From contig CAUJHV010000005.1 of NCBI GenBank assembly GCA_963205115.1, positions 124,001 through 188,000 of the forward strand: 64,000 nucleotides of DNA, in the 5' to 3' direction. The translations under genes were made by a program, and so were the position numbers. Each line of letters begins with the position of its first letter. Positions within the stretch are counted from its first letter, which is position 1. Below, piece by piece: positions 1-64,000 of this stretch. The stretch comes from Pseudomonadota bacterium (lineage in GTDB: Bacteria > Pseudomonadota > Gammaproteobacteria > Burkholderiales > Burkholderiaceae_C). The notes beneath the pieces are model-generated. The model did no database searches. It was not told the origin of the DNA and saw only the letters and a list, made by a program, of their open reading frames with translations.

Positions 1-503
1 GTCAATGCCCACTGCGCGCCCATGCCCGCGCGCAGCACCTTGGGCGACCACAGGCCGGCCGTACCGCGCAAGGCGATGACCTGGCGCACGCCGAGCGCCG
101 AGGCGCTGCGCAGGATGCTGCCCACGTTGCCGGCATCCTGCAGGCGGTCAAGGATCAGCGTGGCGGCCTCGGGCAGCAGCGGCGGGGCCGCCGGCACCTC
201 GCACAGCCAGCCCATGCCGGCACTCGAGGGCAGCTGGCTCAGTGACTCGAACAGGCGGTCCGGCAGCACCACCACGTCATCCGCCAAGGTCGCCAGGCCT
301 TGCGCCGGCGTGCGCCAGGCCGAATCGCTGAACATTGCCGTGGCGGCACGCCGTCCGCGCGCCCGCAGTGCGCTGCCCAGGTGTTCGCCCTCCAGCCAGC
401 ACTGGCCGAGCTTGCGGTAGGCCCCCGGATCCTGCTGCAGCTTGCGCACGCGTTGCACCAGCGCGTTGTCGCGCGATTCGATGCGGCGCGGTTCGCGGCT
501 CAT
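1..503 (-). CDS. TrmH/SpoU-family RNA methyltransferase, C-terminus truncated by window edge
   Basis: Reverse-strand reading from ATG at 503: MSREPRRIESRDNALVQRVRKLQQDP...; NVGSILRSASALGV motif typical of SpoU methylases. Confidence 0.8.
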   Translation of the reverse strand, partial: MSREPRRIESRDNALVQRVRKLQQDPGAYRKLGQCWLEGEHLGSALRARGRRAATAMFSDSAWRTPAQGLATLADDVVVLPDRLFESLSQLPSSAGMGWLCEVPAAPPLLPEAATLILDRLQDAGNVGSILRSASALGVRQVIALRGTAGLWSPKVLRAGMGAQWAL

Positions 504-561
504 CGCGACGCGCCTTCGCACCGCGCGCCGCGGTGCCCGCAACTGGAGCGACGCCACGCAC

Positions 562-1188
562 TCATCGCGCCTGCTCCAGGGCCTCACGCACCGGCGCAAA
601 GCTGCGGCGGTGCGCCGGGCAGGCGCCGTGCGCGCGCAGGGCCTCCAGGTGCTCGCGTGTCGGGTAACCCTTGTGCTGCGCGAAGCCGTATTGCGGATGG
701 GCTTCGTGCAGCGCCAGACACAGGCGGTCGCGCCGCACCTTGGCCAGGATCGATGCCGCGGAGATGCTGGCCACCAGGGCATCGCCCCGGACGATGGCCT
801 CGGCGGGCACGGGCAGCACCGGAATGCGGTTGCCGTCGACCAGCACCTTGCTCGGCTTCAGGCGCAGGCCTTGCACCGCGCGGCGCATGGCCAGCATCGT
901 GGCCTGCAGGATGTTGAGCCGGTCGATCTCCTCGACCGAGGCCATGGCCACACACTGGCACAAGGCCTTGGCCATGATCTCGTCGTGGAGCGCCTCGCGC
1001 CGCGCGGCGGTCAGGACCTTGGAATCCGCCAGCCCGCGGATCGGCCGGATGTCGTCCAGGATGACCGCTGCCGCCACGACGGGGCCGGCCAGCGGCCCGC
1101 GGCCGGCCTCGTCCACGCCCGCCACCAGGCCGGGGACATCCCAGGAGAGCCCAAGCTGCTCAGGCGTCGATCGTCTGCGCGAGGGCAT
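562..1188 (-). CDS. rnhB: ribonuclease HII
   Basis: [21 protein letters not shown] signature. Confidence 0.95.
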
Positions 1189-2287
1189 CGGTGGCCAGCC
1201 GCGCGGTGTCCCGGCGCAGCAGATGGTGGAGTTCGGTGAAGCGCAGCACGAGCCGCTCGCGGCCCGGCGCGTCGTCCAGCCAGGTCAGCGTGGCATCGGC
1301 CAGCGCCGACGGCGTGCAGCGTTCCTGGATCAGCTCCGGCACCACAAAATCGCGGCACAGGATGTTGGGCAGCCCGACCCAGGGCTGGTAGGCCATGCGC
1401 TTCATCAGCGCCCAGGTCAGGCCATGCATGCGGTAGGCGATGACCATCGGCCGCTTGAACAGCGCCGCCTCCAGCGTGGCCGTGCCGCTGGCGATCAGTG
1501 TGGCGTCGCAGGCCGCCAGCGCCGCGTGCGATTGGCCGTCCAGCACCCGCAGCGAGGGCACGGGCTGCGCCGCCAGCAACGGATCGAGCACCGCGCGCAC
1601 CGCCGGCACGGCCGGCAGCACGAAGCGCAGCGACGGCCGTCGGCGCGCCAGTTCCGCCGCCGCCTGCAGCAGCACCGGGGCGATATACGCAATCTCCGAG
1701 CGCCGGCTGCCAGGCAGCACCGCGACCACGCCATCGTCTTCGGCCAACCCCAAGGCGCGACGTGCGGCGGCTCGCGGCGGCTCCATCGGAATGGCATCGG
1801 CCAGCGGATGGCCCACGTACGTGGCGGCCACACCGTGCGCCTGCAGCAACTCGGGCTCGAAGGGGAACAGGCACAGCACACGGTCCGCGCTGCGCACGAT
1901 CTTCTTCACGCGCGAGCCGCGCCAGGCCCAGATCGACGGACACACAAAATGCACCGTGCGGATACCGCCGGCCTTCAGCCGGGCCTCGAGCCCCAGGTTG
2001 AAATCCGGCGCATCGACGCCGATGAAGGCCCGCGGCGGATCGGCCAGCAGCCGCGCCGCCAGCTGCTCGCGGATGCCGGAAATCTCGCGGTAGTGCTTCA
2101 GCACTTCGACATAACCGCGTACCGCCAGCTTCTCGTGCGGCCACCAGGCCTGTAAGCCGTGTTCGGCCATGCGCGGGCCGCCGATGCCCACGGTCTGCAG
2201 ATCGGGCCAGCGGGCCTTCATGCCGCCCATCAGCAGGCCGGCGAGCAGGTCGCCAGAAGCCTCTCCGGCCACCATGCCCAGCCGCAT
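1160..2287 (-). CDS. lpxB: lipid-A-disaccharide synthase
   Basis: [13 protein letters not shown] and downstream family motifs; lpx gene order. Confidence 0.95.
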
Positions 2288-2312
2288 CGGCGCGTTCTCC
2301 GGGTGGGGGCGC

Positions 2313-3110
2313 TCAGCGCGCGATGCCGCGCGTGGAGGCTGCCAGGAAGTCCAGCAGCAGCTGAACGTCGGCGTCAGCCTGCGGGTCGTCGGCCACGCTG
2401 CCCTTGAGCGCGGTGATCGCCGCCTTGGCCTGGTCCAGCGTCAGGCCGTCGCGGTACAGCAGGCGGTGCATCTGCTTGATCTGCGCGATGCGCTCGCGCG
2501 AAAAACCGCGGCGGCGCAGGCCTTCGATGTTGAAGCCGTGCACGGCCAGCGGATGGCCCGCCACCATCATGTAGGGCGGCACGTCCTGCGAGACATGGCT
2601 CTGGAAGCCGGTCATCGCATGCGCACCCACGTGGGTGAACTGGTGCACGCCCGTCAGGCCGCCGATGATCACCCAGTCGCCGATATGCACATGGCCGGCC
2701 AGCGTCGCGTTGTTGGCCAGCACCGTGCGGTTGCCCACCTGCACGTCGTGCGCGATGTGCACGTAGGCCATCACCCAGTTGTCGCTGCCCACGCGGGTGA
2801 CGCCGACGTCCTGCGCGGTGCCGCGGTTGAAGGTGCAGAATTCGCGGATGGTGTTGCGGTCGCCGATCTGCAGCGAGGTCGGCTCGCCGCGGTACTTCAT
2901 GTCCTGCGGCGCGGCGCCCAGCGAGCTGTGCGCGAAGATGCGGTTGTCGCGGCCGATGAAGGTCGGCCCTTCGATCACGCAGTGCGCGCCGACAGTGGTG
3001 CCGGCGTCGATGCGCACGCCGGCGCCGATGACCGCATAAGGACCGATCTCGACCGTCGGGTCGAGTTCGGCCGCCGCATCGACGATGGCCGTCGAATGAA
3101 TCGCACCCAT
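2313..3110 (-). CDS. lpxA: acyl-ACP--UDP-N-acetylglucosamine O-acyltransferase
   Basis: Hexapeptide-repeat protein starting [18 protein letters not shown]; start trimmed from ORF at 3161. Confidence 0.93.
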
Positions 3111-3136
3111 GCTCGTGATCCCTGCCGGGCCCGGCC

Positions 3137-3586
3137 TCAGGGCAGGCGCCGCGTGGCGCACATCAGCTCGGCTTCGACGGCCAGTTCGCCATCCACCGAC
3201 GCACGCGCCGCGTACTTGTAGATGCCGGCCTTGGCCCGCAGCAGGTTCACTTCCATCACCAGCTGGTCACCGGGTTCGACCGGACGCTTGAAGCGCGCCC
3301 CGTCGATGCCGGCGAAGTAGTAGACGGTCTTTTCGTCCGGCAACTGGCCGGCGGTCTCGAACGACAGGATGGCCGCGGCCTGCGCCAGCGCTTCCAGCAT
3401 CAACACGCCAGGCATGACCGGCCGGTGCGGGAAGTGGCCGGGAAAGAACGGCTCGTTGATCGTCACGTTCTTGACGGCCTTGATGCGCACGCCCTTTTCG
3501 AGCTCGAGCACCCGGTCGACGAGCAGGAAGGGGTAGCGGTGCGGCAGCCGCTTGAGGATCTCGTGGATGTCCAGCTTCGTCGTCAT
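3137..3586 (-). CDS. fabZ: 3-hydroxyacyl-ACP dehydratase
   Basis: [15 protein letters not shown] and [14 protein letters not shown] motifs. Confidence 0.96.
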
Positions 3587-4611
3587 GTGTTCTTCTTCTC
3601 CAGGGCTCTGAGTCGGTCGCGCAGGGCGTGAAGCTGCCGCAGCGTCGCCGCATTCTTTTCCCAGGACGCATTGTCGTCGAAGGGGAACACGCCGCTGTAC
3701 TGGCCCGGCTTGTGGATCGAGCGCGAGATCACTGTGGCGGCCGAGACATGCACGTGATCGACCAGTTCCAGATGGCCCAGGACGATGGCGCCACCGCCGA
3801 TGGTGCAGTGGCGCCCGATGCGCGCGCTGCCTGCGACGCCCACGCAGCCGGCCATCGCCGTGTGCGCACCGACGTGAACGTTATGGGCGATCTGCACGAG
3901 GTTGTCGAGCTTGACGCCGTCCTCGAGCACGGTGTCCTCGAGCGCGCCGCGGTCGATGCAGGTGTTGGCACCGATTTCGACATCGTCGCCGATGTGCACG
4001 CCGCCGAGTTGTTCGATCTTGGTCCAGCGCCCGGCTTCGGGCGCAAAGCCGAAGCCGTCCGCGCCGATGACCGCGCCCGAGTGCACGATGCCGCGCGCGC
4101 CGATCACGCAGCCCGCGCCCAGCACGGTGCGTGCACGCAAGACCGTGGCCTCGCCGACCTGCGCGCCAGCTTCGACCACGGCATGCATGTCGACGACCGC
4201 ATGCGCGCCGATCTGCGCACCCGGCCCCACATAGGCCAGCGCGCCCACGTGCGCCGTGGGGTGCACCTGGGCGCCCGCTTCGATCACCGCGCTGCGGTGA
4301 ATGCCGGGCGCCGGCCGCGGGCGCGTCTGTGCCGCCCACCATTGGGTGAGCCGCGCAAAAGCCAGGTAGGGGTCGGCGCAGATCACGGCCGACGGGCAGC
4401 GCGCGGCCGCCTCGCGCATGGCCGGCGCGACGATCACGCAGCCGGCCTGCGTCTGCTCGAGTTGCGCGCCGTAGCGCGGGTTGGCCAGGAAGGAGACCGT
4501 CTGCGCATCGGCCGACGCGAGACCGCCGATGCGCGTGATGGCCTGCGCGCCGTTGCCGAGGAGTTCACCGCCGAGCTGTTCGCTCAGCGCCTGCGCGTTG
4601 GTCGAGACCAC
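3583..4611 (-). CDS. lpxD: UDP-3-O-(3-hydroxymyristoyl)glucosamine N-acyltransferase
   Basis: Left-handed beta-helix repeats; between fabZ and ompH. Confidence 0.95.
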
Positions 4612-4623
4612 GCGCGACGGGCC

Positions 4624-5142
4624 TCAGCGGCCGCTGCTCAAGGCCTTGATGACCTTGTCGGTGATGTCCACGCGCGGGCCGGCCATCACGACCGACTGGT
4701 CCTGCAGGATCAGGTCGTACTTTTCGGTCTCGAAGATCGACTTGATGACCTTGTTCGCGCGCTCGACAATGCCAGCCAGCTCTTCGTTCTTGCGCTGGTT
4801 CAGGTCTTCCTGGAACTCGCGGCGCCTGCGCTGCAGATCACGGTCCTGTTCAAGCAGCTCGCGCTGGCGCCGCGTGCGCTCGGCCTCGGACAGGGTGGGC
4901 CCGTCCTTGTCGAGCTTGTCGGCCGCGGCCTTGAGCTTGGCGGTCTGGTCGTTCAGGTCCTTCTCGCGGCGGCCGAATTCGGCCTCGAGCTTGGTCTGCG
5001 CCACCTTGGCGGGCGCGGCATCCCGCAGGACACGCTCGCTGTTGACGTAGCCGATCTTGAGTTCCTGGGCGGAAGCCGGCAGGGTGACCGCAGCGGCCAG
5101 GGTCACAGCGGCCATTGCGGCCTTGAGCGAAGCATTCATCAA
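4624..5142 (-). CDS. OmpH/Skp-family periplasmic chaperone
   Basis: Signal peptide, ELKIGYVNSERVLRDAAPAK, coiled-coil body; next to bamA. Confidence 0.92.
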   Translation of the reverse strand: MMNASLKAAMAAVTLAAAVTLPASAQELKIGYVNSERVLRDAAPAKVAQTKLEAEFGRREKDLNDQTAKLKAAADKLDKDGPTLSEAERTRRQRELLEQDRDLQRRRREFQEDLNQRKNEELAGIVERANKVIKSIFETEKYDLILQDQSVVMAGPRVDITDKVIKALSSGR

Positions 5143-7442
5143 AAAGCGGTCCCGATCTGAAACTGGAACTTCTGGATTCTATCGGTCGCCTGCGCCCGGA
5201 TCGGCGAACCCCAGCTGAGCTTCAGGGGGCCCATGGGGGAGATCCAGCTCAGGCCCAGACCGGACGAAATACGCAGGCTGTCGCCGCGGATCTTTTCGTC
5301 CTCGCGCCAGACGTTGCCGGCGTCCGCAAACGCGAAGATGCGCAAGGATTTGTCGTTGCCGGTGCCCGGCACCGGGAAGTAGACCTCGGCGTTGAGGTTG
5401 AGCTTCTTGGCGCCGCCGATAAACGCACCGGTGGGGTCGATGACACCCAGCGAGCCTTGTTCGAACGCGCGCACGGAACCCAGACCACCGCCGTAGAAAT
5501 TCTTGAACAGCGGATACGGCTTGCCGCCGTAGCCTTTGCCGAGGCCCACTTCGCCGTTGAGCATCAACGACATCTTCAGCGGCAGCGCCCAATATTGCTG
5601 CCACTGCAGGTTCGTGCGCAGGTAGCGCAGGTCGCCGGCCACGCTCCACTCGACGTTCACACGCTGGTAGCGGCCGCGCGTGGGCGTGAGCACGTTGTCC
5701 CGCTCGTCGCGCTGCCAGCCCAGCGTCAGCGGCAGCGCATTGCTGGTGGGGCCGAACTGTTCGCGGTAGATGAAGTAGCTGTTCGGAATCGCGGTGTCGG
5801 CCTTGATCTCGGTGCGCTCCAGACCGACGCCGAAGAACACCGTGTCGCTCTCCGAGAAGGGCACGCCGAAGCGCAGCGACGCGCCCGGCGTGACCAGCTG
5901 GTACTGGTTGCCCAGGCTGTTGTACGGGCGGCTCGTGCGGTAGTAGAGGTCGATGGCCCGCGAGATGCCATCGACCGTGAAGTACGGATCGACCGTCGTG
6001 AGCTGCAGCGAGCGGTTGTTCTTGCTGGTGTTGAGTTCGAGGCCCAGGTAGTTGCCTGAACCGAAGACGTTGTCCTGCTTGATGGACGCGGTGAACGACA
6101 GCTTGTCGGCGCTGGAGTAGCCCGCACCGACCATCAGGTTGCCGGTGGCGCGCTCTTCCACGGTGACGATCAGGTCCACCTGGTCCGGCTGGCCGGCGAT
6201 TTCCTGCGTCTCGACGCCGACATCCTTGAAGTAGCCCAGGCGCTCGACGCGGTCACGCGAGAGCTTGATGCGGTTGGCGTCGTACCACGAGGACTCCAAC
6301 TGTCGAAATTCGCGGCGGATGACTTCGTCGCGCGTCTTGGTGTTGCCCGCGACCTCGATGCGGCGGACATACACGCGGCGCTGAGGCTCGGCCGCCAGCA
6401 CCACGACGACCTGTCCCGTCGCGCGGTCGACTTCGGGCCGGGACTCCACACGGGCGAAGGCGTAGCCGAAGGTGCCGAAGCGGTCGGTGAAGGCCTTGGT
6501 GGTGGCGATGACGTCCTCGCCGCGGTAGGGCTGGCCGGGGCGGATGCGCACCAGCGACTTGAACTCGTCCTCGCGGCCCAGATACTGGCCTTCGAGCTTC
6601 ACGCCGGTGACCGTATAGGGCTGGCCCTCGTTCACCGAAATCGTGATGGAGATGTCCTGCTTGTCCGGCGAGATCGTGACCTGCGTGGACTCGATCTGGA
6701 ATTCCAGATAGCCGCGGTTCAGGTAGTAGGCGCGGATGGTCTCGAGGTCGGCATTGAGCTTGACGCGCGAATAGCGGTCGGACTTGGTGTACCAGGTCAT
6801 CCAGCCGCCGACCGTCAGGTCCATCAGGCCCAGCAGCGTCGACTCGGAGAAGACCTTCGCACCAACGATGCGGATGTCCTTGATCTTGGCCGCGTCGCCT
6901 TCGCTCATCGTGAAGGTGACGTTCACGCGGTTGCGCTCCAGCGGCGTGATCGTCGTGACGACCTCGGCGCCGTAGAGGCTTCGCGACAGGTACTGCCGCT
7001 TGATTTCCTGTTCCGCCTTGTCGACCAGCGCGCGGTCGAAGGGCAGGCCTTCGCCGATGCCCGCGTCCTTCAGCGACTTGACCAGCGTGTCCTTGTCGAA
7101 TTCCTTCAGCCCCGCAAATTCGACCGCGGCGATGACGGCGCGCTCGTCGACGATGACCACCGCCACCGTGCCGTCGACCTCGATGCGCACGTCCTTGAAC
7201 AGGCCGGTGGCGAACAGCGCGCGCAGCGCCAGCGCGGCCTTTTCGTCGGTGTAGGTGTCGCCGATGCGAAAGGGCAGCGCAGCGAAGACCGTGCCCGGGT
7301 CGGAACGCTGAAGGCCCTCGACACGGATGTCCTTGATGACGAAGGGCTCGACGGCCCACGCGGCCGGGGCCGCCACGAAGGCCGCAATGGCCACGACGGC
7401 CGCGGCCGGATGCAGCGGACCTGAAAGTCGAAAAGGAATCAT
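5139..7442 (-). CDS. bamA: outer membrane protein assembly factor BamA
   Basis: POTRA repeats and beta-barrel end (GPLKLSWGSPI...FQFQIGTAF); start at MIPFRLSGPLH, the longer ORF to 8375 is out-of-frame read-through of rseP. Confidence 0.95.
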   Translation of the reverse strand: MIPFRLSGPLHPAAAVVAIAAFVAAPAAWAVEPFVIKDIRVEGLQRSDPGTVFAALPFRIGDTYTDEKAALALRALFATGLFKDVRIEVDGTVAVVIVDERAVIAAVEFAGLKEFDKDTLVKSLKDAGIGEGLPFDRALVDKAEQEIKRQYLSRSLYGAEVVTTITPLERNRVNVTFTMSEGDAAKIKDIRIVGAKVFSESTLLGLMDLTVGGWMTWYTKSDRYSRVKLNADLETIRAYYLNRGYLEFQIESTQVTISPDKQDISITISVNEGQPYTVTGVKLEGQYLGREDEFKSLVRIRPGQPYRGEDVIATTKAFTDRFGTFGYAFARVESRPEVDRATGQVVVVLAAEPQRRVYVRRIEVAGNTKTRDEVIRREFRQLESSWYDANRIKLSRDRVERLGYFKDVGVETQEIAGQPDQVDLIVTVEERATGNLMVGAGYSSADKLSFTASIKQDNVFGSGNYLGLELNTSKNNRSLQLTTVDPYFTVDGISRAIDLYYRTSRPYNSLGNQYQLVTPGASLRFGVPFSESDTVFFGVGLERTEIKADTAIPNSYFIYREQFGPTSNALPLTLGWQRDERDNVLTPTRGRYQRVNVEWSVAGDLRYLRTNLQWQQYWALPLKMSLMLNGEVGLGKGYGGKPYPLFKNFYGGGLGSVRAFEQGSLGVIDPTGAFIGGAKKLNLNAEVYFPVPGTGNDKSLRIFAFADAGNVWREDEKIRGDSLRISSGLGLSWISPMGPLKLSWGSPIRAQATDRIQKFQFQIGTAF

Positions 7443-7447
7443 CGGGT

Positions 7448-8827
7448 TCAGTGCAGGCCCAGGATACGGGCAACGTCGTTGAAGAGGGCAACCGACATCA
7501 TCACCAGCAGCAGGGCAATGCCCCCACGCTGCAGTCGGTCGAGCCAGCGCTCCGGCACCGGGCGGCCCGTGACCGCCTCGAAGAAATAATACATCAGGTG
7601 CCCGCCGTCGAGCATGGGCAGCGGCAGGAGGTTCAGCACCCCCAGACTCACGCTGACGAGCGCGAGAAACGCGAGGTAGTAGGCCAGGCCCTGCTGCACC
7701 GATTGGCCCGCATAGTCGGCGATCGTCAGCGGCCCGCTGAGGTTCTTCAGCGAGGCCTGGCCGATGACCATGCGGCCCAGCATCTTGACGGTGAGCACCG
7801 ACATGTCCACGGTGCGCTGCAGGCCCGTGGCGAGACCGTCGATCGGGCCCTGGCGCACCAGCACCATCTCCGGCGCCTGGCCCACAAAGGCCTCGATGCG
7901 GCCGATGGGCGCCGCATCGTTGCCGGAACCTGCCACGACCTTGGGCGTGACGGTCACATCCATGGCCTGACCGGCGCGTTCGATGCGCCACTGCATCGGC
8001 ACGCCGGCGTTGCCCCGCACGGCCATGCGGATGCGGTCGCGCAGCGTCTGCGCATCCGGCACCGGCACGTCGTCCACACGCAGCACGCGGTCTCCGGCCT
8101 TCAGCCCCGCAGCCGCACCGGCACCGCCGCTCTTGACCTCGCCCAGCACCGGTTCGCTGTAGGGCGCACCCAGACCCAGGCGGCGCATCAGCTGCGCATC
8201 GACCTCGCGTGTCTGCAAGGCGGCCGTATCGAGCACCACTTCGCGCCGACCGCGCCCTGCGCGGTCGGTCACGGCCAGATGCAGCCGGCGGCTTTCCAGC
8301 GCGGCGTCGGTCGCGCGCCAGCGCAGGTCGCTCAGCGACAGCACCGGGCTCCAGTTCATGCCGTCGTCGGACCACTCACGCACCCAGTCGCCCGAACGCA
8401 TGCCCGCACGCGCAGCCGGCGACTCGGCCACCGGCGCGCTCAGCACCGCCTTGGGCTCCTGCACGCCGACCCACTGCGCCGCACCGTAGAGCAGCACCGC
8501 CAGCGCCAGATTGGCCGCGGGCCCGGCGACGACCACCAGCGCGCGCTGCCACAGCGGGCGGCGGTTGAAAGCCCGCTCGAGCTCGTGCGGCGCCACGGGG
8601 CCCTCGCGCTCGTCGAGCATGCGCACGTAGCCGCCCAGAGGCAGCGCCGACAGCACGAATTCGGTCTGGTCCTTGCCGAGCTTGCGCGTGAACACCACGC
8701 GGCCGAAGCCGATGGAAAACCGCAGCACCTTGACGCCACAGGCCACGGCCACGCGGTAGTGGCCGTATTCGTGGACGACGATGAGCACGCCCAGCGTCAA
8801 CAGGAAAGCAAGGACAGTGGTGATCAT
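7448..8827 (-). CDS. rseP: RIP metalloprotease RseP (site-2 protease)
   Basis: HEYGHY zinc motif, PDZ region, LLPLPMLDGGHL. Confidence 0.95.
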   Translation of the reverse strand: MITTVLAFLLTLGVLIVVHEYGHYRVAVACGVKVLRFSIGFGRVVFTRKLGKDQTEFVLSALPLGGYVRMLDEREGPVAPHELERAFNRRPLWQRALVVVAGPAANLALAVLLYGAAQWVGVQEPKAVLSAPVAESPAARAGMRSGDWVREWSDDGMNWSPVLSLSDLRWRATDAALESRRLHLAVTDRAGRGRREVVLDTAALQTREVDAQLMRRLGLGAPYSEPVLGEVKSGGAGAAAGLKAGDRVLRVDDVPVPDAQTLRDRIRMAVRGNAGVPMQWRIERAGQAMDVTVTPKVVAGSGNDAAPIGRIEAFVGQAPEMVLVRQGPIDGLATGLQRTVDMSVLTVKMLGRMVIGQASLKNLSGPLTIADYAGQSVQQGLAYYLAFLALVSVSLGVLNLLPLPMLDGGHLMYYFFEAVTGRPVPERWLDRLQRGGIALLLVMMSVALFNDVARILGLH

Positions 8828-10029
8828 GCGGCGCTCTTCCTGGCCAGTTGACTGGCCATTTCGCGCGCCCGCGCATCGATCTCGAGCAGATCGCCCACAT
8901 CGCGTGGCGCCGCCTGGCGACCGGCCAGGGCGTCCAGCGTACCGCGGTTGACCTCGTGGATCGCCGTGAAGCGGATATCACCCCTCAGAAAGCCCTCGAC
9001 GGCCACCTCGTTGGCCGCATTCAGCACGACCGAACTGCCTGGCGGCCCTTCGAGCGCCTGGTAGGCCAGCTGCAGCCCGGGGAAACGCTGCGTGTCCGCG
9101 GGTTCGAACGTCAGCCCCGCCAGACGAAGGAAATCGAGCCGCTCGGCGCCGGCCTCGATGCGTTGCGGGAAGGACAGCCCGTAGGCGATCGGCACCTTCA
9201 TATCGGGCGTGCCCAGCTGCGCCAGCACGGACGCATCGCGGCACACGACCATCGAGTGGATGATGCTCTGCGGATGGATGACGACGCGGATCTGCTGCGG
9301 CGTCAGGTCGAACAGCCAGCGCGCCTCGATGACCTCGAGCGCCTTGTTCATCATGGTGGCCGAATCCACCGAGATCTTGCGGCCCATGACCCAGTTCGGG
9401 TGCGCACAGGCCTGGTCCGGCGTCACGTCGGCCAGTGACAGCGGATCGCGGGTGCGGAACGGGCCGCCCGAGGCCGTCAGCACGATGTGGTCGATGCGCG
9501 AGGCCCACTGCGAGCGGTCTTCGGGCAGGCACTGGAAGATCGCCGAGTGTTCGCTGTCGATGGGCAACAGCGTCGCCCCGCCCTCGCGCACGGCGTCCAT
9601 GAACAAGGCGCCGCCGACGACCAGCGCTTCCTTGTTGGCCAGCAGCAGCCGCTTGCCGGCGCGCGCCGCGGCCATGCAGGGCTCCAGACCCGCGGCGCCG
9701 ACGATGGCGGCCATCACGCTGTCGACGTCCGGGTGTGCGGCCACTTCTTCCAGGGCGCGTGCGCCGACGAGCACCTCGGTGCGCACGCCGGCATCCCGCA
9801 GCGCATCGCGCAGCGCGGCGGCCTGTGCCTGCTCGGGCACCACCGCAAAACGCGGCCGGAACTGCCGGCATTGCGCGGCGAGTTCGTCCGTGCGACGGAA
9901 GGCCGACAGCGCGGTCACCTCGAAGCGGTCCGGGTGCCGGGCGATCACGTCCAGCGTGCTTACGCCGATCGAACCCGTGGACCCCAGGATGGCCACGCGC
10001 TGCCGCGGATGATGGGTCGAATGGCTCAT
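8824..10029 (-). CDS. dxr: 1-deoxy-D-xylulose 5-phosphate reductoisomerase
   Basis: VAILGSTGSIGVSTLDV; ATGA overlap with cdsA supports start at 10029. Confidence 0.95.
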   Translation of the reverse strand: MSHSTHHPRQRVAILGSTGSIGVSTLDVIARHPDRFEVTALSAFRRTDELAAQCRQFRPRFAVVPEQAQAAALRDALRDAGVRTEVLVGARALEEVAAHPDVDSVMAAIVGAAGLEPCMAAARAGKRLLLANKEALVVGGALFMDAVREGGATLLPIDSEHSAIFQCLPEDRSQWASRIDHIVLTASGGPFRTRDPLSLADVTPDQACAHPNWVMGRKISVDSATMMNKALEVIEARWLFDLTPQQIRVVIHPQSIIHSMVVCRDASVLAQLGTPDMKVPIAYGLSFPQRIEAGAERLDFLRLAGLTFEPADTQRFPGLQLAYQALEGPPGSSVVLNAANEVAVEGFLRGDIRFTAIHEVNRGTLDALAGRQAAPRDVGDLLEIDARAREMASQLARKSAA

Positions 10030-10871
10030 CAGGAACTCCACTGGCTCACGGCCATGGCCAAGGGCAGGGTCGGCAGCAAGGCGTCGACACGGTCCAACAC
10101 GCCGCCGTGGCCCGGCAGCAGGCCGCTCGAATCCTTGGCGCCGACGGCCCGCTTGGCCAGCGATTCGACCAGGTCGCCGACGACGCTCATCGCGGTCAGC
10201 CCGGCCAGCAGCAACACGCCCACGACCCAGCCGTAATGGTCACGCAGCACCGAGAAAAGGCTGGGCCCGCGGCCGTCCGCACCCGCCTGCCAGGCGAGCC
10301 AGGCGGCGGCCAGCAGCGCCACGCCCAGCATGCCGCTGAAGACACCTTCCCAGCTCTTGCCCGGGCTGATCGACGGGGCCAGCTTGTGCCGCCCGAAGGC
10401 GCGGCCACCCGCATAGGCCGAGATGTCGGCCACCCAGACCACGCACAGCACCGAAAGAATGAAGCCCAGGCCGAGCCCACGCGCCGAGGCCAGCGCCAGC
10501 CAGGCGGCCCACAGCGCGACGCCGCCCAGCAGCGCCCGCGCCGCGGCGGGCAGCGAAGGCCAGGCCGCAGGACCCGCACGCAGCGCCAGCGCACCGCCAA
10601 TGATCCACACCGCGCCGGCGATCCACCACACGGCCTGCGGCGCGTGTGTGGTCCAGCCCGACGCCCAGGCAAGCGCACAGGCCAGCGCCAGCACGAGCCC
10701 CCCGGCCACGGAAAGCCCGAATGCATAGCCGTTGAGACGACCCCACTCCCAGCCGCCGGCCGCGATCAGCACGAGGGTCAGGACCAGGAAAGGCGCCGGG
10801 GCCTGCGCCGCCAGCGCCGGCACGAGCAGCGCCAGCAGGACGACGGCCGTGACGATGCGTGTGCCGAGCAT
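10029..10871 (-). CDS. cdsA: phosphatidate cytidylyltransferase
   Basis: Hydrophobic protein with SVVGDLVESLAKRAVGAKDSSGLLPGHGGVLDRVD signature. Confidence 0.94.
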   Translation of the reverse strand: MLGTRIVTAVVLLALLVPALAAQAPAPFLVLTLVLIAAGGWEWGRLNGYAFGLSVAGGLVLALACALAWASGWTTHAPQAVWWIAGAVWIIGGALALRAGPAAWPSLPAAARALLGGVALWAAWLALASARGLGLGFILSVLCVVWVADISAYAGGRAFGRHKLAPSISPGKSWEGVFSGMLGVALLAAAWLAWQAGADGRGPSLFSVLRDHYGWVVGVLLLAGLTAMSVVGDLVESLAKRAVGAKDSSGLLPGHGGVLDRVDALLPTLPLAMAVSQWSS

Positions 10872-10875
10872 GCGC

Positions 10876-11616
10876 TCAGGAGTCGACCGCAGCGGCCGCC
10901 GGGGACGTTTCCCGGATGCCACCGAAGCGACGGTCCCGCTTCGCAAACGAGGCGATGGCCTCGTCGATCTGCTGCGCGCCGAAATCGGGCCACAGGCAGT
11001 CGGTGAAGACCAGTTCGGCGTAGGCGATCTGCCACAGCAGGAAGTTGCTGATCCGCACCTCGCCACCGGTGCGGATGAACAGATCGACTTCGGGCGCATA
11101 GGCCAGCGCGGTGTAGCGGTCGAAGGTCTTTTCGTCGACCTGCTCGGGCTTCAGGCCGTCGTTCATCGCGCGGCGGCAGGCCTGCACCATGTCCCAGCGA
11201 CCGCCGTAGTTGAAGGCCACGGTCAGCGTGATGCGCGAATTGTTCGCGGTGGACGACTCGGCCTGGTCCCAGGCGGCCTTGAGCTTGTCGGGAATGGTCT
11301 CGCGGTCGCCGATCACCCGGATGCGCACGCCGGCGTCGGCCAGGCGCTGCAGGTATTTCGCCACGCCCACCAGCACCAGGCTCATCAGGCCCGACACCTC
11401 GTCGGCCGGGCGCTTCCAGTTCTCGGACGAGAAGGCGAAGACGGTGAGGTATTCGACGCCGCGTTCGGCGCACAGGTCCACCACGCGCAGCACGGTGTCC
11501 ATGCCGGCCTTGTGGCCGAAAAACCGCGGCATGAAACGCTTCTTCGCCCAGCGCCCATTGCCATCCATCACGATGGCCATGTGGCGGGGAACGGCGCGAT
11601 TCGGGTCGTCTGCCAT
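10876..11616 (-). CDS. uppS: isoprenyl transferase (undecaprenyl diphosphate synthase)
   Basis: HMAIVMDGNGRWA and RTGGEVRISNFLLWQ motifs; start chosen at MADDPNRAV. Confidence 0.94.
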   Translation of the reverse strand: MADDPNRAVPRHMAIVMDGNGRWAKKRFMPRFFGHKAGMDTVLRVVDLCAERGVEYLTVFAFSSENWKRPADEVSGLMSLVLVGVAKYLQRLADAGVRIRVIGDRETIPDKLKAAWDQAESSTANNSRITLTVAFNYGGRWDMVQACRRAMNDGLKPEQVDEKTFDRYTALAYAPEVDLFIRTGGEVRISNFLLWQIAYAELVFTDCLWPDFGAQQIDEAIASFAKRDRRFGGIRETSPAAAAVDS

Positions 11617-11651
11617 GGGTAGCGCGGCGGGCGGGCGCGAGGTCGTGGCCG

Positions 11652-12212
11652 TCAAACGGCCAGGACTTCGGCTTCCTTGGCCTGCACGAGACGGTCGATC
11701 TCGGCCACCACGCGGTCGGTCAGGCGCTGCACCTCGTCCTGCGCGCGGCGCTCGTCGTCTTCGGAGACGGCCTTGTCCTTCAGCAGCTTCTTCAGGTGTT
11801 CGTTGGCATCGCGGCGCAGGTTGCGCACCGCGACCTTGGTGTTCTCGCCCTCGTGGCGCACGACCTTGGTCAGCTCGCGGCGGCGCTCTTCGGTGAGCGC
11901 GGGCATCGGCACGCGCAGCAGGTCGCCCTGCGCGGCGGGATTCAGGCCCAGGTCGGATTCGCGGATGGCCTTTTCGATCTTCGCGCCCATGCCCTTTTCC
12001 CAGGGCTGCACGCTGATCGTGCGGGCGTCCATCAACGTCACGTTGGCCACCTGGCTGATCGGCACCATCGAGCCGTAGTAATCGACGTGCACCTGGTCCA
12101 GGATGCCCGGGTGCGCACGGCCGGTGCGAACCTTCTGCAGGTCGGACTTCAGGGCCTCGATGGACTTGCCCATCTTGGATTCGGCGGTCTTTTTGATTTC
12201 TGCGATGGTCAT
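11652..12212 (-). CDS. frr: ribosome recycling factor
   Basis: Full-length similarity: [20 protein letters not shown]...; synteny. Confidence 0.96.
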
Positions 12213-12240
12213 GGCGACGATCCTGTCATGAACTCGAAGC

Positions 12241-12951
12241 TTAGACGTGCACCAGGGTGCCTTCGTCCTCGCCCATCACCAGGCGCTTGAGCGCACCGGG
12301 CTTGACGATCGAGAACACCCGGATGGGCAGGCGCTGGTCGCGGCACAGCGCAAACGCGGTGGCGTCCATCACCTGCAGATTCTTGGCAATCGCCTCGTCG
12401 AAGGTGATCGACGAGTAGCGCGTGGCGTGCGGGTCCTTCTTGGGATCGGCGGTGTAGACGCCGTCGACCTTGGTGGCCTTCAGCACGACTTCGGCACCGA
12501 CCTCGGCGCCACGCAGCGCAGCCGCGGTGTCGGTGGTGAAGAAGGGGTTGCCGGTGCCGGCCGCGAAGACAACGACCTTGCCTTCTTCGAGGTACTGCAG
12601 CGCCTTGGGCCGCACGTAGGGCTCGACCACCTGGTCGATGCTGATGGCCGACATGACACGTGCGGTCATGCCTTCCTGGCGCATGGTGTCGGCCAGCGCC
12701 AGCGCATTCATCACGGTGGCCAGCATGCCCATGTAGTCGGCGGTGGCGCGGTCCATGCCCACCGAGCCGCCGGCCACGCCGCGGAAGATGTTGCCGCCGC
12801 CGATGACCACTGCGACCTCGCAGCCCAGGCTGGTGATCTCGCGCACTTCCTGGACCATGCGGACGATCGTCGCGCGGTTGATGCCGTAGGCGTCGTCGCC
12901 CATCAGGGCCTCGCCCGAAAGCTTCAGCAGGATGCGCTTGTAGGCCGGCAT
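12241..12951 (-). CDS. pyrH: UMP kinase
   Basis: [26 protein letters not shown] motifs. Confidence 0.96.
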
Positions 12952-13062
12952 GCAGAGGTTCCGTTTGTCGTGAATACCGAAGTGTATGCGGGGCGAACGA
13001 CCGCCCGCCCCGCGCACGCGCCCGGGGCCCGACCCTGGAGGTCCGGCCCGGGCAGCGTCGCC

Positions 13063-13959
13063 TTACTGGCCCTTGGCCGCAGCGACCTGCGCCGCCACTT
13101 CGGCGGCGAAGTCGTCGGTCTTCTTCTCGATGCCCTCGCCCACGACGTAGAGCGTGAAGCCCAGGGCCGCCGTGCCGGTGCTCTTGAGGTACTGGCCGAC
13201 CGTCTGCTTGCCGTCGGAGGCCTTCACGAAGACCTGGTCCAGCAGCGAGACTTCCTTCAGGTACTTCTGCACCGAGCCTTCGACCATCTTGGCGACGATT
13301 TCAGCCGGCTTGCCGGATTCGGCAGCCTTCTCGGTGGCGATGCGACGCTCCTTGTCGACCAGCGCGGCCGGGACATCGGCAGACGACAGTGCTGCCGGCT
13401 TCATCGCGGCGATGTGCATCGCAGCATCCTTGGCGGCCACGTCGCTGCCGGTGTACTCGACGATCACGCCGATGCGCGTGCCGTGCAGGTAGTGCGCCAG
13501 CGCGCCGCCGCCGGCATAGCGCTTGAAGCGGCGGATCGACATGTTCTCGCCGATCTTGCCGATCAGGCCCTTGCGCACGTCTTCCACGGTCGGGCCGAAG
13601 CCGTCCTGCGCCAGCGGCAAGGCCGACAGCGCGGCGACATCAGCCGGGTTGTTCGCGGCGACCAGCGCGGCGCAGCTCTTGGCAAACGACAGGAAGGAAT
13701 CGTTCTTCGAGACGAAGTCGGTCTCGCAGTTGATCTCGACGAGCGCGCCGGTGCTGCCGTCGACGAATGCCGAGACCACGCCTTCGGCCGTGATGCGGGC
13801 GGCGGCCTTGCCGGCCTTGTTGCCCAGCTTGACACGCAGGATCTCTTCGGCGCGGCCCATGTCGCCGTCGGCCTCGGTCAGTGCCTTCTTGCACTCCATC
13901 ATCGGCGCGTCGGTCTTGGCGCGCAGCTCGGCCACCATGCTTGCGGTGATTGCAGCCAT
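13063..13959 (-). CDS. tsf: elongation factor Ts
   Basis: [24 protein letters not shown] signature. Confidence 0.97.
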
Positions 13960-14070
13960 GTTCTGAAACTCCTTGCAGAAAACAGGTACGGGCGGCGGCG
14001 CGACGGGAAGTCACGCAGGCGCCGCCCGCTGGTCGGATGCGGGTGTCGGGCCCGAGGGCCCGACGCGCGA

Positions 14071-14814
14071 TCAGGCGCCTTCGCGAACCTCGACGAACTC
14101 GTCGCCTTCGTTGGCGGCAGCCACGACCTCGGTGGTCGCATTGGCCTTGCCTTCGAGCACCGCGTCAGCCACGGCGCGGGCATACAGCGCCACGGCCTTG
14201 GCCGAGTCGTCGTTGCCGGGGATCACGTACTGGATGCCGTCGGGCGAGTGGTTCGTGTCGACGACGCCGATGACCGGGATGCCCAGCTTGTTGGCCTCGG
14301 CCACGGCAATCTTGTGATAGCCCACGTCGATGATGAAGATGGCGTCGGGCAGCGCGCCCATGTCCTGGATGCCGCCGATGTCCTTCTCGAGCTTGGCCAG
14401 CTCGCGGTCGAACATCAGCGCTTCCTTCTTGATCATGCTCTCGGTGCCGGCTTCACGCGTGGCCTGCATGTCCTTGAGCTTCTTCAGCGAACCCTTGACC
14501 GTCTTGAAGTTGGTCAGCATGCCGCCGAGCCAGCGCTGGTCGACGAAGGGCATGCCGGCGCGGTGGGCTTCCTGGTTGATCACCTCGCGCGCCTGGCGCT
14601 TGGTGCCCACCATCAGGATGGTGCCGCGGCGCGAAGACAGCTGGCGGATGAACTTCATCGCCTCGTTGAAGAGCGGCTGCGTCTTCTCGAGGTTGATGAT
14701 GTGGATCTTGTTGCGATGGCCGTAAATGAACGGGGCCATCTTGGGGTTCCAGAAGCGCGTCTGGTGTCCGAAGTGGACACCGGCTTCCAGCATTTCACGC
14801 ATGGAGACGATCAT
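14071..14814 (-). CDS. rpsB: 30S ribosomal protein S2
   Basis: [22 protein letters not shown] signature. Confidence 0.97.
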
Positions 14815-15146
14815 GGTTGCTCCGAAGGTTGGGTCTAGAATCCCGGCACGAATCGCCACACCGCCCGCTGTGCAGCAAGCACATCCAGGCAAGAGGCGAC
14901 ACCGATCGGCAGCCGGGTTCGCGATTTCGGTCCGACGGCTGCGGCAGACGGGGCCCAGGTGCATCTCTTTCGATACGCATCACGCCACGGCTTCCACGGC
15001 CTTCGGGCCGGTCTGTCCGGCAACCGGTCTGCAGGCGATTCGAATGTCTTCGAAACACAAACAGTAGAGCCGATCACAGGCAAACCAGCGGATTTTAGCA
15101 TGTCCGCGCGGGGTGCCCGAAGAGTCGTCGGCCGTTGGAGTGCCAG

Positions 15147-16421
15147 GTGCGAATCGCCGTCATCGGCGCCGGAATCGTCGGCGTCACCACTGCCTATGAA
15201 CTGGCTGCCGACGGACACGAGGTCAGTGTCTTCGAGCGCCGGCAGGCCGTGGCCAGCGAGGCCAGCTTTGCAAACTCGGGCGTCGTGTCGCCCGGCTACC
15301 TCGGGCCCTGGGCCGCGCCGTGGATGCCCGTGAAGGTGCTGGCGGGACTGGCATCGACGCACTCGGCCGTGCGCTTCGGGCTCGGCGCGCTCGGCTCGCC
15401 GCGATGGCTGGGGCGCTTCCTGTGGGCTTGCCGCCGCAGCACGCACCAGGCTAACCGGCGCCGCATGCAACGCCTGGGCATGTACAGCCGTCAGCGGCTG
15501 GACCTGATCACGCAGCAACTGGGCCTGCAGTTCGAGCAGACCGACGGCTATCTGGTCCTGTACCGCCACGCGCGGGAACTGGCCCGCGCACGCAAGGGCC
15601 TGGGCATCCTGGACGACCTGGGCGTGGCCTACGAATTGCTCGAGCCCGACGAGGCCCGCTCGCGCGAGCCGGCGCTGGCCCCTCAAACGACGCTGGCCGG
15701 CGGGCTTTACCTGCCCGGCGACCTGGTGGGCAACTGCCGGCAGTTTGCGCATGGCCTGAAAGCGGCGGCACAGGAGCGCGGCGTGCGCTTCCACTTCGGC
15801 ACCGACGTCATCCGCATGAGCCGCAGTCAGCCGGGCAGCCTCTACTGGCGTGAGACCGACCGCCCGGAAGCCGAACCGCGGCTGGACAAGTTCCAGGCCT
15901 GTGTCGTGTGCGCCGGCACGCCGTCGGCACGGCTGCTGGCCCGCCAGGGTGTGCGCGTGCCGCTGATGCCGGTGCACGGCTACTCGCTGACGGCGCCGGT
16001 GCGGCACCGCGAAGGCGAGGACGATCCGGGCCCGCGCGCCGGCATCATGGACGAACGCTACAAGGTCTCCATCACGCGGCTGGGCCAGCGCATCCGCGTG
16101 GCCGGCATCGCCGAGGTCGGCGGCACGGACGACCTGTTGCGCGACGCGCCGGTGCGCACGCTTTACAAGGTGCTCGACGACTGGTATCCCGGCGCCGCCG
16201 ACTTCACACGCGTGCAGCACTGGAAAGGCGCACGGCCGATGCTGCCCGACGGCCCGCCGATCATCGGCCCGTCCGGCGCACCGGGCATCTGGCTGAACCT
16301 GGGCCACGGCTCGAGTGGCTGGGCCCTGTCCTGCGGCAGCGCCCGCGTGCTCGCCGATCAGCTGGGCGGCCGCTCACCCGAAATCGACAGCGAAGGCCTG
16401 GGCATCGACCGGATACGCTAG
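15147..16421 (+). CDS. dadA: D-amino acid dehydrogenase (FAD-dependent oxidoreductase)
   Basis: VRIAVIGAGIVGVTTAYELAADGHEV Rossmann motif; DadA-like architecture; GTG start preferred over TTG at 15135. Confidence 0.88.
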   Translation: MRIAVIGAGIVGVTTAYELAADGHEVSVFERRQAVASEASFANSGVVSPGYLGPWAAPWMPVKVLAGLASTHSAVRFGLGALGSPRWLGRFLWACRRSTHQANRRRMQRLGMYSRQRLDLITQQLGLQFEQTDGYLVLYRHARELARARKGLGILDDLGVAYELLEPDEARSREPALAPQTTLAGGLYLPGDLVGNCRQFAHGLKAAAQERGVRFHFGTDVIRMSRSQPGSLYWRETDRPEAEPRLDKFQACVVCAGTPSARLLARQGVRVPLMPVHGYSLTAPVRHREGEDDPGPRAGIMDERYKVSITRLGQRIRVAGIAEVGGTDDLLRDAPVRTLYKVLDDWYPGAADFTRVQHWKGARPMLPDGPPIIGPSGAPGIWLNLGHGSSGWALSCGSARVLADQLGGRSPEIDSEGLGIDRIR

Positions 16422-16453
16422 AAGGACCGCCCGCCGGCGGAGGGACAAGCGCC

Positions 16454-18022
16454 ATGCGAACGACTCCGGAACTCTGGCCGCAGCGGGTGCTGCCGACCCG
16501 CCGCGCCTGGCCCCTGTTCGACACCGCCGGCTCGCGCCACCTCGAAACCCGCGCGCAGGCGGCGCTCCCGCCCGGCACGCTGATGCGCCGCGCCGGCCTG
16601 GCCCTGGCGAGATGGACCCTGGCGCGCTACCCGGACGCCCGCACGGTATGGATCGCCGCCGGCCCCGGCGGCAACGGCGGCGACGGTCTGCACCTGGCCG
16701 CGGAGTTGGCGCAAGTCGGCCGCCAGGTGGTCGTGAGCCTGCTGGCCGATCCTGCACAGCTGGGCACCGATGCCGCTGAAGGTCTTGCCCGCGCCCGGGC
16801 CGCCGGTGTGCGGCTGCTGGATCACCTCGACATCGACGACTCGGCCTGCGACCTGGGTGTCGACGCGCTGCTGGGCCTGGGCGCCTCGCGCGCGCCGGCC
16901 GGCCTGCTGGCCGAGGCCGTGCGCCGGCTCAACGCCGCAGCCGCGCCCACGCTGGCGGTGGACGTGCCCACGGGACTGGCGTGCGACAGCGGCGCGCGCC
17001 TGGGCGAGGCTGCCGTGCAGGCCCACAGCACCCTGGCGCTGCTGAGCCTCAAACCGGGCCTGTTCACCGGCAGCGGCCGTGCGCTGGCCGGCGAGATCGC
17101 CTTCGATGCACTGGACGTCGGGGCTGGCAACGACGACAAGCCCGTGGCCGCGCTGGCGCATGCGGGCGAAGCCGGCAGCGTCTCCCGCGCCCTCGCCCAC
17201 GACACCCACAAGGGCAGCTACGGCGACGTGCTTGTCATCGGCGGGGCCGCCGGCATGCACGGCGCGGCACGGCTGGCTGCGCACGCGGCGCTGGCCGCGG
17301 GTGCCGGCCGCACCTTCATCAGCCTGCTGGATCCATCAGTCGCGACGGGCGATCTCACGCGGCCCGAATGGCTCTGGCTGCATTCGGCCTGGACGGACGA
17401 GACGCGGCTGCGCGCGTCCACCGTGGTCTGTGGCTGCGGCGGCGGCGAGGCCGTGCGCGTGGCGCTGCCCGGCCTGCTGGGCCATGCGGCACGCCTGGTG
17501 CTGGACGCGGATGCGCTGAATGCCGTCGCCAGCGATGCCACGCTGCAAGGCATGCTGCGCGAACGCGCGGCGCGCGCACAGGCCACCGTGCTGACGCCCC
17601 ACCCGCTGGAGGCGGCGCGGCTGCTGGGTTGCGACACGGCCCGCATCCAGCGCGACCGGCTCACAGCCACGCACGCGCTGGTCGAACGATTCGGCGCCGT
17701 CGTGGTGCTGAAGGGATCGGGCACCGTGATCGGCGCACCCGGGCGGATGCTGGCCATCAACGGGACCGGCAACGCGGCGCTGGCCACCGGCGGCACAGGC
17801 GATGTGCTGGCCGGCTGGATCGGCGGGGATTGGGCCCAGCGCATCGGCCGCATCGCCGAAGCGCCCATCGACGCGGCGCGCGACACCGCGCTGGCTGCCG
17901 CCGAGCTGCACGGGGCGGCGGCCGACGCCGCGGCGGATCAGGCCGTTCGCGCGCTGGACCTCGTGCAGGCCATGCGCGCCGAACAGGCCGCCCGCTCAGC
18001 GCCGCGTGCGCGTGCGGACTGA
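16454..18022 (+). CDS. nnrD: bifunctional NAD(P)H-hydrate epimerase/dehydratase
   Basis: YjeF-N region (GPGGNGGDGLHLA) plus carbohydrate-kinase-like C-terminal domain (NGTGNAALATGGTGDVLAG). Confidence 0.92.
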   Translation: MRTTPELWPQRVLPTRRAWPLFDTAGSRHLETRAQAALPPGTLMRRAGLALARWTLARYPDARTVWIAAGPGGNGGDGLHLAAELAQVGRQVVVSLLADPAQLGTDAAEGLARARAAGVRLLDHLDIDDSACDLGVDALLGLGASRAPAGLLAEAVRRLNAAAAPTLAVDVPTGLACDSGARLGEAAVQAHSTLALLSLKPGLFTGSGRALAGEIAFDALDVGAGNDDKPVAALAHAGEAGSVSRALAHDTHKGSYGDVLVIGGAAGMHGAARLAAHAALAAGAGRTFISLLDPSVATGDLTRPEWLWLHSAWTDETRLRASTVVCGCGGGEAVRVALPGLLGHAARLVLDADALNAVASDATLQGMLRERAARAQATVLTPHPLEAARLLGCDTARIQRDRLTATHALVERFGAVVVLKGSGTVIGAPGRMLAINGTGNAALATGGTGDVLAGWIGGDWAQRIGRIAEAPIDAARDTALAAAELHGAAADAAADQAVRALDLVQAMRAEQAARSAPRARAD

Positions 18023-20287
18023 ACCCTTCTTGCTGGCCACTGCCTTGCGCGCGGTTCCACCGCCTGCGCGCTTGGCCGAGGCCGACGACGAGCGCGCCTT
18101 CTTCGCCGCCGATTTCACCGCGCGATCGGCGCTGCGCACCTCGTCGAGCTGCTCCACGGCCGAGCCCGGCGCCGCAGGCGTGGCCTTGCGTTCGCCCGCA
18201 CGTCCGCGCGACAGCAGCCGCTCGCCCTCGCCTTCACGCACGAGCCGGAAATCGATCTTGCGCGCGTCCAGGTCCACGCGGCTGACCTGCACACGCAGCT
18301 TGGTGCCGACGGCGTAGCGCATGCCGCTGCGCTCGCCGCGCAGCTCCTGGCGCACCTCGTCGAAGCGGTAGTACTCGCCCCCGAGTTCGGTGATGTGCAC
18401 CAGGCCTTCGACGAACAGCTCGTCCAGCGTCACGAACAGGCCGAAGCCGGCCACCGACGTGACCGTGCCCGCGTAGTCTTCGCCCAGGTGCTCGCGCATG
18501 AACTTGCACTTCAGCCAGGACTCCACGTCGCGCGAGGCCTCGTCGGCCCGGCGTTCGCAGGCGCTGGTGTGCGCACCGGCCACTTCCCAGGCCGTGAAGT
18601 CCTTGCTGCCCACGCGCGGCACGGGGCGCGGCGGGCGCGCGTTGCGCCGCAGCGGCGCCTCGGCGCTCTTGGCCGCGGGCTCGAAGACATATTTGCGCTT
18701 GGACAGCAGCGCCTTGATCACGCGATGCACCAGCAGGTCCGGGTAGCGGCGGATCGGGCTGGTGAAGTGCGTGTAGGCCTCGTAGGCCAGGCCGAAGTGC
18801 CCGCTGTTGATCGGCGTGTAGATGGCCTGCTGCATCGAGCGCAGCAGCATCTGGTGGATCTGCGCCGCATCGGGCCGGTCCTTGGTGGCCTGAGCGATGG
18901 CCTGCAGCTCGCCGGGCTTGGGTTCGTCACCGATCTGCATCCCGATACCTAACGCCCGAAGATAGTTCTGCAGCGCCAGCCGCTTCTCGGGCGTCGGCCC
19001 CTCGTGCACGCGGTACAGCGACGGGTGCGCACCGGCCTCGATGAAGGCGGCCGCGCAGACGTTGGCCGCCAGCATGGCCTCTTCGATGAGCTTGTGCGCC
19101 TCGTTGCGCGTGCGCGGCACGATGCGCAGGATGCGGCCGGTGTCGTCGCTGACGATCTGGGTTTCGGTGGTCTCGAAATCGACCGCGCCGCGGCGGGCAC
19201 GCTGCTTCAGCAGCGCGCGGTACACGCCGTGCAGATCGACCAGGTGGGGCACCAGTTCGGCACGCTTGGCCGCCTCCGGGCCGCGCGTGTTGGCCAGGAT
19301 CGCCGCGACTTCCGTGTAGGTCAGGCGCGCGTGCGAGTGCATCGCCGCCGGGTAGAACTGGTAGGCGTCGATCGCCCCGTCCGTGCCGATGACCATGTCG
19401 CAGACCATGCACAGCCGGTCTTCGCCGGGGTTCAGCGAACACAGGCCGTTGGACAGCTTCTCCGGCAGCATCGGGATGACGCGCCGCGGGAAATAGACCG
19501 AAGTGGCGCGCTCGTAGGCGTCGGTCTCCAGCGCGTCGCCGGGCCTGACGTAGTGGCTGACGTCGGCGATGGCCACCAGCAGCCGCCAGCCTTCGAAGGC
19601 CGTCTTGCCGCGGCCGCGCGTGAAGGGCTCGCAGTAGACAGCGTCGTCGAAGTCGCGTGCGTCTTCGCCGTCGATGGTGACCAGCGGCACGTCGCGCAGG
19701 TCCACGCGGTTGCGGCGGTCCACGGCCCGCACCTTGTCGGGCAGCGCCGCGGCCTGGGCGATGGCCTCTGCCGAGAAGCGGTGCGGCACGGCGTACTTGC
19801 GCACGGCGATCTCGATCTCCATGCCGGGGTCGTCGATCTCGCCCAGCACCTCGACCACGCGGCCCACGGGCTGCGAATGCAGCGACGGGATCTCCGTCAG
19901 CTCGACGGCCACCACCTGCCCGGCCTGCGCCGTGGCGATGCCGTTCTTGGGCACGAGGATGTCCTGGCCGAAACGGCGGTCCTCGGGCGCGACGATCCAG
20001 GCGCCGCCTTCGTGCAGCAGGCGTCCGATGATGGGTTGCGGGCGGCGCGCGATGATGTCTAACACCCGACCTTCGGGGCGTCCCTTTCGGTCGTAGCGCA
20101 GGATGCGCACGCGGACGCGGTCCCCGTGCATGAGGTTGCGCATCTCGGTGGCGGCCAGGAAGATCGACGGCTCGCCGTCGTCGCGCACGACGAATCCGTG
20201 GCCATCGCGATGGCCGTCCACACGGCCCTCGACTTCACTGAGCAGGGCTTGGGTGGGAGGAAGTGGCATGTTCTTTTGGAAAGGCAA
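17996..20287 (-). CDS. rnr: ribonuclease R (RNB-family exoribonuclease)
   Basis: TIDGEDARDFDDAVYCE catalytic motif, S1 domain, basic C-terminal tail. Confidence 0.95.
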   Translation of the reverse strand: MPFQKNMPLPPTQALLSEVEGRVDGHRDGHGFVVRDDGEPSIFLAATEMRNLMHGDRVRVRILRYDRKGRPEGRVLDIIARRPQPIIGRLLHEGGAWIVAPEDRRFGQDILVPKNGIATAQAGQVVAVELTEIPSLHSQPVGRVVEVLGEIDDPGMEIEIAVRKYAVPHRFSAEAIAQAAALPDKVRAVDRRNRVDLRDVPLVTIDGEDARDFDDAVYCEPFTRGRGKTAFEGWRLLVAIADVSHYVRPGDALETDAYERATSVYFPRRVIPMLPEKLSNGLCSLNPGEDRLCMVCDMVIGTDGAIDAYQFYPAAMHSHARLTYTEVAAILANTRGPEAAKRAELVPHLVDLHGVYRALLKQRARRGAVDFETTETQIVSDDTGRILRIVPRTRNEAHKLIEEAMLAANVCAAAFIEAGAHPSLYRVHEGPTPEKRLALQNYLRALGIGMQIGDEPKPGELQAIAQATKDRPDAAQIHQMLLRSMQQAIYTPINSGHFGLAYEAYTHFTSPIRRYPDLLVHRVIKALLSKRKYVFEPAAKSAEAPLRRNARPPRPVPRVGSKDFTAWEVAGAHTSACERRADEASRDVESWLKCKFMREHLGEDYAGTVTSVAGFGLFVTLDELFVEGLVHITELGGEYYRFDEVRQELRGERSGMRYAVGTKLRVQVSRVDLDARKIDFRLVREGEGERLLSRGRAGERKATPAAPGSAVEQLDEVRSADRAVKSAAKKARSSSASAKRAGGGTARKAVASKKGSVRTRTRR

Positions 20288-20318
20288 AAATTATGTATAG
20301 AATGCAGGGCTCCTGAAA

Positions 20319-20403
<85 letters not shown>

Positions 20404-20413
20404 GATGATTATG

Positions 20414-20441
20414 AAGGCCGGCGCAAGCCGGCCTTTTCTTT
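20414..20441 (+). terminator. intrinsic terminator after tRNA-Leu(CAG)
   Basis: GGCCGGC-GCAA-GCCGGCC hairpin followed by TTTTCTTTT. Confidence 0.8.
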
Positions 20442-20469
20442 TGCAGTGTCGCGCGCGCAGTCAAAGCCT

Positions 20470-20739
20470 GCGATCCGGTCGCCGGACGCAAGTGCGCCTC
20501 CAAGAGGGTGCGCCGGGAAGGCACCGACCCGTCCCTTCGGGGACAGGTCGCCCACGGCGACCAGGGGGAGCGACGGCTCCGGTGCGGGCCGAACAGGATC
20601 CGGGTCTCCCGGTCCTGTTCGGTAACCCCTCGGGGGCGAGCCCGGACGCACGACAGCACCGGCGTGCTGTCGCGCGCCTGGCGAGCCGGTTTGCCGTCCC
20701 GGCAAACCGTGGGCCGGCCGCCAGGCGGCCGGGGCCCAC
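20470..20739 (-). repeat. element A: train of about nine hairpins in the 3' region of the phosphoribosyltransferase gene, homologous to element B
   Basis: Consecutive inverted repeats read by eye; 76-nt ungapped alignment with 46052-46127 on the opposite strand. Confidence 0.85.
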
Positions 20740-20742
20740 CTT

Positions 20743-21264
20743 CTAGACCACGAATTTTTTCGCCAGCGCGTCGGGACGCATGTTGTCGTACTCCTCGAAC
20801 GGCTGGTGGATCCAGGGGCTCGAGGGCAGCGTTTCGACGAAGTAGTCGGGCGTGTACGAGGACACGCCCTTGCACCAGATGACGGCCGAACGCAGTTCGC
20901 TGATCGACGGCATGGCGCGCAGCCGGTCGACCACCGCACGCAGCGTGACGCCGGAGTCGGCCAGGTCGTCCACCAGCAGCACGCGGCCCGCCAGTTCGCC
21001 CTTGGGCATGGTGATGTACTTGGCCAGGTCCAGGCGGCCCTGGATCGTGCCGGCCTCGGCGCGGTAGGAACTGGTCGACATGATCGCCAGTGGCCGGTCG
21101 AACACGCGCGACAGGATGTCGCCGGGGCGCATGCCGCCGCGTGCCAGGCACAGGATCTGGTCGAACTCCCAGCCGGAATTCGCGACCTTGAGCGCCAGGC
21201 GCTCGATCAGCATGTGGTACTCGTCCCAGGAGACGTAGAGGTGCTTGCCGTCGTCGGTGAGCAT
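20743..21264 (-). CDS. phosphoribosyltransferase (hypoxanthine/xanthine PRTase-like)
   Basis: VLLVDDLADSGVTLRAVVDRL PRPP-binding motif. Confidence 0.88.
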   Translation of the reverse strand: MLTDDGKHLYVSWDEYHMLIERLALKVANSGWEFDQILCLARGGMRPGDILSRVFDRPLAIMSTSSYRAEAGTIQGRLDLAKYITMPKGELAGRVLLVDDLADSGVTLRAVVDRLRAMPSISELRSAVIWCKGVSSYTPDYFVETLPSSPWIHQPFEEYDNMRPDALAKKFVV

Positions 21265-21315
21265 GGTCGTCGGGTCCTCGAGGTATCGGTCGCGGGTAAG
21301 GGGTCAGCGGAAAAC

Positions 21316-22707
<1,392 letters not shown>

Positions 22708-23874
22708 TCAACGGGCGCGCAGCACCCAGCGGCCCGCTTCGCGCGCCAGCTCGCGGTCGCACGCGGGACCGTCGGCGGAATCGGCCTGGCCCGGCAGCGA
22801 CCAGATCACGGTCTCGCCGGACTCGCGCAGGCGGCGCACCGCCGCGCGCAGTTCGGCATCTTCGCTCCAGGGCGCGCGGATGGCGCAGGCTTCGGCGCCG
22901 TTGGGCACCTGCATCGCCAGTTCCTTGAGGTCGACGACGCTGAAGCCGACGGCCGGCCGGTTGCGCCCGAAGACCGCACCGACCTCGTCGTAACGGCCGC
23001 CCCGCGCCAGCGCGTCCGACGACGCCGCGCCGTACAGCGCGAAGCGGGCGCCGCTGTAGTAGGCATAGCCACTCATGTCGCCCAGGTCGAAGCCGATGCG
23101 CAACTGCGGATAGGCCGCCCGCAGGTGGCTGGCCAGCCAGCGCAGGTCCTGCAGCGCGGCGCCGATCAGCGGCCCTGCGGGCAGTGCGTCGTTTGCGGCG
23201 TCCAGGACCTCCTCGTCGCCGTACAGGCGCAGCAAGGCGGCCAGGCCGGCCCGCGCTTGCGCCGGGAAGCGGCACGTCAGTTCGGCCAGCGCGCCGGCGT
23301 CCTTGTTGGACAAGGCGCGGGCCACTTCGCTCAGGCTGTGGCTGTCCAGCGTCACGCCGGCCAGCACGCCGCGCAGCACGCGCGCGTCCGCCAGGTCGAT
23401 GGTCAGGTCGGCCGCGCCGGCATCGGCCAATGCATCGATGGCCAGCTCCTGGATTTCCAGGTCGGCCTCCAGCCCCGCGTGGCCGAACAGCTCGGCGCCG
23501 AACTGCAGCGCCTCGCGCGAACCGTGCAGGCCTTGCGGACGTGTGTGCAGCACGGGGCCGCAGTAACACAGGCGCGTGACGCCCGGGCGGTTCAGCAGAT
23601 GGGCGTCGATGCGTGCGGCCTGCGGCGTGGTGTCGGCGCGCAGCCCCAGCGAACGTCCGCTGAGCTGGTCGACCAGCTTGAAGGTGTGCAGATCGAGTTC
23701 ACGCCCGGTACCCGACAGCAGCGATTCCAGGTGCTCCAGCAGCGGCGGAATCACCGGCTCGAAGCCGCGGCTGACGGCCTGGTCCAGCATGCGACGGCGC
23801 AGCGTTTCGATGCGGCGGGCCTGCGCGGGCAGCACATCGGCCAGGTGCTCCGGCAATTGCCAGGCTCGGGACAT
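22708..23874 (-). CDS. hisZ: ATP phosphoribosyltransferase regulatory subunit
   Basis: HisRS-like paralogue lacking full synthetase motifs, adjacent to purA/hfl cluster. Confidence 0.9.
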   Translation of the reverse strand: MSRAWQLPEHLADVLPAQARRIETLRRRMLDQAVSRGFEPVIPPLLEHLESLLSGTGRELDLHTFKLVDQLSGRSLGLRADTTPQAARIDAHLLNRPGVTRLCYCGPVLHTRPQGLHGSREALQFGAELFGHAGLEADLEIQELAIDALADAGAADLTIDLADARVLRGVLAGVTLDSHSLSEVARALSNKDAGALAELTCRFPAQARAGLAALLRLYGDEEVLDAANDALPAGPLIGAALQDLRWLASHLRAAYPQLRIGFDLGDMSGYAYYSGARFALYGAASSDALARGGRYDEVGAVFGRNRPAVGFSVVDLKELAMQVPNGAEACAIRAPWSEDAELRAAVRRLRESGETVIWSLPGQADSADGPACDRELAREAGRWVLRAR

Positions 23875-23953
23875 AAAACAGGCGCGTCGTTAAAAAGCGC
23901 ATTCTACCGGCCCAGCCCTTGCGTCGGCCTTGCCGTTCCACGGCACCAGCGGA

Positions 23954-24139
23954 CTAGCCCATGAGCCACAGCAGCAGCAGGCCCATGGCCATGCTGCACA
24001 GCCCCAGAAAGCGCAACTGTCCGTCGCTGAGCTTGAGCACGCGCTCGAAGGTCTGACGCCAGCGGCCCGGGCTGAAGAAGGGCATCAGCCCTTCGAAGAC
24101 CAGCATCAGGCCCAGGGCACCGATGAGCCAGTCGGTCAT
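23954..24139 (-). CDS. DUF2065-family small membrane protein
   Basis: 61 aa, ALGLMLVFEGLMPFFSPGRWR; upstream of hisZ and downstream of hflC as commonly seen. Confidence 0.85.
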   Translation of the reverse strand: MTDWLIGALGLMLVFEGLMPFFSPGRWRQTFERVLKLSDGQLRFLGLCSMAMGLLLLWLMG

Positions 24140-24175
24140 GGGCCCTGTCTCCGTGGACGGATGCGCGCCGACGTG

Positions 24176-25081
24176 TCAGCGCCCCTTGGACGGCGCAGCC
24201 GGCGCGGCCGCGCCGGAACCCGTGGTGCGCATCGCGCGGAAGAAGTCGCTGTTCGGGTCCAGCACCATCACGTCGCTCTTGTTGCGGAAGGTCGCACGGT
24301 AGGCTTCGAGGCTGCGATAGAAGTGCGCAAACTGCGGGTCGCGTCCGAAGGCCTCGCCATAGGTGGCCGTGGCCTTGGCGTCGCCCTCGCCCTTGATCTT
24401 CTGCGCGTCGCGGTAGGCCTCGGCGATGATGACTTCGCGCTGGCGGTCGGCATCGGCACGGATCTTCTCGCCTTCGGCTGCGCCTTGCGAGCGCAGTTCG
24501 TTGGCCACCTGCTGGCGCTCGGACTGCATGCGGCGGTAGACGGCGTCGGTGATGTCGGCCACGAAGTCCACGCGCTTGATCCGCACATCGACGATCTCGA
24601 TGCCGAAGGACTTGGCCTCGTCCGCCAGCCGCGCCTGCACGTCGGTCATGACCTTCTCGCGCTCCGCGGACAGCACGCCGCGCACCGTGCGCTTGGTGAT
24701 TTCCTCGTTGAAGGCGGCCTGCACCACGGGGCTCAGCCGGTTCTCGAGGTTGCGGTAGTCCGCACCGTTGTTGCGGATGAACTGACGCGGTTCACTGATG
24801 CGCCACTTCACGAGCCAGTCGATCACCAGGCTCTTTTTCTCGGCGGTGAAGATCGGCCGCGTTTCCGGGCTGTCCAGCGTCTGGATCCGCTTGTCGAGGA
24901 AAACCACGTTCTGGAACGGCGGCGGCAGCTTGACCTTCAGGCCCGGCTCGGTGATGACTTCCTTGATTTCGCCCAGGGCGTAGACCACCGCCACCTGGCG
25001 CTGGTCGACGATGAAGAGGGTCGATGCCGCCAGCATCACTGCCAGCACGATCACCGAACCCAGGACTCCGATCTTGTTCAT
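24176..25081 (-). CDS. hflC: protease modulator HflC
   Basis: SPFH/band-7 protein, ITEPGLKVKLPPPFQNVVFLDKRIQTLD. Confidence 0.95.
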   Translation of the reverse strand: MNKIGVLGSVIVLAVMLAASTLFIVDQRQVAVVYALGEIKEVITEPGLKVKLPPPFQNVVFLDKRIQTLDSPETRPIFTAEKKSLVIDWLVKWRISEPRQFIRNNGADYRNLENRLSPVVQAAFNEEITKRTVRGVLSAEREKVMTDVQARLADEAKSFGIEIVDVRIKRVDFVADITDAVYRRMQSERQQVANELRSQGAAEGEKIRADADRQREVIIAEAYRDAQKIKGEGDAKATATYGEAFGRDPQFAHFYRSLEAYRATFRNKSDVMVLDPNSDFFRAMRTTGSGAAAPAAPSKGR

Positions 25082-25096
25082 ATCCCGACCCTCCCT

Positions 25097-26371
25097 TCAG
25101 CGGCCTTCGCGATCGCGCGAGCGGGCGTTGTCTCTTGAGCGTATGTCCGTCGACCCCGTGCCCGGCACGGAGCCCGCGGCAGCCGGCTCGCTCGGCGCCG
25201 CCGCGGCGGGCGTGGGCGTGGGCGTGTTGGTGGCACCCGGGGCGACCGCGCCGGCCTGCATCAGCTTGTCCAGCGGCAGGTACAGCAGGTTTGATCCGCT
25301 GCGGCTGTCGACCATCACCTTGCTCACGTTCGAGTAGATCTGCTGCATGGTCTCGAGGTAGAGCCGGTCGCGAGTCACGCCGGGCGCGCGCTGGTATTCC
25401 TCGAGCACGCTGCGAAAGCGCTGCGCGTCACCTTCGGACTGCGCGACGACCCGCGAACGGTAGCCCTCGGCTTCTTCGCCCAGGCGCGCCGCGGTGCCGC
25501 GGGCCTTGGGGATCACGTCGCTGGCGTAGGCCTGGCCTTCGTTCTTGAAGCGGTCGCGGTCGGCACCGGCCTTGACCGCATCGTTGAACGCGGCCTGCAC
25601 CTGCTCGGGCACCTGCACGTTCTGCACGTTGACGTTGGCGATGACGATGCCGGCCTTCAGCCGGTCGAGCTGCGTCTGGATCGACTTCACCAGGTCGGTG
25701 GCCAGCGCGTCGCGCTGCTCGTAGAGCACCGAGTCGACCTTGCTGCGGCCGACGATCTCGCGAACGGCCGATTCCGCCGCCTGCACCACCGCGTCGTCCG
25801 GCCGGTAGTTCTCGAACAGGAATTCGCGCGCATCCTTCAGCCGGTACTGCACGGTGAAGCGGATGTCGACGATGTTCTCGTCCTGCGTCAGCATCGACGA
25901 GTCACGCAAGCCCGTGGCCTGACCCACGCTGTTGCGGCCGACCTCGACCGAACGCAGCTGCGTGACCGGCACGGTCTCGTTCGCCTGGAACGGGTACGGG
26001 AAGCGCCACTTGAAGCCGGCATCGACCGTGTAGGCGTACTTGCCGAACGAGGTGACGACCGCCTGCTGACCTTCCTGGACGATGAAGAAGCCGCTGCCCA
26101 GCCAGACCAGCACGGCCACGCCGGCGATCAGGCTCATGCCGATGCCCGCGCTCTTCATGTTGGGCTGGAACTGCGGGCCGCCAGGCCCCTTGTCGTCGCC
26201 GCCACCGCGCGGACCACCGCCGCGCGCGCCGCCGAACAGACCGTTGAGCTTGCGGTTGAAATCACGCCACAGCTCGTCCAGATCGGGTGGACCCTCGTTC
26301 TTGCCGTTATTGAGGATCAGCACACCGCGCCGGCCGAGTGCACGCATGCGCGCGCCTAGGGATTCGGACAT
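25097..26371 (-). CDS. hflK: FtsH protease activity modulator HflK
   Basis: SPFH domain, QEGQQAVVTSFGKY; adjacent to hflC and hflX. Confidence 0.95.
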   Translation of the reverse strand: MSESLGARMRALGRRGVLILNNGKNEGPPDLDELWRDFNRKLNGLFGGARGGGPRGGGDDKGPGGPQFQPNMKSAGIGMSLIAGVAVLVWLGSGFFIVQEGQQAVVTSFGKYAYTVDAGFKWRFPYPFQANETVPVTQLRSVEVGRNSVGQATGLRDSSMLTQDENIVDIRFTVQYRLKDAREFLFENYRPDDAVVQAAESAVREIVGRSKVDSVLYEQRDALATDLVKSIQTQLDRLKAGIVIANVNVQNVQVPEQVQAAFNDAVKAGADRDRFKNEGQAYASDVIPKARGTAARLGEEAEGYRSRVVAQSEGDAQRFRSVLEEYQRAPGVTRDRLYLETMQQIYSNVSKVMVDSRSGSNLLYLPLDKLMQAGAVAPGATNTPTPTPAAAAPSEPAAAGSVPGTGSTDIRSRDNARSRDREGR

Positions 26372-26382
26372 GGAAGGCACCT

Positions 26383-27573
<1,191 letters not shown>

Positions 27574-27599
27574 GAGTGGCGTTGCACCTGGCGAGGGGT

Positions 27600-27842
27600 T
27601 CAGCCCTGGTCGGCGGGTTCGTTGGCGTGGAAATTGACGGCGCGGCCCGGAACGACCGTCGAGATGGCGTGCTTGTACACCATCTGCGTCACCGTGTTGC
27701 GAAGCAACACGACGTACTGGTCGAACGACTCGATATGGCCTTGCAGCTTGATGCCGTTGACGAGATAGATCGAGACCGGAATGTGTTCCTTGCGCAAAAG
27801 ATTGAGGAACGGGTCTTGAAGCAGCTGCCCTTTATTGCTCAC
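27600..27842 (-). CDS. hfq: RNA chaperone Hfq
   Basis: [44 protein letters not shown] start. Confidence 0.97.
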
Positions 27843-27919
27843 GATATGCTCCGTGATGGTGTGGAGTGAGGACGTTATCACATGGGGCGTACCGCCCCGA
27901 ATGCAAGGGCCGGTAGCCC

Positions 27920-29272
27920 CTAATTCGATTCGCTGCGATCGAATGGGTTCGACGAGGAGCGCATCTCGATGCGCATGGGCGTGCCCGTCAGCTTGAAATG
28001 CTCGCGAAAGCGCCCTTCGAGGTAGCGCTTGTAGGCGTCCGAGATGTGCTCCAGGGAGTTGCCGTGGATCACGATGATCGGCGGATTCATGCCGCCCTGG
28101 TGCGCATAGCGCAGCTTGGGCCGGAAGCGCCCGGCGCGCGGCGGCTGCTGGTGTTCGACAGCGTCCTGCAGCAAACGCGTGAGTTGCGGTGTGGACAGCT
28201 TCTTCGTGGCCGAGGCATACGCGGCGGCGATGGCCTTCCACACGGGCCCCAGACCCTGGCGCTTGAGCGCCGAGATGTGCAGCACCGGCGCAAAGCGCAG
28301 GAAGGCCAGGCGCTGCTCGATCGAGCGCTCGAGCATCTGGCGCTGGTAGCTGTCGATGGCGTCCCATTTGTTGATCGCCACGACCACGGCACGCCCGGAT
28401 TCGAGGATGTAGCCCGCGATGTGCGCGTCCTGGTCGGTGACGCCCTGCGTGGCATCGATCAGCAACAGCACCACGTGCGCATCGGCGATGGCCTGCAGCG
28501 TCTTGACCACCGAGAACTTCTCGATGGCCTCGAAGACCCGGCCCTTGCGGCGCAGGCCGGCGGTGTCGATCAGGTCGAAGCGCTGGCCGTCGCGCTCGAA
28601 GGGCACGTGGATGGCGTCGCGCGTGGTGCCGGGCTGGTCGAAGGCCACCAGGCGCTCTTCGCCCAGCCAGGTGTTGATCAGCGTGCTCTTGCCGACGTTC
28701 GGGCGGCCGGCCACGGCCAGGCGGATCGGCACGTCGCCTTCTTCGCTGGAGGTTTCGGCCTCGTCGTCGTCATCGCCGAAGCCGTAATCGGCCAGTGCCG
28801 TCTCCAGCAGGCTGCGGATGCCCTGCCCGTGCGCCGAGGAAATCGGCAAAGGATCGCCGATGCCCATTTCGTGGAACTCCGCCAGCGCCGGCGAATCGAC
28901 CATGCCTTCGGCCTTGTTGGCCGCCAGGATGACTTTCTTGCGTTCCGCACGCAGGTAGGTGGCGATGTCGTGGTCCTGCGCCGAGAGCCCGGCGCGCACG
29001 TCGACCACGAAGATCACCACGTCCGCCTCGGCCACGGCCTGGCGCGTCTGCTTGGCCATCTCGCGCACGATGCCGGTGGGCTTGTCGGGCTCGAAGCCGC
29101 CGGTGTCGATGACGATGAATTCGCGCTTGCCCAGCTGCGCGTCGCCATAGTGGCGGTCTCGCGTCAGGCCGGAAAAGTCCGCGACGATGGCGTCACGGCT
29201 CTTGGTGATGCGGTTGAACAGCGTCGACTTGCCGACGTTGGGTCGGCCGACGATGGCGATGACCGGCTTCAC
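27920..29272 (-). CDS. der: ribosome biogenesis GTPase Der
   Basis: Two G domains ([26 protein letters not shown]) plus KH-like C-terminus; GTG start at 29272. Confidence 0.97.
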
Positions 29273-29349
29273 GCGATCAGCCCGCGGCCGCGCGGCCCCG
29301 ACGTCCGGCGCCGGACGGCGAGTGGCGGCAGGGGCATGCGCCGGTTCAT
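29269..29349 (-). CDS. putative 26-aa small ORF ([26 protein letters not shown]) between bamB and der
   Basis: ATG 4 nt after the bamB stop; TGA overlaps the der GTG start (GTGA). No homology evidence. Confidence 0.3.
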
Positions 29350-29353
29350 GCCA

Positions 29354-30493
29354 TCACTCCGGACGGAAGGCAAACAGGCCGCCCGTGCGCGTGACCACCA
29401 GCAGCGTATTGGCATCCGCCACCGGCGTGCCCACCACGGCGCTGCCGTCGGTGGCCAGGCGCAAGACCGGCTGGCCGGAATCGCGGTCCAGGAAATGCAC
29501 CTGACCTTCGAAATCACCGACCACGATGGAGCGGCCCACGCCCAGGAAACCGCTGAGCGAGCGGTGCAGCAGGCGTTCGTTGGTCCAGGCCAGTTCGCCG
29601 GAGGCCGTCTTCCACGCCGTGATGCGGTCGGACGCATCGGCGCCGGCGATGATCTGCTCGTTGCCGCCCACGGCCTGCAGGCCGCTGGCGTTGCGCGTCC
29701 AGACCAGGCTGCCGCGCTGCGCGTCGACACAGCCCACGGCGGACTGGAAGGCCCGCACGCACAGGACATTGCCCACGCGCACCGGGGGCCCGACCAGATC
29801 GGCCAGGCGCTCGACTTCGTTGCTGCCGCGCGGATTGGCCACGGCCACTTCCCAGCGCACGCCGCCACGCAGCGGGTCCACGCCGGTCATGCGCGGGCCC
29901 TGGCCCACGACCAGCGTGTCGCCCACGGCGCTGATCAGGCTGGATTGACCCAGTGTCAACGCATCACCCGGGCGCTGCAGCACCCACAGGCGCCGCCCGT
30001 CGAGCACGTCGAAAGCATGCACGACGCGGTCGACCGTCATGACGAAAACACGTTCGCCCGCCACCAGCGGCGGCGTGACGGTGCGTGCCGGCAGACGCTC
30101 GCGCCACAGCACACGGCCGCCATCCAGCGCGACGACCTCGTTGGCCACGGTCACCACGGCGGCATAGCGGCCGTCGCTGCCCACACCGGCCGACAGCTTC
30201 GCGCCGGCCTGGCCGCGCCAGGCCTCACGGCCCGTCGCGGCGTCCAGCGCCAGCACCGTGCCGTCACCACTGGCGACGACGAACTGTCCGTTGCGCACGG
30301 CCACGCCGAGCGGGAAATCGACGGAGCCGATCCTGGACTGCCAGACCTGGCGGCCGGCGATCTTCGGCGCGACGGTCTCCAGCGACGTGGGCTTGGGTTT
30401 GTCGCTGCCGCAGGCCACCAGGCTGGCCGCAGCCGCCAGCGCCAGCGCGGCCAGACCCAGGCCGCGGCGGATGTGCGAGGCTGCGGCGCTCAC
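29354..30493 (-). CDS. bamB: outer membrane protein assembly factor BamB
   Basis: PQQ-like beta-propeller repeats, LVAC lipobox. Confidence 0.93.
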   Translation of the reverse strand: MSAAASHIRRGLGLAALALAAAASLVACGSDKPKPTSLETVAPKIAGRQVWQSRIGSVDFPLGVAVRNGQFVVASGDGTVLALDAATGREAWRGQAGAKLSAGVGSDGRYAAVVTVANEVVALDGGRVLWRERLPARTVTPPLVAGERVFVMTVDRVVHAFDVLDGRRLWVLQRPGDALTLGQSSLISAVGDTLVVGQGPRMTGVDPLRGGVRWEVAVANPRGSNEVERLADLVGPPVRVGNVLCVRAFQSAVGCVDAQRGSLVWTRNASGLQAVGGNEQIIAGADASDRITAWKTASGELAWTNERLLHRSLSGFLGVGRSIVVGDFEGQVHFLDRDSGQPVLRLATDGSAVVGTPVADANTLLVVTRTGGLFAFRPE

Positions 30494-31158
30494 GGCTTGT
30501 CTCCGGCAGGCGCCGGCTCCGGCGCGGCGCCCAGCGAGGTGAGCTTGGCTTCGATCAGGCGGCGGTAGTCGACTGTCGCCGGCATGGCCTTCCACGCGGC
30601 CTGGTAAGCCGCCACGGCGTCGGCCTTCTTGCCCTGCGCCAGCAGCACATCGCCGCGGCGGTCGGCCACCAGCGCGGCGAAGGTGGGCGCCTTGGCCGCA
30701 TCCAGCGATTTCAAGGCCTCGTCGTATTTCTTGGCGTCCATGTCCACGCCCGCCAGCGCCAGCAGCGCCACGGTGCGGTACTCGTCTTCCGAGGCACTCG
30801 AGGCCACCCAGCCCAGCGTGGTGCGGGCCTCGTCGGCCTTGCCCTTGTCGATCTGCAGCTTGGCCAGCGCCAGGCCCGCCTGCGCCGCGAAGGTGGTGCG
30901 CGGGAAGCGTTCGCGCAAGTCGGCAAAGATGCGTGCGGCCTTGTCGACGTCACCCGCGGCGGATGCCTTTTCGACCTCGTCGTGCATCACGCTGGACTTC
31001 AAGGACTGGTCGCGCTGGTACCACTGCCAGCCGTTCCAGGCCGCAAAGGCCGCCAGCACCAGCGTGAGCGTCCAGGTGATCAGGTTGCCGTACTGGTTCC
31101 AGAACGCCTTGAGGGCGTCGATCTGTTCCTGCTCTTGCAGGTCGAGTTGTGTGGCCAT
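30490..31158 (-). CDS. YfgM-family tetratricopeptide membrane protein
   Basis: N-terminal TM helix then TPR-like region; lies between hisS and bamB. Confidence 0.9.
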   Translation of the reverse strand: MATQLDLQEQEQIDALKAFWNQYGNLITWTLTLVLAAFAAWNGWQWYQRDQSLKSSVMHDEVEKASAAGDVDKAARIFADLRERFPRTTFAAQAGLALAKLQIDKGKADEARTTLGWVASSASEDEYRTVALLALAGVDMDAKKYDEALKSLDAAKAPTFAALVADRRGDVLLAQGKKADAVAAYQAAWKAMPATVDYRRLIEAKLTSLGAAPEPAPAGDKP

Positions 31159-31184
31159 GGGCGGTGCGGTATGAAGACGGGGGA

Positions 31185-32477
31185 TTATGCGTTGCGAAGC
31201 TGTGACGCCCAGGCGGCCACGTCGGCCAGCGGGCGCAGGACCTGGCCGGCAGTGGCACCAGCGGTTTCGCGCAGCGGCTTGAGCGCCACCTGCCCGGCCG
31301 CGAGCTCGTCGGCGCCGAAGATCAGGGCCCACTGCGCGCCGCTGGCATCGGCCTTCTTGAACTGCGATTTCATGCCGCCGCCGCCGGCGTGCATGACCAC
31401 GCCGATGCCCGCGGCGCGCAAGGCTTCGAGCACCGGCATGACCCGCGGCATGCTGGCCACATCGGGCACGACCGCATAGGCGTGCGGCGCGGCCGGCGCC
31501 AGCGGCGCATTCACGGCTTCCAGCAACAGCAGCAGCCGCTCGATGCCCAGGCCGAAGCCGACACCCGGCGCCGGCTTGCCGCCGAGCTGCTGGATGAGCT
31601 GGTCGTAGCGACCGCCGCCGCACACCGTGGCCTGCGAGCCCAGGTGCGTCGTGACCCACTCGAAGACCGTGAGGTTGTAGTAATCCATGCCGCGCACGAG
31701 GCGCGGGTTGATCGTGTAGGCCAGGCCCGCGGCATCCAGGATGGCCTTGACGCCGTCGAAGTGCGCGCGCGATTCGGCGCCGAGGTAGTCCATCAGCCGC
31801 GGCGCGCTCTCCACCACCGGCTGCATGGCCGGGTTCTTGCTGTCCAGGATGCGCAGCGGGTTGCTGTGCAGGCGGCGCTTCGCATCTTCGTCGAGGGCTT
31901 CCGCGTGGGCCTCGAAGTGCGCAATCAAGGCCGCGCGGTGCGCCTGGCGCTCGTCGGCCTGGCCCAGGCTGTTGAGCTCGAGCGTGACATCGCGGCCTTC
32001 CTGCAGGCCCAGTTCGCGCCACAGGCTGCGCACCAGCAGGATCAGCTCGGCGTCCACATCGGGGCCCGCGTGCCCGAAGGCCTCGGCATCGAGTTGGTGG
32101 AACTGCCGGTAGCGGCCCTTCTGCGGGCGCTCGTGACGGAACATCGGACCCATCTGCCACACGCGCAGCGGGCCGTTGTAGAGCGCGTTGTGCTCGACGA
32201 TGGCGCGCACCATGCCCGCCGTGGCTTCGGGGCGCAGCGTCAGGCGGTCGCCGTTCATGCTGTCTTCGAAGGAGTACATCTCCTTCTCGACAATGTCGGT
32301 CACCTCGCCCAGGCCCCGCACGAACAGCGCGGTGGGCTCGACGATGGGCGTGCGCAGGCCCTGGTAGCCGTAGCGCGCCATCACGCGGCGCACGGTGTCT
32401 TCGAATGCTTCCCAGCGCGCCGAGTCCGGCGGCAGGGTGTCGTTCATGCCTTTGACGGCCTTGAGGATGTCAGCCAT
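31185..32477 (-). CDS. hisS: histidine--tRNA ligase
   Basis: [15 protein letters not shown], class II synthetase motifs. Confidence 0.97.
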
Positions 32478-32549
32478 GGGTCGTATGCGGCGTCGGACGC
32501 CGCGGGGGAAGTCGTCGGGGAGCGGGCGCAGGAACGGTGGGCAGGCGCG

Positions 32550-33842
32550 TCAATGCGCCGCCGTCACCGCACCCTGGCGCGAGCCGAAGCGGCGCTCGAT
32601 GTAGTCCTGGACGATCTGGTGGAACTCCTGCGCGATGCCTTCACCGCGCAGCGTCATCGCCTTCTCGCCGTCGATGAAGACCGGCGCGGCGGGGGTCTCG
32701 CCGGTGCCGGGCAGGCTGATGCCGATGTCGGCGTGCTTGCTCTCGCCGGGACCGTTGACGATGCAGCCCATGACGGCCACACGCAGGTTCTCGACGCCCG
32801 GATACTGGCTCTTCCACACCGGCATCATCGCGCGCAGGTGGTCGTCGATCTGCTTGGCCAGTTCCTGGAACGTGGTGCTGGTCGTGCGGCCGCAGCCGGG
32901 ACAGGCCGTCACGCTGGGGTTGAAGGTGCGCAGGCCCAGCGACTGCAGGATCTCCAGCGCGATCACCACTTCCTGCGTGCGTGCCTCGCCGGGCTGCGGC
33001 GTCAGGCTCACGCGGATGGTGTCGCCGATGCCTTCCTGCAGGAGGATGCCCATCGCGGTGGCCGAGGCCACGGTGCCCTTGGTGGCCATGCCGGCTTCGG
33101 TCAGGCCCAGGTGCAGCGGGTGGTCGGTGCGCTGCGCGAGCGCGCGGTAGACGCTGATCAGGTCCTGCACACCGCTGACCTTGCAGCTGATGAGCACCTG
33201 CTCGCGGCGCATGCCCAGGCTGCAGGCCTCGGCGGCCGATTGCAGCGCCGATTCGATCAGCGCCTGGTACATCACCTGCTTGGCGTCCCAGGGCGTGGCG
33301 CGCTGGGCATTTTCGTCCATCATCGACGCGAGCAGATCCTGATCCAAGCTGCCCCAGTTCACGCCGATGCGCACCGGGCGGTCGTGGCGCAGCGCGGCTT
33401 CGACCATCTGCGCGAACTGCGCATCGCGCTTGCGCCCGCGGCCCACGTTACCGGGGTTGATGCGGTACTTGCTCAGCGCCTGCGCGCAATCCGGATATTC
33501 GGTCAGCAGCGTGTGGCCGTTGTAGTGGAAGTCGCCCACCAGCGGCACGTCGATGCCCATGCGGTCGAGCTGCTCGCGGATGTAGGGCACGGCCTTGGCG
33601 GCTTCGGGCGTGTTGACGGTGATGCGCACCAGCTCCGAACCGGCCAGTGCGAGCTCCTTGACCTGGATGGCCGTCTCGAGCGCCTGCACGGTGTCCGTGT
33701 TGGTCATCGACTGCACGCGCACCGGGGCGTCGCCGCCAATGGTCACCACGCGCGAGCCCCACACCACGCGGGCTTGCAGGGAGCGGCGCGCACGCGGCGC
33801 GGCCACATCGATCAGCAGGTCGTTGGCAAGGGTGTCGGACAT
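32550..33842 (-). CDS. ispG: 4-hydroxy-3-methylbut-2-en-1-yl diphosphate synthase
   Basis: [24 protein letters not shown] motifs. Confidence 0.97.
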
Positions 33843-33873
33843 GGTTTCCCGCTCGAAAGGCGTCGTTTGCGCG

Positions 33874-34794
33874 TTACTTCAGCACCACGCGGGCCACACT
33901 GCCCCGCGTGAAGGGCGTGAGGTCGACCGGCTCGCCGCGGAAGCTCAGCTTGGCCGCGGCTGCGTTGCCGATCTTCAGCTTCAGGGGCGGCGTGTGGTCG
34001 AAGCTCAGGTTTTCGCCCGGCTGGATGGTGCGCTGGAAAACCACGACGCCGTTGCCGTCGGTGACTTCCAGCCAGACGGGCTCGCTGGCGACCAGGCTGG
34101 CACCCGTGGCCAAAGGCGGCGGCGCAATCACGGCCGGCACCGGAGCGCCCGTGCGTGCGTCGGCGACCTCGGGCAGCGCCGCGGCGCCGGTGGTCGACAT
34201 GGGCGCAGCACCCTGTGCACCCGAGGCGAAGCTGTCGACCGGCGTGGCGGCCGCCGGCGCCGCCTGCGGCGTCGGCTCGGGCGCTGCCGCCACCTTGTTC
34301 TCGGTCGCGGCCGGCGCCGGGGCTGGCGCAGCCGGCACGGGCGTCTTGCTGGCGGTGGACGGCGCCGACGGCGGCCAGTAGTAGACGAGCCCCGCGGCCA
34401 GCACCAGCGCGATGGCCGCCCAGACCAGCGGCGCGCGCGGCAGCATGCCGCTCAAGTCGGGGCCGGAAAAGCGTTCGCGGAAGGGCGTATTGAGCCCTTC
34501 GCCCACGGTGTCGAGCGTCGAGATGGCCGGATGCGGCAGCAGCGCCATCACGGGCGCCGGCTCGATCTTCAGCGCGCGGCAGACCGTCTGCGCGAGCGCA
34601 CGGGTGAAGGTCGCGTCGGGCAGCTCGCTGTAGCGGTCGCCCTCGAGCGCGTCGAGCTTGCGCGGCGAAATCTTGATCGCCGCGGCCAGCACGGCGATAT
34701 GGATGCCCTGCCGTTCGCGGGCGGCCCGGATCAGCGCGCCGGCGGTCTGGCCCGGCGGCACCGACGGCATGGGCGACTGTTCGGTCTCACTCAT
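33874..34794 (-). CDS. RodZ-like helix-turn-helix membrane protein
   Basis: N-terminal HTH ([24 protein letters not shown]), TM segment, DUF4115-like C-terminus. Confidence 0.88.
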
Positions 34795-35626
34795 CGAAAC
34801 GTCCCTTTTCGTACAGCAGGGCTTCTGGCGACTGGCCGAAGCGCTCGCGCAGATCGGTGCCGAGTTGGCGCACCAGCGCCTGATTGCCCAGCCGGTTCTC
34901 GATGCGCACGGCCAGCCACAGGCTCTGGGCGTTGGCGGTCTCGCGGCGCGCATTGACCCGGCGGATATAGAAGCGCGCGCGCTCGAACTCCCCTTGCCGG
35001 TACAACACCTCGGTGAGGTTGTACGCGATGGCCAGGTTGGTCGGATCGAGTTCGAAGGCGCGCGACAGCGTCAGCTCGGCGCGACCCAGCTGCGCATTGC
35101 GCGCCTGGCACACACCCTGCGCGAGCATGGTGCGCGCGAAGCTGCGGTATTGCGGCAGGGTCAGCGCACGCGCGAAGAGGTCGTCGGCCTCGGAGAAGCG
35201 GCGCTGCTGGCACAGGAACCAGCCGTAGTTGTGCTGGATGTCGCCGTCACGCGGCACCACGGCCAGCGCACGCTTGAAGCTCTCTTCGGCCAGCGCGTTT
35301 TCGCTCATGGCCGCGTAGATCAGCCCGCGCAGGTTCAGCGCCTCGGGCATGTCGGGCTTGGCCACCAAGGCCTGCTTGACCTCGTCCAGCGCCGTGACGA
35401 GCTGGTTGCGGCCGAAATACGCTGCAGCGAGGTCCATGCGGGCCTGGGCGCGGCGGTCGGTGGCCGTCTGGTCGGAATCGGTCTTCAGGTCGCCCGTGGC
35501 CGTGACCGGACCGCTGGTGGTCGTGGTTTCGGTGGTGGCGCAGGCGCCCAGCAGCGCAGCGAGACACCATCCGGCCAGGCGAGCGGCCCGGCCTGCGCGC
35601 CCGGGACCTGCGGCTGTTCGTGTCAT
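34787..35626 (-). CDS. pilW: type IV pilus biogenesis/stability protein PilW (PilF), TPR lipoprotein
   Basis: Lipobox LLGAC, TPRs; between rlmN and rodZ. Confidence 0.88.
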
Positions 35627-36768
35627 GGGCGGGTCTCCTGAACGCGTGGAACGATGCGGATCGGCTCGCGGCGCATGCGACGGGGCGCATCGGTGCGGTC
35701 CTGCACCTCGCCGGCGAGCTGCCCGCAGGCCGCGTCGATGTCATCACCACGCGTGCGACGCACCGTGGTGATGATGCCGGCATCGGCCAGCACGCGCGCA
35801 AAGGCCTGCACACGTTCGGGCGGCGAGCGCCGCAGGCCCGAGGCCGGAAAGGGGTTGAACGGAATGAGGTTCAGCTTGCACGGCACCGGTGTGCGGGACT
35901 GGACGGACTGACCGCGCACCAGGCGCACCAGCTCGTGCGCCTGCTCGGGGGCATCGTTGACGCCGTCGAGCATGCAGTATTCGAAGGTGATGAAGTCGCG
36001 CGGCGCGGCCTGCAGGTAGCGCGCGCAGGCCGCCATCAATTCGCGCAGCGGGTGCTTGCGGTTCAGCGGCACCAGCGCGTCGCGCAGGTCATCGTCCGGC
36101 GCGTGCAGCGACACGGCCAGCGCCACGGGGCAATCCTGCATGAGCCGGTCGATCATCGGCACCACGCCCGAGGTCGACACCGTCACCCGCCGGCGCGACA
36201 GGCCGTAGCCGTGGTCGTCCAGCATGATGCGCAGCGCCGGCACCAGCGCCGCGTAGTTCTGCAGCGGCTCGCCCATGCCCATCATCACGACGTTGTCGAT
36301 GGCGCGTTCACCCGCCGCCAGGCCCAGGCGCGCACGCAGCCGGTGTTCGGCAAACCACAGCTGCGCGACGATCTCGTGCGACTGCAGGTTGCGGCTGAAA
36401 CCCTGGTGGCCGGTGGAGCAAAAACGGCAGCCCACGGCACAGCCCGCCTGCGAGGACACGCACAGCGTGCCGCGGTCGGTCTCGGGGATGTAGACGGTTT
36501 CGACGGCATTGCCGCCGCCCACGTCGAACAGCCACTTGATGGTGCCGTCGGCCGAGACATGCTCGGCCATCAGCGGCAGCGGCTCGATGCAGGCGGAATC
36601 GGCCAGCTTGGCGCGGAAGGCCTTGGCGAGGTCCGACATGGCGTCGAACGAGGAGGCGCCGCGCTGGTGGATCCAGCGAAAGAGCTGGACCGCGCGGAAG
36701 CGCTTCTCCCCGCGCTCGCTGCAGAAGGCGGCCAGGGCCTCGAGGTCGTGCCCGAGCAGGTTGACCAC
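35623..36768 (-). CDS. rlmN: 23S rRNA/tRNA adenine-C2 methyltransferase (radical SAM)
   Basis: [19 protein letters not shown] motif. Confidence 0.96.
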
Positions 36769-36793
36769 GGTGGCCTGTCCGCCTGTTCCCGCC

Positions 36794-37219
36794 TCAGCGG
36801 CTGTAGACGTTCATGCCGGGGAAGAAGAACGCCACTTCGACGGCGGCGGTTTCCGGGGCATCCGAGCCGTGCACCGCATTCGCGTCGATGCTGTCGGCGA
36901 AGTCCGCGCGAATGGTGCCCTTGTCGGCCTTCTTCGGGTCGGTGGCGCCCATCAGTTCGCGGTTCTTGGCGATCGCGCCCTCGCCTTCCAGCGCCTGGAT
37001 CATCACCGGACCGGAGATCATGAACTTGACCAGGTCGTTGAAGAAGGGACGCGCCTTGTGCACGGCGTAGAAAGCCTCGGCTTCACCCTTGGACAGGTGG
37101 ACCATCTTGGCGGCGATGACCTTCAGGCCAGCAGCTTCGAAACGGGCATAGATTTGACCAATCACGTTCTTGGCCACGGCGTCGGGTTTGATGATCGACA
37201 GCGTGCGTTCAACGGCCAT
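36794..37219 (-). CDS. ndk: nucleoside-diphosphate kinase
   Basis: [18 protein letters not shown] and [12 protein letters not shown]. Confidence 0.97.
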
Positions 37220-37323
37220 GAAAAACTCTCCTGAATCAACAACTTGACAAAACATCGGATTCTACCCAGCCACGCAGTGGCCGGGCAGATTGCAGGGCTG
37301 CGACCGCTGAGGCGGCCGCCGGA

Positions 37324-39963
37324 TCAACGGCCCTTGCCGCCGCGTCCGCGGCCGCCCTTGGGGCCGCCGCCGCGCAGCTTGTTCATGAAGGCGTCGCCGC
37401 CGATGTAGCCCACGGCCGTGCGCATCGGGTCGGGCTGGCCGCCCGCGCCGCGCTTGGCACCACCACCGCCGCCACCGCCGCCCGGGCCGCCCTTGCGGCG
37501 CGGGCCGCCTTTGGCAGCGGGCTTGGGGCCCTGCGCAAAGCGCTTGTCGTAGGTCTGCTGCAGCGGGTTCGGGATCGGGCCGTCTTCGCTGTATTCGCGC
37601 TTGGGCTTGCGATCACCCTGCACCGCGCGCTTGTCGTAGGTCTGCTGCAGCGGGTTGGGGATTGGGCCGTCCTCGGAATACTCGCGCTGCTTGCGCGCCT
37701 GCTGGATGGCCCGCTTGTCGTAGGTCTGCTGCAGCGGATTGGGAATCGGTCCGACGTTGTCGTGCTCGTGGTCGTCGTCACCGTCATGCGGGTAACCCGC
37801 GTCCGGCGCGCGGCCCATCATCGGATCGCGCGGATCCGCAAAGCCCGGCTCGCCGCGGCGGCCCTGGCGTCCGCGGCGGCCGCCTCGGCGCCCGCGGCGG
37901 TCACCCTCGGGACCGGCCTGGCGTCCATCGGCGGGACGCCCTTCTCCACGGTTTTCCCCACGGTTTTCGCCGCGATTCTCCCCGCGGCCCTCGCCTCGGC
38001 CCTCGCGCGGGCCATCGCCACGGCCGTCACCACGCCCTTCACCCGGCCGCACCGCCATGCCCGTGGCGGCGCGCAGCGCCTTGATGTCTTCCACACCCAG
38101 GTCGACCCACACGCCGCGGCGCAGGCCGCGCGGCAGTACGACCGAGCCGTAGCGGATGCGGATCAGGCGGCTGACCGCCTTGTCCACCGCGTCGAAGAGC
38201 TTGCGCACCTCGCGGTTGCGGCCTTCGGTGATGACGACGCGGTACCAGCGGTTGACACCCTCGCCACCGCCGTCGGTGATGCTGCGGAACGAGGCCGTCT
38301 GGCCGTCGATTTCCACGCCGGCGAGCAGACGATCGCGCTCCTCGTCGGTCAGCGTACCCAGCACGCGCACGGCATATTCGCGTTCGACACCGAAGCGCGG
38401 ATGCATCAGCCGATTGGCCAGGTCGCCGGAGTCGGTGAACAGCAGCAGGCCTTCGGTGTTGATGTCCAGCCGGCCCACCGACTGCCACTTGCCACGCGGC
38501 AGGCGCGGCAGGCGGCGGAAGACGGTCGGGCGCGCCTGCGGATCGTCGTGCGTGACGACCTCGCCGGCAGGCTTGTGATAAGCGATGACACGCGGCGCCG
38601 GCGGCGTGATGCGCACCTTGATCGGCTTGCCGTCCAGCGTGATGCGGTCACCGAACTTGATGCGCTGGCCGACATGCGCGGCCTGCCCGTTCACCGCGAT
38701 GCGGCCTTCCACGATCATCTGTTCGAGATCGCGGCGCGATCCCACACCGGCTTGCGCCAGCACCTTCTGCAGCTTGGGCGCATCGGGCTCGGGCGCGAGC
38801 ACACGCCGCGCCGCGGCGGCGTCGCCGCCGGCCGGGGCCTGTCGACCACCCGGTGCCGGGGCCGCCGGCGGGTGGCCCGCCACAGCGCCTGCGTCATCGC
38901 CTGACGCTGACCGGGTCTCGTCCGCGCCGGCTTCGTCTTCGTGGTCGGCAGCGGCTGCAACGGGCGTGTCGGCATCCGTGTGCGCCATCGCCGCTGCCGG
39001 GACCGCCTCGGCGGGTGTGCCCACACCAGCCGCCGCATCGACGGCCACCGCTGCGCCCGCGCCATCGGCAACCGCGGCCGAGCCATCGGCAGCCGCAGCC
39101 GCAGCTGCTTCCGCGGCCTCGTCGTAGGCGCCGGACAGCACATCGGCAAACAAGTCGTTGACGTCGGTCGGTGGCAGGTTGACCGGCGGCGCGTCCACGG
39201 GTGCGCGCCCGGCGTCACCGGCTGCCGCGCCCGCGGCCTCGCGCTTCTCGCGCCGGTTGCGGCGGCGGTTGCGGTGCCGCTTGCGGCGGGCATCGCCCGA
39301 GCCTTCAGCGCCGCCGGGGCCGGCTGCGCCGTCGTCCGCGTCGCCGCCTTCCCCGCCTGCCCGGTCCGCTTCGCCGCCGGCGGGTCCGCCAGCTCCTGCG
39401 CCGCCTTCAGCTCGGCCTTCTGCACGGCCTTCCGGACGGCCTTCGGCTTCGCCGGATGCGCCACGCGGCGCGCGGCGGTTGCGCCGGCCTTCCCCACGCT
39501 CACCACTGCCAGCGGCTGGGGCGGTTTCGGCACCATCGCCGGGCGCCGAACCGGCATCCGCTGATGTCGGGCGTTGGGTCTGTTCACCGTCGCCGTCACC
39601 GGTGGGCGCGGGACGCGCCGCTCGCGGCGCACGCGGTCGACGCACCGGCGCGGTGCCTTCGCCCGCGTCCGCTGGCGCGGCGGTGCCGGCCGCAGCGGGC
39701 GCAGCCGCCGGCGGCGCATCGGCCACGGCAGCCGACTCCGCCCCGTCAGCGGCGGCCGCGCGAGGCGCGCGGCGGCGGCGCGGGGCCGGCGCATCACCCT
39801 CGGGCGCGGCAGCCGGCACCGGGGCGTCGCCACCCGCGTCGGCAGCCGTCGCCACGGACTCTGCCTTGGCCGCGGGCGTGCGCCGGCGGCGTGGCTTCGG
39901 CGCGTTCTCGTCCGGGCCCGCCTCGGGCGTGGTCGGGGCGTCAGGGTTGAGCGGTTCGGTCAT
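37324..39963 (-). CDS. rluB: 23S rRNA pseudouridine synthase RluB-like with long low-complexity N- and C-terminal extensions
   Basis: S4 and RsuA-type catalytic region ([26 protein letters not shown]); C-terminal threefold [14 protein letters not shown] repeat. Confidence 0.9.
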
Positions 39964-40684
39964 GGGCGTCGGGGTCCGGGGAAATCGGTTCGCCGGGCTC
40001 GCCGGCCGGCTGCGGGGGATTCAGGGGGTCCGCAGGCGAGGCGGACGGGTCGGCGCTGGCGTCGAGGCCATCGGCCACGTGGCCTTCGGGCGGGTCGATC
40101 GGCAGGCTGGCCTGCGGGCCGACCGGCAATTCGGCCTGCGCGGGATTCGCTGCGATGGCGGCGGCGCTTTCGCCCATCAGATCGAGTTCAGGCAGTTGCT
40201 CGAGGCTGCTCAATCCGAGGTCGTCCAGGAAGTGCCGCGTGGTGGCGTACAGCGCCGGTCGGCCGGGCGATTCGCGGTAGCCGATGGCCTCGATCCAGCC
40301 GCGGTCCTCGAGTTGCTTGACGATCTGGCTGGTCACTGTCACGCCGCGGATTTCTTCGATATCGCCGCGCGTGACGGGCTGTCGGTAGGCCACGATGGCC
40401 AGCGTCTCCATCACGGCGCGCGAATACTTGGGCGGCTTCTCGGGATGCAGGCGGTCCAGGTATTCGCGCATCTCCGGGCGGCTCTGGAAGCGCCAGCCGG
40501 AAGACAGGGCGACAAGCTCCACGCCGCGGCCTTCCCAATCGCGCGAGATTTCGTCCAGCAGGCTGCGCAGCGTATCCGGGGCCAGCTGGTCCTCGAACAT
40601 GCCTCGCATGTCGCGCAAGGGCATGGGCACCTGGGCGCAGATGAGCGCCGTCTCCAGCACGCGCTTGGCCTCTTGGGTATTCAT
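39941..40684 (-). CDS. scpB: SMC-Scp complex subunit ScpB
   Basis: [41 protein letters not shown]; overlaps rluB start. Confidence 0.94.
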
Positions 40685-40967
40685 CGATGGGCGTTCCCTC
40701 TGGGGCGCTTGCGCCACGGGCCACGACAGGCTCCAGGCGACACAACAACTCGGGTTCGGGGCGGGACGACAGAGCCCGTGGCTCGTGGGGTCAGTCCGTT
40801 GGGGATACAGCGCCGGTTGACCGAAGCGCGGCGGTTTCACGCGCGCCGAACCGGCACCGGCCGGGATCTGCCCGACCGTGCGCGAGACATCGCAGCATGA
40901 CAGTCGGTGATCGAACTGCTCGCATTGTAGCGCGGCTTCGTGACGGACTGCCCAAACGACTGGCGGA

Positions 40968-42041
40968 TCAGCGCGCAGAGGCCGGTTCACCGGGCGCCAG
41001 CGGCGCACCCGTGACGGCTGTCCATGCCGCGTCGAGGTCTGCCGGCAGCGCCGACTCGAACTGCAGCGCCGCGCCGCTGACCGGGTGCACAAAACCCAGC
41101 CGCCGCGCATGCAGGGCCGGTCGCTGCAGCCCGCAGGCCAGCACGCCGCCATAGAGCTCGTCGGCCACCAGCGGATGCCCCGCCCGCGCCAGGTGCACGC
41201 GGATCTGGTGCGTGCGGCCCGAATGCAGCCGGCACGCGACCGCACTGACGCGGCCGTCGTCCGCCAGCCAGCGCACATCCGTGCGCGCGGGCTTGCCGCT
41301 GGCCGTCACGGCCATGCGCAGACGGTTCGACGGGTCACGGCCGATCGAGCCCTCGAAGACCTGCTCGGCCGGCTGCACGCGCCCATGCGCCAGCGCCACG
41401 TATTCGCGCCGCACCTCGCGCGCCGCGATCGCGCGCACCAGTTCGGTGACGGCTGGCAGCGTCTTGCCAACCACCATCAGCCCGCTCGTGCCCTTGTCCA
41501 GCCGGTGCACGATGCCCGCGCGCGGCAGATGCACAGCGCCCGCATGGTGCGCCAGCAGCCCGTTGAGCAGCGTGCCCGACCAGTTGCCGGCACCCGGGTG
41601 CACCACCCAGCCGGCCGGCTTGTCGACCACGAGCAGGCTGTCGTCTTCATAGACGATGGGAATGGCCATGGCTTCGGGCCGGAAGGCCAGCGCCGCCGCC
41701 GTGGGCTTCAACTCCACCTGCACGGCCTGGCCCGCCTTCAGGCGCCGCGAGGCCTGCGTGGCGGGTTGCTGCTCGACGAGAACCAGGCCCTGATCGATCA
41801 GGCTTTGCAGATGGCTGCGCGAAAACTCGCCCGCGTGGCGCACCAACAGCTTGTCCAGGCGTTGGCCGTGTTCGTCGGCCGATGTCGTCCAGGCGCGGGT
41901 CTCGGCGCCGGCCTCGAGGCCCGGCGCATCCGCGTCCGGCCAGCTTTCGACCGCGCCGGCGTCCGGGTCTACCGGGGTGGCGTCCCTATAATTCGACTTT
42001 GGATTCACCAGGGTCGACCCCGCGGGCCGGCTTGCAGACAT
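40968..42041 (-). CDS. rluD: 23S rRNA pseudouridine synthase RluD family
   Basis: S4 domain, [20 protein letters not shown]; start uncertain (ATG 42041 or GTG 42008). Confidence 0.92.
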
Positions 42042-42840
42042 GACGAGATTCGGAGCTTGGCGCCGGGCGGCGCTGGTGGCAACGGCTGCCGCAGTGCTGG
42101 GCGCCTGCAGTTCGACCGGCAAGAACCCGATCGATCCGAACGATCCCAACCGATTGTATGCAGAGGCCAAGGAAGAGCTGGCCAACGGCAGCTACGACCG
42201 CGCCATCAAGGGCTTCGAGAAGGCCGAAGCCGCCGCCTCCGGCACGCTGCTGGGGCAACAGGCGCTGCTGGACCTGGCCTATGCGCAATGGCGCAGCGGC
42301 GAACGCACCACGGCCATGGCCACGGCCGACCGCTTCCTGCGCCTGCACCCCTCGAGCCCGGCCTACGACTACGCGCTGTACCTGCGCGGGCTGATCAATT
42401 TCAACGACAACCTGGGCATGTTCGGCTTCGTCGCCGGCCAGCGGCTGTCCGAGCGCGACCAGCGTGCCTCGCGCGATTCGCACCAGAGCTTCAAGCAGCT
42501 GGTCGAGCAGTTCCCGGAATCGCGTTACGCCGCCGATGCGCGCGTGCGCATGGACTACATCGTCAACATGCTGGCCGACCACGAGGTGCAGGTCGCGCGC
42601 TACTACTATCGGCGTGGCGCCTACCTGGCCGCCGCCAACCGCGCCAAACAGGCCATCACCGAGTATTCCCAGGTACCCGTGGCGGAGGATGCCCTGGTGC
42701 TGATGGTGCTGAGCTATGACCGCCTGGGCCTGACGGCCCTGCGTGACGACGCACAGCGCGTGCTGAAGACGAACTTCCCGAACCGGACCCTGGACCTCGA
42801 ATCGAACCGGACCCAGCGTTCGTGGTGGCATCTCTGGTGA
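42040..42840 (+). CDS. bamD: outer membrane protein assembly factor BamD
   Basis: Lipobox GACSS, TPR protein; divergent from rluD as commonly seen. Confidence 0.94.
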   Translation: MTRFGAWRRAALVATAAAVLGACSSTGKNPIDPNDPNRLYAEAKEELANGSYDRAIKGFEKAEAAASGTLLGQQALLDLAYAQWRSGERTTAMATADRFLRLHPSSPAYDYALYLRGLINFNDNLGMFGFVAGQRLSERDQRASRDSHQSFKQLVEQFPESRYAADARVRMDYIVNMLADHEVQVARYYYRRGAYLAAANRAKQAITEYSQVPVAEDALVLMVLSYDRLGLTALRDDAQRVLKTNFPNRTLDLESNRTQRSWWHLW

Positions 42841-42922
42841 TGTGATCGCGGACCGGCGTGGGCCGAGTGGTCCGCGCACGGCGCCGGCGCGACATCAGGG
42901 CGGCCTTCGCCCCTGCAGCGGT

Positions 42923-44899
42923 TCAGTGATCCTGCGCCAGTTGGCGCAGCCACTCCAGTGCCTCGACCTCTTCGGCCAGCAGGCCCATCGGCGGCAGCGC
43001 GCCGCGCAGCCTGGCGCCGTACGGCATCTGCACCAGGCGCGGATCGCATACGACCAGCAGGCCGCGGTCGCTCTCGGTGCGGATCAGCCGCCCGCCGCCC
43101 TGCTTCAGCGAGATGGCCGCCTCGGACACGAAGTGCTCCTGGAAGGCATTGCCGCCGCGCTCCTCGATCTGCCGCACACGCGCTTCGACCAGCGGGTCGT
43201 TGGGCGGCGGAAACGGCAGCTTGTCGATCAGCACGCACTGCAGCGCATCGCCGGGCACGTCGATGCCTTCCCAGAAGCTCTGTGAGCCCAGCAGCACGCG
43301 CCGCCGCCCATCGCCGAATTGCTGCATCAGGCTGCGCTTGGGCTGCGTGCCCTGCACCAGCACCTCGAAAGACTCACCGGCTGCCGACAGCGCCTCCTGC
43401 AGCGCCTGGGCAATGACGGGCAGCACGCGCAGCGTCGTCGTCAGCACAAAGCAGCGGCCGCCCAGCGCCAGTGCGCAGCGCGCGGCCAGCGCACCCACCG
43501 CGGCCGGGTGGGCGCTGTCGTTGGGCTTGGGAAAGCGCCGCGGCACGTACAGGCGCGCCTGGTTCGGATAGTCGAAGGGGCTGCCCACGCGCAGCGCCGT
43601 GGCATCTTCCAGTGCCGCGCCCTGCGTGAACCAGCTCAGGCGTTCGTCGTCGCCCAGTGTGGCCGAGGTGAAGATCCAGGCCCGCGGCGCCAGGCGTCGC
43701 TGCTCGGTGATCATGTCGCGGATGTCCAGCGGCGACTCCACCAGCCGCGCGCTCTGCGCCGACAGGTCGATCCAGCGCACGCGCCCCGGCGGCGTCTCGA
43801 CGGCAAACCGTGCGCACAGCGCGCGCAGGTTGCTCACGCGCTGGTGCAGGCGGTCCATGTCGGGGCCCAGGCCTTCGACCTGCTCCAGCGCGGCCTCCAG
43901 CTGCTGGCTGGCCGCATCCAGCGCCAGCAGCGCGGGTGCGAAGCCCTCGGTGCGCGCACGTTCCTGCCAGCGCAGCTTGATGATCCCGCGCACCTCACGC
44001 ATGGGCCCGGCACAGACCAGCCGCAGGTCGCGCGCCGCACGCTCCACGGCGCCGCACAACTCCTGCCAGGGCTGCAGGCCGCGCGCGAGCTTCAGGCCGG
44101 CCGCCAGCACATCGCGCGTGAGATCGATGACCTGCCCCATGCCCAGCTGCGTGCCCAGGAACTGCAGACCGGCGTCGACGAGCTGGTGCGCCTCGTCGAA
44201 GATCGCCGCGTCGACGGTGGGCAGCAGTTCGGCCACACCGCTGTCGCGCAATGCCAGGTCGGCAAAGAACAGGTGGTGGTTGATGACCACCACATCCGCC
44301 GCCATTGCCTCGCGCCGCGCGCGCACGACGTGGCAGTTGACAAACTGCGGGCATTCCGCGCCCAGGCAGTTGTCGCGCGTGGACGTGACCAGTGGGATCA
44401 CCGGCGAGCGGTCGTCCAGGCCTTCCATTTCCGCCAGGTCGCCGCTGCGTGTGGCGACCGCCCAGCTCTCCACACGGGCCAGCGTGCGCACGGCCCAGCG
44501 ATCGGGCAGCTCGGCACTTTCGCGCGCCTGCTGCAGGCGGTGGATGCACAGGTAGCTCGAGCGGCCCTTGAGCAGCGCCAGCTTGGCCGGCGTGCCCAGC
44601 GCGGCTTTCAGCCGCGGCAGGTCGCGCAGGAACAGCTGGTCCTGCAGGCTCTTGGTGGCGGTGCTGACCAGCGCCCGGCGCCCGGACAGCAGCAGCGGCA
44701 CCAGGTAGGCAAAGGTCTTGCCCACGCCGGTGCCGGCCTCGACCACCAGCGCCTCGCGCTCGTCCAGCGCCTGCGCCACGGCTCGCGCCATGCGCGCCTG
44801 CGGCTCGCGCACGCGGTGGGAAGGGTCGGTGGCCGCGAGCGCGCCGGCAGGGCCCAGCGCCCAGGCGGTCTGCTCGGCCAGGCTGTCGTCGTCGGCCAA
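42923..44899 (-). CDS. DinG/YoaA-family ATP-dependent DNA helicase
   Basis: VVEAGTGVGKTFAYLVP, DEAH box, Fe-S cysteines, C-terminal helicase motif. Confidence 0.92.
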   Translation of the reverse strand: MADDDSLAEQTAWALGPAGALAATDPSHRVREPQARMARAVAQALDEREALVVEAGTGVGKTFAYLVPLLLSGRRALVSTATKSLQDQLFLRDLPRLKAALGTPAKLALLKGRSSYLCIHRLQQARESAELPDRWAVRTLARVESWAVATRSGDLAEMEGLDDRSPVIPLVTSTRDNCLGAECPQFVNCHVVRARREAMAADVVVINHHLFFADLALRDSGVAELLPTVDAAIFDEAHQLVDAGLQFLGTQLGMGQVIDLTRDVLAAGLKLARGLQPWQELCGAVERAARDLRLVCAGPMREVRGIIKLRWQERARTEGFAPALLALDAASQQLEAALEQVEGLGPDMDRLHQRVSNLRALCARFAVETPPGRVRWIDLSAQSARLVESPLDIRDMITEQRRLAPRAWIFTSATLGDDERLSWFTQGAALEDATALRVGSPFDYPNQARLYVPRRFPKPNDSAHPAAVGALAARCALALGGRCFVLTTTLRVLPVIAQALQEALSAAGESFEVLVQGTQPKRSLMQQFGDGRRRVLLGSQSFWEGIDVPGDALQCVLIDKLPFPPPNDPLVEARVRQIEERGGNAFQEHFVSEAAISLKQGGGRLIRTESDRGLLVVCDPRLVQMPYGARLRGALPPMGLLAEEVEALEWLRQLAQDH

Positions 44900-45006
44900 T
44901 GGATTCAGAAGCGATGCACCAAGCCCGTGCAGCGGCGAGCGCTTGCCACGCGTCGCAGGCCGGATGGCAAGGGATGAGCAGGTGTGATGTGGTCGTTCAC
45001 GGCGTT

Positions 45007-45216
45007 TCAGGCCGGTTCCGGCGGATCGACTTCCGCCTCAAGCCGCGAGATCAGGTCGCGCAGCGCCAGGCGCCGTTTCTTCAGGCGCCGAAGCATCAGG
45101 TCGTCGAGTGGACGCTCACCGACCGCGCGGTCGATCAGGTCGTCCAGATCAGCGTGTTCCATGCGCAGCTCGATGAGATGCCGCGCGGGTGAGTGCAGAT
45201 TGTTGTCCATGGACAC
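45007..45216 (-). CDS. DUF465 (YdcH-like) small protein
   Basis: HADLDDLIDRAVGERPLDDLMLRRLKKRRLALRDLI. Confidence 0.88.
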   Translation of the reverse strand: MSMDNNLHSPARHLIELRMEHADLDDLIDRAVGERPLDDLMLRRLKKRRLALRDLISRLEAEVDPPEPA

Positions 45217-45254
45217 GGGTTGCCGGTCAGTGGCCGAGTTTATAGTCCCGCCCC

Positions 45255-46022
45255 ATGGTCACCAAGTCTCCTGCACACCGTCTGACGGCCTCCACGGCCC
45301 TCCACAAGGGTGACCGGGCGTACCAGCAGGACCAGGTCGTGGTGATTCCCCACCCACGGGAAACGGGATGCGTGCTGGCTGTCCTGGCTGATGGCATGGG
45401 CGGCAAGAGCGGCGGCCGCAAAGCCTCCGACCAGGTGCAGATGACCGCCCGGCAGATCTTCGAAAGCTTCGTGCCCAGCAAGGACGACGCGGCCGAAGTG
45501 CTGCGCCGCATGGTCATGGAAGCGCATCTCATGATCAAGCTGACGGCCATCTCTTCCGAGGAAGAGCCGCACAGCACGATGGCGGCCTTCATGATCCTGC
45601 CGGACCGGTCGGCCCACGTGGTGCATGCCGGCGATTCACGGGTCTACCACTTCCGCGGCGCCGAGATGCTTCAGCGCACGATCGACCATTCCTTCGTGCA
45701 GCGCCTGATCGACGAAGGCAAGCTGACCGAAGAGGCCGCGGCGGTGCACCCGCAATCCAATCTGCTGACGGGCTGCCTGGGCACGGAACAGGACCCGCCG
45801 GTGACGCTGTGGCGCATCCCGGCGCTCGAGCCGGAAGACACACTGATCGCCTGCAGCGACGGCCTGTGGCACTACTTCTCGCCCAAGGAAATCGGCGCCA
45901 TCCTCTATGCGCTGCCCCCGCGCGAGGCCGGCGAGATGCTGGTGTCCAAGGCGCGTCAGCGGGCACACGGCGGCGGCGACAACGTCTCGCTGGCCATCGT
46001 CCGGGTGGACCGATTGAAGTGA
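45255..46022 (+). CDS. PP2C-family serine/threonine protein phosphatase
   Basis: VLADGMGGKSGGRKAS, HAGDSRVY, ACSDGLWHY, GGGDNVSLAIVRV motifs. Confidence 0.93.
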   Translation: MVTKSPAHRLTASTALHKGDRAYQQDQVVVIPHPRETGCVLAVLADGMGGKSGGRKASDQVQMTARQIFESFVPSKDDAAEVLRRMVMEAHLMIKLTAISSEEEPHSTMAAFMILPDRSAHVVHAGDSRVYHFRGAEMLQRTIDHSFVQRLIDEGKLTEEAAAVHPQSNLLTGCLGTEQDPPVTLWRIPALEPEDTLIACSDGLWHYFSPKEIGAILYALPPREAGEMLVSKARQRAHGGGDNVSLAIVRVDRLK

Positions 46023-46160
46023 TCGTGAGCCCCCGGCCGTCTGGCGGCCGCCCCCCAAGGGGGCTCCGAACACGACCGGGAGACCCGGATCGTGTTCGGC
46101 CCGCGCCGGACACGCAGCGCCCCCTGGCCACCTGGCGGCGGCCTGTCCCCAAGGGGTTGA
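46020..46160 (+). repeat. element B: five-hairpin post-stop element, homologous to element A
   Basis: Hairpins at 46035-46049, 46052-46063, 46066-46099, 46126-46143, 46147-46156; alignment to 20561-20636 (reverse strand). Confidence 0.85.
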
Positions 46161-46179
46161 GGTCGTTTCGGTTCGTGAA

Positions 46180-47277
46180 TCAGGTCAGCGACGTGTCGAC
46201 GTCGCGTTTTTCCAGGGCCAGGAATTCGGCGGACTGCATCTCGTTCAGGCGGGAGACGGTGCGCGGGAACTCGTGGGCGAGCGGGCCTTCGTTGTAGAGC
46301 TCGTCGGCCGGCACTTCGGCTGACAGGATGAGCTTGACGCGGCGGTCGTAGAGCACGTCCACGAGCCAGGTGAAGCGGCGCGCCTCGCTGGCCAGCCGCG
46401 GCGGCATCTGCGGGACGCCGGACAGCAGCACCGTGTGGAACTGCGAGGCGATTTCGAGGTAGTCGTTCTGCGAGCGCGGCCCGCCGCACAGGGTGCGGAA
46501 ATCGAACCACACGACACCGCCGGCGCGCCGCACGCAGCGCAGTTCTCGGTGTTCGATGTGCATCACCGGATCGTCGTCCTGCGCCTCGGCGAGGTCGTTG
46601 AAGGCCGACGACAGCGCGGCATCGGCCTCGGCGCCCAGCGGCGTGTGGTACAGCTTCAACTGCTGCAGCGTGCGCTGGCGGTAGTCGACGCCGGCATCCA
46701 CGTTGATGATCTCCAGCTTGTCCTTCAGCAGCGCGATCGCGGGCAGGATGCGGTCCCGGTGCAGCCCGTTCGGGTAGAGCCCATCAGGATGGAAGTTGGA
46801 CGTGGTGACGATGCTCACGCGGTTGGCGAACAGCGCATCCAGCAGCCGGTGCAGGATCATCGCGTCGGTGACGTGCGCGACGTGGAATTCGTCGAAGCAG
46901 ATCAGACGGAAGCGCCGCGAGATGCGCTTGCCGAGCTCATCCAGCGGATTGACCGTGCCCTTGAGCTCCTGCAGCTCGCGCTGCACCTCGCGCATGAATT
47001 CGTGGAAGTGCAGCCGCGTCTTGCGGGTCAGCGGCACCGACTGGAAGAAGCAATCCATCAGGAAGCTCTTCCCCCGGCCCACGCCGCCGTACATGTAGAC
47101 GCCCCGGGGGATGGGCGGCCGCGAGATCAGCTTGGTCAGCGCATTGCTGCGGCGGGCCTTGTAGTCGGCCCACTCGCGTTCGCAGCGCTCGAGCGCATCG
47201 ATCGCGCGCTGCTGCGCCGGGTCGCTGTGGTACCCCCGTTCGGCCAGCGTGGCCGCGTAGAGCTCACGAACGCCCAT
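46180..47277 (-). CDS. zapE: cell division protein ZapE (AFG1-like ATPase)
   Basis: GVYMYGGVGRGKSFLMDCFF Walker A, ICFDEFHVAHVTDAMIL. Confidence 0.95.
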   Translation of the reverse strand: MGVRELYAATLAERGYHSDPAQQRAIDALERCEREWADYKARRSNALTKLISRPPIPRGVYMYGGVGRGKSFLMDCFFQSVPLTRKTRLHFHEFMREVQRELQELKGTVNPLDELGKRISRRFRLICFDEFHVAHVTDAMILHRLLDALFANRVSIVTTSNFHPDGLYPNGLHRDRILPAIALLKDKLEIINVDAGVDYRQRTLQQLKLYHTPLGAEADAALSSAFNDLAEAQDDDPVMHIEHRELRCVRRAGGVVWFDFRTLCGGPRSQNDYLEIASQFHTVLLSGVPQMPPRLASEARRFTWLVDVLYDRRVKLILSAEVPADELYNEGPLAHEFPRTVSRLNEMQSAEFLALEKRDVDTSLT

Positions 47278-47310
47278 GAATGAATCCTCCGATGCCCTCA
47301 GTCCAGATCA

Positions 47311-47388
47311 TGCACGGATCCGGCTGCGCCGGTCCGTCGCATGCGCCCCCTTGAGGGGGCAGCGACAGGGACCGCGCGCGGGGGCTCA
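47311..47388 (-). repeat. element C: diverged relative of elements A/B between lpdA and zapE
   Basis: TGAGCCCCCG overlapping the lpdA stop, CCCCCTCAAGGGGG hairpin, and TGCGACGGACCGGC-GCA-GCCGGATCCGTGCA hairpin. Confidence 0.6.
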
Positions 47389-48813
47389 AAAGTTCAGCGT
47401 GCGCTTGTCCACCGCCAGCGCGGCTTCCTTGGTGCTTTCGCTGAGCGAGGGGTGCGCGTGGCAGATGCGCGCGATGTCCTCGGCACTGGCCTTGAACTCC
47501 ATCGCGACCACCGCCTCGGCGATCAGCTCGCTGGCCATGGGGCCGACGATGTGCACGCCCAGGATCTCGTCGGTGGCGGCATCGGCAATCATCTTGACCA
47601 TGCCTGTCGTGTCGCCCAGCGCCCGTGCACGGCCGTTGGCCATGAACGGGAAAGTTCCGGCCTTGTAGGCACGGCCTTCGGCCTGGAGCTGCTGCTCGGT
47701 CTTGCCGACCCAGGCAATCTCGGGGCTGGTGTAGATGACCCAAGGGATAGTGTCGAAGTTGACGTGCCCATGCTGGCCCGCAATGCGCTCGGCCACCGCC
47801 ACGCCTTCTTCTTCGGCCTTGTGCGCCAGCATCGGGCCGCGCACCACATCGCCCACCGCCCACACGCCGGGCAGGTTGGTGCGGCAGTCGCCGTCCACCA
47901 CGATGGCGCCGCGCTCGTCGATCGCCAGGCCGACCGCCTCGGCATTCAGGCCGGTGGTGTTCGGCACGCGGCCGATCGAGACTATGAGCTTGTCGACCGC
48001 CAGTTCCTGCGCCTCGCCCTTGGCATTGGTGTAGGCCACCGTGACGCCCTTCTTGCCGGCCTTGATGTCGCCGACCTTGACGCCCAGCTCGATCTTCAGG
48101 CCCTGCTTGGTGAAGGCCTTGTGCGCCTCCTTGGCGATCTGCTGGTCAGCCGCGCCCAGGAAGGTCGGCAGCGCCTCGAGCACCGTGACGTCGGCACCCA
48201 GGCGGCGCCAGACCGAGCCCATTTCCAGCCCGATCACGCCCGAGCCGATCAGGCCCAGCTTCTTCGGCACCGCACCGATGCGCAGCGCGCCATCGTTGCT
48301 GAGCACGCGGTCTTCGTCGAAAGGCACGCCGGGCATCGCACGCGCGCTCGAACCCGTGGCCACGATGACCTGCTTGCCGGTCAGCGATTCGTTGGCAGCG
48401 CCTGCCACGGCGATCTCGTAGCCGCCGTCCACCGCCTTCACGAACGAGCCGCGGCCGTGGAAGAACGTCACCTTGTTCTTCTTCAGCAGGTACAGGATGC
48501 CGTCGTTGTTCTGCTTCACGACCGCATCCTTGCGCGCGACCATCTTGGCCACGTCGATGCTCAAGTCCTTCAAGCCGATGCCGTGGTCACCGAAGGCGTG
48601 CCCGGCATGGTCGAAGAACTCCGAACTCTGCAGCAGCGCCTTGCTCGGGATGCAGCCCACGTTCGTGCAGGTGCCGCCGGGCGCCGGTCCGCCCTTGCCG
48701 TTTTTCCACTCGTCGATGCAGGCCGTATTGAAGCCCAGCTGCGCCGCGCGGATCGCCGCGATATAGCCGCCAGGGCCGCCGCCGATGACGATGACGTCGA
48801 ATTGCTTGCTCAT
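47386..48813 (-). CDS. lpdA: dihydrolipoyl dehydrogenase (E3)
   Basis: [39 protein letters not shown]. Confidence 0.97.
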
Positions 48814-48958
48814 GATGTGCTCGATTAGATGGGGCTGCTGAAGTGGTGCAGCAGCCGTAGCGAGCGGACCGAGGTGGTGTCGAGCACCGCAGCCGTACTC
48901 ACGTACGGCGAGGAGCGCAGGCGCCAGATCGGTTCGCGCAGTAGGCTGATGCGCCGCT

Positions 48959-50236
<1,278 letters not shown>

Positions 50237-50355
50237 GATGTGTATGCGTAGGTGAGGGGTTCGAGCCCCGCGCCATCCTGCGGCCCGATCCGCGGCTGCA
50301 TGCAGCCGGGACGCGGGGGGCGCAGGTCAACCCGGCGCGAAGCAACCGGGTTGTC

Positions 50356-53211
50356 TTACTTGACGAGCACAAAGCCCTTGAGCTTGCCGAAAGCCTGGTC
50401 GAGCAGCGTCTTCTGCTGCTCCTGGTGCAGGTGCGAATAGCCCACGGCCGGCGAGGCCGAGGCCGGACGACCGGCATAGCCGAGCTTCTGCCCTTCGAGC
50501 ATGTTCTCGTGGACCTGGTGCTGGATGAAGAACCACGCGCCCTGGTTCTGCGGCTCGTCCTGGCACCACACGACTTCGGTGACGTTCGGGAAGCGCTTCA
50601 TCTCCGTGGAGAAGGCCTTGTGCGGGAACGGATAGAGCTGTTCCACGCGCAGGATCGCGACGTCCCAGGCTTTCATCTCGTCGCGCTTGCGGATCAGGTC
50701 GTAGCCGACCTTGCCCGAGCACGCGATGACGCGCTTGACCTTGTCCGCCACCACTTCCTTGCGCTGCGGGCCGATCACCGTCTTGAACTCGCCCTTGACG
50801 AAGTCGTTCAGCGGCGAGGTGGCGTCCTTGTTGCGCAGCAGGCTCTTGGGCGTGAAGATCACCAGCGGCTTGCGCAGCGGGCGCACCATCTGGCGGCGCA
50901 GCACGTGGAAGATCTGGCTGGCGCTGGTGGGCTGCACGATCTGCATGTTGGTGTCGGCGGCCAGCTGCATGAAGCGCTCCAGGCGGGCCGAGCTGTGCTC
51001 GGGGCCCTGGCCTTCGTAGCCGTGCGGCAGCATCAACGTCAGGCCGTTGACGCGGCCCCACTTCACTTCGCCCGAGGCGATGAACTGGTCGATCACGACC
51101 TGCGCGCCGTTGGCGAAGTCACCGAACTGCGCTTCCCAGATGGTCAGCGTATTCGGCTCGGCCGAGGCATAGCCGTATTCGAAGCCCAGCACCGCCTCTT
51201 CCGACAGGATCGAGTCGATGACGGTGAACTGCGCCTGGTTGTCGGCCACGTGCTGCAGCGGGACATAGGTGCCTTCGTCCCACTTCTCGCGCTTCTGGTC
51301 ATGGATCACCGCGTGACGGTGGGTGAAGGTGCCACGTCCGCTGTCCTCACCGGACAGGCGCACCGGGTACCCGGCGGCCACGAGCGACGCAAAGGCCATG
51401 TGCTCGCCCATGCCCCAGTCGATGTTGACTTCGCCCCGGCCCATGGCGGCGCGGTCGTCGTAGACCTTCTTGACCAGCGGGTGCATGTTGACGGTCTCGG
51501 GGATCGTCGTCAGGCGGTCGGCCAGGCGCTTCCATTCGGCCAGCGGAATGGCCGTGTCGGCGTTGTCGGTCCACTTCTTGCCCAGGAAGGGCAGCCAGTC
51601 GACCGCGAACTTGCTCTTGAAGTTGCTGATCACCGGATCGACCGTGTGGCGGCCCGCGTCCATCGCGGCGCGGTAGGCCTTGGCCATGTCGTCGCCGAGC
51701 GACTCGCCCAATCCCTGCGCTGCCAGGCGGTCGGCATACAGCTTGCGCGTGCCGGGGTGCGCGCTGATCTTCTTGTACATCAGCGGCTGGGTCAGCGCCG
51801 GCGTGTCCTGCTCGTTGTGGCCCAGCTTGCGGAAGCAGATGATGTCCACCACGACGTCCTTCTGGAACGACATGCGGAACTCCAGCGCCAGCCGCGTGGC
51901 CAGCACGACCGCCTCGGGGTCGTCGCCATTCACGTGCAGCACGGGCGCCTCGACCATCTTGACGATGTCGGTGCAGTACAGCGTGGAGCGCAGGTCGCGC
52001 GGGTCCGAGGTGGTGAAGCCGATCTGGTTGTTGATGATCAGGTGCACCGTGCCGCCCGTGGAGTAGCCACGGGTTTCGGACAGCATTAGCGTTTCCTGGT
52101 TGACGCCCTGGCCGCCGAAGGCCGAGTCGCCGTGCACCAGCACCGGCAGCACCTGCAAGCCCTTCGTGTCGCCTCGACGGTCCATGCGCGCGCGCACCGA
52201 GCCTTCGACCACCGGGTTGACGATTTCCAGGTGCGAGGGGTTGAAGGCCAGGCTCAAGTGCACCGGGCCGCCGGGGGTGGAGATGTCGGAGCTGAAGCCC
52301 TGGTGGTACTTGACGTCGCCCGCGGGCAGTTCTTCTGGCGCGGTGTGGTCGAACTCGGCAAACAGGTCCTTGGGCATCTTGCCCAGGGTGTTGACCAGCA
52401 CGTTCAGGCGGCCGCGGTGGGCCATGCCGATGACGATCTCCTGGACACCTTGCTCACCGGCGCGCTGGACGACTTCGTCCATGGCCGCGATGAAGCTCTC
52501 GCCGCCTTCCAGCGAAAAACGCTTCTGGCCGACGTACTTGGTGTGCAGGAAGCGCTCCAGACCTTCGGCAGCGGTCACGCGGTCGAGGATGTGCTTCTTC
52601 TGTTCAGGAGAAAAGCTCGGCTTGGAGCGCACGCTCTCGAGCTTCTCCTGCCACCAGCGCTTTTGCGTCTGGTCGGTCATGTGCATGAACTCGGCGCCGA
52701 TGGTGCCGCAATAGGTTTCACGCAGCGCCTGCAGGATCTCCCGCAGGGTCATGTGCTCGGCCTTGCTGAAATAGCTGTTGGCCGCCGAGAACGTGATGTC
52801 CATATCGGACTCGGTCAGGTCGTAGAACGCCGGCTCGAGTTCGGGAATCTTGGGACGCTCGGTGCGCTTGAGCGGGTCCAGGTCGGCCCAGCGGGCGCCG
52901 ACGTTGCGGTAGGCGGCGATCAGCGACTGGACGTGGACCTGCTTGCGCGCGACGGCCAGGTCGGCCGAGCTGGCCTTGTTGGCGAAGGCATTGGCCTTGG
53001 CACGCTGGGCGAAGGACTCGATGACCGGCGCATGCGCCACATCGCGGTTCTCGCTGCCGTCGACGGCGGGTACGTGCTGGAGGTTGTCGAAGTAGGTGCG
53101 CCAGTTGTCGGGCACGCTGCCGGGGTTGTCGAGGTAAGCCTCATACAACTCTTCGACGTAGGGCGCATTGCCCCCGAACAGGTACGAATTCGACCTGTAT
53201 TGCTGCATCAT
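50356..53211 (-). CDS. sucA: 2-oxoglutarate dehydrogenase E1 component
   Basis: Full-length OGDH E1 (GMAHRGRLNVLVNTLGK, MLPHGYEGQGPEHSSAR LERF); start MMQQYRSNSYLFGGN. Confidence 0.97.
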   Translation of the reverse strand: MMQQYRSNSYLFGGNAPYVEELYEAYLDNPGSVPDNWRTYFDNLQHVPAVDGSENRDVAHAPVIESFAQRAKANAFANKASSADLAVARKQVHVQSLIAAYRNVGARWADLDPLKRTERPKIPELEPAFYDLTESDMDITFSAANSYFSKAEHMTLREILQALRETYCGTIGAEFMHMTDQTQKRWWQEKLESVRSKPSFSPEQKKHILDRVTAAEGLERFLHTKYVGQKRFSLEGGESFIAAMDEVVQRAGEQGVQEIVIGMAHRGRLNVLVNTLGKMPKDLFAEFDHTAPEELPAGDVKYHQGFSSDISTPGGPVHLSLAFNPSHLEIVNPVVEGSVRARMDRRGDTKGLQVLPVLVHGDSAFGGQGVNQETLMLSETRGYSTGGTVHLIINNQIGFTTSDPRDLRSTLYCTDIVKMVEAPVLHVNGDDPEAVVLATRLALEFRMSFQKDVVVDIICFRKLGHNEQDTPALTQPLMYKKISAHPGTRKLYADRLAAQGLGESLGDDMAKAYRAAMDAGRHTVDPVISNFKSKFAVDWLPFLGKKWTDNADTAIPLAEWKRLADRLTTIPETVNMHPLVKKVYDDRAAMGRGEVNIDWGMGEHMAFASLVAAGYPVRLSGEDSGRGTFTHRHAVIHDQKREKWDEGTYVPLQHVADNQAQFTVIDSILSEEAVLGFEYGYASAEPNTLTIWEAQFGDFANGAQVVIDQFIASGEVKWGRVNGLTLMLPHGYEGQGPEHSSARLERFMQLAADTNMQIVQPTSASQIFHVLRRQMVRPLRKPLVIFTPKSLLRNKDATSPLNDFVKGEFKTVIGPQRKEVVADKVKRVIACSGKVGYDLIRKRDEMKAWDVAILRVEQLYPFPHKAFSTEMKRFPNVTEVVWCQDEPQNQGAWFFIQHQVHENMLEGQKLGYAGRPASASPAVGYSHLHQEQQKTLLDQAFGKLKGFVLVK

Positions 53212-53340
53212 CTCTCGCTCACCTTTCGCCCCGGTTCGCCAGGGTTTCGATGGGTTGATCAACCTTCCGCGGCCCGGCTTCACCGGTAGGCGGATTGCGA
53301 CCCGCCTTGCTGTTGTCTCGGCCAGCAAGGGGACGTGGAA
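53212..53340 (-). promoter_or_regulatory. structured 5' leader of odhA/sucA (candidate sucA RNA motif)
   Basis: Five consecutive hairpins between 53229 and 53329 directly upstream of the sucA start. Confidence 0.55.
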
Positions 53341-53461
53341 GGACCACTTCTTCAGCCAAAAACGACTCTAGCACCGCTGTCTGACGCGAAACCATCAACT
53401 GGGGCCAAAGCACTTGGCAGTTCATGGGATCGGCAAACGCGCGGAAGCGCAGATTCAGGGC

Positions 53462-53797
53462 ATGCAAACCGCCCTCATCCATCTGCATCGCGGCGCGCCC
53501 GCCAAGCCCCCGGTGGGGCAGTCCTGCAACGGCTGCGGCATGTGCTGCGCCACCGAGCCCTGCCCCATCGGCGCCGTGGCCAGTTTGCGACATCGCGGCC
53601 GCTGCGAGGCGCTCGAATGGGACGACGAGGCCACGCGCTACCGCTGCGGGCTGCTGGTGAAGGCCGCGACCGCCGGACGCGGCGCACAGCGCCTGGTGGC
53701 GCGCTGGATCGCCGCGGGCCAGGGCTGCGACGCGGAGATGGAAGCCGTCGCAGTCGAGTCTCGGTCGGAAGACGCCGTCGCCGCCGCTAACGCCTGA
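53462..53797 (+). CDS. small CxxCxxCC-type (YkgJ-like) cysteine-cluster protein
   Basis: QSCNGCGMCCATEPCPIG plus further Cys; ATG at 53462. Confidence 0.75.
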   Translation: MQTALIHLHRGAPAKPPVGQSCNGCGMCCATEPCPIGAVASLRHRGRCEALEWDDEATRYRCGLLVKAATAGRGAQRLVARWIAAGQGCDAEMEAVAVESRSEDAVAAANA

Positions 53798-53947
53798 ACG
53801 CCGCTGCAGTCGCGCGGCGTCCCGTCAGGTGCGTCCCCTGATCAGGCGTGTTGGTCACGCCTGGACACGTTTCACACATTTCGGCCCAGGACGGCCATAT
53901 TGGTTTCCGATAGCGTCGCGCCGTCGCATCGAAGAGACCGCCCACAC

Positions 53948-54805
53948 ATGGTCGCCGACCTGGTCTTGTCCCGCCTCATCGGCAGCCCGCTGCAAGCACC
54001 CCTGGAGTGGTTGCGCCATCTCGCTCACAAGGTGCAATGCTGGCGCGAGCCGGGCCTGGCGGACGTGCTCGCGGAAGGTCAGCGAACGCGCGACCTGATG
54101 CGCAGCCTGATCAGCGCGAACACCAACTGCATCGACATCGGCGCGCACCTGGGCCTGATGACCTGCGACATGGTCCGGCTCGCCCCGCACGGGCGCCACA
54201 TCGCCTTCGAGCCGGTGCCGCACAAGGCCCGCTGGCTGCAGCGCAAGCTGCCGCAGGTGAACGTGCAGCAGGCGGCCGTGGGCGCCGTCAGCATGACCAC
54301 GGCATTTGCCCTGAGTGAAGACGACTCGGCCAACAGTGCGCTGCGGCCGAACGAAAACACCCAGGCGTCGCAGATGATCCAGGTGCGCTGCCTGAGCCTG
54401 GACGACCTGGTCGCACCGGACCACCCCATCGGCTTCATCAAGATGGACGCCATCGGCGGCGAATTCGACATCCTGCGCGGCGCCCACCGGCTCATCATGC
54501 GCGACCGGCCGGTGCTGCTGTTCGAATGCACGCCCAACGGCACGCGGGCCTTCGGCGTAGATCCGGCCGAACTCTTCCGCCACCTCACAGGCACCCTGGG
54601 CTACTGGGTGTACTCCCTGAGCGGCTGGGCGCGCAAGGAGCCGCCGCTGGACGAGCGGCGATTCCTCGCGGCCCAGGTCTACCCCTTCGAGGCCTTCAAC
54701 TTTGTCGGCCTGCCGATGGCAGCGGGCCTGGCGCGCGACAGCGTCAGCCTGCCGGGCAGGACGCCAGCGACGGCGGAATCCGCACGCCTGGACCTGGCGG
54801 CCTGA
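53948..54805 (+). CDS. FkbM-family SAM-dependent methyltransferase
   Basis: NTNCIDIGAHLGLMTCDMV SAM-binding motif, IGFIKMDAIGGEFDILRGA. Confidence 0.82.
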   Translation: MVADLVLSRLIGSPLQAPLEWLRHLAHKVQCWREPGLADVLAEGQRTRDLMRSLISANTNCIDIGAHLGLMTCDMVRLAPHGRHIAFEPVPHKARWLQRKLPQVNVQQAAVGAVSMTTAFALSEDDSANSALRPNENTQASQMIQVRCLSLDDLVAPDHPIGFIKMDAIGGEFDILRGAHRLIMRDRPVLLFECTPNGTRAFGVDPAELFRHLTGTLGYWVYSLSGWARKEPPLDERRFLAAQVYPFEAFNFVGLPMAAGLARDSVSLPGRTPATAESARLDLAA

Positions 54806-54815
54806 GCGTCTGCGT

Positions 54816-55781
54816 TCAGACCTGGGCGGCGGCCAGACCGAGGCGGGCACGCGCCGCCGCGTACTCGCGGCCCAGCCGCGCCACCAGTTCCGCCGTCGGC
54901 AAAACGGCGTTGACCGCGCCGATGCCCTGGCCGCAGCCCCAGATGTCCTTCCACGCCTTCTTGGCGTCGCCGCCGAAATTCATCTGCGTGGGATCGCTCT
55001 CGGGCAGGTGATCCGGATCCATCCCCGCGGCGCGGATGGACGGCTTCAGGTAATTGCCGTGCACGCCCGTGAAGAGGTTGGAGTACACGATGTCGTCGCT
55101 GTTGCTGTCGACGATGCACTGCTTGTACGCGGCCGAGGCGCGCGCTTCTTCCGTCGCGATGAAGGCCGATCCGATGTAGGCGAGGTCTGCTCCCATCGCC
55201 TGCGCAGCCAGCACCGCATCACCCGTGGCGATCGAACCGCTGAGCGCCAGCGGACCGTCGAACCACTGCCGGATTTCCTGGATCAGCGCGAACGGGCTCT
55301 TGACACCCGCATGGCCGCCGGCGCCCGCAGCCACGGCAATCAGGCCGTCGGCGCCCTTTTCCACCGCCTTGTGCGCAAAGGCGTTGTTGATGATGTCGTG
55401 CAGCACCACGCCGCCCCAGGCGTGCACGGCGTCGTTGACATCCGTGCGCGCGCCCAGCGAGGTGATCACGATGGGCACCTTGTAGCGCGCGCAGACCTGC
55501 ATGTCGTGCTCGAGCCGGTCGTTGCTCTTGTGCACGATCTGGTTGATGGCAAACGGTGCGCTGGGCGCGTCCGGATGCGCGCGGTCGTAGGCCGCCAGCG
55601 TTTCGGTGATCTCGGCCAGCCACTCGTCCAGCTGCGAGGCCGGGCGCGCATTGAGCGCAGGCATCGAGCCGACGATGCCCGCCTGGCATTGCGCGATCAC
55701 GAGTTGCGGGTGGCTGACGATGAACAGCGGCGAGCCGATGACCGGCAGCCGCAGGCGGTCGAACACAGCAGGCAGCGCCAT
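54816..55781 (-). CDS. NAD(P)H-dependent flavin oxidoreductase / nitronate monooxygenase family
   Basis: GADGLIAVAAGAGGHAG, GADLAYIGSAFIATEEA. Confidence 0.9.
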   Translation of the reverse strand: MALPAVFDRLRLPVIGSPLFIVSHPQLVIAQCQAGIVGSMPALNARPASQLDEWLAEITETLAAYDRAHPDAPSAPFAINQIVHKSNDRLEHDMQVCARYKVPIVITSLGARTDVNDAVHAWGGVVLHDIINNAFAHKAVEKGADGLIAVAAGAGGHAGVKSPFALIQEIRQWFDGPLALSGSIATGDAVLAAQAMGADLAYIGSAFIATEEARASAAYKQCIVDSNSDDIVYSNLFTGVHGNYLKPSIRAAGMDPDHLPESDPTQMNFGGDAKKAWKDIWGCGQGIGAVNAVLPTAELVARLGREYAAARARLGLAAAQV

Positions 55782-57556
55782 CAGAAGGCCTCCAGGGCGA
55801 GTGCGGTGACGCTGGCGGCGCCGTCCACGATGCTGTCGCGCAGCGCGCCGGCGCGCACGAGGATGTGGTCGGCGTAGAAGCGCGCGGTGACGATCTTGGC
55901 CTGCATGAAGTCGGCTTCTTCGCCGGCGGCCAGGCGTTCTTCGGCCACCAGCAGCGCGCGGCCCATCTGCCAGCCGGCCACGACGATGCCGCTGAGCATC
56001 AGGTAGGGCACGCTGCCGGCAAAGACGGCGTTGGGGCTGCCCTTGGTCTGCCCTGCCACGAAGTCGATCGCATCCAGCCAAGCCTTGCGCGCGGCTTCCA
56101 GGCGCGCGGCCACGGCACGTGCGGCATCACTGCCGCGTGCGCGCAGTGCGGCTTCGGTGGCCTCGATCTGCGCGGCAATCGCCCGCGCGGTGCGGCCACC
56201 GTCGCGCGCCGTCTTGCGGCCGATCAGGTCGTTGGCCTGGATGGCCGTCGTGCCTTCGTAGATCGTCAGGATCTTCGCGTCGCGCAGGTATTGCGCGGCA
56301 CCGGTCTCTTCGATGAAGCCCATGCCGCCGTGGACCTGCACGCCCAGGCTCGCGACTTCCAGGCTCATCTCGGTGGACAGGCCCTTGATCAGCGGCACCA
56401 GGAATTCGTAGAAGGTCTGGTTCTGCGCGCGCACCTCGGCGTCCGCGTGCGCATGTGCGGCGTCGAAGGCCGCGGCGCCGACATAGGCCATCGCGCGGCA
56501 GCCTTCGGTCCAGGCGCGCATGGTCATCAGCATGCGGCGCACGTCCGGGTGGTGGATGATCGGCGCGGCCTTGTTCAGCGAGCCGTCCACCGGGCGGCTC
56601 TGTACGCGGTCACGCGCGAAGGCCACGGCCTTCTGGTAGGCGCGCTCGGCCACCGCGATGCCCTGGATGCCCACGCCGTAGCGCGCGGCATTCATCATGA
56701 CGAACATGTACTCCAGGCCGCGGTTCTCTTGGCCAATCAGGTAGCCCACGGCGCCGCCGTGGTCGCCGTACTGCAGCACGGCCGTCGGGCTGGCCTTGAT
56801 GCCCATCTTGTGTTCGATGCTGACGCAGTGCACGTCGTTGCGTGTGCCGTCGGCCATGACCTTCGGGCAGATGAACAGCGAGATGCCCTTGACGCCTTCG
56901 GGCGCGCCGCTCACGCGCGCCAGCACCAGGTGGACGATGTTGTCCGCCATGTCGTGCTCGCCGTAGGTGATGAAGATCTTGGTGCCGAAGAGCTTGTAGC
57001 TGCCATCGGGCTGCGGCTCGGCGCGCGTGCGCACCATCGACAGGTCGGAGCCGGCCTGCGGCTCAGTGAGGTTCATCGAACCCGTCCAGCTGCCGTCCAG
57101 CATCTTCGGGATGTAGGTCTCGCGCTGTTCTTGCGAGCCGGCCGTCAGCACGGCCTCGACCGCGCCGTCGGTCAGCAACGGGCACAGCGCGAAGCTCATG
57201 TTGGCGCTGTTGACCATCTCCGAGCAGGCCGCGTGGCTCAGCGTGGGCAGGCCCTGGCCGCCGAACTCTTCCGGGTGCTGCAGGCCTTGCCAGCCGCCTT
57301 CGGCAAACTGCTTGAAGGCTTCCTTGAAGCCGGTGGTGGTCGTGACCTTGCCGTCCTTGAACCACGAGGGGTTCTTGTCGCCTTCCGCATTCAGCGGCGC
57401 CACCACGCCTTCGTTGAACTTGGCGCATTCCTCGAGCACCGCGACGGCGGTGTCGTAGCCGGCCTCTTCATGACCCGGCAACTGCGCGACGGCGTCGATG
57501 CCGGCCAGTTCCTTCATCACGAACAGCATGTCCCTGACAGGTGCGCGATAGCTCAT
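55781..57556 (-). CDS. acyl-CoA dehydrogenase
   Basis: MNLTEPQAGSDLSMVRTRAE, QVHGGMGFIEETGAAQYLRDAKILTIYEGTTAIQANDLIGRKT. Confidence 0.95.
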   Translation of the reverse strand: MSYRAPVRDMLFVMKELAGIDAVAQLPGHEEAGYDTAVAVLEECAKFNEGVVAPLNAEGDKNPSWFKDGKVTTTTGFKEAFKQFAEGGWQGLQHPEEFGGQGLPTLSHAACSEMVNSANMSFALCPLLTDGAVEAVLTAGSQEQRETYIPKMLDGSWTGSMNLTEPQAGSDLSMVRTRAEPQPDGSYKLFGTKIFITYGEHDMADNIVHLVLARVSGAPEGVKGISLFICPKVMADGTRNDVHCVSIEHKMGIKASPTAVLQYGDHGGAVGYLIGQENRGLEYMFVMMNAARYGVGIQGIAVAERAYQKAVAFARDRVQSRPVDGSLNKAAPIIHHPDVRRMLMTMRAWTEGCRAMAYVGAAAFDAAHAHADAEVRAQNQTFYEFLVPLIKGLSTEMSLEVASLGVQVHGGMGFIEETGAAQYLRDAKILTIYEGTTAIQANDLIGRKTARDGGRTARAIAAQIEATEAALRARGSDAARAVAARLEAARKAWLDAIDFVAGQTKGSPNAVFAGSVPYLMLSGIVVAGWQMGRALLVAEERLAAGEEADFMQAKIVTARFYADHILVRAGALRDSIVDGAASVTALALEAF

Positions 57557-57670
57557 GGCGGTCCTCCGTTGAATGCGTGAGAGTGCCCTCGCAGTGGCCT
57601 TGCCACCACCACTGCGCAGGGTTCGGGAAGACGCCGAAGCCCATCGGCGTCTTCCGCGGTCGCGGAAATC

Positions 57671-57694
57671 AAAAAGGGCGCCACGCTGGCGCCC
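57671..57694 (-). terminator. intrinsic terminator-like hairpin downstream of etfA
   Basis: Reverse strand GGGCGCC-AGCGT-GGCGCCC followed by TTTTT. Confidence 0.75.
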
Positions 57695-57710
57695 TGGATC
57701 CAGCAAGGGA

Positions 57711-58643
57711 TCAGAGGCTGGAAACGAGCTCCGGCACCGCGGTGAACAGATCAGCCTCGAGGCCGTAGTCGGCCACGCTGAAGATGGGCGCTTCGGGGTC
57801 CTTGTTGATCGCCACGATCACCTTGGAGTCCTTCATGCCCGCCAGGTGCTGGATCGCGCCCGAGATGCCACAGGCGATGTACAGCTGCGGCGCGACGATC
57901 TTGCCCGTCTGGCCGACCTGCCAGTCGTTCGGCGCATAACCCGCATCCACAGCCGCACGGCTGGCGCCCAGCGCGGCGCCCAGCTTGTCGGCCAGCGGCG
58001 TGAGCACTTCCATGAACTTCTCGTTGCTGCCCATCGCGCGGCCGCCCGAGACGATGATCTTGGCCGCCGTCAGTTCCGGACGGTCGCTGGCCGCGATCTC
58101 GCTGCCCATGTAGCTGCTGCTGCCGCTGTCGGCCACGGGCGCCGCCGCTTCCACCGCGGCACTGCCGCCGGTGGCCGCCGCCGGGTCGAAGCCCGTCGTG
58201 CGCACGGTGATGACCTTGATCGCATCCGTGCTCTGCACGGTGGCGATGGCGTTGCCGGCGTAGATCGGGCGCTCGAAGGTATCGGCGCTGATCACCTTGG
58301 TGGCGTCGCTGATCTGCGCCACGTCCAGCAATGCCGCCACGCGCGGCGCGACGTTCTTGCCGCCGGCGGTGGCCGGGAACAGGATGTGGCTGTAGTTCTT
58401 CGCGATGGCCAGGACCTGCGCGGCGATGTTCTCGGCCAGGCCGTGGCCCAGGCTCGCGCCGTCGGCGTGGATGACCTTGGCGACACCGGCCACTTGTGCA
58501 GCGGCTTGCGCCACCGCGGCGGTACCGGCGCCGGCCACCAGCACGTGGACGTCGCCACCGCAGGCCAGGGCCGCGGCGACGGTATTCAGCGTGGCGCCCT
58601 TGAGCGACTGGTTGTCGTGTTCGGCAATGACGAGTGCAGTCAT
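57711..58643 (-). CDS. etfA: electron transfer flavoprotein subunit alpha
   Basis: [47 protein letters not shown]. Confidence 0.97.
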
Positions 58644-59392
58644 CAGATCACCTTCGCTTCGTTCTTGAGCTTGCTCACCAGGGTGGCCACATCGGGCACC
58701 TTCACGCCAGCGCCGCGCTTGGGCGGCTCGCTGACCTTCAGCGTCTTGATGCGCGGCGTGACGTCCACGCCGAGGTCGGCAGGCTTGACCACTTCCAGCG
58801 GCTTCTTCTTCGCCTTCATGATGTTGGGCAGCGTCACGTAGCGCGGCTCGTTCAGGCGCAGGTCAGAGGTCACCACCGCCGGCAGCTTGATCTTGAGCGT
58901 TTCCAGACCGCCGTCCACTTCGCGCGTAACCGTGGCGAAGCCGTCGGCCACGACCACCTTGCTCGCGAATGTGGCCTGCGGCAGACCGGCCAGAGCGGCC
59001 AGCATCTGTCCGGTCTGGTTGCAGTCGTCGTCGATGGCCTGCTTGCCGACGATGATCAGCCCGGGCTGTTCCTTGTCGACCAGCGCCTTGAGCAGCTTGG
59101 CCACGGCCAGCGGCTGCAGTTCGTCGGCGCACTCCACCAGGATGGCGCGGTCCGCGCCGATGGCCATGGCCGTGCGCAGGGTTTCCTGGCACTGCGTGAC
59201 ACCGCAGGACACGGCGATGACCTCGGTGGCCACGCCCTTTTCCTTCAAGCGCACCGCCTCTTCGATGGCGATCTCGTCGAAGGGGTTCATGCTCATCTTG
59301 ACGTTCGCGATGTCCACGCCCGTGCCGTCGCTCTTGACGCGCACCTTGACGTTGTAGTCGACGACCCGTTTGACGGGGACCAGCACTTTCAT
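58643..59392 (-). CDS. etfB: electron transfer flavoprotein subunit beta
   Basis: [39 protein letters not shown]. Confidence 0.97.
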
Positions 59393-59475
59393 GCACCAGC
59401 TCCTGGTTGAATTGACGTTGACGTAAAGCAGTGATTCTAGGTTTGCCGACGCGTCTTTCGACACGGCTCGGAGAA

Positions 59476-59499
59476 AAAATAGAACGATCGTTCTATTTT
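59476..59499. promoter_or_regulatory. 24-bp perfect palindrome AAAATAGAACGATCGTTCTATTTT, putative TetR-type operator upstream of etfBA
   Basis: Perfect inverted repeat read directly; 84 bp upstream of the etfB start. Confidence 0.7.
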
Positions 59500-60799
59500 A
59501 GGTCGGTTCGGCCGCAGCGCGCTCGCCACGCGCCATGTCGACGTGCCGCAACAGCCACAGTCCCGCCACGAAAAACAGACCCGTCACGCCGATCGCCAGG
59601 CGGTGGTTGCCGCTGGTCAGCCAGGTGACGACGCCATATGTGAGCGGGCCCACGATGGCTGACAGCCGCACCGCAAAAGTCCACAAGCCGAAGAATTCGG
59701 CGCGCCGTGCGGCTGGCGCCAGCAGCCCGGCCATCGCACGTCCGGCCGACTGCGAGGAGCCCATGCACAGCCCCGCGATCACGGCGGCCACCCAGAACAG
59801 CGCCGCCGAAGTGGCGGCCACGGCCAGCAGGGTCATCACGATCCAGCCGGCCAGCGTGATGCCCAGCGCTCGGCGGTGCCCGATGCGGTCCTGCCAGTAG
59901 CCGAAGCCGAACGCGCCCACGGCCGAGGCGATATTCACCAGGAAGACCAGCATCATGGTTTCGGTCTGCTTGAAGCCGAGCACCGCTTCGGCATACACGG
60001 CCGCCAGCGCGATGACCACCGCGATGCCCGCCTGGTAGGCCACGGCGCAACCGAGCAGCCACGCGAAGTCGCGGTAGCGGCGCGCCTCGTGCAGGGTCTG
60101 GCGCAACCGGCGCAACGAAGCCGTCAGCCCCTCGGCCCGAAGCGCGTCGGGCTGCGGAAGCGCCCGCTCGCTCAACAGCGCGAAGGTGGCCAGTGACGCC
60201 ACACCGTAGACCGCCGCCGTGATGAGCATCGTGACCGGCACGAACTGCGCTGCGACCTCGCCGCGCGCCTGTGCCGACATCACGTAGGCCAGGCTCAGGC
60301 CCAGCGTCAGCATGCCGCCGAAGTAGCCGAAGCTCCAGCCCCAGCCCGACACGCGCCCCATCGCCTCGCGCCGGGCCAGTTCCGGCAGAAAGGCCGCCGT
60401 GAGCGACTCGCCATAGGAATAGAAGACGTTGGAGACAACGATCGCCGCAATGGCCAGGGCCAGATCGCCCGGTCCGGTCAGGGCCAGCGCGGCGGTGGAG
60501 ACCACGCAGCCCATCGTCGTCAGCGCCAGCAGCCACTTCTTGGCTGCGCGCAGATCGGCATAGGCGCCCAGCGTGGGCATGGTCAGCATCACGATGAGGC
60601 TGGACAGCGAGAGCGCGGCCGTCCAGGCCAGCGTGGCCCATTCGGCGCGGCCGGCCACGACGCCGACGAAGTACGCGTTGAATACCGCCGTCAGGACAAC
60701 GGTCGTGTACCCGGAGTTGGCGAAGTCGTACATCGCCCAGCCGAAGACCTCGCGTCGTCGAACGTCATCGTTGAGCGCGCCCTTGTCGAACAGCGCCAT
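59498..60799 (-). CDS. MFS transporter, UMF1/Atg22-like family
   Basis: 12-TM pattern, FGWAMYDFANSGYTTVVLTAVFNAYFV signature. Confidence 0.88.
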   Translation of the reverse strand: MALFDKGALNDDVRRREVFGWAMYDFANSGYTTVVLTAVFNAYFVGVVAGRAEWATLAWTAALSLSSLIVMLTMPTLGAYADLRAAKKWLLALTTMGCVVSTAALALTGPGDLALAIAAIVVSNVFYSYGESLTAAFLPELARREAMGRVSGWGWSFGYFGGMLTLGLSLAYVMSAQARGEVAAQFVPVTMLITAAVYGVASLATFALLSERALPQPDALRAEGLTASLRRLRQTLHEARRYRDFAWLLGCAVAYQAGIAVVIALAAVYAEAVLGFKQTETMMLVFLVNIASAVGAFGFGYWQDRIGHRRALGITLAGWIVMTLLAVAATSAALFWVAAVIAGLCMGSSQSAGRAMAGLLAPAARRAEFFGLWTFAVRLSAIVGPLTYGVVTWLTSGNHRLAIGVTGLFFVAGLWLLRHVDMARGERAAAEPT

Positions 60800-60867
60800 A
60801 GCTGCCTCCTGGCCTCGGTCTGCCGACGGGGATATACCGCCGCCGTTTCTTCTGGTCCCGCATTCTG

Positions 60868-60958
60868 TGGTGCCCGGAACCGGGATCGAACCGGCACGCC
60901 CTCTTCCGAAGGCGGCGGAGTTTAAGTCCGCTGCGTCTACCAACTTCGCCATCCGGGC
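60868..60958 (-). tRNA. tRNA-Leu, anticodon TAA (includes encoded CCA)
   Basis: GCCCGGA/TCCGGGC acceptor, anticodon arm GCGGA-CTTAAAC-TCCGC, long variable arm, GGTTCGATCC T-arm. Confidence 0.96.
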
Positions 60959-61005
60959 CTGCGCGGGATTATGGGCGCGCGCCACACGGAACCGTCGCGC
61001 CAATG

Positions 61006-61030
61006 AAAAAGCCGCCCGAAGGCGGCTTTT
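61006..61030. terminator. bidirectional-type intrinsic terminator
   Basis: AAAAAGCCGCC-CGAA-GGCGGCTTTT between the lipoprotein gene and tRNA-Leu(UAA). Confidence 0.85.
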
Positions 61031-61048
61031 CGACAGCGCGTGTGAAGC

Positions 61049-61408
61049 TCAGGGCTTCTTGACGGCGTCGGCAGCCTTGCCAGCAGCGTCCTTGGCAGCG
61101 TCGACGGCCTTGCCGGCGGCGTCCTTGGCGGCGTCCTTGGCAGCGTCCATGGCCTTGCCAGCGGCATCCTTGGCAGCGTCAGCGGCAGCGCCAACAGCAG
61201 CGGAGGCGGCACCAGCGGCAGCGGAAGCAGCGCCAGTGGCGGCCGCGGCGGCGCCGGAAGCAGCGTCAACAGCGGCGGAAGCGGCGGCAGCCACGGGAGC
61301 CGGCGCAGCGGCGGGAGCCGGGGCGGCGGGAGCAGCAGCTTCGGGCTTCTTGCCACAAGCCACGAGAGCGGCGGCGGCAACCAGGGCGAGCAGGAGCGAC
61401 TTGTTCAT
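61049..61408 (-). CDS. alanine/lysine-rich repeat lipoprotein (LEA-like amphipathic repeats)
   Basis: Signal peptide with LVAC lipobox; repeated DAAKDAAGKA units. Confidence 0.8.
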   Translation of the reverse strand: MNKSLLLALVAAAALVACGKKPEAAAPAAPAPAAAPAPVAAAASAAVDAASGAAAAATGAASAAAGAASAAVGAAADAAKDAAGKAMDAAKDAAKDAAGKAVDAAKDAAGKAADAVKKP

Positions 61409-61547
61409 AGGTGTGTCCTCGAATCGTATGGTCTGGAATCAATTTGATGAGGGCACTCTGTCGATGCATCGAAGAGCCCCGAGCGACAGGCATCGGACCG
61501 CGTTACTGAACACAGGAGGACCCTATTCAGTGCACTTCTGGCCTTGG

Positions 61548-61587
61548 CCTAGCCCATGATTATATACAGTGCTAGGACTTTCCCTAG
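61548..61587 (-). promoter_or_regulatory. candidate promoter with CTAGG/CCTAG repeat box for the lipoprotein gene
   Basis: Reverse strand CTAGGGAAAGTCCTAG upstream of TATAAT (61559-61564). Confidence 0.5.
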
Positions 61588-62057
61588 AGGCCCAGGGTGG
61601 TTTGCGCAAACCCGGGCTCGGCCCGTTGCAAAAGCGCATCAGCCGATTCCCAGCAGCGATAAGCGCGAGCAGCGTCCGACCATACCCGTCCGTGCCAGGT
61701 ATCGCGCTCCAGGATCTGCAAGGCCCAGCGCCGATCCACCAGCAGCACCGAGGGCACGACCGGCGTCACTTCCGCATATACACGGGCGTCGATCACGTGG
61801 CCCCAGGTCCGCCGCCAGGCGACAAACCGCGGATGCTCGCGCAGCACCTTGTCGTAGCGCCGCGCCAGCAGCTGCAGACGCCGGCCGGGGAGCCGCGCGA
61901 AGTCGGTGAGCGGCTCCAGCAGCCGCGGATCGTCCAGTGGCCAACCTTCGAAATCAGGATCGACCAGCACGATCTCGCGCGCCTGGGCCAGCCGATCCGG
62001 CGTCAGCGCGCCGATCACGGCTTCGATGAAGGCCTCGTGTGTCTCGAAGGTGCTCAT
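61584..62057 (-). CDS. conserved-looking hypothetical protein, about 157 aa
   Basis: Coherent ORF in operon-like position after the cupin gene; function not recognised. Confidence 0.65.
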   Translation of the reverse strand: MSTFETHEAFIEAVIGALTPDRLAQAREIVLVDPDFEGWPLDDPRLLEPLTDFARLPGRRLQLLARRYDKVLREHPRFVAWRRTWGHVIDARVYAEVTPVVPSVLLVDRRWALQILERDTWHGRVWSDAARAYRCWESADALLQRAEPGFAQTTLGL

Positions 62058-62115
62058 CGCTGGTGCTCCTGCTGTCGCTGCGCCGCGCGCGTTCGCGGCG
62101 CAGCGGGTCATCCGT

Positions 62116-63252
62116 TCATGCGCTGCCGTCCTGCGCGTGCAGCCAACCGTCGTCCACCCATTCGCGCAGCAGGTTCCGCGCGGCCTCGCTCAGGCGCGCC
62201 ACCTGTGCGGCGTCCATGCACCGCGCATCGGCCAGCCGCGCCATCGCGCGCGCGTCCGCGCCGGCCGCATCGAAGGACTCGCCGTTGATGAAGACATGGC
62301 GCTCGTCGTACATCATGCGCGTGCGCCGGTCCAGCACCACACCCCGCCCCGGCACCCACTCGCCGCCCGGCTCGAACCACACGGTCGGCTTGGGTTCCGT
62401 GAGGATCTCGCCCAGCGCCAGGGCCACGTCGGCGCTGCGCTTCAGGCGCTGTTCCAAGGCCGTGACGGCGAAATCCCGCAGCGCCTGCGGGATATGCGCG
62501 GGATGCACCGTCGCGGGCTGGCCGGGGTCGCGGTAGAGCCGGTCCGGCAAAGCCTCTTCCGTATCGGCCAGACGCGCCAGCAACTCGCCGGCCAGCGACG
62601 CGGCCGACGGCACCCGAAAGCCCACCGAGCAGGTCATGCACGGCCCTTGGGCCACACCGTCGTGGCCCCAGCGCGGCGGCAGGTACAGCATGTCGCCGGG
62701 TTCGAGCAGCCACTCGTCTTCCGGCTCGAAGTTCTGCAGCAGCCGCACGGGCAGCCCCGGCACGAGGCTGTCGTCCTTCACGCGGCCCACGCGCCAGCGG
62801 CGTCGCCCTTCCACCTGGATCAGGAAGACGTCGTAGGAGTCCAGATGCGGCCCGACGCCACCGCCGTCGGTGGCGTACGAGACCATCAGGTCGTCCATGC
62901 GCGCATCGGGCAGGAAGCGGAAGCGCGACAGCATCTCGTGCGCCGCCGGCACGTGCAGATCGAGCCCCTGCACCAGCAGCGACCAGCGCGGCTGCGTCAA
63001 GGGCGGCAGCGCACGCCGGGGCAAGGGGCCGCGGCGCATCGTCCACGGCGTGCGCGCCTGCGGGTCCTGCACGACCAGGCGCGACTCCACACCCTCCTGC
63101 GCGGCCAGTGCAAACAAGGCGGGACGCGCCAGCGGCGGCTGCACGTCGGGCCAGGCCTGGCGCACCAGCAGCGGCTTCTTCTGCCAGTGCCGGCGCATGA
63201 ACTGGGCCGGTGTCAGTCCACCCAGCAGGGGCCAGCGCGATTCGATATCCAT
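62116..63252 (-). CDS. cupin/JmjC-like ribosomal oxygenase (YcfD/RoxA-like 50S uL16 hydroxylase)
   Basis: GVGPHLDSYDVFLIQVEGRRRWRVG HxD-containing motif, LLEPGDMLYLPPRWGHDGVA. Confidence 0.88.
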   Translation of the reverse strand: MDIESRWPLLGGLTPAQFMRRHWQKKPLLVRQAWPDVQPPLARPALFALAAQEGVESRLVVQDPQARTPWTMRRGPLPRRALPPLTQPRWSLLVQGLDLHVPAAHEMLSRFRFLPDARMDDLMVSYATDGGGVGPHLDSYDVFLIQVEGRRRWRVGRVKDDSLVPGLPVRLLQNFEPEDEWLLEPGDMLYLPPRWGHDGVAQGPCMTCSVGFRVPSAASLAGELLARLADTEEALPDRLYRDPGQPATVHPAHIPQALRDFAVTALEQRLKRSADVALALGEILTEPKPTVWFEPGGEWVPGRGVVLDRRTRMMYDERHVFINGESFDAAGADARAMARLADARCMDAAQVARLSEAARNLLREWVDDGWLHAQDGSA

Positions 63253-63285
63253 GCCGTCATTTTGGCCTGTGCGATCATGGGCGGG

Positions 63286-63810
63286 ATGATCATCAGCAAG
63301 CCTTGTGTCGTCACGCTCACCTGGGCATTGACCGACGCGCAGAACCGGCCCATCGACGAACTTCCCGACCCCACGGAGTTCTTTTTCGGGGGCGACGACC
63401 TGCTGCCCAAGGTCGAAGAAGCACTCGACGGACGTGAGCCCGGCGACGACGCCCATCTGCACCTGGAGCCCGAGCACGCCTTCGGCGAGTACGACGCCGA
63501 ACTGGTCTGCTTCGAAGAGCGGCGCCTCTTTCCCGAGGCCATCGAGCCCGGCATGCGCATCGAAGGCCTGCCCGAGGGCGCCGCCACCACCGACATGCCG
63601 CCGGACGCCATCTACACGATCACCGAGGTCTATCCCTCGCACGTCGTGCTGGACGGCAACCATCCGCTGGCCGGCATGGCCTTGCGCATGGTGATCCAGG
63701 TGGTCGATGTGCGCGACGCGACGGATGCCGAGATCGAGGCCGGCACGGTTGGCACAAGCACGCTGCTGAGTATCGAAAGCGGCGCCGGCCCGGACGAGTC
63801 GCTGCACTGA
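63286..63810 (+). CDS. FKBP-type peptidyl-prolyl isomerase, SlyD-like
   Basis: EFFFGGDDLLPKVEEALDGREPGDDAHLHLEPEHAFGEYD, NHPLAGMALRM. Confidence 0.9.
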   Translation: MIISKPCVVTLTWALTDAQNRPIDELPDPTEFFFGGDDLLPKVEEALDGREPGDDAHLHLEPEHAFGEYDAELVCFEERRLFPEAIEPGMRIEGLPEGAATTDMPPDAIYTITEVYPSHVVLDGNHPLAGMALRMVIQVVDVRDATDAEIEAGTVGTSTLLSIESGAGPDESLH

Positions 63811-63847
63811 CGCTGCGCGCGACGCGCAGGCCGCAAGGCTTGGGGCT

Positions 63848-64000
63848 TCAGCCGCGACCCGTCGAGCCGAATCCGCCCTCGCCGCGCGTGCTGGCTTCGA
63901 AGCTCTCCACGCGGCGGAACGTGGCCTGCACCACCGGCACGATGACCATCTGCGCGATGCGTTCCATCGGCTGCACGGTGAAGGTGGCCACGCCGCGGTT
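63848..64000 (-). CDS. dut: dUTP diphosphatase, C-terminal part (continues past window edge)
   Basis: Reverse-strand [23 protein letters not shown]...[12 protein letters not shown] stop. Confidence 0.93.

Follow-up and report, generated by a model that had tools for sequence, protein, structure and literature searches.

The question raised by this locus is what two similar intergenic stretches, A and B, represent within the window, as the whole stretch of 64,000 nucleotides analysed here will be called. A first-pass annotation had aligned the reverse strand of 20561-20636 with the forward strand of 46052-46127 and had proposed a dispersed multi-hairpin family with a compensatory base-pair change. 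The alignment was redone and is gap-free with 64 of 76 positions identical, the central 34-nt hairpins occupy 20589-20622 (reverse) and 46066-46099 (forward) as claimed, and a single pair is swapped between them, G-C in A and C-G in B (AACAGG..CCTGTT versus AACACG..CGTGTT). The differences described for the following hairpin (GGTCGCC/GGCGACC versus GGCCACC/GGCGGCC) were also found as reported. What had to be corrected were the limits, since A and B as delimited earlier are fragments of a longer, polar composite element, the true 5' start of which lies about 100 nt beyond the described limit in A and about 25 nt in B, and the true 3' end about 30 nt beyond it. A repeat search of the window already extended the pair to 81 nt with 83% identity (20556-20636 and 46052-46132). 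A scan for an 18-nt core with up to three mismatches yielded A and B as the only two sites in the window, while shuffled windows contained 0.12 matches on average and none of 100 shuffles reached two. The elements, their hairpins (P1 to P4) and their neighbouring genes, which were named by reading the open reading frames and not by family search, are the following:

20531..20740, reverse strand: element A in full extent, directly after the TAG at 20745-20743
20743-21264, reverse strand: phosphoribosyltransferase-like gene upstream of A
20716..20730, reverse strand: hairpin P1 of A, GGCCGCCTGGCGGCC
20637..20715, reverse strand: accessory module of A, two hairpins in about 80 nt between P1 and P2
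20626..20636, reverse strand: P2 of A, CCCCCGAGGGG
20589..20622, reverse strand: hairpin P3 of A with a bulged A
20546..20562, reverse strand: hairpin P4 of A, GGTCGCC..GGCGACC, followed by TGTCCCCGAAGGGA down to 20531
46027..46156, forward strand: element B in full extent, beginning 4 nt past the TGA at 46020-46022
45255-46022, forward strand: PP2C-type phosphatase gene upstream of B
46035..46049, forward strand: hairpin P1 of B, GGCCGTCTGGCGGCC
46051..46064, forward strand: P2 of B, CCCCCCAAGGGGGC
46066..46099, forward strand: hairpin P3 of B with a bulged A
46126..46143, forward strand: hairpin P4 of B, GGCCACC..GGCGGCC with one A-C mismatch, followed by TGTCCCCAAGGGG to 46156
46180-47277, reverse strand: ZapE-type ATPase gene, convergent, past the end of B

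Copies in related genomes define the order of the unit from 5' to 3' as a run of C, P1 (GGCCGCCTGGCGGCC), P2 (CCCCCCGAGGGGG), P3, a variable spacer, P4 and GGGG. P3 in full reads CCGAACCCGA-CCGGG-AGA-CCCGG-A-TCGGGTTCGG, and the 3' part of the unit CCCCTG-P4-CTGTCCCC-GA-GGGG. The unit measures about 130-140 nt, or up to about 210 nt with the accessory module. In pattern scans a 20-mer of P1 and the P4 pattern were concentrated in the same genomes, the reversed patterns giving 0 (P4) and 1 (P1) match in total, which indicates that the modules travel together, despite a few solo P1 palindromes. The accessory module of about 80 nt (window 20637-20715, reverse; also L128, L144, L164, L121 and L183) has conserved flanks (..CGCCAGGCG..CGTCCGGGCTCGG) and arms which are fully variable yet paired, and some orthologous elements have it while others lack it. 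At one locus (Q5) of strain DSM 1709 a P1 palindrome encloses a similar module in reversed direction. Two further arrangements were seen. Downstream of one element in Rubrivivax gelatinosus strains there are tandem repeats of the P4 module with a period of about 57 nt (L186 4774-4920, and L172), and in R. benzoatilyticus JA2 tandem pieces of the element alternate with a different palindromic repeat, GGGGTCAGGTCTCCTGAGACCTGACCCC (G062:C60 36230-36690; L382, L287).

That A and B belong to a dispersed family was borne out by a covariance model built from 26 copies, which found at least 79 copies at E<1e-10, spread over 13 of the 81 genomes searched in the same genus, Rubrivivax, weak matches with E of 1e-3 to 1e-5 being left out of the counts. 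The richest genome carries 24 copies (G016), followed by JA2 (G062) and R. gelatinosus IM 151 (G064) with 9 each, two of the latter lying at contig ends and possibly representing one locus, by G007 with 8, R. gelatinosus DSM 1709 (G023) and G077 with 7 each, and the closed genome G063 with 6. The genome of the window has 3, the third full copy being on contig C14, and a BLAST search revealed a weaker related stretch on C8. DSM 1709, IM 151 and JA2 were the named carriers in a scan of named genomes; carriers among metagenome-assembled genomes (MAGs) were assigned to Rubrivivax, Rhizobacter, Aquabacterium and Aquincola, and the few remaining carrier organisms are single MAG contigs. Presence is patchy even among close strains. 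The plasmid and phage collections searched contained no copies, and the sole pattern match among viral contigs (L352) is not a family member. The first-pass annotation had not recognised a named family, and Rfam likewise gave no match at A or B at gathering or relaxed thresholds, only unrelated weak matches at other loci. A literature search for a Rubrivivax repeat family retrieved no description of one.

The position of the element is strongly polar. Genes were called by length and third-position GC, and the upstream gene was on the same strand in 71 of the 78 copies having one. In 64 of these 71 same-strand copies P1 starts 0-14 nt past the upstream stop codon (54 TGA, 13 TAG and 4 TAA over the 71), the longer distances including cases in which a gene too small for the gene caller was seen by eye. 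The element thus abuts the upstream stop codon with its P1 end, in sense orientation and with a fixed order of hairpins. The asymmetry is also found in 25 convergent gene pairs, where the element lies clearly nearer to the gene on its 5' side than to that on its 3' side (Wilcoxon p=0.0016); downstream genes occur in either orientation. One copy (L187 3140-3292) lies between divergent genes, immediately next to a LexA-box-like palindrome, CTGTATGAATATACAG, and not after a stop codon.

Hairpins rich in GC directly past stop codons resemble intrinsic transcription terminators, and a terminator family is one possible explanation. A TTTT run occurs, however, in just 2 of 83 copies, copies lie inside apparent operons, four species having one between rpsA-type and ihfB-type genes, and separate canonical terminators are kept downstream of the element. 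At the GAPDH locus of JA2 it is placed between the stop codon and an intact T-run intrinsic terminator common to other strains, and other copies are arranged likewise. With this evidence the terminator explanation is hardly credible. The idea that P1 serves the genus at large as a terminator was dismissed too, its 20-mer being rare in element-free genomes.

From its positions inside operons and ahead of the GAPDH terminator the element is probably carried in mRNA, and its adjacency to stop codons could reflect a function selected in the host instead of mobility. Sense hairpins might block 3' exonucleases or tune ribosome release or downstream translation, with recombination spreading the element and selection keeping it. 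Such a beneficial element of mRNA 3' ends would account for the sense orientation within 0-14 nt of the stop codon, for the copies in operons and for the strong predicted RNA folding (z of -2.8 for B and -7.4 for A). The patchy presence among close strains and the unrelated host genes, which have no common function that could be seen, speak against it, as do the mismatches in P3 described below, and it is considered rather unlikely.

A second property is the maintenance of pairing. Among 26 copies found by similarity 98.8% of the cells in stem columns were paired and 11 of 22 pairs had changed on both sides, and pairing fell to 19-53% when the partner was slid by 1-3 columns as a control. In G016 the inner pair of P3, too, has gone from G-C to C-G in several copies, and where four species have orthologous copies between the rpsA-type and ihfB-type genes, several pairs distinguish their P3 arms, all of them fully compensated. 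Covariation beyond phylogeny was assessed in 83 copies with an APC-corrected G-test against a null in which Fitch substitutions were placed anew on a FastTree tree; in this test, which imitates R-scape without being R-scape and uses a tree derived from the element itself, four column pairs exceeded all 345,840 null pairs, two in P3, two in P4 and none elsewhere. The compensatory change noted by the first-pass annotation is supported. The bulged A of P3 was present in 83 of 83 copies collected with a search pattern which fixed that A, in 26 of 26 copies found by similarity, and, in an additional set collected with the model, in each copy which matched a regular expression itself requiring the A. 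As many copies were fetched with a pattern fixing the top of P3, conservation there is partly by construction. P3 keeps its pairing and its bulged A while its arms drift.

The first-pass annotation had ascribed such changes to selection on a folded structure. This is likely, but selection is not the sole possible source of covariation, and the pattern in P3 also fits copying from arm to arm in palindromes at replication, in which case the structure would be functionless. In favour of arm copying, intermediates are rare in P3: 99 cells carry an alternative Watson-Crick pair, 1 a G-T pair and 18 a mismatch. Against it, the bulged A was never corrected away, the mismatches are biased between the strands, and P1, unlike P3, shows many of them. 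Arm copying with a functionless structure is judged very unlikely.

The strand bias resides in the outer stem of P3, where the non-Watson-Crick cells comprise 12 A-C, 1 G-T and 6 others across different loci (p=0.003, with few cells, each counted as independent despite the relatedness of some copies). With a second set added the ratio of A-C to G-T was 16:3 (p=0.004); the second set alone, from which three misregistered copies had been dropped, gave 4:2 and was not significant. P1 and P4 have no such bias. A sense RNA helix would be expected to show the reverse of the rare G-T and common A-C seen on the sense strand. The complementary strand reads A-C as G-T, which is tolerated in a helix, and the bias therefore hints at the strand antisense to the host gene as the folding, constrained one.

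Eight loci were compared among close strains, and several of them, including Q1, Q2 and Q3, exist in clean filled and empty states. In the clearest case, Q2, the element of DSM 1709 separates a stop codon from the gene that follows, while JA2, IM 151 and G063 have the stop codon, a few nucleotides and the stop of the next gene; no target-site duplication is evident at this site. At Q5 IM 151 has a solo P1 palindrome where JA2 has a full element and, behind it, a second palindrome. Among filled orthologous sites there is further variation, the accessory module having been gained or lost and P4 repeated in tandem. The whole unit is thus gained or lost between strains, the direction being judged by parsimony without a species tree.

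Among the known repeats close to the element are the REP, BIME and REPIN sequences of enterobacteria and Pseudomonas, with which it shares short, multicopy, intergenic imperfect palindromes, mosaic composites and a frequent location near stop codons. Movement by a resident RAYT (Y1 tyrosine transposase), as in REP and REPIN elements, would fit an intergenic multicopy palindrome with a bulge, and REPs are also found close to stop codons (PMC3733652). The domain PF01797 of these enzymes was, however, not found in six of seven high-copy genomes (G016, G007, G023, the closed G063, G064 and G077), only G062 having it; it is also absent from G000, and its presence is not associated with the element over 81 genomes (Fisher p=1.0). 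By inspection of the alignment no GTAG/CGTC-type tag is conserved 5' of P1, P3 or P4, and the element differs from REPs in being a longer composite with a fixed module order and a 5' end strictly polar to the stop codon. Mobilisation by a RAYT is largely refuted by these data and highly improbable.

ERIC (IRU) and MITE-like repeats offer another comparison, as they are of similar length (about 130 nt), occur in a few to tens of intergenic copies, vary in presence between strains and can occupy 3' untranslated regions, and the element shares with them the presence or absence of the whole unit at orthologous sites. In contrast to these it consists of several hairpins instead of one long palindrome, and it has no clear terminal inverted repeats, only CCCC/GGGG ends, and no evident target-site duplication. 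Integron attC sites resemble it in fast-changing paired arms, an extra-helical base, fixed orientation after a stop codon and possible folding of the bottom strand. As a candidate they were rejected, since the R''/R' boxes RYYYAAC..GTTRRRY were both present in only 1 of 90 matches. The genus has attC-like sites of its own, of the type GCCTAAC..GTTAGGC and unlike the element, and such sites were noted near the integron integrase of G063. A chromosomal integron integrase (TIGR02249) was above the cut-off in 64 of 81 genomes, including G000:C35:74812-75756, and IntI was undetected in the high-copy genomes G016 and G007 in the survey of the genus.

Taken together, a new family of short, non-autonomous, interspersed REP/ERIC-like DNA elements, polar to stop codons and moved by something other than a Y1 enzyme, is regarded as the probable explanation. 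New copies would arise by copying and insertion of a folded single strand, probably, in view of the excess of A-C over G-T, the one antisense to the host gene, and the enzyme responsible would be other than a Y1/RAYT transposase; no mobilising enzyme for the element was found. Survival of copies would be confined to the space that separates a stop codon from the following terminator or gene. There they would ride in mRNA as hairpins of 3' untranslated or intercistronic regions and may be roughly neutral or mildly useful, for example to the stability of mRNA 3' ends. A bolder version, a new class of mobile hairpin in which the antisense P3 with its bulged base and free arms is recognised by a non-Y1 enzyme and inserted in fixed orientation at the 3' ends of genes next to their stops, appears unlikely.

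With the REP/ERIC-like family a beta-proteobacterial group gains a short interspersed repeat, and the case shows that REP-like spread is possible in genomes lacking a resident RAYT. The element attaches to stop codons strictly from one side, and it has presence/absence sites in the culturable strains R. gelatinosus DSM 1709 and IM 151 and R. benzoatilyticus JA2. These features make two questions testable, namely how such repeats find or keep the 3' ends of genes, and whether the host gene benefits or suffers from a hairpin placed behind its stop codon.

Two other features of the window were recorded. A sucA RNA motif (RF01070) scored 70 bits at 53216-53300 on the reverse strand, and 61058-61246 contains degenerate tandem repeats of the GCGTCCTTGGCAGC type, probably within a gene for a repetitive low-complexity protein.
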